64,000 nucleotides of DNA from contig CM026426.1 of NCBI GenBank assembly GCA_014871385.1, forward strand, positions 49,401,263 to 49,465,262, written 5' to 3'. The notes under the pieces were generated by a model. The model did not search any database, was not told the origin of the DNA, and saw only the letters and a list, made by a program, of their open reading frames with translations. Source of the DNA: Ceratodon purpureus. Its lineage: Eukaryota > Streptophyta > Bryopsida > Pseudoditrichales > Ditrichaceae. A program made the translations under genes and the position numbers. Of the stretch, positions 1 through 64,000 are shown in pieces. Every line of letters starts with the position of its first letter. The stretch's first letter is position 1.

Positions 1-564
1 GCAAACTGATTAGGGCAGAGTATGTGCAGAGAGTGGTGGATGCATTGAATAACAGATTTCCAGACTTAGGCATATTCAATGCATGCAAGCTCTTTAGTTC
101 CGATCTCTTCAGCAAATGATGATGAGAGAACTGGTATTATTGAAGAATGGTTAAAGAGGTTGTTTGTGAAGTTCCAAAGTTTTGAAGAAGATCAAGATTG
201 GTGACGAGGTGTGTGCTTGGAGATGGTGGAGACCACGAAAGAGATGATCCCAAATAAATCTTTATTTGAAGCTTAGAAGTTTGCAGGTACTACTCTAAAG
301 TGGTCCATCAATTGGCCTGGTTTGAGTATCTTCTGGAGGAGATTTATGGTGATTCCTATGAGCACTGCAATATGTGAGAGGGTTTTTTTCAAAGAAAACA
401 TGATCAAGAGTCATCTCCATACTAGCTTGAACTTGGAGACTTTAGAAGCTTTGATGAGCATCTCATGTGTAAATATTCTAGTTGAAAACATTAATTGGAA
501 TGTAGTGATGCTTGTTAGGGGAAACATAAAAGATAGAGAATTCATCCACTTGTTTGAATGGAAA
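1..564 (+). pseudogene. hAT-family transposase, C-terminal remnant
   Basis: The translation shows AEYVQRVVDALNNRF early on, then PMSTAICERVFF and LNLETLEALMSI near the end. This is the pattern of the C-terminal dimerisation region (Dimer_Tnp_hAT) of plant and animal hAT transposases, where an S-A-x-C-E-R-x-F motif is followed by a K-x-x-L-R-x-x-L helix and L-x-x-L-M-x-I. The N-terminal catalytic part lies left of the window. The reading frame is interrupted (a TGA at 118-120 and frame changes before 322), so it is a dead copy. The last stretch, about 322-591, is open and ends in a run of T. No terminal inverted repeat was recognised just downstream. Confidence 0.65.
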
Positions 565-3400
565 GTTGCTCTTTTTTTTTGTAAAAATTGAACATGTTTA
601 TATAAAATAATTTTTTATTCAATTGCTTCATTTACCTTTAATGTAAATCTTTGACATTGTGTTAAAAAGGTTCTAAATATTTTGGTTGATGAACCAATGT
701 GATCAGGTGAATCAAACTCTTGAAGAGTAGTATCTGATTAAGTATTACTAGTTTGACTCCATTATGTTTACATTCACATGTCACATATGACATAATAGAA
801 TTGATATTTGCATCACTCATTCTGTTTGGAAATTTTTATTTTAAAAAACTCTTTTTAGAACCTGTCCAAAGTGAATCTGACTCGTCCAAAATGAATCTAA
901 CACGTCCAAAACTGGTGCGTTTTCTGAGAACCCATCTACTGGAAATATTTTTTCTTTTGAAACAAGTCCCTAGACATATTAGGGACCTTGTGGAAAATCA
1001 CCAGTGATCAACAGTATTTTTTTTAATCACTCCACACTTATCTTATGTAAGGCCGATGGTCAAAGTGTTAAATGAGAAAAGACTTTCAATAGACTTGAGT
1101 TTTCTATTAGTGATATTTATTAATATTTGCACAATATTGGAGTTATTGAAATTGGCTATTAGCTATTTGTGTAAAGTACAAGTATATACACAAAATATAT
1201 TCAATTAAGGTATATTTAGTGAAGTGCAAACAAGGTGTTGTAAAGTTTAGATATACATTTCTTAAATTATTAAGTACTTCAGTTATTGAAATATTTCATT
1301 TATTATAAACATTTGAAATATATATATATATATATAGATGTATTATTATTTGTTTTTATTATTTTTCAAATAGGCAGTACAAATTACACAAGTAAGTAAT
1401 GTGTAGCAAATTAATGCAGATTTTAATGGAGTCATTATAATTGAATGAAATTTTGCCTAATATTTGAATGGCAATAAACAAAAATATGTCAACAAGGATG
1501 AAGATTTTGACGATTAAAGAATGAGTTTTTGGATTCACCTTGAGCCCTTCCTAAAAACATTATTTTGCTAGCCAAATACAAAATGGAAATTACGGTGGTG
1601 CTTCCTAGTGCAAACATATCCATCACCAGCTAACACTTGTATGTACTACTTATATACATTTGTGTGTCAAAATGTATACTTTTGTGTTTCCTTCCACCTT
1701 TATATGAAATTAGGGTGAATTCTAGATTTTATTTAGGATAATATAAGATCTTTATATATAATAATTAATTTCCAATATGTACTATGAGCCCAATTTATGT
1801 CTAAATAATTCAATCTAGTCTCAATATTGAAGTTCATATCTTAATAATCTAATTTTTGTTAAAACATTCTAATTTGTTTTAAAGCAAGCATAATAATTTT
1901 AGAATAAGAGAGTTATACCAAAATATTCTAATTTATGTCAATAATGTAGAATATGTCAAAAATTTCTAATTTAAATAAAACAATATAATCTTTGTATCAA
2001 CAATCCAATTTGTGTAATATGATTTATGAAATGATAATCTAATTCTTTAAAATAATCCACTTTATAATAAAATAAACTGTTTTGTTTTAAAATATTATAA
2101 TTCTTTCAAATCAATATGATTTATTTTTTAACATATCATTGTATTCCAAGTTAATGTATTATATGCCAATTTACAACAATGAGTTCTTGTTTATTTGAAT
2201 ATGGTTTTTGAATAATTTATTCAATTAAGTAAAATTCAAAAATAAGGTAATGCAGGTTCATGCACTAACTAATACTTGCAATTAAATAATTTTTACAATT
2301 AAAAAGTTTAAATGGGCATTAATTGATAATGAACTCTCACCCATTTATGTATAATCAACTAGTTTTTGTGTGCAGCTTACAATTTGAAAATATTCAAACT
2401 CCGGTTGAAAATTTTCACCCGGAACTGCCCCCCCTCCAATGTCTGAACTGGAGACAGATAAAGACCCTATTGTGTGCCACGTAGGCCAGCCACGTAGGAC
2501 GCTACGGCGAATTTAAGACGGGTGACGCGGTGCAATGGAGAATGCCATAGGGGATTGGAAGGGATGACAGCGTGAACTGGCATTAGGACATATTTTGCCC
2601 TCTTTGTGGTCATTAATTGAGGTGGTTTGTCTCTTTGCTTTTAGTATGGAACGGTCAAGTGAGACAAATTAAGCTGTAAATTAAATTAGAAATTTTTAAT
2701 ATATTAGAAATATTTTAATTTTATAGTAATACTTTGTTTGATTGATTATTTTTGGAATCCAAATAATTGCAATGAATCTTGGATATTGAAATTAGGCAAT
2801 GATATTAATAGTATTGCATAGCCTATTGGCCATTGCATAGCATTGGTGTTGTAAGCCATAAAAATGTATCAAACAAAACTTAAACATCTATTTGATTAAA
2901 ACATTTTTTTAATTTTCAAATTAAAAGCGAGGATTTATAACATGTGAAGATATACAAAAGTATGAATAAGAGGATTGTGTTAAAGGTACGTTGAAGTTGA
3001 TTGAAGAATTTTAAATGATATATAAATATCTTTTCAAGTAATAAAAAAAGGTTGCATATTTTACAAAGATTCATAATTAGGTTTATGAAAATAGACGCAA
3101 CAAATTGACGCAGGGACACTTTTTTTTTTTATAGTGTATATATTGTAAACTTTAATAATTGGTAATTGATAATAGAACATCAATAAACATTAGCAATGCT
3201 AGAATTGTCTGTGATGTGATTAATCCTATGTGTTTCGTAGATGAGGTAGAAATGGAGACAAACATATTCTCTACAGTATTTAAGGTTGTTTATTTTCATC
3301 CTGTGGGATATGATTGAATAGAAAAAAATCTCTGTTAAAACTATTATTACACTACTAAGTTTTTGAACCTTGATAATTCAATTGATAACATATTGAAATT
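565..3400. other. AT-rich intergenic stretch
   Basis: Very AT-rich DNA with no convincing coding region. It holds a (TA)n run near 1317-1336. A distinct GC-richer patch lies at about 2400-2640, containing the near-direct repeat GCCACGTAGG twice (around 2476-2500). The patch could be a small transposable-element fragment or an old promoter; I cannot assign it. Confidence 0.5.
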
Positions 3401-3584
3401 GAATTTTGTGAACAGCCAACTGGTCCTTTGTGAGTTCAGGTTGTTTTCATTATCATGAATGTTGTTTTGTTTTTAGTGGTAGAATAATTTTTAAATTGCT
3501 TTTAATTATGCAGGTGGCATAAGTGCAGTTTTCTTACTGGTTCCTCGAATCAAGAGAAGGTGAAGGTCTTGCAGTTCTTTTGAC

Positions 3585-3683
3585 ATGGCAACCACTCGAG
3601 CAATTCTGCAAGTGCTTGAAAATTATCAAAAATCACGCATCATCTTCGTGCAAACAGTGGCAGAGCTTGCCACTAAACCTCAG
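3585..3683 (+). CDS. SPAG6: SPAG6/PF16-like armadillo protein, first coding exon only
   Basis: The 33-codon exon starts at an ATG and contains LQVLENYQKSR and FVQTVAELATKPQ, the hallmark N-terminus of SPAG6/PF16, the armadillo-repeat protein of the ciliary central pair. It ends in CAG followed by a good donor, GTAAAT, at phase 0, exactly where the family continues with its first armadillo repeat. Upstream there is a possible 5' UTR intron acceptor (TTATGCAG before about 3514). No second exon was found downstream, although it should begin with a residue run like N-I/V-E. It is therefore either the first exon of a gene with a very long intron, or a copied or broken gene fragment. In land plants PF16 occurs only in lineages with flagellated sperm. 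Confidence 0.7.
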
Positions 3684-6230
3684 GTAAATTTACCTTAGGG
3701 GACGAACTCAAACCTCCCAAGTACCTCTCCTCCTGTTAATATTGCTCAACCTCCTCCTACAATAGTAATCAAGTCTTCTCGTCCAGTGGATTCCAAAAAG
3801 TGAGCATAACTTAACCCTTTCTAATATAGAAACAATAACCATTTTTTCTATGGAACAAAAAATCTTTGAAATCAATTGTTTTTTGTAAAGCTACATGAGA
3901 TATACCATATGTACACTGAACTTTTGATCTTAAAAGTACTTTCAATAGTATTTCATTTTTAATTTGCAATTTCAACCTTCATCTGACCTACTTCAGCGTA
4001 GGGTTTTCGTGTTACATAAGAGGTACATTAACCTTTACAGGAGAGAAAAGAACCTCTTCAGAATCAATTTAAAGAAAATCACAACATTTTAAGTTTGTTT
4101 TATTGTATACTACTCAAGATTGTTATACTATCCATGAATATGAAATTTGACTAGAACAGAAATATCAAATTATTTGACCTACTTCTACCAAATGTTTAGG
4201 ATGTCCTATTATCTACTTATTTCACATAAACATAGGCCCCTACGAGCATCTTTTACAATTTATATTTTGAATACATCATACTTTTTCTTTATCATAGTAT
4301 GTATCTTCTATTAAGGATTTGAATTATAAAAGACTTCGTCTAACTACTATGTCCTTTAGGAAATTAAACTTTAGCGCAATACATTTGTAATTTTTTTATT
4401 TCCATACATCTTCACTAACCAAACCTGGCACATTTGCTACTCATAAGGTACAAGTGTTGTTTTCAAAATCTCAATCTCAACTAACATAACTTGTGCAAAT
4501 AGAAGCCAAAAAAGATAAATGAATTTAGATTGTATTTACTTTTGGAAATTCCACTATATTTAAGGAAAACATTCATTGTTATTATATCAAATCATAGTTT
4601 TAAATGGTTTTATTTATTATGGCACTCAAAATAATCATCTAAAACTAGATGTTGTAATTTTTGCAATCAAGCTTAATAGTGTTATTTACAAAAACAAGTC
4701 ACAATACCATACTTTTAGGTTTTAATTTTTAATTTTTTTAATGAGCAACAAGAAAAAAGAAATAGCGTAAATTATTCTTTACCAATAATATTAAAAATAT
4801 TTGTATATTGAATGCTTAATTTGTATACTATATTTTGAAAGCGTTTAAATTAAATCAAGATACTTGAATACATTCAATAAAGCATTCTCTAATATATGCA
4901 TAGGATATATAAATATAGAACTATATATATAACAAATTTTTAATGATCACTATTGAATTCAATTGAAGTTGATTCTAAAAGCTTTAGAGTAGTAGGATTT
5001 TCTATTGCAATTTTGAAGATAAAAATTTCATATTTAATGTACATAAAACGTTAGATTTTACATTGATGGTAAAAAAATAATCTTATTTCAAGACTTATAC
5101 TAATTTAGATTATTCCATTTGAATACAGATTCAAATAAAAATAATGATAAGAAAGTGTCAATATTTTTAAACAAAATTATATTTTTGTAGAGAAACTGTA
5201 TAATTATAATTTGTAAATGAATCTCATTTTTCAATTCCCAAATATTTTTTTCTGAAGATAATTCATTAAACTTTAGGCTTTTTTGAAATATTTATTATAA
5301 TAGAAAAATATATATTGTTTTTTTAAAATTAATAATGTTTATCAAACTTGATTATGCCGTGGTTTATTGGTCATTCAAAACCGTTCTTGCCTTACAACGC
5401 CAAGGCATAATCATTTTTTTGAGTAATCATTAATTTCTACACTAAAGAGAAAGTATACATCATCTTTATCAGAAGCTTTCTGCATTAAAAAATAGTTATA
5501 GCTGCAAAATAATATACATTATAATAGAAGTACAAAATTGAAATTTCTACTATTTTTTATAAATTTATTTTAAAAATTACATTTGTGCATGTCACAATAT
5601 ACACAGAGATATTCACATGTGCCAAAGTTTTCTTTCATTAAGCTAGTTTTTTTTTATAAATTTTTATAAATTTTTATTGACGTTTTTTGTTTCCAAAATA
5701 TATAATATATAATGTATGTTTTTGAATTCAAATATATATTTTAATTATTTTCGCTTAAAGATTGTTAATATTTCTTAACAAGAAACTGTAAGTGCATTTA
5801 TGAAAGTTTGCATTAAGTGACAATACATATTAACATACACATCGTAGATTCCGTTCAGACACAATGATTAGAATCCATCTAGGATTTCTTATGGGGTTGT
5901 TCTTTTGCACGATGGATAGAATTCAATTATAATATAGATTTCATTTTTTAATTTATATTGTTTTACTAAGCTAAATGACTTGTTTCTTATTGTGTGATTA
6001 ATATATACTTTTCAGAGGAAAATTTCTCAAATATATTCTCAAACTACCAAAGAACAAGGGACACCTAACAAATCAATGAAAAGTCATTTCTATTGACCAT
6101 TACAAAGCTTTACCATATAAAAGCTTATACATCCAATTTATGAAGATATTTCTGTATTGACAAAGTAATTTACATTGTGATACGAATATAAAATTATAAA
6201 TGTATTTATTGTATATAGAAATTGCAATGA
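3684..6230. other. AT-rich intron-like or intergenic stretch
   Basis: About 2.5 kb of AT-rich sequence without recognisable exons, RNA genes or repeats with clear ends. If the SPAG6-like exon belongs to a live gene, this would be its first intron. Confidence 0.4.
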
Positions 6231-6235
6231 TTAAC

Positions 6236-6460
6236 TCCCGCGCCGGGACTCGGGACTCTCCCTCGCGGCGGGACTCTCCCTGTCCCGCTCGCGCCGGGAC
6301 TCGCGACGGGACTCGGGACTCGCGGCGGGAGTCCCTGGCAATTCCGATGTCGGAAAAGCTTGGCGGAGTCCCGATGACGTGTTGGAGTCCCGATGACGTG
6401 TTGGAGTCCCGATGACGTGTTGGAGTCCCGATGACGTGTTGGGGTCCCGGTGAGTGGGAC
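6236..6460. repeat. GC-rich block with 19-bp tandem repeat
   Basis: An abrupt GC-rich island in AT-rich DNA. The first part (6236-6345) is made of degenerate GGGACTCG/GGCGGGACTC words. The second part has four head-to-tail 19-bp units (GGAGTCCCGATGACGTGTT) at 6365-6383, 6384-6402, 6403-6421 and 6422-6440, then a partial fifth. The long open frames across it are by-products of the repeat. GC-rich iterated words of this kind are known from subterminal regions of some hAT elements; that link is inference. Confidence 0.75.
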
Positions 6461-9400
6461 TGTTTTGATTGTTTTGAAAAAAAATAAAAGAAAATAAGAA
6501 CAGAAGTGGAGGGGGGGGGGAGGGGAAATTTAAACATTTAGGAAAAAAAAGAATTGAAAAAAAAAGGAATAATAAAAAAGAAGAAGGTTGAAGATAAGAA
6601 TAAAAAGATGGAGTAGGGAATGGGGAAGAATGGGAAACCAAAAAAAATGAAAATGAAAAAAAGATGGCCATGAAAATGAAATTAATACATAAAATGAAAA
6701 TGAAAATATAAATGAATGATAAAATATACATTTATGAAATATACACAATTTAACATAAAACTTCTATGATTTGGCAAAAAATTTAGCATAACCTATGAAT
6801 ATTAGATTCAAATTAAATATCCAAACATTATTTAAAATATGACGTAGTTTTTAAGAGAATAATTCAAGATATCTAAGATTTAAATAAATAAATTATGAAT
6901 TCATTTATCAAGTACATTGAACAAAGGATATTCATTAATGAATGATAAATATATACTATCTATAGATACATAGAGAATTATTGAAGAATTTGAGAGGACA
7001 TATGAATCACTCTTCAAGTAATAAAAAAGATTACATGTTTTAAATGCACACAATTTAGGTTACTTAAGAGAAGCATCTTGAAAATTCAACACTACTTTCT
7101 TTATAATACATACATGATAATCTTATCATAATATTTGTAATATAATCTACACCCCAAAGAAAATTTTGTTTACTTGCCATAATTTGATTTTACAAAACAA
7201 TTTACATGATGCATAATTTACATGCCTTTATAAGATATGTAATCTTGTCTATGACTTGAGAAGTTGTTTATCTATCACTTAAAATTCTTGGGTTACTTGT
7301 TATGTGTTTTTTCTAAGGAATCTACATTTATATGTATATTTATATCATCTAATAATGCGCATTATAAATGCATGCACAATCTCTTAGAAAGTGTTAAAAT
7401 CCTTGTATATTTTATAAATTTCTTCTCAATTTTTGTTTTCAAAATATAAATTTGAAAATAAATTACATTTTCTACTTAAAAAATACTACAGAAAATAATT
7501 TAAAAGATTTATATATTATTTTTTATAAATTTTTTGAATTGTAAAACTAAATTTTAAAAATTATTTGTTTCTTAGATTTGAAAAATAAAGGAAGATATCT
7601 TCAAGTTGAAAAAAAATCTTAAAATCATTAATTTAAAATAACTCAAAGAATATGGAAGCTAAAAATATTTTGGAAATGGAAAACAACTTTGTAGATGGGT
7701 TTTATAGAATGCGACTTTACAAGAATAATAAGATTCATTAACATGGTTGTGTGACCCGTCATACACCAATAATTTTCCAGAATTCAATAATTTTAATAAT
7801 GATAGTATAAATTCAATCATAGATTTTAACATATATAGATTATGTAGTAGCCTATCAAGGCAATGTAAGTCTTTGGCTCTTTTGTAATGAGATGATAATC
7901 ATTTCTTTCACGCATTATACATCTATCCAATAAAAAATCTTATAAACTCACTTTATCAAGGTAATTTTGCATTTTTAAGGGAAATTTCAATTCTTTTCTA
8001 TATATCTTTTGATACAATCAACTTTTACAGGTCTATATTTATTTTTACACCATGCACATCATTAATGCATTAGAATGTTTTTATTATAAATCTTCAATTT
8101 TTAGACTAAATTACTTTAAATCACATAGTTTTTGAATTTGTATGTACTTAAACTTGACTTATAGTCAATAAAAAACAATTTTGCTCACTCCAAAAATATC
8201 ATGTGTTGATGTATAATTCTCTACAAACTAAATACTATAATATACATTTAGGTTATTTTCTTGATTTTAAAAAGAATATTTAAAAACTAGAATTTTATTT
8301 TTAGTTTGATGTACTTAGAAGCCATAATTACATATACAATGCAAAATTGCTTTAAATAATGAGTTTTTGATTTCTATTTTTAATTTTTTTTTTTAATGAT
8401 TCATAAATACATTGCATTCGTGTCGTGATTATGATGACTAATAGGGCATCATTTAATCTAGTCTACACTATTAAAAAGAACGTTTATTTGTCAATTACAT
8501 GCCAGTTTCACAAAAAACCTCACATGAAGCCTATTTGATGTGCATTTAAAAAAATCCAATTTTTCTTAATCACTCAAAATATTATTTATATGTCATTCAA
8601 AACTTTTAATTTTTTTAATATCTTTTAATCATTATCTTCTTATTACATGTTTTTGTATATCTTCATACAATATAAATCATAAATTCATTTAAATCTCATC
8701 TCAATAATCTTTATAATCAAAAAATTATTTTTAAAATTTTTAAAATTTTTTATTTTTTGGAAATATAAGGTATAATTTCAAAATTTATAGTCAATGCAAA
8801 AATGGTTTAGCATATCATGGAAAATTTATATACATATGAGTATATTTGTTTACAAAATGTAGATTTTGAAATTTATTTTTGCTGATTTCTTAATCACTAA
8901 AAAGTAATTAAATAAATTATAGCTTAAAATTTTATTATTTTATCATAGTGTAAAACACGTGAAATATATAACTACTTTGTCAATGCAAAAATACCTTAGT
9001 AGAGTAAATATATAATTTTCATTTACGGCATATTATCACAACATCTTTTGCATTAGTTTCAATAATTTGCGGTGGCCAATAAGCTATCATATAATTTTAT
9101 ATGCTTTTTAATTTTATAATGTGCTATATACAAATGCATATTAACAAGATAAGTTGTACAATTTTATAAATGTATAAATAAAATAACAACTGAAGATTTC
9201 CAATCAACACTTACACAACTTCTTTAACTTATAGAAAGCTTTTATTTTTCATAAAGACACATGAAATTGATTTATATAAAAACATTTGTGCAATTGGCAT
9301 CTAATTGACAAATGGATAAACATGGTTCTATCATATTGCATAGGCCTTTATGATTTAGAAAAACCATAACATACATTCAGAAAACTATCTTTAAGGGATT

Positions 9401-11400
9401 TAATACATAAGTGTAGAAAATGTATAACTCATGTCAAAGGTTGCTGGATATAATGTGCTAAGTAAAAGTATCTAGTAAGGATAAAACTTAGAGCATCATG
9501 TGCATTAATTTAAGCTATTTGCATAAAATAAATCTTTAGTCTTCTCCTCAACAATAAACCATTTATTATTTAGGCTTTGATTCGATATATAAAACATATA
9601 AACTTTTTGTTGTTTCCCTTTCTAAGAGATCTTAATACAAGATTATTTTGGAACTTTGATTTTAAATTATCGAGGTCATTGTAGGACAATTTTAGATATA
9701 CTTCTCTCATTAATCTCTAGAGGAAGACTGCATACATTTTAGAAGATAGAGAGGAAAATTGTTGTCATTTTAATGAATCTTGAAACTTTCACAAAAATTT
9801 AGCAATTTCAAAATTTTAATGGTCAGGTCTTAAATTTAATGATGAAGCCTTTGGACTTCTAGGACTTTCAGGGACTAAAGTACATGTTCTTGTAGACAAA
9901 GCTGAGATGACTTGTTTTCATTGGAAATCTCAATTTTGTAGCGCTTTTGAATTCTTTCACAACTTCTCTCATATGAGCCAAACAACATTAATGTACTAAA
10001 GTGAATTAACTTATAACCACCACAATAAGTAAAAAAATCTTTTGCAATTATTGTGTGAAATATCCAATATTTTTTATCCATAGAATATAAGGTTTGAAGA
10101 TTAATGCAACTAAAGTCACAATTTTTGAAAATTTTGTATCAGTTATGAATTTTCAGAAAGTACTTAATTGATTGTCATTATGGTAACCCATTATCCACCT
10201 CCAGCAATCAACACTCAACCATCAGTTATTCATTGAGTTAAAAATCAATTTAATTCCATTCAAATACCACTATGTACCAAACTTATTATCATCATACGAT
10301 TTTGGTCAAAAATTAAACCACATTGTTGTAATTCTTTATCTTTTCATTACAACCACTATGTTATGAGTCGATACCTTTATGATGTACTATAATATTATCG
10401 TCGTATTTCTTCATGCAATATGAGCCAATATTTACGATATAGGACGCAATCTTTAGGTTGCACTTTTATGAGTCGATACCTTTTATGGACTTAAATAGAG
10501 TTATTCACGTGCCTCAGCATTCAGATGCTAGGTATGTTGTTCTGAGGGGCTATTAAACATGAAATTGGCTATAGTACCTTTGGCTTAAAGAGCAGTACAT
10601 TACATTGCAATTAAATTCTGACCCAAAAATAAATACATTTATGTATGGTATTGTGCATGATGTAGTCTTCGACAATTTGAACGGAATCGATCATCCTTTA
10701 GACGTGCTGAAGCAAATTTTGTAATATAAGCGCACCCTATCTACAGCCCGGAAGTAGTAATTGCACTATAGCAAATACAAGTATTCTCTAGGTCGCATTT
10801 CGATTCAAAATGGAGTAGAAAATGACCGATTTAACGCGCTGGAAAAATTCCCAACAGTGGCGGGTCGACATGCGACAAAACAATGCCCTCTGAACTTGCT
10901 TATCCTCCTACTTCCGCTCGCATTGAAGCGCTATGCTCTGTAACTTTTTGTTGTTTCTTTTATTTTTTAATTTTTAATTTTTTAATTTATTTTTTACTTT
11001 CCCGGGGGCATTCCTAGACATGTACTTGTTTGCCCGTCTCGATACTACCGGGATTCACTATGAACCATTGATCTGATAAATGTACTTTAATCTCGGCCAT
11101 TGGCTATGGTGGCCGTCGTCTGTCGATGCCATATAATTTCAGCCACTGGATTAACTTCAGTACACGATGATTGACATCCTGTCCATCTAGAGTGGACCCA
11201 TTGTTATCGTACAATGTTCAGTTCCAACCACCGTCAGATCAACATAGCCACCTCCCTTATAACTGTTGATCTTGACTACTCCTTTCTTTTCTTCTCGGGC
11301 CGTCGAATCTACCTACTCTACACCGTTCGATAAAACTATCGAGCACCGTTCGATATTAGAAAGGAGCGCTGCTATACGGTACTGACGTGGTTCACATTAC
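6461..11400. other. AT-rich intergenic stretch
   Basis: Mostly AT-rich, with A-rich purine tracts at 6480-6700. No gene supported. From about 10,500 the base composition rises in GC, and short phrases such as CCGTCGTC with a following GATG appear twice (around 11,115 and 11,450). This suggests the edge of transposon-derived DNA. Confidence 0.5.
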
Positions 11401-11429
11401 ACCATGAATGGATTAAATCTACTTTCATC

Positions 11430-11990
11430 TTGGGCCGCTCGCTATGCTGACCGTCGTCCGTTGATGCAATATCATCTGAACCATCATCTGAACCACAAAA
11501 TGGCCAACAGACCCTTATCTTGGTCCAGTAAGCGACCACCAACAGTAAGTCCCTCATCCACAGAGAGCGAATACCGTGTATTATCCGACGGCACCTAGGA
11601 AGCAGTTTGGTTACGCCACATGCTTCTGGCGCTTAGTTTCCTATCAACAAATACACTCTCCCTTCACTGCGATGACTCTACCGTTTTAGATGCCCTGCCA
11701 AGAAATTCTACAATCCCTGTTAGCTGTGATTACCAGGGGGCTATCAAATTCGCCAAGCGTCCTGTATTTCATGCTCGTACAAAGCATATTGAGCTGCATC
11801 ACCATTTCGTTCGAGAGAGGGTTTTAGAGGGCGAAATTACTTTACACTATATCCCCACTTCAGAGGAACCAGCAGATATCCTCACAAAATCTTTGGGACG
11901 AGCCCGTTTTGAATTCGACAGAGACAATATAGGAATTACAAAGTTTTCAAACCTACACCTAAATCCAGATACTAAAAACCCATAGCCGCA
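11430..11990 (+). mobile_element. Ty1/copia retrotransposon fossil, RNase H end of pol
   Basis: Translation gives STESEYRVLSDGT, EAVWLRHMLL, CDYQGAIKFAKRPVFH, ARTKHIELHHHFVRE and ILTKSL. These form the ordered motif set of the RNase H domain that ends copia pol (S-T-E-x-E-Y, D-N/Y-x-x-A, R-T-K-H-I-x, A-D-I-L-T-K). Only this 3' part of pol is left. The element is broken (at least two breaks) and old. A flanking LTR could not be delimited with confidence; the 0.9 kb after it may contain the decayed 3' LTR. Confidence 0.85.
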
Positions 11991-13953
11991 TAATAATATG
12001 GACACTCACAAACCCCAGGACACAAATTACACTTTGACGAAACCACTTTTTCACTTTGTGGTCCACTTTATTGTGCTCTCCCTCCACAAGATACTCGAGA
12101 GAGTCTGAAACTATCCTGCTTCACCCTAAGGGATGACGCCTGCCGCCAAGTCCTCCTTCAACACCATATTCGTTATATTGAGACTTTTCAAAGTCTCAAT
12201 TTAATGCTTGACTATAGCTTTTTCATTGATTTCTTGATTGATTCTATATTTGTCAAAAACTTTTTGACTATATATGGGAAGATTATCCTTGAGTCAAGGA
12301 TAATCTATAATTAGAAAGTCAAAAAAAAGTTCAAATTGTCTAAAAACAATTGCTGAAATTGTAAACAAAAAGTCTCAAAGTTCTGAAATTGTCTCAAAAT
12401 AACGAATATGGTCATCTTCGTAGAATTCGTTCCTCAACGACATTGTCTCCTTCCTCCTTCTCCGGTGAAATTCTCTTCACAAGTGACTCTGGATCCACCT
12501 TCTCTCGTACTACCGCAACAATTGATTCTTTTCCACCTAAATCCTATACAAGCGAAACCAATCTTCATCAACTACAACCCTCAAATCAAAAACAGACTTA
12601 GGGTTTAGGGAGAGTTCTGGAGTTTTCTCACGCACCTGCTATCTTAAATAGACCCCCTAATCTTCGGTTGAGAGATCTGTCATACCTCTGGAATCAAGTA
12701 CAAAGCAGCCTGGTGATGAAGACAAGAGCAGAAAGCAGCGACAATTGCAATAACTCAGCCTACACGGCCATCACAATCAAGTTAGTATCACCGAGGGAAG
12801 GTACTCTAGAACACTATCAACTTTGCAGTTAACCCCTAAATGCCCACCATGAATTCACATCAAAAACTGCCTTTCAACATTCTTTTGTGAAGCAAGTTAG
12901 TTTTTCCAATTTTGTGACATTTTTTTGCAATTTCAACCGTAGGATCTTATAGCTAACTTATTGAGACATTCTTTTCCAAAATTTCAGAGAAAAATACAAC
13001 ACCAATTGCAAGATCATAATGTTCAAAGTTAAAAAACAAGTTTTTTTCAATCCTTCAAAAAGCTGAAATCTCACTTTCAATGAATTTTCAAAAAATATGC
13101 TTTACAAATTTGAAATGGGCAACTCCATATTCTAATATAAAAATGACTTGAGAATCTATACAAAAAATATCAAATGAAAAAACCTAGATTTTCATCTTCA
13201 AAAGATATGTAAATCTAAATACAATGTAGAATACAAGGAAAAACTAAATTGCTAATTACATCCACATAAAAGTGGATAACATTACTTTCAATGGTAAAAA
13301 TGATGTGATACACAACAAAAAACTTTTCCAATTTTTATTTTTGAAATTTGTCAAAATTGTATTCAAAATGAGCTCTTAAAGAATTTTTTTCTTGAAGACT
13401 TGACCAAACTGCCCGCAAAATATGAATTGTCATATCTTTTACCTCACTTGATGGAATGGACTGAATCAAAGCATTCTATTCAAATATGAATCTCTACAAA
13501 ATGATGATATTTTTATTTATTTTTTAAAAATATATTTGAAATTATTTGTGGCTGCCCACGTTGAGATGTTTTACCTTCAACCATTCATAACTTTTGCATT
13601 ACATTACCAAATCTTATGAAACAAAGCTTGGTATGTACGTAATGACCTAGAGAATCCACATGCAAAACTTCAGAACTTGAAAGTTATTTTTGACATTGTG
13701 GAACCCTGCCCAAAATAGCCGGCGACCAGATAGATTGAAACTCCAACCCTATAGAAGGGCCGGCATGAATGAAGTGTCCGTTCATAATGTCAATGACCCG
13801 GTGCCCACAGGACAGAGGGACATTGTGCCAAAACTACTCTCCTCTTTCGAGAATGAACACTATAGTAACCTAAAGAAACAAGTAACTAAATGTTTTGTAA
13901 GAGGAAGTCATTGAAAAGTTTGTATAAGTACAATTTTTAACAGAATATTGTCA
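11991..13953. other. Non-coding stretch
   Basis: No supported gene. A short inverted repeat (TGAGACTTTTCAAAGTCTCA) lies near 12,180-12,200. A second pair, GACTATA with CAAAAAC/GTTTTTG-type words, occurs near 12,210-12,275. The small open frames at 12,389-12,608 have no recognisable motif and look random. Confidence 0.4.
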
Positions 13954-14181
13954 CCAAGTCATGAGAGCTGGGTTGGTTGGTTTGTGGTGTTGTATCTCAT
14001 TTAATTGGTCCGGGTTCGAACCTGGTTGGGCTCGTTTGAGCGGTGATGTGATACACATGACTTGGTGCTGCTAGTGACTTATCATGGCAGGAAAGTTTGT
14101 TACAACCAACCGGTCCCCTATCCCTTTGAGACACATTGAGCTAGTATGTGGAAAAAAAAAAATAAAAAAAAAAAAAAAAAA
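13954..14181 (+). mobile_element. tRNA-derived SINE with A-rich tail
   Basis: The head has an A-box-like GAGCTGGGTTGG at about 13,964-13,975. A perfect B box, GGTTCGAACCT, follows at 14,013-14,023 with tRNA-like spacing. A 10-bp inverted repeat, CCAAGTCATG (13,954-13,963) with CATGACTTGG (14,056-14,065), encloses this head like an acceptor stem. A non-tRNA body follows, and the element ends in a long A tract at 14,152-14,181. Together this is the standard SINE layout: RNA polymerase III promoter head, body, poly(A). No target duplication was made out. It abuts the 3' end of the LINE-like element on the other strand. Confidence 0.75.
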
Positions 14182-14189
14182 AGTGACTA

Positions 14190-16300
14190 GCAGTGATTGT
14201 TATCACTATTCTCACTTTTTGTTTTGGTGGTGTAGTTGATGAGTTTTGGTTTATTCTGTTGGTATAGGTTGGTTGTTTTCTATTCGGCGTTTATGTAGGA
14301 GGATTGATCCTGCATGTTGAATGGCAATGGTATTGATTGCTTTAAATGTATGTTTTATAGAGTTTTCAGAGAGTTTGAATGTTTTTTTGAGTTCTTGCAT
14401 TGGAGGGATGTGTGTAGTGCCTCGGGCTCCGGCTGTGATAATTATGATGGGATCAACGTTCCAGCCTTGGTTTTTGATGTCGTTAATTAGAGGGAGATAT
14501 TTTATAATGTTTTTGCCAATTGTTTCGGGTGAGAATCTATCATTTGTGTAAGTGAATTCGATAAATTGTATGGTTAAGTTTTTATCGGGGCGGAGGGGGG
14601 GTAAGCTTTGATAGGGAAGGCCTTTAATGCATAGTATATCTGGTTCGAATCTGGCATTGCATTTATATCTTTGTTGATTGCATGTACATGGTAGTAACCA
14701 GGGAGGTACTGTATTTTCTTGTGGATTATTGTTAAAGGTCCCGGCATTCATAAGGGTATAACATCTTGATTTTTGAGAGGATAGTATGAGTTTTCTTAAT
14801 TCCCAGACAGCTTTGTTATATCTTTTTGTACGAAGTGCATGAATGTGGTGGTGTTGGCATAATAATAATACATGGAGCCAGGTATCTGCATCTTGTGTTG
14901 TACAGATAGAGCATGTTTTTGAGGGGAAGCGTTGTATGCCAAAAATTAGTTGTTTACGGACATTACCCATGTATTGTCCAGTTCTGAATTTGAGTATAGC
15001 TATCTTTTGGGAGTCAGTGATTTCTGTGTTTTTCCAAAAGTCATTAGATAGTGTTTTATCAATAATGGGATTAGAGGTCCATTTGTTGATATTCGGAAAT
15101 TTGAATGCTAATTCTGTGAGGTTATTTTCGCGATCATATTTCTTTATATATTCTTCTATGTTGCGGACTAAGCCTTTATCTGGTCGTTTGTTAGGGCCAG
15201 GCCATGTGTCTTTGTGAAAGTAGTAAGGTGTTGTATGTGCAAATTCATGTGGTTTTGCAGCTTTTTGATAATTGCGTTTCATAGTACCGGCTTTTGCTAG
15301 TTTATCAGCTTGTTCATTGCCGTTAATGTTGGAGTGTGCTTTGACTTTATTTATTGTTGTGAGTTGTGTACGGTTTTTTAGGAGCTCGACCATTTCTTGA
15401 AGGATGATTTTATGTGCGTGGTCGTTTTGTTGAGTGGGATGATTGAGTTGTGTGTTGAGAACGTATATGTAGTTGAGACAGTCGGTGAAGATATGTGCGG
15501 GTTCATTTTGATATGTAGTGTTAAGTATTAAAAGCGTTTCGTGTATAGCCATGAGTTCTGCACGAAAACATGTTTGAAGTCCACGTAATCTTTTAGATAT
15601 TTGTATGTCAGGTTTAGATGGGTTGTATATTCCGTAACCAGCTTTTTCTTTTTTCCAATGGCCGTTGTCTGCTTTTTGCGGTGGTAGGAAGGAGCCATCT
15701 GTGTAGTAACTATGTTGTGGTGAAATTTTTTGTGTAGTAGGGATGTTATAGTTAGGTATGGGTGGTGTGAGATGATGTTGGGGGTTTTGGTATTAGGGGT
15801 ATACTGATGTGGTCCATTTTTTATTTTTGTTGACTTGGGTGTGTAGTGGCGTTGGTGGTATAATTTGTGTGTGGTATTGTGGGATGTGTAGATTATCTAG
15901 GGTTGAATTTAGTGTATTCAGTTGGTTTAAATTAATCAAATTGTTGTTTTGGTGATGAATACACCATATATGTAGGGCTAATTGTTCAGGGTTTGTTTTT
16001 TCAGTGAGAGGTGTTGGTTTGTCGTATTTAATGGTATCAGCAGCGAAGTGGATTAAAGCGTGTGTGTCTGGGTAGGGGTTGTATAGGGTGTCAGATTTTG
16101 GTACCATTTGGGATCTGGAAGAGTGATGATGGTGATGGTGGTGGAATTTTGTTTTGTTGCTAAGCATGCCCAGTGTCTGGCTTGTTGGGCTGTTGTAGCG
16201 TTGTGGGGGTGAGCATATCCAATGCCTTTCCATTTGTATTCGAAGGCAGTGCCTAATGATCCAAATTTTTTTTCTCTTGCATCCGGCGACCACATTTTGG
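14190..16300 (-). mobile_element. LINE-like retroelement, 3' part of ORF (MTase-like, RNase H, CCHC, endonuclease-like)
   Basis: Reading leftward, the first part (about 16,295-16,060) has FGSLGTAFEYKWKG, YAHPH and a later ITLPDPKWY. This resembles the Dam-like adenine methyltransferase domain found in some retroelements (inference). Next comes an RNase H domain with all four acidic positions: YTDGS, RAELMAI, FTDCLN and NEQADKLA. A CCHC finger follows (C-x2-C-x9-H-x4-C, within CSICTTQDADTWLHVLLLC). The last ~200 residues hold PDILCIKG, then FIEFTYTND and KYLPLI, a PD-(D/E)xK-like arrangement like the restriction-like endonuclease of R2/Dualen-type LINEs. Reverse transcriptase is not in the window copy, so it is 5'-truncated. 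It is broken, with about two breaks. The RNase H and finger calls are firm; the flanking domain calls are tentative. Confidence 0.75.
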
Positions 16301-17089
16301 TTGCCTGGGAGTTTAGGGGTTAACGACCAACTTCAAAAACAAAACTTACGCATTGGAGTCAACCTCCGCAGTGTACGGTCTCAACTTTGTTCAATCATCT
16401 GCAAAGACACAAAGAAAAATTGAAAACAATGAGAGCTCCTCAAAGGGAGGAAGGGTGTTGGCTTTCTCTTATTTGCTTTTAGTTAAACCCTAATTAGGGC
16501 TGCCCACCCGATCTATGACACGCGTCGCGATCTAGGAGTTAGTTAAGTAGTTAGTCTTGTATATATACTCAAGTATACAATGTTTTTTAATTCATTCATT
16601 TGAATCAGTCCCTCGAGACCATTTCGCAACACGTTCAAGTGATCCGATCTTTCTAATCCGAATGCATTAAGTTTTTGCCAAGTGCCCTACCTCTCAGTCT
16701 ACGATCGACTACACTTCGCTGTAGAGATTTCTATACGCACTCTGCAAGTTAGTGTAGTAGTTGTTCCCGCCCTAGAAGCCTTAGCAGCGTCGACAATAAA
16801 TCTCATTTTCATCACATCATTCCGCTCTGTCTAATTCATACTCCTCTAACGGTGCAAGCACATTGGCACATAGATCACTGGTTTATCACAAAAATCAAAC
16901 AACCATATTCAACCCCTACAGAAGTCCAACAACACCGAACTGACCCCATCTACTGACAAAGCATTCCACTACCATCGCTAAAGTACTTCTAGTAGGTACT
17001 CTACGTTCCATATAACCCAAGAATGCTGCTTGGTGCCACATGCCGCAAAGTCCTCTATGACAACGATGTCCTTTTGTTTCGCGGCGTAC
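16301..17089. other. Non-coding stretch between the LINE-like element and CACTA-1
   Basis: No supported gene. Around 16,550-16,650 there is TATATATACTCAAGTATACA followed by a CA-rich, LTR-promoter-like passage. I could not find paired ends, so no LTR is called. Confidence 0.4.
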
Positions 17090-17105
17090 CACTGGTGGAA
17101 ACCTG
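17090..17105 (+). repeat. CACTA-1 left terminal inverted repeat
   Basis: CACTGGTGGAAACCTG, preceded by TAC. It pairs with the right end at 31,375-31,390. The adjoining subterminal DNA (17,106-17,860) is GC-rich with CCGGG words (CACCGGGCC, GCCCGGGG, CCCCGGG). Confidence 0.6.
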
Positions 17106-17862
17106 TCCGAGGCAACGGGTGGGTTGCGACGGTGAGTACCATGTGCGTCGTAGGTCAGAGGTTGGGCGTCCAATCACAAGCATCGGCCAATCAGAATACA
17201 GTATGCAGCGACTTCGACTACATATAGAGTGGCGCGCACTGTTCGACAGTTCACCGGGCCCCTGTTCTGGAGAGGGAGTAATTCCGTTTACTGACGCCTC
17301 CCTTCGCCACTGCCCGGGGTCACATTTTTTTCCTCAAACATTGGACACGTGTTGAGGGCAGTTGCTCGAGTGGATGGAGTAGAATGGAAGGATCTTTCTA
17401 AGCGACAGAGTCTCTCCTTCGTTGAAGTTCGGATGATTTTCCACCCCGGGAAGAAGGGAATCACTTTTTTCTCCTGTGTTCAGTTCTGGGGTTAATTTGC
17501 GGGAGGTGTGACGTCGTCATGACTGTGTTTATTAGATGATTTCGTTCATTCGTATCAGTGTCGACAATTCGTTCATTCGATTGACTGTGTAACACGAAAC
17601 GATACATCTTTGAATCCATATCAACATATTCCTCAAAAAGTCGCACATTAACAAGAGTTTGGAAACCTCGGTAATCTGTCTCCTGCTTCATTTGCTGCTC
17701 TACGTACAAAATGTTCTCTTCCTGATCTACTCTGAGCTAGCTTAGTCCAGAGAGCATACCCTGGTTAACATCATCGTTGTTCGGTAACACACAGTCGGCA
17801 AGGTGGAGAACTATAGGTAATACAGACAGAGAATTGAACGTCAAGGATCTGAAGTGCACGCA

Positions 17863-20800
17863 TTACACTCCAAGGAGATCCCAGTCATTGTCATCTTCGT
17901 ATTCGTTGTCATCGTAGTGTGAATCTGCTTCTTCCCTCGTCATGTGAACATCCAGCTCCTGCACACGAGCAAGGGGAACTTGTCTCGGTTGCTCCCCAAT
18001 ATCACCGGTATCTGAAGCGTTGCCTCCTCCCGCGGATGCTCCAGCTATGTTTTCCATGGCAGTATCAGCTGGGTTATGGCCGAATGCTGAATTGGAGTCT
18101 CCGAATATGCGTCGCACCCTTGGTTCGTGTCTTAACACGATTTTCCAATCCGGAGTGACTACATCCTCCATGAAGAAGACCTGTTCAGCGTTTAGTGGTA
18201 ATATGTATGGATTTATGCGACCTTGTCCTCCTCGAACGCCTAGCTTGCACATCCAAAATCCCATCCGATCTTTCCTCAAGGACTCTTGATTAACCCACTC
18301 CACTTTCATAACTACAATATTCCAACCTGAAAAAGACACTCGGTAAATGCCCTTCACAACCCCTACCTCGATACTATTGACGCGACTTTCGCTGACGGGT
18401 GTGCATACACCAGAGTCATAAGTAGCATAGGCTCTCGCGGATTCGTCGTCAAAACACCGATATAAGGCACCATACGCCCACATGTAGGCATACGACTCCG
18501 CCATTGCGGATGTCATGGTCGACAATTGGATTAATTTCTCATCTAACGGGAAATCTGCTGTCCGAAGCTGTTGCACATGCACTCGTAGCCAATCTGAAAA
18601 TGGATCCATCTGTGCCAAATGCTCGGGGTAGGATACGAGACGCCCTGAATTACGGCGATGGTGCATAGCTCTGTACGCTTGTCTGTACGAGTTCCGGTCC
18701 TCTTTCAAAGAATTGTATTCCCTGTAGGGGCAACATGTGCATCAGTTCATGTGGTAATACCGCACTGTAATGCATGGACTAACAAGTGCAAACATAAAAA
18801 CTGTGGAAAAATATCTTACTCTAGCAATTCGGCTGTGTACTCGGAGTGTGTGATCACATACTCATGTATGTCATGGACCTCGTCTTCTGAGAGCGTGATG
18901 GTTTTAAATTTTCCCATCACTAATTCTCCTGAGTCACGCAACTCTTCCTCGGAATCCCAAATCCTTCTACGAGAATGTGGAAAATCAGCAAAGTACTCCG
19001 TGCCAAAAGACAGAGCCTCGTCATCCCTGTATCATGAAGCCATGCTCGCTTCGGGTCGGGCCATGTTACGGACGTAGCCAGCAAGAACGCCCATATAACG
19101 TTCAATGGGATAGCACTAGGGTCCGTGAATGGGTCCACATTGTTGTAATTCTTCTACCAAGTGCACTGTGAGGTGAGTCATGATGTCGAAGAAACTAGGT
19201 GGAAAATACTGCTCGAAGAGACACAAGGTTTCTGCTGTAAAATCCATGAGTCCTGGAATCGCGATGGGGTCAATTACTTTAGAACATATGCGTCGGAACA
19301 CCATGCCCATTCTGATCACCGCGTTCCTCGGACCTAGTTGAAGGCTGCCTCTGATGGCTGCCGGCATGAGCTGCTGCAGCAAAACGTGATGGTCGTGCAA
19401 CTTGAGACCATCCAATCTATCCTTTCCAGCATGCTTCTGTAGCGACGATGCCAATCTCGTTGGAGTGGTAGTATTAGCCAAAACTCTAAGAAAGGCTCTC
19501 TGCTCGGAATTAGATAGTACATAAGGTGCTCTCGGTTGAATGTATGTCTCTGAGTTCGGCCTGGGTTGTAGCCAGAGGTTTGGCATGACACCTGCTTGCT
19601 CCATGTCTTTCCTAACCTCTTCTGTATCGTTGTCACCGAAGATGTGCTTGACACTGTTTGCTGAGATATTACGCTCTGTGTGCATCACGTCCACAAGGTG
19701 ACGGATAGGTAGGTCCTGCATTCCAATATATATTTAGTGAGATGAGGTACTGTCTCTCCACATATTGCACCTACCGATTGACAAGACAAAGTGCGCAGCG
19801 ACACAAAGAAATCAATGACTGCAAAAGGGGAGGGTTCGGAAAAGTACCTTCCAGTAGGGAAGACGATACAGGATTGACACCCTGTTCACTCCATATTTTC
19901 TTGCGGGGTCTGACGTTTTCGGAGTTCCTCCATTGTATAAAAAGGTTGCACGAATCCTGCCATGCCGAACAGTGCACGCACCAGTCGGTCGGGTTGGTGC
20001 AACAGAATGATCTACAGATCCACCGAAGTTTACAGAGTCATTTCGAAGGGGGTGGTTCCTGGATAACCACTTCCGGTATTGGAAGCAAGAGTAAATGTTC
20101 TTCTTCAGTGCAATAGAACGTCGAGAGATTGTGAATTCGGCGCAACAGGGACAACCAACGTACCCTTTTGTGACCTGACCTGACACCACGCCATATGCGG
20201 GGAAGTCATGCAGCGTCCACATAAGGATGGCCCTCAAATTGAATGATGGCTGGTCTTGGTATCGGGAGGCATCTACCGTAGGGACACCAATTGGCTGCCA
20301 TAGACTTAACAATTCTTCAAGGAGCGGCTCCAGAAAGATGTCAAAACAAGATCCTGTAACAGAGTGAGGACCTGGAATGATCATGCTGAGAATAAGAAAT
20401 CCCTTCTTGGTGCTCAACCAAGGAGGGACATTGTAGTTGATGATTACAACTGGCTAAGTCGACCACGTTGATCGTTTAAGGCTGAAGGGGTTCAATCCGT
20501 CGGTTGCAAGGCCCAGCCTTACGTTCCTGTGCTCCGATGAGAATGTCTCGTCAAGTCTGTCAATGAACTCCCATTGTGGACTATCTGCAGCGTGCCTCAT
20601 CTTCCCATCTTGGCTTCTATTCTTGATGTGCCAGGTTTGTAATTCTGCAAGCTTCGGAGTGCTGTATATCCGTTGCAGACGCGAAATTAGCGGGAAGTAA
20701 CGTAGCACTTTGCATGGGACTCTGGAACTTCCCATGCGTTTGTATCTGGGAGCCCTGCACCCCTCCTTCGTACATTGGTCCCTCTGTTCATTGTCTCCCC

Positions 20801-21861
20801 GGTACAGCATGCAATTGTTTGGACAAACATCTATGTCTTGATGTTGAAGTCCAAGCTTGCGTAACAGTTTAGTTGCCGCATACTCGCTTGGTGGGAGAGT
20901 ATTAATCTCGGGAAGGATAGCGTTCTTTAACAATGTGAACAGCTCCGTGATGAAAGAACTAGTGCATTTGTGTGTTCGACATGCTTGGAGCAAAATCATC
21001 GTCGCGCTCAGACTGCTCATACGTGATCCTGCGTACAAGAGAGTGTGGGAGCTCTCCTCTAGCATCTGTTGAGCGGCATCAACATCTGCTTCCTGTGATG
21101 CGTCCGCTGGAATTTCATGCCTCACGACAGGTTCTTCGCTACACACCGGACTTTTGGGTGGATCATGCTCAATAGCAGCCTCATTCTCAACGAGCAACGC
21201 TTGTTCATCTGCCAGCCGGGTAACCTCTGCGTACCTACTGAAGGCGTTCTGGACAAGTCCTGTCATGTTTAGATTAGCGTCGGTTTTAGCTGAAGCCTCC
21301 CGAAGCAGTCTTGCCCTTCCGAATCTACCGTACTCGTCCTGGATATGAGAGTCCCATTCGTCATCGGAACTGTCAGGTGGAATTCGCTGCAGAGGAACCC
21401 CCGATAATTTACCAGAACTCATAATTAAGAATTTGGCGGGTTATGTAATACAGTTCATATAACCGGTACAATACATCTCTGCCGAAGCAACGTTGCATCA
21501 TGTGTGTGGCCCGTGGGGGATAGCAGTCTAAAAAATCGCACAATTTCTATGCCTTCGGAAGGGAAGTGTGGGACTATTTTTGGAATTTGTATGTTTTATC
21601 CTAATTTTCAAGAGATGGCAGAATGGAATGTACCTGAGTTCGTCCCCTATAGTAAGGATGCCTCCCAAAGACGTTAAGATGTCTCACAGACATTGCAGGC
21701 GATCGTTTTGACGCTGGAGATCCGACACAAATGTTACATTTACACCGAATAAGAACTAAGTTGTTAGTCTGTGCCCACGCCATTTCCCGTCTGAGCAGCT
21801 TCGCGTCCTGGTTTGCTATTCGCATTACGTCCATGCACGTTTGCCTGCCCGGGTTGGGCAT
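17863..21861 (-). pseudogene. CACTA-1 TNP2 transposase gene (Transposase_21, DUF4218, DUF4216)
   Basis: Catalytic transposase of the element. The first exon (21,861-21,634) has a C-x-C-x2-C finger followed by HLNVFGRHPYYRG, then donor CAG|GTACAT. The main exon carries VCPNNCMLYRGD, VLRYFPLISRLQRIY, RNVRLGLATDGLNPF and DFPAYGVVSGQVTKGY, all diagnostic of Transposase_21. LPYWK is spliced (intron 19,847-19,716) to DLPIRHLVDVMHTE, then LKLHDHHVLLQQLMP (DUF4218). A 98-bp phase-2 intron (18,819-18,722) precedes the DUF4216 region with NAEQVFFMEDVVTPDWKIVL and an acidic tail. Three in-frame nonsense codons are seen: TAG at 20,454-20,456 and TAG at 19,116-19,118, both where the family has Trp, and TGA at 19,032-19,034 where it has Gly. 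No frameshift was noticed, so inactivation is recent relative to the other copies. Confidence 0.85.
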
Positions 21862-22893
21862 GACTCGTTCCTCCAGAGTAGCACTGGCAGATATTTAGCA
21901 GCAACATAGATCAGAGTCATTGACTCAAGTGATTCTAAATAGACAGCGGTGCATAAACAAAGCAGAGTTTATGGACAATTAAAAAAGTTGAAATCCAGGA
22001 ATTAAGCAGACACCGTGAGCATGCCATTCTAACAGCCCGTGGCTATGGACAAAGAGCGCTAACATTTGAAGCACCCCTGACTGTAATAACAAATTTAACG
22101 ACACATTAGATGAAAGAGCTAGGGTTAAGAATACCTCGCCATCAAGTCCCGCTTCTTCTTGAGTTATTGCAAGAGTCGCTACGTAATGACGATAACTCCG
22201 TGCGCTAAACAACTGCAAGGGTTTAGCTTTGCAGTTCCGTGAGCGTGGAATTTGACTTTGAATCTTAACAAATAGCACTTTCTTTGACAATGTATGCATA
22301 CCGGCTCCACATATACAACCCCCAGGAGGTGATTTGACACTGAAAACGCCTTCTCAGACTCAACGTTCAATACGAAATAAGAGGGCCATGGTCGTCCGAA
22401 GACCTTACGTAACCTTCGTAGATGGACAGAATATACCCTTCACTCTCCAACGCGATATTTCTGGACGTGACCACCTGCCGCATTGTCTAAAATCGTGACC
22501 ACCTGCTACCTGTGCGGGCTAATTTGGTGCTTACACGATTCCCTTATGTTCATGAACGTCTTCGTGGTGCAATGAGATCCACATTGTGATAAGTTTGGTA
22601 GGCACCGTTGTGCCTATAATAACAAGCCGCCACAGCGCTCTAAACCAGGCATACGTCAGACATTCCACAAGCATCGCTTGCGTCTAAAGGATCGGATCAT
22701 TCTTTCCTTAGCTAAGTTGGCCCATATTAGGGTGGAAAGGGTTCTGGCTATGGCGGCTGGTAATCTAACATAATCTTTGACAAAACGAGCTTCCTAATCT
22801 GCGAACAAGATAAATCCTAAACGGTACATTGTGCCACATGATCGTTGAAGTAGTACAGAAATCCGGGTAGCTTAGATTCCTTTGAGCTATAAT

Positions 22894-23496
22894 ATGGTGC
22901 ACATATGCCACCAAGTCCCAATGAGAAGCAGTGCGTTCAATCGAGTGAGTGTGGACATGGCCGAACCTGTCGAAGCCAACGGTAGTTCTCACTGGAGATC
23001 GGAGTGGAAGTGCAACCGTTTGCGATTATCGCCATGGATGTTAGACTGTCTGACTTTAGAATTTGAGGACAACCTGCATGGAATGCACGACGAATGTCAC
23101 TGTCTATGTGGTAGGTGCTATCAGCTAACGTGGTTGCGTAAACCACAGCACTGTAAATGCAGGGGTTGGCAGAAAAAGAGATACCTAGGTTTGGACGATC
23201 GGATCAGAACTCGCAGGAGAATGTGCCGTTGTAATCCCGCCAAAAAGGTAAAATGGATGGCATGGTTTTGTAACAGATGCACGGAGGTCTGCGAGATGAT
23301 TGTGTCTGCCCCATGCGTAAGAAGACGCCAAGCAGACGATGCAGTCCTGGACGACCTCGAAGAACGCGTGGCTGCAGGGTATACTACAAGCGGAAGCTCG
23401 GTGGAAAAGTCCGACAGTACATCGTATCGAGGAACTTCACCTGACTACAGCAGCGGAGAAGACACAAGCGAAGAAGAGATTAGCTCAGGCATGTAG
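22894..23496 (+). CDS. Cysteine-rich putative zinc-binding protein, CACTA-1 cargo
   Basis: An open frame of about 200 codons, divergent from TNP2, not recognised. I place the start at the ATG at 22,894; an internal ATG before AEPVEAN is an alternative. The middle is dense in paired cysteines: CHCLCGRC, HCKCRGW, CRCNP, FCNRC, then two more, interleaved with Arg/Lys-rich stretches (RIRTRRR, KKVKW). The C-terminal ~60 residues are Ser/Asp/Glu-rich and end in DTSEEEISSG. This suggests a zinc-binding, possibly nucleic-acid-binding protein with an acidic tail. It lies inside CACTA-1 and has no counterpart in CACTA-2. No signal peptide is evident. Function unknown. Confidence 0.5.
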   Translation: MVHICHQVPMRSSAFNRVSVDMAEPVEANGSSHWRSEWKCNRLRLSPWMLDCLTLEFEDNLHGMHDECHCLCGRCYQLTWLRKPQHCKCRGWQKKRYLGLDDRIRTRRRMCRCNPAKKVKWMAWFCNRCTEVCEMIVSAPCVRRRQADDAVLDDLEERVAAGYTTSGSSVEKSDSTSYRGTSPDYSSGEDTSEEEISSGM

Positions 23497-23499
23497 GTT

Positions 23500-24396
23500 T
23501 ATTGGTAGTTTTATGTTAGGGATACTGATCGTGGTCGTAGAAGTCATGAAAACACAGGTTCCGTTAAAAATGTATGTGCCTCCATAAAAGTGAACTTATC
23601 ATAATTTTACGGCATTCCAAAATATGTATAAAATTATATGAAATTATGAATGTTGTGGTTGTAAAAAGATAAGACATATGTTTCACATGCAATATTTTTT
23701 TAACTGTTTAAAGGTAATTCTTGATTGATTCTTCTTTCTTCTTTATTATAAATAAAAAGAGGGTGTGGCATATGCCCCTCCCCCCCTTGGCTTTATTTAT
23801 TTAGAGTTGACTAAAGGGTGTGTCATATGCCTCACCCATTTTTTCATCTTTTTATCTTTTTATTATATCATATTTAGATGAAAAAAAAACTAAATGTACC
23901 ATAAACTTAATAATTTAATATTCAAAAATAATCCCTCAAAAAAAACGCACATGGTTATGTCCACTTTTAACAGAACCGATGTTTGAAATCAACTCAGGTC
24001 CCTTCTACATGTTTCATGTGGAATGGAATTCCGTTGGTGCACATTTAAAACCTCGCGGTTCACGGTTAGAGCGGGATTAGGATAGCTAATACTAGTAATC
24101 ATCACCAAGGTTTTGAGCAACCAATATTCATATAACTATTGATCTTCATAAGGGTCTGCAATAAAGGGAGTTGATCAATTTTGATAACGTATCTAATGTT
24201 ATGTCTCTTCACTAGGACGACAAAAATAAGTGTTGGTACGCTGAATTTATGGCTACAAAAACATCAATCCGCTGTGCAAAAATCTCACTACATCTTCTCA
24301 AAGGGCCACTCTTCTCGCTCAGACGTTGCAAGCACCGAGGATCGGAGCACCTCTGGTCAAGACTAACATCATCTGTGTTGCAATTTGATCTGGGAG
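23500..24396. other. Non-coding gap inside CACTA-1
   Basis: AT-rich spacer between the two plus-strand cargo genes. It contains the phrase GGGTGTG-CATATGCC twice (near 23,761 and 23,817, the second as GTGTGTCATATGCC) and purine runs. The downstream end may hold the promoter or a 5' UTR exon of the coiled-coil gene; nothing is certain. Confidence 0.35.
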
Positions 24397-25703
24397 ATGG
24401 AGCGCTCTAAGGATCAATGGGCGGAATGGTTTCGCGATTGCATGCTCCTCAATGGACATGGTTTCTTGCCAGGTGATCCTTCCACCCGCGACATCTTCGG
24501 CCGGAAGGAAGTACTGGACCACTGGGGTCCTGCAGTAGAGATCACAGAGGGCGCAGGAGCTCCATGTCGAGGATATGAATTACGCGAAGAGGATGGAGAA
24601 GTGTATAACCTTTACGTGACAGAATTGTTCGAACGTGTGCATCAACGGACATTGCTTTCCCGAGTTCTCCCTTACCATTTTGCCCGCGGTGTTGCTGTAG
24701 AGGCTAGTGGTGGGGCGGTGAACTGGGTAGCGTTTGCCATCACTAGGTGTTTTCCGAGACACAAAAGAAGTCCATTTATTCCTGCCACACGGTTCGCCAA
24801 CGTCAACGCACCACTGCCTTGGACCTACAAGAAGGTGTTGCCAGAGGCAGCCACCGACAGAGCTGGACCTCCCGTGACATCCGCACCTGTGAGTACATGA
24901 ACCTCCTGATTTCTATTGTAGTACTGAGACGCATGTCCTGTGTGATTGCATCCTTTACTCTGTCATGCTATTCTTCATAGAATTCAGATGCTCAAATATT
25001 TCAATGGACCTCCTCTGTTTCTTTGTAGGTAATAACCCCGAAAGAGGAGGTCGATGATAAAACAGAGGATGGGCACACGAGAAATAGCGTTCCCGCACAG
25101 GAAATACTGGCGCCAAACATTCTGCAGAACAAATGTGTTTGTATTGCAGACTCTTGCGTTGCGAAGGGGCTTCACATTATCACCGAGGATGTAGTAGCAG
25201 CTGCGCGACGGAAGAAGAGGAAGGTACACGCTGATTTCGCAGCCACTGCAGCAGATATCGAGGCCATCAAGAAATCCCTGACAATCGAGCAGGACAAGGT
25301 GATCATCGCCAGAGACAAACACGCCGCCATGGTCCTGCACCATCGCCGAGCCGAGGAGCACTTCACAAAATCTGTTGAAATAGAGAAGTCGACCTCGAAT
25401 CAATTGGCAGAAATATTATCAGAGAACTCCAATTCACAATCTATTCAGGACCTTCGCTCCCTCGCAAAGGCAAGCCGGACAATCCGTAATTCTGCTACAG
25501 CTGAACTTGATCGACTGACGCGAAAAATGAAATTTGTGAAAGCAAACCTTCGAGCGGCACGGGCTCGGGTGGAAGAAATGGTGAATAAGTACGAGGAGCT
25601 GATTACACGACGTGACAAAGCGTCCGAGACTCTGAAACGTGAGGATACTCTTATGAGCGCTGTCACGGAGTTCATGCAGAACGAGAAGGGGGGACCGAAT
25701 TAG
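24397..25703 (+). CDS. Two-exon coiled-coil protein with nuclear localisation signal, CACTA-1 cargo
   Basis: Exon 1 runs from the ATG at 24,397 (MERSKDQWAEWF) to 24,888 (…TSAP), followed by donor GTGAGT. Acceptor TTTGTAG precedes exon 2 at 25,029 (VITPKEEV…), which ends at the TAG near 25,703. The join is phase 0 and the whole ~389-codon frame is open, unlike the transposase genes beside it. The N-terminal half is globular and unrecognised. Exon 2 has a basic cluster, RRKKRKV, typical of a nuclear localisation signal. About 150 residues of heptad-rich Lys/Glu/Ala helix follow (for example AIKKSLTIEQDKVIIARDK and ARVEEMVNKYEELITRRDK), a coiled coil. Possible roles are a DNA-bound scaffold or regulator of the element. 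I do not recognise the family. Confidence 0.6.
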
Positions 25704-26418
25704 CCATGTCATCCAACAATTGACAGTGACAACAAAACGAAGGCACCTGTATTCTACCCGTCGTGAACATGGTGCGTGGGTGGACAGAATGACCCGATGC
25801 AGTAGAAAGGAATTCTAATGCATGTACATGCGCATATCTTCGGAATGCAACGATCCGACTAATTATGGACGGACCTCGAACACAGTGCCTTTTCAAACCG
25901 CGAATAGAAAAGGACAGCAGCCTGTGTCAGTTCTGCATGCTGCTTATATGATACCTTCTCCCTGATAAGATTAGTTTGTGTTTCCATTTTGTAGATGCGC
26001 AGGAGCTTTACATGTAGAGGCTATGGATAGTATTTTCTGGTTTTATGCTCTTCCTTGAGTACAGCGTTTTCGTGTTAGAGATTCCCTTGTTAGCACGTTC
26101 GGAACTGTAGAAACTCATTCAAACATGAAAGGTGGTATAGTTTCATGGGAATTTTTCATATCACTTTCCACTGTGGGACAACTAACAATTCAGACGCTGT
26201 GCATAACTGTGAATGTGTAAATGAATTTCAACAATCAAAGACATGTGTGTTTCCTACAAAGGCTGCATGTTCAATAAACCGTAGAGTGCCTGAGTTTCGT
26301 AATTAGAATGGGACAAGGATACAAAAGAGTACTCTAAACTACAACAAAGAGGCTTCTACTTTGGAGAATAACAATCGAGATTGTGCTCCGCCTCCTCACT
26401 AATATTATCGTACCACTC
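25704..26418. other. Non-coding spacer, convergent 3' ends
   Basis: Lies between the 3' ends of the coiled-coil gene (plus) and the membrane-protein gene (minus). AATAAACC near 26,274 on the plus strand could serve as a polyadenylation signal. No coding signal. Confidence 0.4.
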
Positions 26419-27123
26419 CTACCACAGTCCTTTTGAATCGTCCACTGAAGTAGTTCCCTCGTCTTCGGTATTACAAGCGTCTGTGCTGGTCCTGACAAAG
26501 GATCTAGGAATGTCTACGGTCGGACACCAGGTTTTATTCACTCTCGTCCCCACCACAGATGGCGCATCATTTTCTCTCCGCTGTGCACCTACATTCCCAT
26601 TTGCATCTGCCAAACAAGCGCATTGAACCTCCCGATTCACAGCTCTATGACTACAAGCCGAAGTAAGCAGGAATGTCGATAGGCACAAAATCGCAGCTAG
26701 AAAAAATAAAGTGACATAGGAAATATGTGGCGTGTGAAACGTACACTCTTCGTTTCCAGATACAGTAGCATTCACAAGATCGACTGACTGAAGAGAGAGA
26801 ACTTGCAATACAAGGTTTACTAACTCTGCCCTAAAGTAGGACGTGCCCCCATACTTGGCGCAGATACTATCTACGACGGCAAACTCAACCTCCCCGAGAC
26901 AACCCGAGAACACCGAATTCATATTGAGGTTGCTCCCCACTCTAGCCACTATATCGAGCAATACGGTGTCGTTAATGGGTTCCTCTGTCACTTCGGCCTC
27001 GACATCGGCCTTCACTAGAGAGGTTCGACTACCCATATGAGTGCTAAGGAACCACCACTTGTCATCGTTGTCGTGATCCTCGCTTAGCATGAACTCGTAG
27101 TCTGTATCACTCGAGCGCTCCAT
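26419..27123 (-). CDS. Single-pass membrane protein, CACTA-1 cargo
   Basis: A 234-residue open frame from a clear ATG (MERSSDTDYEFML). The N-terminal ~140 residues are acidic and soluble-looking. One strong hydrophobic segment, YVTLFFLAAILCLSTFLLTS, sits at about residues 147-166. A short Cys/His segment (ACSHRAV) and a Ser/Thr/Asp-rich C-terminal tail follow. There is no N-terminal signal peptide, so a tail-anchored or internally anchored protein is likely. The family is unknown. It is divergent from the TNPA-like gene, sharing a 373-bp intergenic region, and an open frame with similar placement occurs in CACTA-2 (49,387-49,689). Confidence 0.5.
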   Translation of the reverse strand: MERSSDTDYEFMLSEDHDNDDKWWFLSTHMGSRTSLVKADVEAEVTEEPINDTVLLDIVARVGSNLNMNSVFSGCLGEVEFAVVDSICAKYGGTSYFRAELVNLVLQVLSLQSVDLVNATVSGNEECTFHTPHISYVTLFFLAAILCLSTFLLTSACSHRAVNREVQCACLADANGNVGAQRRENDAPSVVGTRVNKTWCPTVDIPRSFVRTSTDACNTEDEGTTSVDDSKGLW

Positions 27124-27496
27124 CTGCCGAAGTCGATCGCAGAGTGCACACTCTGAAAGACCTCAAATGTTGGGCGTGTTGCATTTCAAGAGTACGTATT
27201 CTCCGTCTCTTACGCGGCTGTCACTGCGAGACAACGAATGCAATGCGATGATAAGTATTAGCGACCTATTCTCCTCTAATTCGGGTCTGGAGCTAATTGA
27301 TAGGACATTAGACATCGTGCTCCATAGCAACTTCCAATTCCTAGGATGAAATTTGTGGACGAACTGAAAGCCATGGCGTGAGCCCTCCAGCACCTCCCCT
27401 CCAAATCGAGCCCTGTGCTATTTGCGATCATGTGTCGACGTAGGGGACCTGCGCCGCTGCAGTCGACGAGATCATCGTGATCCCTAAACGGTCGCT
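27124..27496. promoter_or_regulatory. Shared divergent upstream region of membrane-protein and TNPA-like genes
   Basis: A 373-bp gap between two divergent start codons (27,123 minus and 27,497 plus). It must hold the 5' leaders and promoters of both genes. GC-rich near the TNPA side. No clear TATA box was assigned. Confidence 0.4.
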
Positions 27497-30434
27497 ATGG
27501 CTTCACTTTCGGAGTGCGGCAGCTGCTCCGGCAATTCAGAATCGGAGGAGTACTTATCTCTTCAACGCGCGATACCTAGCTCTCTACGATTCGGCGTGAC
27601 CAGACTCTGCTTCGAATCCCTCCGCAGCGCTGTAATGGCGTCTGTCATTCCTACCCCAAGCGTGACCCCTAACCGCACAGCAGCATCCACGATCCCACAG
27701 GTACGTGCCGATTGCATCGCCCATGTTTGATTCTGATTTTAGGGTTTAAAGATGCGCAGTCTTCAAATTTCCAGATTGTTTGTGACCTATCGATAACAGT
27801 CATGTTCGATGCTATAATTCTCAAAATCCTATGGACAATATCAAAGAGTGTACGAGGCTATAGTTGTCGCCAACGAGTGTTAGTCTTCTACATTAATGCT
27901 TGTATTTTACGTTTCCCATATCCTATTAATCACGACTGCCGAAGTTTGTATGCGAATGGCTTTTAAGGAACTGATATATTTTGCCATATCCTGGATTAAT
28001 AGGTAGGTTTGAGCCGCAATCCGTCATAGACACGGTTGCAACCGGATTCTATCCCTACAGGTTGGGCTCCTGAATTAACTCATCAGAGCAGCACAGAACA
28101 GGGCATCTTTAACGGAACTCTCCAGCCGCGAATGGAAGGTTCTTCCCCTCACCAACAGGGACTTCCACATATTGTACCTCGCCCAGCGCATACTGCGCCA
28201 CCGAACATTCGCAGTCAGGTAGCAACCTCCCAAGACATCGGTGGAACAATCAGCAATGGTAGGCGGCGTCCGAGAAGCCCCGCAACTAAAGAACGGGAGG
28301 CATCGGCTAAACGGAGAGCTCGCACCTTGCAGAACGAAGCCTACGCGATGCAGAGGATTGCACACGCCGAAGGTCGCCAGATAAGGTACCCTATCTTAAC
28401 GAATCCCGAGGGTGAAATAATAGGAAATCGGGGGAAATGGCAAGTAGCCGTTAGATCTATCGTTGAATTGACAGTGGACAGATCAATTCGTGAATACTGA
28501 AAAGAACCAGGGGAATGGAAATGGCTATTGAGAACGATTCAACGCGAGCTGGACCTTCGCTTCTCCTTCGTATATCCAGTGAAGCCGGATATATTATCCT
28601 CTTATCTGTCCCAGATCCTGAGCAACGATAGGTACAAATGGCATAAGCATTATGTCCACACTTCAGGTGGGCAACACGAAGATTGCCCAGATGAAGCCTT
28701 CGAAACTCTTCGTCGTTTTTGGGAGAGCCCAGAGGGGAAAGCCAAGAGCGAGACGATGAAAGGAATCGGCTCTAAGGTTGGCAAGGATGTATCCTTTTCC
28801 AGTAATCAAGACCACGAAATTACTCCGACGCGTCCCCTGAGAAGCAAGTCCACCTCTGATGATTTCCATACCCCTGACTCCTATCAAGTAAAGGTATGCG
28901 TTTGCGTTAACTTGGATTCTTGATTTTGAAATTCCTCCTTTTAATGTGACCTGAAGTTGCTAGAATCTTCAGCTGCTCTCTCACACTAAACCCCTGGATT
29001 GTATCAGATGCTCTGTGAACAATTCCATCTCATTTGTTTTCTCTTTCTAAAACCATGACCGAACGCATTGTTCATGTGCAGTATGCGAATCCGTACGGGA
29101 CTCCTATGTGCAGCGGCTGGGTAATGGATGCTCCGACTGAATACGGGGCAACAGAGACATACGGCTCACATGCGCATTCCCCCGAAGTCGTGAACTCTAC
29201 GTCTATTCCGCAGGTTGGCTAATGTTGTGTCCCGTTCTGAACAATTTCTCAATACACATTCTGTACATTCCACATAGGCTGATGTTCTAACTGTCGTGTA
29301 TTTTAATCTCATAGGGCACCCCCAGCTACAACCAGTCCACCCCGGCAGAGAAAGTCTCGGATTCATGGAAGGAGGGGATGGAAACCCGCGTGGATTTTCT
29401 ACAGTCGAATTTGACCGAGTTACTACAGTTGATAAAGCAAGGCACCGTAGCAGAAAATAGAAGCACGGGCCTTGTAACGCCGTCTGTTCCAACCGTGCTA
29501 AGGACTCCTTCAACGTCTATTTCCAATGCGTTCGATGTTGGTGCACTGCATACAGACATCACAACGCCAGTTACTCCTTTAGCACTAAGTGCCCCAAGTG
29601 AAAATCGTGAAACCTTGCCATCCTCTGAGATCCTGATAAACAAGTGTAATTGCTGATGCATATGATGATCCATTTCTGAAACTTCATATTCTATTTCTCA
29701 TGTATAATAAGATTCTAACATTCACAACTTCGTTCTATAGCCTCTCCAGACGGTACTCATCTGCAGCCTCTATGTCAACAGCAGGCGAGTTCACCCATTA
29801 GCGGTGATACCATTATACTGAATCCGCCAACACACAGTCAGGATGAGCTCACAACTTCCGAATGCGCCCTAAGTGGTACTTCACCAATGAGCAGCCACAG
29901 CACGGGCGGTGTGTCCATAGGACCACTTCAAGAGTTGTCAAGAATCACACCCTTGTCGAAGTCTTCCCCGGTGGATCAAAGAGATCCTAGTGTGACAGCA
30001 TGCACTGTTCCGCCCGTGGGAGATGAAGGGGTTGTAACCCGCGGCGTTCGTGCTCGTAAAACAAGTCAATGCTCTAAGGTTCCTTTAGAATTCCAACCTG
30101 CCAAAGAAACCAATGCATTGGTCCCGGCGAAGAAGCCAGTGTGGATAGTCCACCCTGAACATGGAGAAATTGTTGTCGCGGCGGGGAAGACTGGGCCTGG
30201 CCCGAAGTCTAAACTGCTGAAGGACGTACCACGATGCCCCGACGGCGTTCAATGGATCCATGTCCTCAGAGTGTTCAAACCATCTGCAGTGTTATGTACC
30301 CTACATCTGCAGATGAATGGCATTCTCTTGACTGTGTTCTCCCTCCAAAGCGGGGACGACATGCTCTGTTGATGTGGGATAGTCGGTTCCTAATTCCTTA
30401 CAAAGTGGAGGAGTCGACGTCCACATCTACATGA
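27497..30434 (+). pseudogene. CACTA-1 TNPA-like gene (Transposase_24-like)
   Basis: Multi-exon gene. Exon 1 (27,497-27,700) ends CACAG|GTACGT. The core exon(s) (about 28,061-28,891) contain IIGNRGKWQVAVRSIV, SYLSQILSNDRYKWHKHYV and DEAFETLRRFWESPEGKAK. This fits the Ptta/En/Spm (Transposase_24) domain of CACTA accessory proteins. Further exons lie at about 29,082-29,216, 29,315-29,643 and 29,741-30,434, with plausible GT/AG borders. The last has HGEIVVAAGKTG and WDSRFLIPYKVEE, a conserved C-terminal domain also seen at 57.5 kb. Breaks: TGA at 28,498-28,500, a phase mismatch across intron 1, and a frame change near 30,280. Such proteins bind subterminal repeats in En/Spm. Confidence 0.7.
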
Positions 30435-30599
30435 AATCAGTGTGCATTGGAAGGGCTCCGAATGCTAACGAGAGACCTTGAAGAAGTATCGTAGATTCTT
30501 ACTGCGGATTTATGGAAACGTCTGATGTTACGGTGAATGCGATACTGTATTTAAATAAAGCTCCGTGCATTTCCATCCCATGTCCGTAACTAGCATCCC

Positions 30600-31390
30600 T
30601 GTTGGAATTTGGTTTTTATGGATGCCAATTAATTTTCCTGCAGTAGTGACGTCATATATTACCGGATACGTAGGTTGTCTCCACGTCTATAATAAGGCAC
30701 TCTGCGACCTGAAATGTACGAATCTAAAAAAGGCTCGCCATTCCACAAATAACCATATCTGGCAATATTCAAGTGAATATTCGAGAAAAAACGCTGTAGT
30801 ACAACGGACATCCATTAATGGAATAGACGATTTCCGTCCACTTATATGTGCGGATGACACCCACTATCCGCTAGAATTATAGATTGATACCCTTTCTAAG
30901 TTGATATCCTGAACCTCAACCTAACCACATCGTCGTCCGGCGGTCATCAATTACACCCGCTATCAACCGGACATTAGCATCGATAAATGGAAACGAACGT
31001 CGATTTGAAAAATGCTATCCGGGTATGACTGAACCGGGTACCATTCAGTATTGGAATCTTAAATGGATATTTGGGCCGTTACATGTAGTAAAAATTCTTC
31101 AACGCGATAACATTGTAACAAGGACAGAGTCGTCGAGACCCGATGACTAGCTTCTCATCCGAGCCCATTCCCTCTGAAATATGGGCAGCGCGTTTTTTCT
31201 AACGCCTTTGCCCGTCCCAAAAGCTACCCGCACATAGTCCGCATGACGCCCTCCCAGGAACTCGGTATCCAGTCTGACATGTGGACAAATTGACGCAGGC
31301 CCGACAAACCAACGACGCGCCTCGCCTGACGCGAGCACAGTCGCCAAACGCGTCGATTTCAGCCTCGTCCCCCCCTGATTTCTACTAGTG
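30600..31390. repeat. CACTA-1 right subterminal region and terminal repeat
   Basis: Downstream of the TNPA-like gene. It contains TACCGGATACG (about 30,660), AACCGGACATT (about 30,965), ATCCGGGTATG and AACCGGGTACC (31,016-31,042). These are iterated CCGGRTA-type words. The outermost 200 bp are rich in GCGTC/GACGC words (for example CGACGCGTTTGGCGAC read inward) and end in TAGTG at 31,386-31,390. Such iterated subterminal words are the usual TNPA binding sites. Confidence 0.55.
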
Positions 31391-33470
31391 TACATTGGAG
31401 GCACCCTATGGATGAACACGTTCTCTACTCGCATCTATTAGATACCATTTTTAGAGAGATGATCCTTTGGCAACTTAGACTTGGGGACTTTGTAATGCAC
31501 ACCTGATCTCCCCTTTGCAATAGCTGTACCTCGGTGCTCAAGGTGCAAAATCCACACGTCCTTGTGCATTTGTATCGACTAGTGCACAAAACTACTACAA
31601 CAGTCAACTCCCCCATTCGGATATTCATTTCCAGCGTTACTTCCCTACCTGCGCAGTCATAGTGCAAACAACAAAATATGCACCCCTTCCCCGATTGGAC
31701 ACTCCTTACACCCACTATCCTAATCACATATAACAACTATCACACACTACAAGGGATACAATTTGATAATCAAGTAAAAATCAACTCAACTCTCTGGCAG
31801 TCAAGAGCGTAACAATAATAAAGGTTCGGGACGAATTAATGAAGAGGTTCTGAACAGAGATCAAGAGAGGTCTCTTAACTATATCAGGTGGAAACTCACA
31901 CCGTGACGACTCTGTCCAGCGCATCGGTCTGACTTGTCAATCTTTAATATTTAATTTTGGTATTGTTGAAAGTACGTGGAAATTATGTGCCACCTTCCAG
32001 TCCAGGTGGGCAGGTTAGGATTTTCTATCGACGGCGGTCTAAGATGACCACTAAAGGACGCTTTCTTGGTATGTTCACCGAAATTGCTTTAGAATAAACT
32101 GAGTTACAAACGTAACTTGAAAGCTACTTACTGACCTTCGCATATGATAAATTGATGAAACCCCACAAAATCCTGTAACAACGGCTTTTGAGAAATACAT
32201 ACAGAAACATGAATTAAACCAAACTTGGGATTCAGAGGACATATCCATTTGTAAACACTGGCATGCAATCCTCAATGTGACCTTGCTTGAATTGTACACT
32301 ACTATCGACAGAGCTGAAGCAACTAGAATTACGGTGATTAGCTACATTCGGACAGATGTTAACACATAGTTTATTAAAAAAATGGCTATCATCAGGACAA
32401 AAGCAGGCATGCAACACTGAAATCTGTGTAACACCATCCTGATCAACAACAGGGATGAATGCAATGACTATCCCTGACCAGGTTTATTGAGAAATTGACG
32501 ATGGTGATACACTCATTTTAATTGACATCGAACAATCAAGATCAGGATAACAACGACTGTGATTTTCAAGAAAAAAATCATCTAGTGAACAACTATAGTG
32601 TGAATACGAACTCTGAATCGGACAAATAGTTATGTGAAAGTAATAACATACTATAATTGTGTAAGAAACAATTATACACGAGGTGCATCCATAAAACTCG
32701 GCAACACTATAGTCTTCAAAGCTATTAACAGGCCATGATGTAAGAATTCTTGCAAATTCTACTCAATTAGTCCTCCCCAGCTTCAAAAAAGAAATATGCA
32801 AAATGCAAAGAAACAGATAAATCAAAATATGTAAATACGCATGACACATATATGCAGTTCCTTTTCGAACGTTATCATTCTCCGTAGACAGGTTTGAAAA
32901 CAAACTGGGATGATCTCTCGTACGTCACAAGAAACCCGGGAGAGGAATGACTTCATGTGCATATAAAATAGGCAAGGTCCATAATGCATAATACAAAGCT
33001 TACAGACGAACAAACATAATTTTCGAACTCCAAAGGCATCTAGTCCTGTCAATGACAGAGGTGTGCAAAAAATCAAGCGGACCAATCATACTGAGTAAGA
33101 ACAGAACGAAAACCCTAGTGACTGTAAATGCCATCGACGAGGAAGTCAAAGTAACTTACATTCTACGCAGTTCACAAGTTCAACAGTCCCGCAGTCACAT
33201 TATGGTGAAAGCAGAGGCACCTCCAACTCAGTAATATAGTACAGATCACTCCACGGTACATTTGGCAAAATACCCAGGATTGAAAGTGGAAACTAGTGGA
33301 ATGTTTCACTCGGAATTCGAAGATTCACCCACATCTCTGTCAAAAACCAATGCAGTATCAGCTTCTATTAAAGCGAATAGGTTGTCCATCTGCAATATTC
33401 TTCTTCCAGTGGCGGGTGCGCTAGGTTCCTCTAAAATTATCGCAGGTACTCTGGGCCCTCATATTTGTCA
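31391..33470. other. Non-coding stretch with a possible CACTA end
   Basis: No supported gene. CACTACAAGGG at 31,745-31,755 matches the classical plant CACTA terminus and faces right. It could be the left end of the element that contains the TNP2 remnant at 33.5-34.2 kb, but no partner end was found. The remainder is unique-looking DNA. Confidence 0.35.
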
Positions 33471-34260
33471 TCACGGCCAATCTGAAACAGGTTTCCCTCC
33501 TGCCGATCCTCGGGCGAGTGAACAGACTCTCCGTCCCCGGGGGTCCGTCCGAATCACTACCTTCCAGCCAGGTGCGTCGGGACATTCCGAGAAGAAAACC
33601 TGTTCGACGTGTGAAGGCAATGCAAACGAATCCGTACCAAACTCTACCATCCTATTAAAGTTAGCTATGGTGAAACCCCATCTATCTTTCTTCATAGTGG
33701 CTGATGGCCCTTTGTAATTGGCCTTCACCCAGAAAACGACCAACACTATTTGCGTAAAGATATTATAGTCTAGAACAACAATCTCATCCAGATTTCCCAC
33801 ATACTCAACTGGAGCCATAAGTATGTTGTGGTCTCCTATTCCAGAACGACATGCCCTGATGAACGTACCTGCTATCCTAGAATCTGACGTCCTCATTCCA
33901 ACCTCTGCACTTTAAACACAAAGATGATTGCCATATACGTACATACTTTGATATTTCTGCGCAATCATGTTTCGGAATTTTGATATAGCACTCACCATTT
34001 CATCAACCCATATACCATTCAATTCTTCATCCCCTACGGTCTGTCAAAACCAATCAGCAAATTGCGGATGCTCTATGAGTTCAGCAGGAAAGTTAGGAGC
34101 TCGTGACCCAGATCGTGATGGATGTCGAGAGCGCCATTGCATGCAAGCCTGAGTCGCTCCTCAACCAGCTTGTCGTAATGCCTACATATTGTGAATAGAA
34201 GGTCACATGCGATATTATGAATGTTAGTTCTAATATCCGGGAAGTTGTGATTAAAAATTG

Positions 34261-34300
34261 CATTAGGTGCAAAATGGGGTCATGAAAAGGCCGTGTAAGC
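34261..34300 (+). repeat. Left terminal inverted repeat of the 11.8-kb element
   Basis: Begins CATTAGGTGCAAAATGGGGT and ends in GTGTAAGC. The reverse complement of 46,064-46,103 begins CATTACGTGCAAAATGGGAT. They differ at positions 6 and 19 only. Confidence 0.85.
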
Positions 34301-34384
34301 GGCACGTGAGAGAAAAAAACAAACGCTGCCCGCGTACTTTTTGACATGGCACCGAACATGCCACCGTGGTGCCGGCAACCGCCA

Positions 34385-34460
34385 CGGGGGCTCGAACCAA
34401 TGACCTCCCCGCGAGGCGTGTGGAGGGCACATCTACAGTGCTGGGCTGACAGCGGACTGG
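34385..34460 (-). repeat. tRNA-like (SINE-head-like) segment
   Basis: On the minus strand there is a B-box match, GGTTCGAGCC (34,389-34,398), and upstream an A-box-like CAGCCCAGCACTG (about 34,437-34,449). The spacing is slightly long for a tRNA, and no full cloverleaf could be drawn, so it is called a tRNA-derived relic rather than a tRNA gene. Confidence 0.35.
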
Positions 34461-35202
34461 CGGAGCAAGGACCAAATCCCGAGCCGGCCTACTCATGTCA
34501 GCAATGTTTCTGCCAGCACTTTGAACGAGCAAATTATGAGTCCGCCCACCTACCTCCCCCACCGACGATGAGTGAGTGCCGAAGTTTTTGAACTTCGTAG
34601 GGAGAGTGAGTGCAGCCAGCAGGTGTTCGGCGCTACGAGAGAAGCGACGCACTTGGGAAATTGGTTGCAGGCAGCGGGAGTTGGGGCTGAGAGGATTCCA
34701 GCTGATTTGGGAGAGTGGCTGTGGGTTAGTGCAAAGGGAGAAACACGTGATTGTGGAAATTCGGTGACGGCAGCAAGAGTTGACACTTGCTGGGAGTTGA
34801 CCAGGTGATTTGGGGTTGTGGATGTTGTTCATGTAGCGAATTGTGCTTGAGTAGTTACTTGCTGAATCAAGGTGGAAGTGCGGCTTTCTTCGCTGTCAAC
34901 TCAATGTGCCGTTTGCTGCCAGCGAGCTACAAAACTAGGTAATTTTTTTTTCAATATGATCAATTCCCTGTCTTGACATGATCCAAGCTGTTCTGCCTCC
35001 TGGAGCAACGTTGTGACTAGGCATGAATTCCTCAAACTTCATCTCTGATTACGAACTCAGGATTTTGCTCTCCTCAAGTGCTTATACTATGCAAATTTGA
35101 TTTTCGCTGTGCTGGCAGCATGTTCCCTGACCTTGGTTGGTACGAAAGGGAGATGTTATAGTTCATTTCTGTGTCTCCCAATACCTTGGGGTTTAGGGAA
35201 GC

Positions 35203-36351
35203 ATGGCTAGACGGCCAAAATCGATAGTTCAGAGCGTAATTTTGCACAACGATCAAGATGTCCATGGCAATTGGATCCCAATGAGGCTGGACCGGGATTC
35301 GTGGGTTCTGCTGCAACCAAAGTCGGAAGGGCCTTGGGGTAGAGAGGCAAGGCGGCATGGTGGAGATAATTTTCGAGGGGCCTTCAAGGCTCAGATCGTG
35401 GATTTCTCATGGACACCTGGTGTGCGTGGAGCAAGCAACCTGGATAAGGTGCTTGTGCGGCATGCGTATCAGCCTCGCCAATTAAGCTTGGATCCCGCTG
35501 TGGCAGCAAGTAGGCAATGCACAGCAAACTACCTATACTCCTCGCACTTTGATGATTGGGTGCACCCCACGTCTATCAATAGTCCCATTCTTGTGCTCCA
35601 TGTAGAGATTGGGGAGGCGACGCGGAATGGTCGAAGCCATACAGACTTGTTGGACACGAGTACATTCTTTCTTAATGGCGTATATTTTCCCCCGGTAGAG
35701 CCTACGTTGTACGGGAAGATAGAACCAATCCCGCTCCCTGGTTTCAACGACGTGGAGTGGCCTTTGCCAGACATGCACACCTCCGAAGCCTTCAGGACGA
35801 AGCTGACAGCAGATTTTTCGAATGCGATAAAAGCGTCCACTGGCAATAGTTTCGCCCATGAGCAATGGTTTATGCCTGTCCACGTTATGGTGGACTTGTT
35901 TGCGATCGCATGTGACAGCATTCGGCGGACTCCTACACTCTTCGTTCTACACTCTCCGTCGGAGGCACTCCTAAGTAGTCTAATAAATCCTGGATGGGCT
36001 GAGAAGTTTCACATTGGCCAGGATGTTATCAAGTGCGTTGTGAATAGGTCTAGCGTTGTCTTCCGGTACCATGTGGGTAGGCAAACACTATACACCAGGT
36101 TCTAGTATACAAGGTTTCGGGGTGCTGCCAACAACAGATGGGATGCGATTGACCATCTACCAGAGGTGGAGATGGTAGAAGTCTGCTGTACATTTAGAGG
36201 GAGACCAATGCCAGCATTTGAAGTGGGCAAGGACTGGCCTGTATCCCACTTGCGCCATGAAATTGCAATGACGCTCGGAGACGATGATCCCAAAGAGTAC
36301 AACATGGTTCTGGTAGAAGCAGACGGTTCACGTGAAAAAAGGTACATGTAA
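35203..36351 (+). pseudogene. Unknown protein of the 11.8-kb element (gene A)
   Basis: An open frame of 300 codons (MARRPKSIVQSVILH…TLYTRF), a TAG at 36,103-36,105, then the same frame continues for 82 codons to 36,351. The body is Trp/His/Pro-rich and globular, with no cysteine clusters, no membrane segment and no motif I know. The last ~60 residues (VEVCCTFRGRPMPAFEVG … LRHEIAMTLGDDD) have the strand-strand-helix rhythm of a ubiquitin-like/beta-grasp fold; this is a weak inference. The near-duplicate TATACACCAGG/TATACAAGG around the TAG suggests a small local duplication there. It is transcribed outward-to-inward from the left end. Confidence 0.45.
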
Positions 36352-37267
36352 GTAGCATCACCCCATTGGTTTTAGATATGGAAGGTGCTGCTGCTTGGTA
36401 TCAGCATAATTGTACTAACGCATTTTGTTGGAGGCATTTTGTTAGATCAACATACGTAATGAGAGGCGTGTACTTCTTTGTGAGGTTGCGGTTCCCAAAA
36501 CCATCAAGATAGTGGAGGTGTAGGACAACAACGTTTTCACCACGGCATTAAGGTGATCTATTAGTGTCTTCACAAGTCTGCCTACAGTATTTGAGATGAC
36601 TCCATGTTTCACTAGACCAATGCCAGAATGATTCTTTGCACTTGTAAGGGACTATGTTTTGTGCTTGACACATCATGTATGGTACATATATGGTCAATCA
36701 TGTAATCTTCCCCCTTGATGAATGAAGGTCTTCTTCTAGAACATGTTGCTGTCAGCACACATTAGGGTTCACGACCAAGGCGACTTCCATACCATCACTA
36801 CCAATGTGGCAGCCACATGTATAAGATAGAAATGAAAGAGGATAACATTCATCATAAGTATCGAAAAAAAATGAGGTTCGGTTTTTTTAAAGTCTGACCC
36901 CAACGCCCCCCCTTCCAATCGGAACTACTTACACACTGCTGCGAGCAACTACATGCTGGCACCGCAGCTGTGAAAATAGAGTCGAAAATCAGGGCAACAA
37001 ACGCAAATGCAACGTGGCACAAAGTAAATGCCACTAATACTAATTCGCTATGGCACTATCAACCAAAAAAAACCACAGACTCTAAGCCTCTACTGAGCTC
37101 GCGATGGCATCAACCAGCTTCTCCAGGGCAGCTCCAGCCGAGTCTTGAGATGTCCCCCCGGACTCGGTGGTACTCGAGCTGAGTCCACCACCATGAGTGG
37201 CTGTGTCCTCGGCCTCCTGGCGTGGAGGGGCTTGTGTCCCCCGCTGGAAGCTGAGGTCATCTGACTT
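36352..37267. other. Non-coding spacer in the 11.8-kb element
   Basis: 3' flank of gene A and of the minus-strand RING-like gene. The plus-strand stretch at 36,360-36,850 is unremarkable. The segment 37,085-37,267 may still belong to the 3' end of the RING-like gene in another frame. No other coding signal. Confidence 0.3.
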
Positions 37268-39025
37268 CTAGGTGCTAGCAACACCATCGCCATCCCCTCC
37301 ATCTGCTCGCAGCAAGGCCGCGGATACCAGGGGCTGAGCGGAGATCTTGGCGATGACATACGGACCCGAAGCCTCCGACTCCTCCAGAAAGCGAGTCTTC
37401 TTCTTGACTTGGTTTTCCTCCCCCAAAGGAGGAGAAGAGCGCTCAGCGGCCCTCTTGCTGCCAGCAATAGGGCTCTGGAGGTCTGGTGCTCCCACCTCGG
37501 ACTTGAGAACCTCCTGGAGGTGCTGGAGCTCTGCTTGAGCTGACTCATGCAATGGAAATCCCCATTGCCCAAGCCACCCCCCACTCAAGGAGCGGCAGCA
37601 ACGGCTACACTTGGCGTCAAGGGAGAAGACAACCTCAAACATGCAATGTGGGTGTGCCAAGCAGCTGCAGTTCAAGGGTACACAAGCGGCGTCAACAAAG
37701 TACCGTGCACATAAGGGGCAAGGGTCGGAAACCTGAATGGGGAGGGCTCGAAACTCGGATGGCAGGTGTGGGAGCACACTCTTCGGGCGAATGAATGCCG
37801 CTGCCAGCTCCAGGGTCATGATCTCCACGCTAAGAGCACCAATCTCGGCCTTGCACCTCTCTATGTCCCCCATCAATGCGTCCATCTGCTTCTCCTTGTT
37901 GTCAATGCGAAGCTGGGCTTCTTTGGCACCCTTGCTCGCATTGGCCATCTGATCACCACCTAGACGGGCCCGAGCATCCAATCGCTTCTTCTCTGCCGTG
38001 TTGCCAGCGACCCCGGCTAGCTTGCTGGCAGCACGGTGGGCAGCAATCTGCTCATAGAACCGGCCCTCCTCATCCTCCTTCTCCTACATAAAGGTCTTCT
38101 GGTTCTTGATATCTCCAAGAAACAACTCCCTCTGAGCCTCCTTCTTCGTGAGGTCGGCCTGAAATCTCGCCTTCTTGGCCCTGGCCTGGTCTAGCTTCGC
38201 CTTCGGATCCGTGCTGGGTCAGTCTTCATCCTTGCTGCCAGCAAGTGAAGACTTGGGCAAGAGCTCTTCCTCAGTGATCAAGGGCGCCTTCGACTTGAGC
38301 TGGCTTCGAGTGCGACCCCGAGCTCCCTCTGCTGCAGGCGCTCCCTTGCTGCTGCTCCCCGTAACAAGGACCCCGTGGCTAGGTCCAATGCCGACTCCCC
38401 CAATGGCCAAGGATGTGTTGCCAGCAGAGGGTCTGTCGTCGATGTGGCCAGCGAGCACGTCGATGAGGGCCTCGATCTGCTCTCTGAAGGCTGGGGGTGT
38501 GAGCTTGAGAGGGTTGCGGGCATCTTTCTTATCACGTGCCTTCTGCAAGGTCGCGGCTTTCTCTGCCCAATTGACGTCTTGGCCCAGCTCGAAGGTCAGA
38601 TGACAGCCTCGAAGGAAGGAGGTACCAAATGTCCCGTTGTCAGGGCCTTCACCTCCATACACCTTCGCATGCTGGAGTGTGTAAGCCTCAATAGCCTGGT
38701 TGTCAGTGCAGTCAGTAATGTGGTGGCGCCCTCCATGTCGTTCAGGCCAACTCTTAATGAATAAGGATTTCTTGCATACCTTGTCACTGCTGAGCTCGGT
38801 GAAGGATATCCCTTTCTTGCACAGGCCAAGTGTACAGTGGAAGAAATCGATGTCGTAGTTTGCGCTCTTCCTACCAAGAAGAAAGGGCGCAATCACCACG
38901 ACCTTGTCCGCCACATCCTGCGGCAGAGCCTTCAGGTTGAAAGGGAGGTCCCACTGCGTGAGAACACCGTCGTCCTTGCTGCCAGCAACCATGGCTGCGA
39001 CACAACATAGAGTTGTTAGAGACAC
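37268..39025 (-). pseudogene. RING-like zinc-finger/coiled-coil protein of the 11.8-kb element
   Basis: A single frame of about 585 codons from ATG 39,025 to 37,268, broken by TGA at 38,219-38,221 and one TAG near 38,090. The N-terminal ~150 residues (VLTQWDLPFNLKALP, FIKSWPERHGGRHHI) are globular. The middle is a Lys/Glu/Gln-rich coiled coil (DQARAKKARFQADLTKKEA; RIDNKEKQMDALMGDIERC). Then come CPLCARYF, LNCSCLAHPHCMFEV and CSRCCRSL, a C-x2-C … C-x-C-x2-H-x2-C … C-x2-C RING-like cluster. It ends in W-x-x-x-W-G-F-P-type residues (GGWLGQWGFP). The C-terminal 100 residues are polar. A RING-like fold suggests ubiquitin ligase-type or zinc-structural activity; this is inference. LAGSK recurs because it is encoded by the GCTGCCAGC motif. 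Confidence 0.55.
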
Positions 39026-39950
39026 AATGCATCGAGGACAGTAGGTTGACTACCTCTTAAGTATACTAAGAAGGAAATAGACTCCGGAATCGCTTACCCT
39101 CTTTGCGGACAGCAAACACTGTAGCTAAAACAATGACTTTGGCTTCTTGAATACAGTTCAAGCAATTCCAAGGATATACACACCTAAGAATTTAAATTCA
39201 GATTTGCTACAGTATGTCTATCCTCCTTGCAAACTAAGCTCAGGTCAATTGGTTCAAAGCCAAAGTGTAATAGATTGAACTTCAAGAAAACTGATCAACA
39301 ACCATAGTAGAATTAAAAAGAGTGGAGGGTATACCTGATGTTGATGTTGCCGTAGCTCTAATGCAGCTCTGTTTCTTCTCGTGTTGATGTTGCCGCACCG
39401 CACTGTCCTCAGCAGCTCCCTTCCCCGCTGTGTCCGCCGCAGCTCCTTCTGTCGCTGCCCCAATCCTCCGGAGCTTCCCTCCTCCGCAGCTTCCTCTCCC
39501 TGCAGCTCCCTTCCTCTCCTTCGCCGCCCCAATTCCCCGCAACTCCCTTCCCCCTCAGCTCTCTCCCTCCCTTCCTCTTCTTGCGCTGCCGCAGCTCGTT
39601 TCCCCCGCAACTCCCTCCCTCCCTTACTGCCCCAACCCCCCTCAACTCCGTTCCCCCTCAACTCCCTTCCCCCTCAACTCCTTTTCCCCTCACCTCGGTC
39701 TCCTCATCTCCGCTCAACCCATGTCTACCTCTTCGCTGTAGTTTTCTCCCTCCCCGCACGTGCTCCACCAATGGTGAGCTTGGTGCAGCAACTCCCCTCC
39801 GAGGTCGTAGACACACAACGGCGTTACGGAGGAGTCAGCTGGCAGCAACGGCGGGAAGAGGAGGAAAGGGGAGCGCTCCTCTCCCTCTCTACCCCACGGG
39901 GTAATGGGCGCCACGGTCATAAGGGATGACCGGCGCCCATTATAATGCAG
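39026..39950. other. Leader region plus CT-rich low-complexity tract
   Basis: Upstream of the RING-like gene. From about 39,400 to 39,740 the plus strand is a degenerate CTCCCTTCCCC/CAACTCC repeat. It gives long but meaningless open frames on both strands (Pro/Ser/Leu-rich or Gly/Arg/Glu-rich). It ends near 39,895-39,940 with GGCGCC-containing inverted phrases (GGGCGCCACGGTCATAAGGG and CCGGCGCCCATTAT), suggesting a short hairpin. Confidence 0.45.
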
Positions 39951-39959
39951 CCCCTCTAC

Positions 39960-42115
39960 AGCATCCCATCACATTAATAGTCAAAAAAAAAAAAAATAAA
40001 TAAATAAAAAAAAGGATAAAAATCCAAAAAACAAATGATGAGAGATAAGAGAATTCTCTGAAGTTGGAAGGAAAACAAAATCAAGATAAAACCAAATGAA
40101 AATAAACACCAAATGAAAATAAAAACCAAAATGAAAATAAAACCTTACTCGGCAATTTTAAAAATACTTGACTATTGGAAAAAAATAAGAGAAGTCGGGA
40201 AACTAACTAAATCTAAAAATGAAAAGGAAAATAAATAAACATAAAAACATAAATTAGTAAAATACTAACCAAAACAAGAAAAGGTTTAAAATAATAATCT
40301 GTGGGAAAAAAAAATACAAATGGAGACATAATCAAAACCAAATGAAATTTAACCCTTATTTAGCGATTTCAAAAATATTTAAATGCAGGGGAATAAAAAT
40401 CTAAACAGAAGAAAACCTTAAATAATGAAGGATTAGAGAGATGTCCAAAATCTATATGGAAAAAGTATTAAATGGAGATAAAAGTAATCGGAAAAAAAAA
40501 ATGGAAAGGGAGAAAAAAAAAAAAAAAAAAAATGTATCTCCAAAAAATGGGTAGAGAGAAAAAAAAAAAAAAAATGAGGAAAAATTCCGAAATAAAGAAA
40601 AAATAAAAAGAGATAAAAACCCAAAAAACAAATGATGAGAGATAAGAGAATTATTTGAAGTTGGAAGGAAAACCAAATGAAAATATAAAGCAATGCTGAA
40701 AATAAAAAATGAAAAGAAAATAAGATCTTACTTGGCGATTTTCAAATTACTTGACTACAGGAAAAAAATCTAGAGAAGTTGGGAAACTAATTAAATTTAA
40801 AAATGAAAAGGGAAGAAAATGAATATAAAAAAACAAATAAGGAACCAAAACAAGAAAAGGTCTAAAACAATAATTGGTGGGAAAATTAAATAAAATTGGG
40901 AGAAAGGAAATAATATAATCTTAACAATTATTAGCTTTTGATTATTTAAAAAACCAACAACTATTAATCATGTCTTATCTAATGTCAGTTCATTGTACAG
41001 TTTCTGTATCTAGGAAAAAATGGGGTAAAGAAAAGGGACAAAAAAAGAAAAGAAAATGATTAGGACCATAACAAAGGAAACCCAAAAATAACAATTGTTA
41101 GGAAACAGAACAAAAACTATTAATTAGTAGTTCAGAGGGGGACTTTCGATAACATCAAATGAGAAAAAAATGAAAATTGAAAAATAAAAAGGTGTATAAA
41201 TTATTATTCATATTCGATAAATTGAAGAATTTGACTTGTATAAGTTTATGAAATTCTTATAATCTATTCTACTGTAACTCCCCCAGAAAGTGTATTTGAT
41301 TCTATTATTTCATTTTAAAATTTATTTTGGATATTTCCTACTTTTCCTAGTAAGTAATTTATTTTATTTTTAAATATTTTTACTAATATTTTATAATTTG
41401 GGTAAATTTTAAAAAATAAAAAACTTAAAAAAAAAATCTAGAAAATTGAGAAGAGTTCAGAAAATAATTGACTTTCTCTTTCATTTTTCGTGTGTCTTTG
41501 AAATAAAAATAAGTGATCTTCAATTTTTAATATTTAGAAAAGGAGAGAAACATAGAATTAAAAATTTAAAATAAGAAAATTCAATTAAGAAGTGATGCAA
41601 CTTAATGGCACCCAGGGTCTCCTAAAAATCTCTAAGAAATATTAAATGTAAAAACTTATTAACTAAGATATATGATCAAAAATTAAGAGAACTAAATTTG
41701 AAAGCAAGATTACTTTACAAGAGAACATGATTCAAAGGGGAAAAATTTGGCTTTTTGTAATATTTATTTCTATAAACAACATTCATATTTTCTAAAATTT
41801 AAATATGATATTGCGAATGTGAGATCATGTAGTTTAAAAAATTCAAGTCTAATTTGCCTGAGTATGGACGATGTTTCCTTGACTATGTATTTGCACATCT
41901 CCTAAATTTTGAAAGTGAATTGCTTGAATTTTTTAACTTTTTAACATTTTTTTTAATGAAAGCCTACATTTGAAGACAATTTAAGCGTTCATGTAACTAC
42001 TCGCTTCACTATCCTATCTATAGAATACAGTATCTTTGAAAGGTATTACTTCTCTATAACATTACCCTTCTACAAAACATTGTATATAAAAAAAAACTCC
42101 ATGACTCTGAGCCCC
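39960..42115. repeat. AT-rich filler with a ~600-bp-spaced direct duplication
   Basis: A-rich plus strand without genes. The passage ACAAATGATGAGAGATAAGA…GAAGTTGGAAGGAAAAC occurs at about 40,030 and again at about 40,628. Following text also corresponds (ACTTGACTA…GGGAAACTAA…AACCAAAACAAGAAAAGGT at 40,165-40,287 and 40,750-40,862). A third, weaker copy of the TTA-GCGATTT…TTTAAATGCAGGGG part lies near 40,350. So it is a decayed tandem or segmental duplication inside the element. Confidence 0.55.
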
Positions 42116-45100
42116 CTAGTCGCTGTCAGCATGTGCAATGTCGACATCGAGGGCAATATCCTCCCCGGCACCATTGGTTCCAGCATCTGCGATGTCCTCA
42201 TCGTTGTTAGCAGCGTCCCTCTGTTCATCTTCCTCGCCCCCACTGCCAACCATGTCCCCGTTGGCATTCCATTCCCGCTCTTCTTCCATCATGCCATCTC
42301 CTTCGTCCAACACGCCTTCTTCAAGAACATATGCTCGTTCAACACGCTTTCTTCAAGAACATATGCTCGTCCAACACGCCTCCTCCTTGACCTCCACTCC
42401 TCGCAGGCGATGGCAGCGTTTGATTGTTGCCACCGCTCGCGTCTGCTGGACCCCTCAGTGGCCCTTGCTCCGTCATCCGGGTCAGGTACAGCTCCCTGGA
42501 TTTCCATTTTTTTCCTATATCGATGTTGTATGTTTCGGTACCAATGCTGGATCAGCTGGAGAATCGCACTAGTACGGGCTTTCCCACCACCATGCGCTGT
42601 ATGTGCTTGATGTGCCGCCTTCGCTTGGTGGTGTGATTTCTCCATGCCTTGGCAGCTCCAGACTCCAAGGCTCCCATAGTGTTCCACAAACCAAGTGGAG
42701 TGCCGTACAATTACGTGCTGTCAACAAGAAGAAGGAAGTTAAAAGCCGGATACTTAGGTCAAGTAGACGGTTCACTGAAGAAACACCAAGAGCAACAACA
42801 GACAGAGCCGTGAGCATACCATATAATGGGTAACATGCTCCTCTCCGAAGGCCTTTAAGTATCCCTTTCCCCACTTGTGTAGCTTTTGCTTGAATTGCAT
42901 CCGTTGCTCTGCTGTCAACACCAATCCTGTCAAATATGGTACGACCTCTTCAAAGGCTTGCCACATCTGATACTTTGCAATGCGGTCAGCTCCACTTCCG
43001 GCATTATTATTCTCAGCTTGACATATATCCTTCCAGGCCTTATCATTGCCAGACCAAACGCTTGGCCTAAAAAGCCTGCTGGCAACAGTACCATTGAAAG
43101 AGGGTTTTTGCGGCACGTTTCTAGTGTTGCCACTGAGCTTGGGGTCCCTCTTAATCTCCACGTTTCCACCATGAGCCCTAATCGCGGACAACGACTTCTC
43201 CATCTGTTCAATTGCAGTAGCCCTCAGTCTCTGATTCTGTATGTTCCAAACATACATGATATGCATGTGCACTATCTTCTCCGTCAATCAAACCAAGGCA
43301 TGCAATGTACAAATGTGTACTCTGGACAAAGGAATCGGCAGGATAGGCCTCCACCTAGTAGATGTTGTCATGTCACAAGGTTCCTCAGGTACGCTGCTGG
43401 AAAATAGCCCCCCCACCCAGTTTGCTTTACCACAGCTCTTGATGGCAGCGTTTGCCTGACTTGCTGTCCCCACAGTGGGCTTTATCCTCTTCTGGTCGCA
43501 GTATATGCAGATCATTGCACACGACGGTTTGACTGAAGCCCGTACATACACTTGATCGTCTTCATGTCCGCAGCAAGATGCCACTCCACCTGGAATTCTC
43601 CAACTTCAGGGACCGTGAGTTTCTCGCCACTTGACTGTGCTGCTATCATAGCCGGGATGTTCGACTTTCCAATATCCACGACAGAACATCGTAGGACTCC
43701 TTCTCGACCTGAAACGTGGCAACTGGCCAAATCTCCTGCTCTGATTGTACTGAGAAGTACCTCTCGTGGTCCACCTGAATGTAAGCGTCCAAAGCCCGAT
43801 TCATCAACGTGATGCTAACACGTTCAAATTTCTTCCCGTTTATAATCTCAGCCTCATCCAGTTTGAGGACAAATATCAACGGAGCCCCTTCCAACTCTGC
43901 AAGAATATCCTCACGTGAGAATGTTTCTGTAATGCAATCGAATTAGCTTCCTTTGTTAAAGACACACAATGCAATTGCTGGCACCAAACGGACATTCACC
44001 TTTGCTGTCAACAAGAGAAGAAGAGGATGCATACCTGACTCCGTGATGCCATAATAGATCACCATGCTCTGCTGGACCACCTCAAGGTCCGTGAATAGCG
44101 AGTTTTTTTCATCTAAGACCACCTCCTTTCGCTGCTCCTCGGATCTCTTGGTTTTCTTTGACACTGCTGGCAGCTCCATCTTTCCCTCAGCGTGGTAGTA
44201 CTGGCCAATGAATTGTGGCAAGTTCGCATTTAGCTCCTCCTGAAGCCTTTTAGCGTGGTAGGGACTAGGTAGTATGTTGGATTTGCCATCCTTGGTCAAC
44301 TCCCGAAGTGGATCCTTCACGGCTTGGTAAATAGCACCATAGCCGCGATAGGACACCACTGCTTGGTCGCAGGCAGCAAGAATATTACCGGGCCCTACCC
44401 TTTTTCCAATTGCATTCATGACGTTACTAGCAATCTTTTTCCTAACATGATCCATAGATGGTTGAGTTGCGAGGGTGAGAGCTTCATGCCTAGACAATAT
44501 CTTTGCTAATGTTACAGCAGTTACTGTTTGGGAGGCTTTATCCCCATGAAGTCGCTGCTTCTCATGGTTGACCCGGTTGTTGTCGTTGACAGCATCCACA
44601 AGATGAGGTTGCAAATGCGTCCTAACAAGCTTCAATCTGCGTTTTGCCCACCCTGAACCATGATTCAACTCATGAATCCCCCTGAGCGGTCGAGCCATAC
44701 GTCGCATCCCTATATGCGTGTCCTTCAAAGGGCTAGGCCCCTTCTCTAGGCGCTCACTTGCTTGCTGCCAGCGACGCACCTCGGTCTCCAAGCCCTTCAC
44801 CGACACCCTATGATTTACCTCCATGCTGCTCATCTCGGTTCGAATAGTCTCCAATTCAATCCGCAATTGCATGCATGTATCCTCAATGTCCCTGTTATGG
44901 TCGAGCCTTTCTCTGCTGCCAGCTAGGTCCTCTCTCACCTTGCCGAGTTCTTCTTCTAAATGTTGGCACTGCATTTCCATCTCACGCCGTGTAGGTCCTC
45001 CTCCATCAACAAGACCCAATCTGCGTGCATATCCATACAGACCTTGCTCTCCATGACATATGAATTCCAGGCAATGTCGAAGAGTTTTGAATAGAGGTGG

Positions 45101-45650
45101 CCTCCATGTTCCTGGATCAACCGGGTAAATGCTGCCATCGATCCACAAATCAATGTTTGTAGCCCCGGCTGCCCTCCGTCCTGGAAATGTTCATGTGCAG
45201 GGTTGCTCGGATCTCATTGAACCTCTCCTAACAAGTGGTGCTTAGCGTGCATCAAGCGAAACTGAGGGACGGTAGCTTGAAGACTCTGCCACTCCTGCTG
45301 CCATCGTGAGTCCAGAATTCCGAAGTACTGCTTCAAGCTCTCAATGCCCCGGGTCGGCCTGGAAGTATGTAGATAAACGTTTTTAAAATTGCCAAATATC
45401 CAAAACTCGAGAGTTTTCAACAAGCAAACCCTATACCATAGCCACTCAAAGAAATTGCAGGATCAAATGAATAGCATGCAATGTACAAATGCACGACCCA
45501 AACTTGTCATAGAGAAATCGACACTTACACAACCTCTTCAGTCCACGGCAGGAGGTGTTGCAAGAACACCCTTCGAATGCTTGCTGCTCCAATTTGTAAC
45601 TGCTGCCAACGCGTATCTGCACAATCATGCTCACTGGTTTAGTTGTCACA
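42116..45650 (-). pseudogene. Long transposase-like protein of the 11.8-kb element (putative DDE type)
   Basis: Exons reading leftward: about 45,640-45,520 (WQQLQIGAASIRRVFLQHLL); 45,358-44,035 (AAFTRLIQEHGGHLYSKLFD, HADWVLLMEED, coiled coil, ALTLATQPSMDHVRKKIASN, ending YYGITES|G); 43,926-42,820; 42,717-42,116. Introns 44,034-43,927 and 42,819-42,718 have good GT/AG borders and keep frame. Candidate catalytic acids: D in IFVLKLDEAEII, D in EWHLAADMKTIKCMYG followed by CIYC, and E in WSCQGMEKSHHQAK, with an acidic tail. A hydrophobic strand ending in D, a second D followed by C-x2-C, and a late helical E suggest an RNase H-like DDE fold (inference). Breaks: TGA at 45,214-45,216 and 43,288-43,290, and frame changes near 44,980, 43,685, 43,545 and 42,310. 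Only part of the 5' end is resolved. Confidence 0.6.
42305..42390. repeat. 32-bp tandem duplication inside the transposase-like gene
   Basis: Units at 42,305-42,336 and 42,337-42,368 (GTCCAACACGCCTTCTTCAA… and GTTCAACACGCTTTCTTCAA…), then a partial third from 42,369. Because 32 is not a multiple of 3, the extra unit shifts the frame and separates the catalytic region from the acidic tail. Confidence 0.7.
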
Positions 45651-46063
45651 ATTTCCCTTGACTCTCTCGAATTTCACCTGCGAATTGGGTCGTTGCTCCT
45701 CCAACACCAAAATTCTACGCACCCAACTTCGATTCACCCCATTCCCAGGTGGGGAGACCAACCTACTGTCGACCGAGCTCCATGGCTTCTTCCCGTTGTG
45801 GCAGCAAACTTCGAATCTTGAAACGGTTGACACCAATCTCCCGTCATCTCTCCTTCGAATCAGGCTTCATGGGCAGTCAATGCGAGAAGGCGTGGTTCAC
45901 CAAACAAGGCAGCCACCTCGGCGCCACTAGGCACACCGACCCCGCCCCGCAACCCCATCCCGAGACCATTAAGTCGCCCTATTAACTCTGCGGGCAGCGA
46001 TCCTGGCACCCGCTGCCAGCGACAGTGCCACATTTGGGCAGGGAGTTCACCTAGAAAGGGCAG

Positions 46064-46103
46064 GCTTACACGGCCTTTTCATGATCCCATTTTGCACGTA
46101 ATG
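46064..46103 (-). repeat. Right terminal inverted repeat of the 11.8-kb element
   Basis: Pairs with 34,261-34,300 at 38 of 40 positions. It starts GCTTACACGGCC on the plus strand and ends GCACGTAATG. Immediately right of it is TATATGC. Confidence 0.85.
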
Positions 46104-46446
46104 TATATGCTTACTAACAATAGATAAATTAAATTCTCAAAAATGTCAGGGTACTGGTCACACCAGAGGAGGAACAAATAGCATACTGCATACATCGTAG
46201 ATCGAGCCATTACAAAAACCCAGAAATTTAAAGCAATAAATTACCTAGTTATGTACGATCACATGAAGACAAAAGTGAGGAGCACTCACACTCTGTATGG
46301 TTTGACGGCATCAACGTTGTCTATGACAAAGCTGTGAATATGCCAATGCAGGACTGCATTGAGAACATGCTTCATTGGTTGTCCCTCTAGAGCTGTGTCG
46401 TGCATCATTGGGTCCTCCTCTGTCTCCTACACTCTTTGAAATGAAC

Positions 46447-48944
46447 CTATATTGCAGTCGCCATGCCCTTTGTGGTAACACCGTCTTGACCAAACACTTT
46501 AGAGTCTACATCATGTGAGAAGGCCAGAGGAGCGAGGGCATTCTGTTGACAACAAGGAGTACGCACGTTGCCAGCCTCAGGAGATATGTCAATTGATGTT
46601 GTACCGGCTGATAGAGAGACGTTTGTAGAAACAGCATGACCAATTGGCATGGTGTTAGTGAACTTTTCTAGCAACATATAGGGAGTGAGGGGTACCGTAT
46701 CCCCACTCAAGCATGAGGGCGATAGTGTCTCGGCTGCATGGACTAGGGCCGTTGCTGCAGCTGCTAGATTTCTTGAAGACGTACCGCATGGAGAAGGCAT
46801 CTGATGCGGTGTTATTAGGGAGTGGGTCTTTTGTGCTGTTGAATGGACATGCAAGGACGCATCGGGCTCACACATGTGAAGGACTCCGCTTGGTTGAGCT
46901 GGTGCGCCATTAGACGTTTGATCCGGTGTTTTGTCCATCACTGGCGGCGTGGGCGTTGAGATCGGGTTAATCAAGCGGAGTAGTAATTTTTTCTCCTCTT
47001 TCAGTTGGTCCTTACTTGTTGACAAATCCAATGCCATGCTTTCCACAGTAGATTCGAGTGCATGTATCCTTGTCGATTCTCGTAATACGTAGGGAGGTGT
47101 GGCTGGCCGCTGCGTACAGGATCATGTGACCACGTTTTTTAGTACAAGTCAGAGGACGTGAAATGTGATTTCCATGATAGTAGGAAAATGATAAAGGGAG
47201 AGTACAAGATCATACTTGCGAGAAATGTGGCGTGCTATCTTCATGTCGAGGTACGCCTTTCAAAGCACATGTTGTTACATGATAGAAACCAGCTGGTGGT
47301 GTACTTTGTTGAAATTCAGTACTTTGACTTGCAGTAGAGTCATTGTGGTAAGTCGATGTTCCCTGCATGCAATATAGATGTTCATGGACCGGTTGGGTTG
47401 GCATAACCTGCAAGACATGCGACACAAACTTATGCACAAATGTTCACTTAAATGTGTTTGGCAAAGTCTTGAGACAAACTAGATAGCCCTAATTAAAGTA
47501 CGACAAATTGGATCACTTACGTGGAATGGAGATGGAGGCAAGCTTGCATGTTCCCCTGAAACTTCTTCTCTTCAATGGACTTTGTTCTTTCCTTTTCTCA
47601 TCTCAGTCATCTAAATTGATTCATCTTTCCCCTCTGCACTCAACCAGTATTTTCGCCATTCCGTGAAGGCTTCCTCTAGGTAGCGGTGATGTTTCAATCT
47701 ACCGCTTTCAAAGACGTACTTTTTCCAACATTTCCTATCGTTTTTCAGTGTGTTTTTCAGAAATTTTTCTAGGTAATTGATGTCTAATGGACTAGAGTAT
47801 GTAAACTATTGATCAAGCTTTTCAACAATGTTTTGAACTTGAGACATCCAATACTCCCGTTTGGTTTATAGCTTCTAACTTTGAAGTTTAGAGTTTGTCG
47901 GGCACACAATTGTGCAGCCCGATGCCATGGACTTTTGAGGCCGAGGACGGTAGCTGATTTGTAGACAGGTAGGTGAACGACAGGGTCACGATTCTCTGCA
48001 TGGGCAGCTGCCGTCTCCTTCATGTACGGTCACTGGAAGTTGCAATTCGCTGTTCGTTTACGGTTCCGCTCTTGGCCATGTTCCTCAATAGTCAGATCTT
48101 GAGGAAGACGAGATCCTGACTGCGTTCATCAAAGCCGTCGCGAATAGGAGGTCGACTGCTTGGACCGAAGCTTGTCTGTGTTACTCTTGTCTGCTGATGT
48201 CCTTTGCGGGGGAAGTTGGAATGGCAGCCTCTTGGGTCTTCGCTCCGGGATACTTGAACTGGAAAAGAGCCGAACTGGAAGGAGTAAAAAAGATGGTTCT
48301 GCTGGCCGCTAGAATGAGCTCCAGACTGAGTAGGTGCGAGATTTTGAGGCCGGATGTTCTCCATAGTCTATCCAGCTTGCTATGAGATCAATAGGGGACA
48401 AGAAATTCAGTACAAGGTTAGCTTCCAAACTTGATGTCATTAGTTGTGTGAGGTGATACTTCTAATTTTTGCCTATTCTCTTTAAGATATGCGGACACTC
48501 TGTTAAGCATGAATTCATAGTCATATACTCCCATACTGCTACCTGTCAATACAGTAGTCTAAATTCTGGTTGAACGCCTTACACACTACGGTGGTTGAAG
48601 CTGTGCACAAGCACTTGTGGAAGAAGCATACAATGCATCCCCAAAATGACATCATTTCAATGCATTGTGGTTTGTATGCTTACCTCGCCTTGGCCTGTCC
48701 GATCTACGAGTCGGCCTTCTACGACCGGGAGCCTTGCGTAGTGAGCTAGGAATGCCATCTGCGTGCTCTCTCACCGTAGTGACTGATCACGACGTTGTAG
48801 ACACAACCGAGCCGTCGAGGACAATTGCTCCTCACTGAGGCCTTCTGTGTTCGATGTGGATGAGGAGGAGGAGGCTGCGCCAAAGGAATTCCAGCCATCG
48901 AAGTCTGAGAAGGTATGCGACTTTGAAATATCACTGTGATCCAT
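46447..48944 (-). pseudogene. CACTA-2 TNPA-like gene
   Basis: Homologous by motif order to the gene at 27.5-30.4 kb. Exon 1 probably starts at ATG 48,944 (MDHSDISKSHTFSDF, Ser-rich like its CACTA-1 counterpart). The core region, about 48,030-47,600, has LKSPWHRAAQL, then in another frame YLEKFLKNTLKNDRKCWKKYV and LEEAFTEWRKYWLSAEG. These correspond to KWQVAV, YLSQILSNDRYKWHKHYV and DEAFETLRRFWESPEGK. Exons at 47,437-47,210 and 47,046-46,447 give the Ser/Thr/Pro-rich linker with a short coiled coil (TSKDQLKEEKKLLLRLI). The C-terminal G-x-I-V-A domain is missing. The frame is broken in the core. Confidence 0.6.
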
Positions 48945-49386
48945 TAGAGTTAGAGGGTGGCGGCAATCTGGATTCTTGGCAAACTTAGCTACAATCGAAA
49001 ATAGTGATCTAGAAAGTTTGACACGGGGGTTGGATCGCCAAAAAGCATGACAACTTCTGAACCACACTTGATCGTGTCCTCCCGCATTAGATGGATTGTA
49101 ACAAATGCGTACTATTTGTGTGCGGGTAGTGCTCAGCCACTAAGCAACATGACTATGGTCCAGGCGTATCCGCACGTTCCATCTGCATGGTGGATCATGT
49201 CACTACAGAATATAGCCTGAGTGTTGATTCGAACTCGGCGGCGTATATGGGAACAGGGGAACAGGGTCTGTTTGGAAACGTAGAAGCCTGGATGACTTTG
49301 CAATTCTTGACCTTGGAAGTGTTTGCATTGAGAGAAGGTATGGGGAGTCTTTGATTTGGCGTGTATAGAGGAGTTTTTGCTCTAAG
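48945..49386. other. Divergent upstream region in CACTA-2
   Basis: About 440 bp between the TNPA-like start and the plus-strand open frame, in the same place as the 373-bp shared upstream region of CACTA-1. No clear promoter element. Confidence 0.35.
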
Positions 49387-49689
49387 ATGGAAGACTGGAG
49401 TCCAAACACTTCAGTGAGATACCGATTTTCTCGGGTCGACAGTCATAGAAATGTAGTCAGTATCTGGAACAGGGGAGAATTAGAGGACGCTCTGAAGGAA
49501 ATTAGAGAGTGTGAGGAATTGATTTGCGAGGGAGAGAATTCTGGACGAGTAAGCCCATTTCAAACTTGGACAGTTAGCCATGACGAGGTCTTAATCTTCA
49601 ATCCCCTGCGCGATATATTTGTTTCTGAAGATGCAGTGAGCAAAGTCATGGTCGGTGTACACCAATTTTGTGAAGGTGAGGTCACCTGA
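49387..49689 (+). CDS. Small open frame in CACTA-2 at the position of the CACTA-1 membrane-protein gene
   Basis: 100 codons starting MEDWSPNTSVRYRFS, with HDEVLIFNPLRDIFVSED in the second half, ending GEVT. It is divergent from the TNPA-like gene, as is the membrane-protein gene in CACTA-1, whose product also begins with ME and an acidic soluble part. Sequence similarity is weak and no membrane segment is seen, so it would be a truncated relative at best. Possibly a remnant or chance frame. Confidence 0.3.
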   Translation: MEDWSPNTSVRYRFSRVDSHRNVVSIWNRGELEDALKEIRECEELICEGENSGRVSPFQTWTVSHDEVLIFNPLRDIFVSEDAVSKVMVGVHQFCEGEVT

Positions 49690-50960
49690 CACCAATGCGT
49701 ATTCCAGAGATCTCCGAGTAGCAACTGGTGTTCCCGACAAGTTGCGCGAGTTGGAACACTGCGTTTAGGCGACCACAGATGCCCATGAAGATATGCTTGC
49801 TTTAGAGCCGGGCGACTTTTTATTTGCCGTTGGCCACATAGGAGGACAGTACATAGATCTTGACGCCGATTGAGTAGCGTTGATTTTTACCGCAATTGCC
49901 TGTATTGTGTGTCACTATGAGGGGTTGCCGCTCAATGAAATTGGTGTGCACCTCATTGGGCACATACTCCTCTATTGTTTTGTATTTCTCGATGACGGCA
50001 GTCAGAGCGAGTCCATGGTAGATCCTATTAGTGTTAATTGAGTCTATCTATGTGCGCGATCTATTGCCACCATGAATACACATTGAATTCGGATTTTTAT
50101 CCAATCGTGCTATATTCAGAGTCGTTTGTGACTTATGGCTTTTGAATCAACGTCTTATATTTTCCACCTGATGATATTTGTTTCATGTCTTAATTAATTA
50201 GTGCTTCATACGCGTGTCTCTTTCATTTATTGAACTAAAGTTACGTATGCATGTGCAGTAAACACTAGATAAATACTCTGCACTCTTTTCTAATAAAACC
50301 GCATACGTAACAGACACGCACAGAGCTGAAAGGCACTCCTTGATGAGGCTCGTCAGATTGTGCTCATCTACTAACGATTGCATTCTATTTCTTCAAAGGA
50401 TCACGTGATTTATTGAGCTTGTTGTGAACGATTGGATGTAGATTTAAAAGAGTCTTTTCTACAAATTTATGCAGTGTTTACACGATAGCTGCCATTGAGA
50501 ATAGGGATTGATCTATCCTTGATCTTTGATTTTCCAGAGTTGCCCGGTTTTTAATGTGAACGCCTTTCAGTGAAATTGATTGTGGACATCGGAGGCTTTG
50601 TAGAACTGAAGCATGCGCAGTCTAGATTGAGTAGGAGGTTAATTGTGGAGGAATTATAATTTTAATCCAACTGTATTACGCATGAGCATTCTGTGGTTTA
50701 CGGTACTGAGGGAAGTGATGTCATTGAGGAGGATCATGTAGCGCCCCGTCTCATGTTGGTGGAACAGGTCAGTAACAGCTGTCCATCTACCATCTACGAA
50801 TCGAGTGAATCTGAGTCTAGATTGTTTTTGTTCTTAGACTAAATGCCATAGCTATCCTGCACATTGGAGGATTCTATTGAATGTAGTCATGTTGCATTTG
50901 GATATGCAGGAGAGCAATTGATATCATTCGGACGCTGTTTACTTCTTCCCATTTACAGGA
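49690..50960. other. Non-coding stretch in CACTA-2
   Basis: No supported gene. It occupies the place where CACTA-1 carries its two plus-strand cargo genes, and no trace of them (C-x-C clusters, RRKKRK) was found. Confidence 0.4.
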
Positions 50961-53900
50961 ATGGAACCGGATACATATGACAACATGGACCAAGACAAAC
51001 CAATTTCGCTACGGGATAGATGGCGGCGTCTCGCAAGAGATGCGAAGCTCGAGGCTAGAGAAGAACGTCTCGCAGACAAGACTGGAACTGACAAGAGAAT
51101 TTTCCCCTGCAACATATGTTGCGGGGAGAATAGGTCACTAAGGTTTAGGGAAGTGGTTCGAGAGCACCTAAGAAAGTACGGTCGACATCCTTACCATAGG
51201 GGATCGACAAAGGTACCACGACTTTGTTATGCACGTAAATTGATGGATGTGATTTTATAGTTTTCACATTTTTTATTTGGAATTATTTATGAACAAACCC
51301 ACTACGATAAGTTGCATTTTGTTTTTTTGTGTAATGTATGGTCAGCATAGGGTACATTATGTGAATTAATCCAACCACAGTTTGATTGAATTCTTATTCA
51401 AACGTTGCAGGGGATTGGAGTAGATGATTGGAATGTCCAGTAGGATGTTGAGATAAGGGCAGAATTTGGAGTCAGGGGAGGAGGACTCAGGAGAAATGTA
51501 GACCCTTGGACGTTGGGATGGACATGGACGGGTTAGTTCAGCACACCTTCCATGTCTACGACAGACTGGTGGCGAGTATTGGAAATGTGGACGATAGAGT
51601 TCAAGGTGAATCAATTTACTAGACATCACAAAGGGAGGAGGAGGGTGAAGCGGTTGATGGACCACAGGAACTCAGAATGGATCGTGCCGATCCAAAGATA
51701 CCTGAAGCAGAACAACAAATACCCAAAGAAGAGGAAGAAATGGCCGATGATGACTTACCGGCCATGAAGCCCATGCCACCATCTCGTCTCTAAGTACTTG
51801 AAGATAGTGCACGCACACCTTTATTCGCAGGTTTGGGCCTCACACAGTTAGGCGGAACTTTACTCCTGTTGAATTGTCTTCGTACTCATGGTGCGTCAAA
51901 TTTGCTCGTGAATGAGGTTTTGCCATCCTCAGTAAGTCGATGCTGCCAACCGTGAATTCTCTCCCTACGAACGAGTACCAAGCATCGAAAGTGTTGAAAC
52001 AACTTGGTCTCGCATATGAGACCATTCATTGCTGTCCCAATCCTCAAACTAGCGTTTTATTTTGAGGAGCTGAGTATAAGGACCTACTACGATGTCCATA
52101 CTGCAATTCTGAGAGGTACAAGCTGGTCAAGAAGTCATGTGTTCTTGCAAAGGTACTAAGTCACTTCCCTCTCATTCCTACATTGCAGCGCATGTATATT
52201 ACGCCTTTGCAAGCTTCGTACATGACTTGGCATCAGAGGCATGCTAGTGAGGATGGATTCATGCGAAGAGCTGTAGACTCACATCAATGGAAATTTGTTA
52301 ACTAAAAATGGCATAATGAGTTTGCGTTTGAGCCGCGTAACCTTCGTCTCGGATTAGCTACCGATGGTGTAAATCCCTTTTCAGTGAAGCGGTCCACCTG
52401 GAGCACCTGGCCTCTGCTAATAATGAACTATAATCTGCCCCCTTGGATGACTACGAAGAAGCACTTTGTAATGTTCAGTCTCATAATCTGAGGCAAAAAG
52501 TCTGTAACGGGAGATAATTTTGATACTTATCTCTAGCCATTGTTAGAGGAGCTTCAAGTTCTATGGAATACACGGTTGCCTACAGACGATGCCGCAACTT
52601 ACCAAGGGAGTCCAAGGTTCAATATGAAGGCAATTTTGCTTTGGACAATGCATGACTTTCCTACATATGGAATCGTAGCAGGATGTGTGACTAAAGGTTA
52701 TAGAGGTTGCCCCATCTGTGGAGAGGATACTATATCAAGGAGAAGACTCGCACTACACAAAAATATTTACGACAACCTCCACCGTAGATTTCTACCCTGT
52801 GGCCATCCTTGGATATCTGCAACTCCTTAATTTGATGGTGTAGCAAAACATCGCCCAGCTCCTAGTAAAGTGTCTGCTGCAGACATCATCAGGTAGGGGA
52901 CACTTCGACAGTCGTGCGTGCACCAACATCTTCTGATCCAAGCGAGACGTTTTGGCATCAAGAAAATCTCGAGTTTGTTTGAGTTACCTTATTGGAAGGT
53001 ACCAACACCCGTCCTTTGACTATCTGAAATGTTGACATTTATGCACAGATTGTGGTTAATTTTTGTTTCAATAAATTTTGTTTTTGGTTAATTTCCCTGT
53101 TTGGGCATAAGTAACTAAGGTCTCAGCATGTCGAGCTGGTTACATGCTATGAATCTGTTGATATCTTGTGCGCTAGGAACGATGATTCATTATAATTCTG
53201 AAATATTACATGCACAATTAGGAGAAATTGTCGGAAGATTAAAGAGAGTGTTCTCATATCAAATCTCATGTTTTCTACTTAAGCATCGCAAACCTCTCTC
53301 TGGCAGCTAATGTGCTTTGTTGTTGATTCCCACGATGTTTGCTCATGGTCACGAACTAGAAGAATGTGTAGTCAAATCTCACGATTAAATTGTCTCTTTT
53401 CATGAATGAGCTAAGACATTCAATTGTACAAATTAAACAGATTCACACAAGTTGTCTGTTACAGGGAATGGACAGAGCGACGGCGGGTCTATAAGCTGCA
53501 TTGAGCAGCGTTTGCAAGGACTGCAAGAAGAGGTGCACGTTCTGAGGTTGTGTACCCCCCACATTTCAAGGCACCGTTTCCAAAATTTGGCCACTGGTTG
53601 AACGCGCACGTGCGCATGCTAAAAGACGACGGATTTCCCCTATCCCCTGAATTACAATCACTTCACTGCCCCCCCTCTCAACACGCCTGGACATTCACAT
53701 CTATGTGGGCCTATGGAGCACATTACACTTGCAACAATGAGGATTCTTTGTCAACTGTAGCTTATGATTGCGGTATCGCTGCAATTCCCTCTACCTCCAT
53801 ATGCATAGAGATAGATGTAGGGATTCTCAGAAGTATCATTCTAGAGACTTAGATGGGATTAAATTGCGTTGTAATGGAAGGTTTCTGGATAAAACCAGCA

Positions 53901-54158
53901 GAGCAAGGCCGTAGAGTAGTCAAAAAAGATTGGCACAGGTTTTGGATAGTTCAGTTTGCATCTAGAGAGGTCTGGGAGAAGGACAACTCGTATGTCTTTT
54001 CCGCATGCGTCTCCCAAGTATTCTTCATGAATGATAGCAGTGATCCATCATGGAAAGTCGTATTGAGACACGATTCCAGGAGCAAACGTATAGAAGGAGA
54101 TCGGGATGTCTTCATATTCGGTGCAGCGGGTTATTCACGGCCTACTTTGAGCTCATGA
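50961..54158 (+). pseudogene. CACTA-2 TNP2 transposase remnant
   Basis: Exon 1 (50,961-51,213) has the finger FPCNICCGEN followed by EHLRKYGRHPYHRG and donor AAAG|GTACC, colinear with CACTA-1. After a decayed gap, 52,080-52,990 carries VLSHFPLIPTLQRMY, RNLRLGLATDGVNPF, WPLLIMNYNLPPW, DFPTYGIVAGCVTKGYRG and FELPYWK|GTACC. The DUF4218 region is missing; 53,000-53,460 shows no trace of it. DUF4216 follows at 53,550-54,158 (GHWLNAHVRMLKDDGFPL, TSMWAYGAHYTC, VSQVFFMNDSSDPSWKVVLR). Many stops occur, including TAA after KFVN near 52,303 and TAG at 53,850-53,852. It cannot encode a working transposase. Confidence 0.8.
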
Positions 54159-56210
54159 TCAGCTGGCATTCTAATGTCCAGTGTTGAGGGAGGGGGGGGG
54201 GGGGGGTTACGGAGGATGCAAGAGAGGAGTTCATTGCGAATCAAGTGAATGCCCTCATATATGGCAGTGAACACCTTGAAGATCAACGTCATCTCTACGA
54301 CACAGAATACGAGGATGAGTACAAAATCCAGTACGCTTTGTGAACCGCATATGATGGAGCAATGAATGCAATCAAAGGGCCAATGCCAGTTCGGCTATTG
54401 TACTTGCATGGCTATGGCCAAGAACATGGCATGGCATGGCTATGGCCAACATTGTGTTTCTGTGTGTCTCAGGATTACCTGGTGGATGACGGTGCAAGTG
54501 CAAGAGCCAGCGTAGGTTCGGTTCGTCAAAATTTGGCTGCCATTGCAGTAAATGGATTTGAAAATGTTGGCTCTGGGTGGTATGTTCTTGAACGGAACTT
54601 ATTTTAGTCATGAAATTTTAAAGCAGGTGTTGGACCTATTTGATGTTTAGCTGCCTATAATCCAACGCTAAAATAGTTCTCGTGTCTTATGAGCTACAAG
54701 GTATATAGTTTTCATGCATTTGATATTTTTCTCTGCTTCGCTTATTGATTTAAGAAGTTTGTTTTTGTGCAATATTGGAATTATGATAGTAACTGACAGT
54801 TTTTTTATCGATATATAGTAAACGGAATAAGTGTTGAGCCCGATGTTTGGTAGTTACTTGAATTGATTTTTGCTTTTGATATAAAGGCGGCTGTGGATGT
54901 TCATGGAGTTGCCTCAGACATTGAATGAGTACATTTCCCCTTTCTCTCTTGTCACGATAAAAAATTGTGCATATGCAAGCACATGCAACGCCCTTAAGGT
55001 CTTCACTTGTTTTCCTCTTCAATGACCAGTGTAATGCATCTGCACTGTGTCTTTTTGCTTTTTATTTATTTTTTCTTTTTCAATGCAGGTACAAGCCATG
55101 CTTAGTACATGTGGTGATAATTTGCTTGTGAATGATAACTACCAGGCATAATGAGTACTGATAAATCATTTTATACCAATGGCTGATGACTTGTTTGGTC
55201 TGTAGAGCATCTACTGCGATATGGTGAGCAGCACATCCGTCAAGCAGTGCCACTTGCTCTTGGAATCCTACTCGTCTCAAATTGAGGGTAAATCAGAGGT
55301 AATTTTTGCGACAACAGTCCATGAATCTGTGGAGTATGTCACAAGTACTTTCAACTCTTACTGTTTATTACAATGTTCCCTTTTAATAGACTCAAGACTC
55401 GTCTTTTCATCGACTGTAGCATTTGTTTGTTATTTCATAGTAATTGCTCACAACATCCGAAGACTGGTTTTGTTCAGGGCTTGTATGCATGTTAAGTTTT
55501 CATATCTGGGAAAAGTCTAAGTGTCATGGATACATGCATCCAAATCACTTACGAAACTGACTCTGAAGTAGCCATGATACTATTTTTCTCCTTCATGGTT
55601 CTTTTGTCACGTCTTCCATTAATATTGTACTCAAGCTTCTAGTGCTTATTGTAAGTGTATGTTCTCTGTTATCGGAAATGGATTTTAATACACGTAATCT
55701 GTATGTAATGCATTATAGTTATTTTTTGTCTAGCAATTTGTCTAGCTACTACTACAAGGACGTAATCCTTCACTTTTGTGTATGATGCTTTTCTGTATGA
55801 ATTGAATACACCTGAGTCCTTCCTTGTTTTCAATATTTTTTGTCTATATCGTCTTCCTTTTCTAACAACATGTAGCAACGACATGCAGGTCATGATTGCA
55901 TAGTCGACTTGTTCACATGGGAGAACCGCTGAAGATTCTTAGCCCTTACCATGGAGATCGATTTCTGCTATCAAAGTAAGTTGGAATGGCATCCAAGGTA
56001 CAACGTGGCCTAAGATGCCCATCCTTCAAATGTGCATGATGAAATTTACCTGTTTTGAATTTCACTTCATTCAGCATATATGATTCCTTGAGTGTTTCAG
56101 ACTTTGGCTAATTAGATGTTTATTGATGCTTTCATCATGTTAGTATCTGTGGTTGTGGTACTGGATTCAAAGAGAGTAATTTTCTCTGGCCTGTATTGAT
56201 AAATTGGCTT
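54159..56210. other. Non-coding stretch
   Basis: No supported gene. There is a run of about 16 G near 54,188-54,205 and several short palindromic phrases such as GGCATGGCATGGC-type repeats near 54,425. It probably includes the unresolved right end of CACTA-2. CTTCTAGTGCTT near 55,637-55,648 has the TAGTG terminal pentamer but no matching partner. Confidence 0.35.
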
Positions 56211-56792
56211 CACTAGTGGAAATGGGCACCAACAACACCTGAATCTACACCCAAAAATTGGTTATTTCAGGGTTCGACACCATGGTGTTCATCTTTTGGG
56301 ATTCGGTGTAATTGGGCACGCTGTTTTCCATTTTGAGATGGTGTTCATTTTTGCCCCTGCCTGTGCTGTGGTCCCGCAGCGAAGCTAATTTGGTATTCAC
56401 TAGACATGAGGGCCATGTGGACCCAAAGTGACTTAACAGTTTCAGTAACTCTTTGATTGGGTCCGGAGCATGGATGAGGGACGGCAACATCCGGATACGT
56501 TATCGTCGAAGGTCATTCAAGAGTTGTTTAGGACTTACCTTAGTAAGTTACGTGGATCTCGTGAAGTTTTGGATTGATATCCTTTGCCCCGGATATATAC
56601 CGGTTATGTTCATGCAGTTTTACGCCGGGTATAAGTATTGAATACCCGGTTAGTGCTGTAAATTTGTACCTGCTCTCAATACCCGAGATGAGGATGTCCG
56701 GCCTAGGCATACAGCATGATGTCCGAATTTCCCGGATTTCGGGTACCAATGTCTGGTAAGGTTAAATGATACGTCAGTCAGGGTATGACCCG

Positions 56793-56816
56793 TTAGGTTT
56801 AGGTTTAGGTTTAGGG
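56793..56816 (+). repeat. Short interstitial telomere-like repeat
   Basis: GTTTAGG-type run: three to four TTTAGG units ending in TTTAGGG. Scattered TTTAGGG and TTAGGG words continue to about 57,000. It is too short to indicate a chromosome end. Confidence 0.5.
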
Positions 56817-57109
56817 ATTATGGATCGGGGATAGTATTCATGGATGCATATTGAATTTAGGGATTCGTGAGTCGACGGGGAATTTAGGGTTATGATGACT
56901 GGAATTCGATGTCATTATTCCAGAATGTAATTTTGAAAATTGAATATTCGAGAGGGGCTTGAAATGAGTTAGGGTTAGGCTGCGATTTTAGGGATTTCAT
57001 TTCTCTATTCCCTACGATTAGGGGTTCCTGGTCAAGGTTTACGTCCTCGAAATTAGAAATTTTAGAGGCTTAATTGAAAACCAATTTTTATATTTAGATG
57101 TCTATTTAT

Positions 57110-57363
57110 ACACTGATTTTTGACAAATAACGTTGGTAGGTGGGCCGTGAACAACTCGAGATGTTGGTATGACGATACATTGGGAATTGGTACACCTCCT
57201 CGTGGGCGGAATGGGAGACGCCATGCGTAGTGCGCTTGCTGCATTGTTGGTATAATGAAGCGATGGACTGGCCACAACAAAAGTCTGGTGCGTTGGAATT
57301 TCAAGCAGAATTACTGGTGTACATTTCGAGGACATCTTCCGACTCTATCACGGAACTCAAACA
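57110..57363 (+). CDS. Possible cargo exon of unknown function
   Basis: An open stretch on the plus strand with WYTSSWAEWETP and WYNEAMDWPQQKSGALEF, ending in KQ|GTAGTC, a good donor. A possible next exon begins after TTGTCAACAG at about 57,475 but stops after ~37 codons. It lies within the CACTA fragment. Not recognised; could be chance. Confidence 0.25.
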
Positions 57364-57496
57364 GGTAGTCCTCTTTCTACTCAGTCACTCTTCCTTATTC
57401 TTATTTGCATTGCTGTAATGTTGTCGGATGCATGTACTATAGCGTACCGCACTGGTTTGCTTTTTTTGTCAACAGTACACTAAGTGGCTTTCGATG

Positions 57497-57913
57497 CTAG
57501 TTGTAGCTTTTTCTCTTCCAAAGCAGTCTCGAAAGCCAGTTCACATAAAAGGTAGAACCCGATGGTTTCACAATTGCGTGGTCTAAGACGGTAAAGGGCT
57601 GGCGATCCTCAATGAAAATTAAAGGGACTCCAGGTATGAGAATTTTGTGGATTTGTACCATCTGCTCGCCCATTTGACAAAGGGAACCGAATCTCCTAGA
57701 AGGTGATTTCCAGGAGCCTCCAGTCCTGCCTTCCGCTACGATGCTGTTACCATGCTCAAGGTGCAGTAAATAGCATAGAGTGTTTGCTGCAACGGGGTCA
57801 TTCGAGTCTCGGGGTTGAAGAGTCATAGGTAATTTTGCACGATTACCTCCAACGATTACCTTCAAATTATGGTTTAAATTTTGCACGATTACCTTCAAAT
57901 TATGGTTACCCAA
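57497..57913 (-). pseudogene. TNPA-like C-terminal domain remnant
   Basis: An open frame whose middle reads LHLEHGNSIVAEGRTGG, then GEQMVQIHKIL and NWLSRLL. These are colinear with HPEHGEIVVAAGKTG, GVQWIHVL and WDSRFL at the end of the CACTA-1 TNPA-like gene. The domain therefore recurs in two elements and is a real conserved unit. The N-terminal part of this frame (NHNLKVIVQNLNHNLKVIVG) is a short tandem duplication and not part of the domain. Upstream Transposase_24-like exons were not found to the right. Confidence 0.6.
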
Positions 57914-58242
57914 GTGGTGACGCGCTTAAGATAGTCCATGCCCAACGTGGTTCGTTTGTAGCTCCGGAGTTGTGGTACACTTATGGTAAGCAAAATTTGG
58001 ATACCTCATTGGAAATTCAAAGGAGGAGATATCTATATACGCAGGCTGCTGATGCGTACTCGGTTGAAGTGGTAGCAAATAATATTTGGAATAACGAGGT
58101 AGACCCGGAACTTTTCAAGGACGAAGCGGGAAAGTCTAGATTTGCAGTGGTATTGAAGGAGCTCGCAAATCCCGATCCCAAGTCTCGCTCCACCTTGCTC
58201 GAGGCCGTCGCTACCCTGACTTCTCCTCCCTACTGTTTCTAA
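57895..58242 (+). CDS. Unknown open frame, overlapping the TNPA remnant antisense
   Basis: Plus-strand frame with GDALKIVHAQRGSFVAPELW, ADAYSVEVVANNIWNNEVD and KSRFAVVLKELANPDPKSR, ending at TAA 58,242. The composition is protein-like (balanced charge, amphipathic helices), but the 5' part overlaps the repeat GATTACCTTCAAATTATGG at 57,840-57,905, so a start cannot be chosen. Possibly the last exon of a cargo gene. No family recognised. Confidence 0.3.
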   Translation, partial: SNYGYPSGDALKIVHAQRGSFVAPELWYTYGKQNLDTSLEIQRRRYLYTQAADAYSVEVVANNIWNNEVDPELFKDEAGKSRFAVVLKELANPDPKSRSTLLEAVATLTSPPYCF

Positions 58243-58278
58243 ATTCCGAAGTGTTGTTATCGCAACGAGATTTAGAAG

Positions 58279-59190
58279 CAGGGTTGTCATAACGGACGGA
58301 TATGGGCCAAATCTGGTGGACCGGGCGGCACTTCGGGCGGATGAATTTATCAGTCCCCGACATTTATCGGACATAACAGTCCCCTAGAAAAAAGTTAATA
58401 GGTACATATCTTTAATATGTGCAAGATAATCTTCAATATATACAAGATTGGGACGGTCAACCGTAAGTCTCAGTCACATGGACCTCCCTGGCTTCTAACG
58501 GACGGACGAGCGGATCGAACGCCACTTCGGACAGGAAGGTCCTCTAAACAACCATGTTTAGAAGTACGCAAGTAGTGACAGAGATGTGATATTCCATGTT
58601 CGTTATATGATAGAACATTCTTTATAAGTGGTTTATTGCCACAATTTCGCAATACTTTTCAATAAACATAACACTTCACACTTGCATTCTCTAGAAATGC
58701 ATGTCCTCTCTTGTGATGTTGCCCAATGTCGCTCTTTCCCTTCTAACCAGCAGCGCTTGCGCCCGATCGCCCGTGGCCGATGCAGCGCTTTCGCCTAAAC
58801 GCACTCGCCTAGAGCAACGATCGTGCCCAATCCTGGCTCGCATCCACATGGTTGCGTGCGTCTACTAGATCTCGCTCGCCGCGACGCTCGCGCCTATTTA
58901 TGTGATCCTGCGCGCGCCCAAAATGACGCTCGCCCCCACGTGCTCTGGCACTCCTGCACACGCCCGTGACAGCGCTCTTGCTCGGCTGCTCGCGCCCGTA
59001 GCGACGCTCTCGCCCACATGCACGCGCCCGTGATGGTGCCCACGCCCGCACTAAGTCAGTGCTGGTAAATACGTTTTACCCTACCATTAATCAACTAGTC
59101 AACGCCCTTATCGGACTGACAAATGGGTATGTTTTGTCACCATGTCGAACTAATGGACTAACACACCATCGATCTGTTATGACAACCCTG
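58279..59190. mobile_element. Non-autonomous hAT-like element with GC-rich core
   Basis: Terminal inverted repeats CAGGGTTGTCATAAC at 58,279-58,293 and, reversed, at 59,176-59,190 (15/15). A CAGGG start is typical of many hAT termini. The 912-bp interior codes for nothing. Its centre (58,720-59,050) is built of degenerate GACGCTCGCGCCC-like words, strikingly GC-rich against its surroundings. Subterminal CGGACGGA and ACTTCGG words recur (58,293/58,498 and 58,331/58,522). The flanking 8-mers (TTTAGAAG and TCTTTATT) do not match, so the insertion is old or the edges are slightly different. Confidence 0.65.
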
Positions 59191-60170
59191 TCTTTATTAA
59201 ACTCATGAAATAAAAACTCACAGCTTCAAAGACAAGGCTAAATGCTTCTTGTCACCCCTCAAGCTGTGATGCTACATTCTTAATATGTATACACATGAAT
59301 TAAAGGAAGGATCAGATTATAGTTGTTCAAAACAAGTAAAATTGAGACATCAAGTAAATAAGCTAGACTATAACTTATTCCAGCTGTGTATCAACTAAGA
59401 AAAGGAAATCTTTAAATACTCTATGATTTCAGCATTTAATTTGTATGCCTTTGAAAGATAGTAAATCATGCGGAAACCAACCAAGAAATCATTCGAACAT
59501 CACAACAATCTAAGTTGAACAGGATACCATTACATTACTAAACCTTGGAGAACAAACTAATAACCACGCTAAAATGGATCAGAACCAAAAACACACAACA
59601 CACAACACACAACACACAACACATAGACAAAGCCACCTACGCGGTAACCACACCACCCAAAGGGAATGTGAAGCTCATCTAACCTATTATTTTATTTTAT
59701 TTTTAAACCCCACCAATCCACAGTACACACACTCACATAGCACTACTCTTCACCCTCACTTCCCACACCCTGTTGCTAACTTCTCACCATGCTCTCAACC
59801 TCTCCTCTACATACAACAATCCTAAGCCAATGCTCAAAACACCACTATCAAATCACACCAGCTACAAACCAAGTGCAGCATCCTTGGCATAAACTCAACC
59901 AAACTCCACAACAAACCCCAATTGTCTAATAACCTAAAACTTTTCAATAAAAAAACCACAAACATCTCCCCTCACTGACCTGAAAGCTAACATTAAACTC
60001 AAACATAGAGGAGAAAAAACCCTACTCAAAGATCAAGCAACCCAAACCCATCACCCAATCCAACTCTGACACACAAAAACCTCATCAATTACCTAGACAA
60101 TCCATGGATGATGCCACAATTACAGAACGCGTGTAACACGTTTGGCTTTCAGAATTGCTTGAAAATAATT
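59191..60170. other. Non-coding stretch with a short microsatellite
   Basis: AT- and C-rich DNA without supported genes. It contains an (ACACACA)n-like run at about 59,588-59,622. Confidence 0.4.
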
Positions 60171-60774
60171 TCCATGTTTAGGATATTAGACACCATTCTG
60201 CATCAGGAGCTCTTGCCCAAATGCGGCAGCCTGCATCTGCCACACTGCCTCCATGTCCTGCATATAGTAAGGCCCCATTCACAATATCAGCACCTCCTCT
60301 CACCAACCTCTGATGAGCTAATATATCTTGGACGTCCTCCAGGAGAAATGTTGCAATACAAAACAAACAGTGCAGGATCAACAGTGTAGTCTCTAGTTCA
60401 TACACACTAGGTTAAAGACTCTCCATGAAAGGACTGTCATGCAGAGGCTTACTACGAGGTCTAAACCAAGGGCAAAAAAAAAGTCAATTGCTCGTTCTGC
60501 CGAAGGAGTGTTCGTCACCTGCTTGTCAAACCACACTGACCACATCAGAAGCGCAGGTTTCACCATCCATCACATAGCAACCTAGAGCCTGGACAAGCAA
60601 AAGCAAATAACCGAGCTCTATTAGAATCCACCTAGATACTGCCAACACTTCATACAACAAAAAAGTTCAAAAGGTTCACCTATGACAATATATCAACTCG
60701 AGTACTCAACATTCAAGACAACTTCTACATCAAGAGCACTCCGCATTTCAAAACTAGTGGAAAAACAGAAGATG

Positions 60775-62030
60775 TCACAGAAATATCTCAGTCTTGTTTC
60801 CCACCTCGGCAATGAATTGAGCTACTCCACCTTCCTCATCGTAGCAGTAGTACACGAACATCGAAGCGGTGAACCACTGGCCTTCGGCGCTCGTGCCACA
60901 CCTTGCCCTCGTGAAACCCAACCCCACCTGGTCTGCCATCGCCGCCCTAGCTGGGGCGCGCATTCATCGTCCGTCGAAAGAGAAGCCGGACGGCGAAAAA
61001 GAGCGACCTAACTAGCGAATTGCAGAACGTGGAAGTGATGTCCCCCAACAGGGCGAACATCTGCGATGCCGCACTCCCCCGCCCTAGCAATTCCGTCTCA
61101 GCCATCGCCATACCCCACCTCCAATATACCCAATCTCCAAATCCCTTCGGGAATCCTAGAATCTCCTCACCCACATCCTTAGGTTTCCAATAAGCTTGTC
61201 CTGGTGTCACTTCGTACGTCACGCGTCCACTTTGATAGGTCGTTCCATTGACCCCTCTAACATTCTACCACGAACTTCAGCGGCTCTGAAATCTCAACTT
61301 CTCAGTCCTTGGAGCTAAACTCTACCATTCCTAGCTCTGTAAGAATACTCATACATCATCCATGTCAAAGGATAAAAGAAAAAGAACCTGTCTCTAGTTG
61401 GATTTGGCCTCAACTTGTCCAAATTAACGCAGCTTTCACTCATTCAAATGCGAAAATAGGATTCCAGCAACAAACAAGAGCAGAATTCCCTGCTGACTAC
61501 AAGTGGATGGGTACATGGGTCTGTGGATGATCGCATCATAGTTGCACAAACGATTCAAACTTTCAGATTAAGATAATTGTCCTATCGAAACCCTAAGTCG
61601 AATCGACAGTACAGAACCCATTCCCAAGGGTTAAGGAGCAACTACCATTCCTGATGTACGAGGATGTCCGGGCATCTCAGTACTGATTCCCAAGAAGAGA
61701 TTCAGATGGTTCATATGTTATTTTAGTGTTCGAGTATCCACAATCAGGATTCGTTTCAAAACGAAATACTCACAAGCGAGAATTTCATGATTTTGTTTCA
61801 CATGTCTCTATTCCTACATGTCGAATTGGATAAAAGAGGATAAAGAAGCGTACCAAAACCAACGCAGCACAACCACCACATTGCAATCCAGGTGCTACGA
61901 GCGCCATCGCCATGGCCATATCCGAGCAGGATCAGCTCAACGCACAAAACGCTATGTTCCAAAATCCTCGTTCCTGAATGCAATGTGAGAATATCAACTG
62001 CAGCTCCAGTAATCAAGCCCACAAGCCCAT
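60775..62030 (-). CDS. Possible host gene exons, unknown membrane-associated product
   Basis: Three minus-strand stretches look protein-like. One is at 62,030-61,798, with hydrophobic blocks (GLYGLVGLITGAAVDIL, WIAMWWLCCVGFGTLLYPLL). One is at 61,222-60,947 (VTPGQAYWKPKDVGEEIL, GDWVYWRWGMAMAETE, ending in an Arg/Phe-rich segment). One is at 60,963-60,775 (EGQWFTASMFVYYCYDEE). The 5' side (about 62,150-62,190) has AACCAAAACCCTAATC, a telobox-like motif common upstream of plant housekeeping genes. I do not recognise the family, and the exon joins are not established. It may be a gene fragment. Confidence 0.25.
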
Positions 62031-62149
62031 ATAAGCCCAGATATCAACAACATGCGGCATAAATTACACCCCAGATTCATCCCCGCATTAAGACTAGAAA
62101 CTACGCACAACAACCTACCTCCCACACATTCATTCAGACATCTCCACAG

Positions 62150-62200
62150 AACCAAAACCCTAATCAGTTTTATGCTAAACCCTCAGTCATCACAAACAAT
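62150..62200 (-). promoter_or_regulatory. Telobox-like motif
   Basis: ACCAAAACCCTAATCAG with a second AAACCCTCA about 20 bp on. AAACCCTAA is a known plant promoter element bound by telobox factors. It would suit a minus-strand gene to the left, but such words also occur by chance in telomere-related DNA. Confidence 0.3.
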
Positions 62201-62379
62201 CAACCTCCACAACTCCCCACATGGCCAATTCAGACGTCATAGAGCTTTTCTCACCAAATTCAAAACAGATACAGAAGAGGTTCGAAAGAGCAAGTGAAGT
62301 TGCGATTGAGATTGTTTTCAGCAGTGGCTAGGATTGTACGTGAAATGGTTGACATGAGAGGCACATCAAATGTCTTCTA

Positions 62380-62950
62380 GTTGGTGCCCAGAGCACTGCC
62401 GTTGACGGCAGTGGTTAGAGGACCCCATTCAAGCCACTTCACCGTGGGTACAAGTTGCAGCCCAAGTTGCAGCCCAAGTTGCAGTCCAGACCACTGCCAT
62501 TGCCGGCAATGGTCTGATGCTCTATTGAGACACTTCAGTGTGAGCTCAAAAAAAAAATTCCATTCCAAGAAAACCACTGCCGGTATTACTAGGGGTTTGA
62601 AACAAGCAACCCCATTCAGATCACTCTTGTTGTCGATAGAGGTTTAAAAAAGACATGTCCATTTTGAATTTTCTTTTATGTTAATCTTTTAGAAGGCCCT
62701 CAAGACAAAAACAATCCAATCTTGACTAATTTAAATTGGAGTCAAGCCAATGCGGTTAACACGATGGGTCCAAGAGATACACTTAAGTTTTGAATTAGCA
62801 CACTGCAAATTGTTGTTTTATAAATATGTACTTCCTCTAAAATCATTATTCTGAAACTTATTCAATTTACTATTTTCCTATTTGGTCTCATTTTAGTTTC
62901 TACAAGAGTTGTTTGAGAGAAATGAGGTTTCATCTTATATTGTTAAATTG
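62380..62950. repeat. Degenerate leading part of the minisatellite family
   Basis: Contains isolated core units CACTGCCGTTGACGGCAGTG (62,394-62,413) and CCACTGCCATTGCCGGCAAT (62,491-62,510), plus a partial at about 62,573. A separate 12-bp repeat, CCCAAGTTGCAG, occurs three times near 62,449-62,484. About 62,650-62,940 is AT-rich with no unit. Confidence 0.55.
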
Positions 62951-64000
62951 CAATTAAGACCTTTGCTGGCACTTGTAGTAGTCAAAAAATGAATATCTCG
63001 ATTTTGCATCTTACTCTTTCAAGCGAGTGCTCGCAACAGCACTAGTCCAAAGGGGTATTTTTTATTTTTGTATTTGACCCCTTCAAACCATTGCCGGCAA
63101 CAGCAATGGTGCAAAGGTGCAATTTTGGTTTTGAATATGGCCTTCTAAACCATTGCCAGCAATGGCAATGGTCCAAAGGGGTACATTTGGTTTTTGAATT
63201 TGACCCCTTAGAACCACCGCCGGCAACAGTAGTGGTCCAAAACAACATTTTTGATTTTTGAATTTGACCCCTTCAAACCATTGTTGTTGACGGCAGTGTT
63301 CCAAAAGATAACATTTGGTTTTTGAAATTGACCCTTGAAACCACTGCCGTCAACGGCAATGGTCCAAAGGGGCATTTGGTTTCTTAATTGGACTCCTTGA
63401 AACCACTACCGTCAATGGCAGTGGTTCAAAGGAGCATTTTTGTAATTGAATTGGACCCCTTCAAACCACTGCCGTTGCAAGCATTGGTTTCAAGGGGACA
63501 TTTAATTTTTTGAAATAGTTTCAAATAGTTGTACTATTCATTTTACTTCCTCTAAAATGATACAGGATTCTGTTAACAAAGTTGTTTTGTATATTATATA
63601 AAAGTTATAAGAGGGCCCTTTGTGCTAGAAGAAGGCGCATTGGGAAATTTTTAAGTTGCACCAAGACCTATGCAGGCCTTGGCACATGTCGAAAAGAGAT
63701 TTTTAATTTTCAAATGCGACCCTATAGACTACTGTTGGCATCGGCATAGGTTTGAAAGGAAACATTTAAATTTTGAAATTGACCTATTGAGACCATTATT
63801 GGCTACGGCAATGATTTGAAAGGAAAAATTTAAATGATTAAATTGACGTTCTAGACCACTGCCAGCAACGGCAGTGATTTGGAAGGGAACATCAAACTTT
63901 TGAAATTGATTTATTTAAACAATTGCCGGCACCGGCTATGGTCTAAAGGGAAATTTTGAAATTTTGAAATTGACTTATTTAAATAATTGCCGGCAACGGC
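62950..64000. repeat. ~63-bp minisatellite with a hairpin core in each unit
   Basis: Core units start at about 63,025, 63,088, 63,150, 63,214, 63,278, 63,341, 63,403 and 63,466, then, after a decayed ~200 bp that keeps the phase, at 63,729, 63,792, 63,856, 63,920 and 63,984. The spacing is 62-64 bp throughout. Each unit has an inverted repeat, CCATTGCCGGCAACGGCAAT-like, followed by GGTCCAAAGGGG-CATTTTTGGTTTTTG and GACCCCTT. The array continues beyond the window. Open frames across it are a consequence of the 63 = 3 x 21 period. Confidence 0.85.

Follow-up and report, generated by a model that had tools for sequence, protein, structure and literature searches.

RAG-type enzymes form hairpins on the flank at cutting and insert with a 5-bp stagger; Transib elements have CA..TG ends, and the duplication of the Transib superfamily is 5 bp. 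One TransibSU copy, for example, is flanked by a 5-bp CCAGG duplication (PMC4411706). Duplications of 2–5 bp are stated for the lineages of the CACTA-Mirage-Chapaev-Transib/RAG1 (CMCT) clade, among which Lanisha is listed, and also for EnSpm/CACTA, Chapaev, Plavaka and ESTA, most of which have CA..TG ends (PMC12730594). Spy, of the PIF/Harbinger-ISL2EU-Spy group, is described as a cut-and-paste element with terminal inverted repeats (TIRs) that inserts without target duplication (PMC4482050).

The window analysed here, a stretch of 64,000 nucleotides from the moss Ceratodon purpureus, contains an element that shares features with each of these systems. We consider it quite likely to be a cut-and-paste DNA transposon with a transposase distantly related to RAG1/Transib (CMCT), most likely of the moss superfamily Lanisha.

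The element, its copies and its genes

The element spans positions 34261..46103 of the window (11,843 bp), with no target-site duplication at its ends. The 40-bp inverted termini claimed in the initial annotation were seen, on the left at 34261..34300 (5′-CATTAGG...) and on the right at 46064..46103 (...CGTAATG-3′); they match at 38/40 positions and are the longest inverted repeat reported in 33500–47000. Searches of the genome (362.49 Mb, with one 110.52-Mb contig) revealed many copies with both termini in common, with the best 40 of 1443 candidates scored for the left end (identity 93–100%) and the best 40 of 1161 for the right end. The start base is common to nearly all other copies read, the first bases deviating in copies L003, L051 and L055, and the flanks are unrelated between copies; L086, a near-duplicate of L085 (2/150 flank bases different), was dropped. 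The ends are 5′-CA..TG-3′ in the window element, in its siblings and in a sister family that encodes the same three genes (one of the ten newly fetched sister-family pairs was dropped, its right end being absent from the expected place). The segment 34261–46103 is one copy of a high-copy TIR DNA transposon, as had been proposed.

Helitrons insert without target duplication, and the missing duplication reported below would fit them too. Nevertheless, a Helitron or LTR-type element mistaken for a TIR element is barely conceivable here: 389-bp deletion derivatives among the copies carry inverted termini on both sides, and the frames that were scanned have neither a Rep/helicase nor a retroelement domain listed.

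Two further genes had been claimed, and both were found. Gene A (35203..36351, plus strand; the end at 36351 was read directly from the sequence) is open over 414 aa in many siblings and carries one nonsense codon in the window copy; a PADLOC search with gene A alone returned nothing. Gene B (37268..39049, minus strand) is split in the window copy into 38219–39049 and 37268–38083, and forms open frames of ~655 aa in many siblings. The suggestion that the element carries a RING-like accessory protein holds in part: the C-terminal C-x2-C-x13-C-x-C-x2-H-x2-C-x11-C-x2-C of gene B (37523–37801) has RING-type Cys/His spacing, but gene B has no Pfam RING match. The structure prediction for this zinc domain is of low confidence (pLDDT 40).

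The transposase gene, on the minus strand, is composed of three exons, broken in the window copy and open in some siblings. Exon 1 (44035..45304) encodes a coiled coil and a presumed DNA-binding part, with two nonsense codons in the window copy. In exon 2 (42820..43926), the frame of this copy is shifted twice by a single base and interrupted by one nonsense codon relative to siblings. All the D, D then C-x2-C, and E motifs of the initial annotation were located (KLDEAE from 43864, AADMKT from 43574, CIYC from 43509 and QGMEKS from 42651), but the single 43.9–42.6 kb exon assigned to them was not. Specifically, the first D (43858–43856), the second D (43568–43566) and C(2)C (43509–43498) lie in exon 2, while H(4)H (42717–42700) and the catalytic E (42642–42640) lie in exon 3 (42289..42717). 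Comparison with the sister family shows that all three element genes are under purifying selection, with a dN/dS of 0.124 for gene A and of 0.075 for transposase exons 2 and 3, the lowest among the genes compared.

Insertion and target sites

Insertion is precise, and the target is neither duplicated nor lost. At 39 insertion sites of the two families, exact flank repeats of 0, 1, 2 and 4 bp occur at 25, 11, 2 and 1 sites, versus 27.8, 8.3, 2.0 and 0.1 in re-paired flanks. A looser test on the same sites, which took the longest repeat at any position within the 12-bp flanks, gave a slightly high value (3.31 versus 3.06 ± 0.13). Empty copies of two sites show no gap and no bases lost or gained; the search for a third, YL101, gave no match among the 40 scored. 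The 39 target sequences are all different, with a weak preference. No description of duplication-free insertion by this family was found in print.

The 2–5 bp duplication stated for the CMCT clade is absent from these 39 sites, and the window element differs in this respect from TransibSU and from EnSpm/CACTA, Chapaev, Plavaka and ESTA. The absence is shared with Spy, which prefers AAATTT, whereas the present family has neither an AAATTT preference at the 39 sites nor a Harbinger-type Pfam match.

Duplication not above chance at 39 sites would also be expected if a tyrosine or serine recombinase inserted the element, or if the excised element were end-joined, with the D-D-E gene as a passenger. 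We regard this explanation as very improbable: no recombinase domain is listed for the scanned exons and genes at E up to 10, the diversity and weak preference of the targets argue against it, the two empty copies speak against end-joining, and the lowest dN/dS falls on the supposed passenger.

Placement of the transposase

The motif spacing of the transposase is D-97-D-20-C(2)C-227-H(4)H-20-E, versus 108/19/207/20 in RAG1 (RAG1 catalytic and zinc residues from PMC4914335). In the sister-family protein, C555/C558 and H785/H790 lie between D535 and E810, and copy L065 has the same spacing. The element shares with Transib/ProtoRAG/RAG1 a D-D-E layout that includes C(2)C and H(4)H and in which the distances are nearly equal, as well as local similarity at the catalytic E, but Pfam detects no kelch protein in genes A and B. 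The motif set is likewise shared with EnSpm/CACTA, Chapaev, Plavaka and ESTA (PMC12730594), none of whose Pfam models is listed for the window transposase exons.

In a Pfam search with the catalytic part of L065, RAG1 was the sole family returned, at an E of 0.23, below significance. In the PDB, RAG1 accounted for 10/12 matches (E 0.23–1.3), all near-identical chains of one protein, with an alignment that covers H937/H942/E962 and, weakly, D708/C727/C730. The top PDB match was Linker L1 (E 0.029), with RAG1 second; Linker L1 also appeared, with two coiled coils, for the spliced whole-protein profile (E 0.21), and was taken for chance because no catalytic residue is covered. RAG1 was not returned by searches with whole spliced proteins or with the read-through profile; a poly(ADP-ribose) glycohydrolase match of the latter (E 0.0008) was rejected because the alignment enters the translated intron. 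A PF12940 search of the moss genome gave no match, with controls likewise silent. The hAT, MuDR, Harbinger, KDZ and Mariner Pfam transposase domains are not listed at E up to 1 or 10, and KDZ, Zisupton and Plavaka were dropped as candidates because of the lack of a Pfam match. The AlphaFold2 model of exons 2–3 from ten aligned copies is of low confidence (pLDDT 33, pTM 0.26). No relatives were found in viral contigs, prokaryote genomes or plasmids, the plasmid search giving seven records, of which the five listed are at E 3 and above.

With a profile of the RAG1 E segment, the score of L065 was reached by 0/20000 shuffles and that of the sister family by 4/20000. Among 2250 moss ORFs ranked with this profile, the top 20 are all copies of the window-element family, and the sister family (3.3 bits) ranks under three unrelated ORFs. 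BLASTP of the E segment gave 12/34 identical residues at an E of 6e-7, in a single comparison with a segment picked for its prior match. The RAG1 D segment is weak: 85/20000 (L065) and 326/20000 (sister family) shuffles score as high, and the window-element family is intermixed with unrelated ORFs in the ranking.

The initial annotation could not place the transposase in a known superfamily. The D-D-C(2)C-H(4)H-E layout and spacing, together with the sub-significant RAG1 matches at E, tentatively indicate the CMCT clade. A separate DDE superfamily, converged on this layout without kinship to RAG1/CMCT, would account for RAG1 similarity that is sub-significant in all searches and missing from whole-protein searches, and for the lack of a target duplication; we consider it unlikely, given catalytic and zinc residues co-linear with RAG1 at near-equal spacing, a RAG1 E-region match that arose unprompted in two libraries (Pfam and PDB), and CA..TG ends.

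The probable identity of the element within this clade is Lanisha, whose authors study the same moss; the host of Lanisha is inferred from them. McDaniel works on Ceratodon purpureus. Lanisha was proposed in 2020 (Repbase Reports 20:2521) by Maumus, McDaniel and Carey, and Maumus and Carey are on the author list of the C. purpureus genome paper. A 360-Mb genome is given for this moss in PMC8000587, the U and V chromosomes each being >100 Mb (~30%). Lanisha belongs to the clade for which 2–5 bp duplications are stated (PMC12730594), whereas the window element makes none. If the Repbase Lanisha is the same family, our findings are added properties of a known element, not a new element.

A dispersed palindrome and a proposed mechanism

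The palindrome GCTGNCAGC occurs in 16 dispersed copies between 34445 and 46020 (element offsets 185, 655, 851, 1542, 2488, 3197, 3540, 3764, 3974, 4718, 5578, 7862, 9906, 10504, 10655 and 11752) and is absent from the remainder of the window. Counts of 16 and 19, versus 0.1–0.4 expected, are reached along the whole element. The copies are spaced singly across coding and non-coding DNA, some at fixed distances from each end. One of ten sampled GCTGNCAGC places outside the listed copies (L117) is within no recognisable copy. No description of this scattered palindrome was found in print. We read the GCTGNCAGC copies as putative binding sites for an element-encoded protein. VANDAL21 and its anti-silencing VANC21 offer a parallel, a 9-base motif being strongly enriched in one transposon family; VANC motifs are described as mainly non-coding tandem arrays (PMC5735166), in contrast to the single copies here.

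In the mechanism we propose, the transposase would cleave at the CA..TG ends with a D-D-E RNase H site that a C2H2 zinc site supports, as it does in RAG1, and both transposon ends would be joined to directly opposed phosphates of the target. The GCTGNCAGC sites near the ends and in the interior could bind the transposase or the product of gene A or gene B, with one putative role in end-complex assembly and another possibly in anti-silencing. A plant RAG1-clade lineage that combines blunt joining at opposite phosphates with palindromic sites for an element-encoded protein that tile the element along its entire length, coding exons as well, for complex assembly or anti-silencing, is a conceivable but rather doubtful overall picture.

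A stagger-free relative of RAG, if true, would make target-capture geometry in the clade testable. Furthermore, the scattered GCTGNCAGC provides a checkable hypothesis of how so large an element marks itself on the sex chromosome of a moss.

Termini, genes and copies of the element

The element (window positions 34261–46103) has the 40-bp inverted termini described in the initial annotation, with 38 of 40 positions complementary. Its termini bound the repeated unit, since nearly all other copies read begin with the same C and have unrelated flanks. Terminus searches of the window's own genome, likewise suggested, found at least 40 left ends (best 40 of 1443 candidates scored) and at least 40 right ends (best 40 of 1161). 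The exon-1 protein of the transposase recurs in at least 101 copies (best of 1272 candidates), 83–90% identical with the window itself set apart, and a 389-bp derivative retaining both ends has full-length matches at 40 or more places (best 40 of 1315). These counts are lower bounds, because the best candidates alone are scored.

Alignment of the transposase region from 30 loci (L039–L068; the window copy is L039), over up to 3.6 kb and with partial deletions in some loci, defines three minus-strand exons, exon 1 (45304–44035), exon 2 (43926–42820) and exon 3 (42717–42289), separated by two in-frame introns. The transposase of the window copy is broken, while in L065 and L041 the exon parts covered are uninterrupted. 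A 32-bp tandem repeat (42303–42398) lies in the exon 3 tail. The two further genes anticipated, gene A (plus strand) and gene B (minus strand), both recur genome-wide, with at least 130 matches for gene A (best 130 of 980 candidates scored) and at least 143 for gene B (best 142 of 1500). Upstream of gene B is a C-rich array of ~16-bp, CCGCAACTCCCTTCCC-like units (39468–39711), and an AT-rich stretch of the element (39993–40900) contains an internal duplication, 576–597 bp apart and 78–83% identical. Three deletion derivatives of 3111–3112 bp (L044, L048 and L052) keep both ends together with exon 1 and exon 2 as far as just beyond the first D, the remainder being lost; these could encode a truncated, end-binding protein. 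Truncated end-binding proteins act as repressors in other transposons.

The window occupies G000:C6:49401263–49465262, and C6 accounts for 110,524,308 bp of the 362,488,568-bp genome. The C. purpureus U and V chromosomes exceed 100 Mb each, ~30% of 360 Mb, according to an excerpt of PMC8000587, and we infer that the window lies on a sex chromosome, U or V. Two 389-bp derivatives, L085 (C6:97.06 Mb) and L086 (C6:96.85 Mb), have shared flanks with 2 differences in 150 bases, which suggests a segmental duplication on the sex chromosome.

Insertion without target-site duplication

Among 39 distinct insertion sites, 29 of the window family and 10 of a related sister family in the same genome, exact junction repeats of 0, 1, 2 and 4 bp occur at 25, 11, 2 and 1 sites, close to the 27.8, 8.3, 2.0 and 0.1 expected when left flanks are randomly re-paired with right ones. 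A less stringent measure, the length of the longest repeat at any position within 12-bp flanks, is slightly high for the 39 sites (3.31 versus 3.06 ± 0.13), which we do not accept as target duplication.

Three joined flank pairs, with junctions at query bases 328, 185 and 50, were searched against the genome. The first junction is spanned by 39 of 40 scored matches and the second by one, each with equal lengths on either side, and no empty copy of the third site, YL101 (G000:C4:21163936), is present among the 40 matches scored. Four empty copies, read base by base, are gap-free, and any mismatches lie more than 7 bases from the junction. By eye, the first empty site lies within an apparent Gypsy reverse transcriptase whose frame continues across the junction. 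Since the empty copies are gapless and the junction repeats are close to chance level, insertion is precise, with target bases neither duplicated nor lost. The target preference is weak and symmetric, with A at −3 in 17 of 39 sites and T at +3 in 20 of 39. At YL101, a sister-family copy sits inside a Harbinger-nuclease-like frame, also continuous across the junction by eye.

Probable relationship of the transposase to RAG1

The initial annotation could not place the transposase in a known superfamily; the layout of its active-site and zinc residues permits a tentative placement near RAG1, in the CACTA-Mirage-Chapaev-Transib/RAG1 (CMCT) clade. The RAG1 active site comprises D600, D708 and E962, with zinc residues C727, C730, H937 and H942 (PMC4914335, in part). 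The candidate D, D plus C-x2-C, and E motifs hold up, the moss order D, C, C, H, H, E matching that of RAG1. Specifically, the spacings from second D to C, from zinc cysteines to histidines, and from H to E are 20, 227 and 20 residues, versus 19, 207 and 20 in RAG1, and the two D residues are 97 apart versus 108.

HMM searches of single exons against Pfam matched no family well, and whole-protein profile searches (Pfam, PDB) did not return RAG1. For the spliced catalytic part of L065, RAG1 is the one Pfam family returned (E 0.23, sub-threshold), and RAG1 chains are 10 of 12 PDB matches (E 0.23–1.3, sub-threshold; near-identical chains of one protein). The top PDB match, Linker L1 (E 0.029), aligns outside the catalytic residues; because it is not RAG1, confidence in the placement is slightly lowered. 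The weight of the sub-threshold RAG1 matches lies in where they align, not in their scores. The L065 score for the RAG1 E segment is reached by none of 20,000 shuffles, and that of the sister family by 4; for the D segment both scores are weak, being reached by 85 and 326 of 20,000 shuffles, respectively. When 2250 moss ORFs are ranked by the E segment, the top 20 are all window-family copies, near-identical to one another, and the sister family scores 3.3 bits, under three unrelated ORFs; ranking by the D segment does not set the family apart.

The CMCT clade is defined by the same motifs and, in most cases, CA..TG ends, and includes Lanisha, a proposed moss superfamily (PMC12730594, in part, its reference 35 for Lanisha being Maumus, McDaniel and Carey 2020). 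Taken as sequence evidence, these features make the transposase quite probably a distant RAG1/CMCT relative. The family has probably been named already, most likely as Lanisha. Judged by titles and abstract starts, PMC12730594 is the one paper concerned with DNA transposons among those listed for Lanisha, and the papers listed on transposons without target duplication include Spy-type elements, with none of the CMCT clade recognised.

Sister family, scattered palindromes and proposed mechanism

A gene A search reveals a second group, 77–78% identical, constituting the sister family; the one copy read (L089/L090; 10,834 bp) has the same three genes and ends of the same type. Among the matches scored, 24 sister-family gene A sequences have an identical score of 552.5 bits and no internal stop, and these equal scores suggest recent spread, but copies at 90–95% identity are also present. 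On C11, two left ends (G000:C11:15317357 and 15325224) and two equal-score gene A copies, 7.87 kb apart, lie upstream of a single right end (15337154), a tandem or nested arrangement. Between families, at dS above 1.1 and thus near saturation for every value, dN/dS is 0.075 for transposase exons 2 and 3 (444 codons), 0.31 for exon 1, 0.124 for gene A and 0.30–0.31 for two parts of gene B. These ratios are low in all three genes, which selection therefore maintains as components of the element.

The window element carries 16 copies of the palindrome GCTGNCAGC and the sister element 19, where 0.1 and 0.4 are expected; the motif is absent from the remaining 52,157 bp of the window and occurs twice in 62,154 bp flanking right ends. 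Seven coding pieces together contain 17 sites, versus a summed mean of ~0.8 for protein-preserving codon shuffles, although individual short pieces that hold one or two sites do not exceed the shuffle maximum. The extended form TTGCTGSCAGCAA is found at 732 places in the genome versus 3 for a reversed control; 31 of 50 listed places are within 12 kb of a listed element copy, and 9 of 10 sampled from the other 19 are inside previously unlisted copies. Counting the 389-bp derivatives, 27 of 31 right ends carry a palindrome at a distance of 83 bp, and 22 of 28 left ends carry one at 184 bp. By eye, some coding sites are common to both families and some are not, suggesting conservation of site density rather than of position. 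The nearest parallel known is Arabidopsis VANDAL21, whose 9-base motif is bound by the element's own anti-silencing protein VANC21; in contrast to the moss palindromes, those motifs are mainly in non-coding tandem arrays (PMC5735166, in part). A literature search with the palindrome string returned unrelated matches alone, and an earlier description may exist in a genome paper or Repbase note.

The termini, copies, precise insertion, conserved residues and selection constitute the established part of the mechanism. To these we add an inferred fold and chemistry for the transposase, palindromes as binding sites, and roles for gene A and gene B. Most likely, the transposase would bind the element ends, aided by palindromes at fixed distances, would cleave at CA..TG by a RAG-like active site, and would join both ends to opposite target phosphates.
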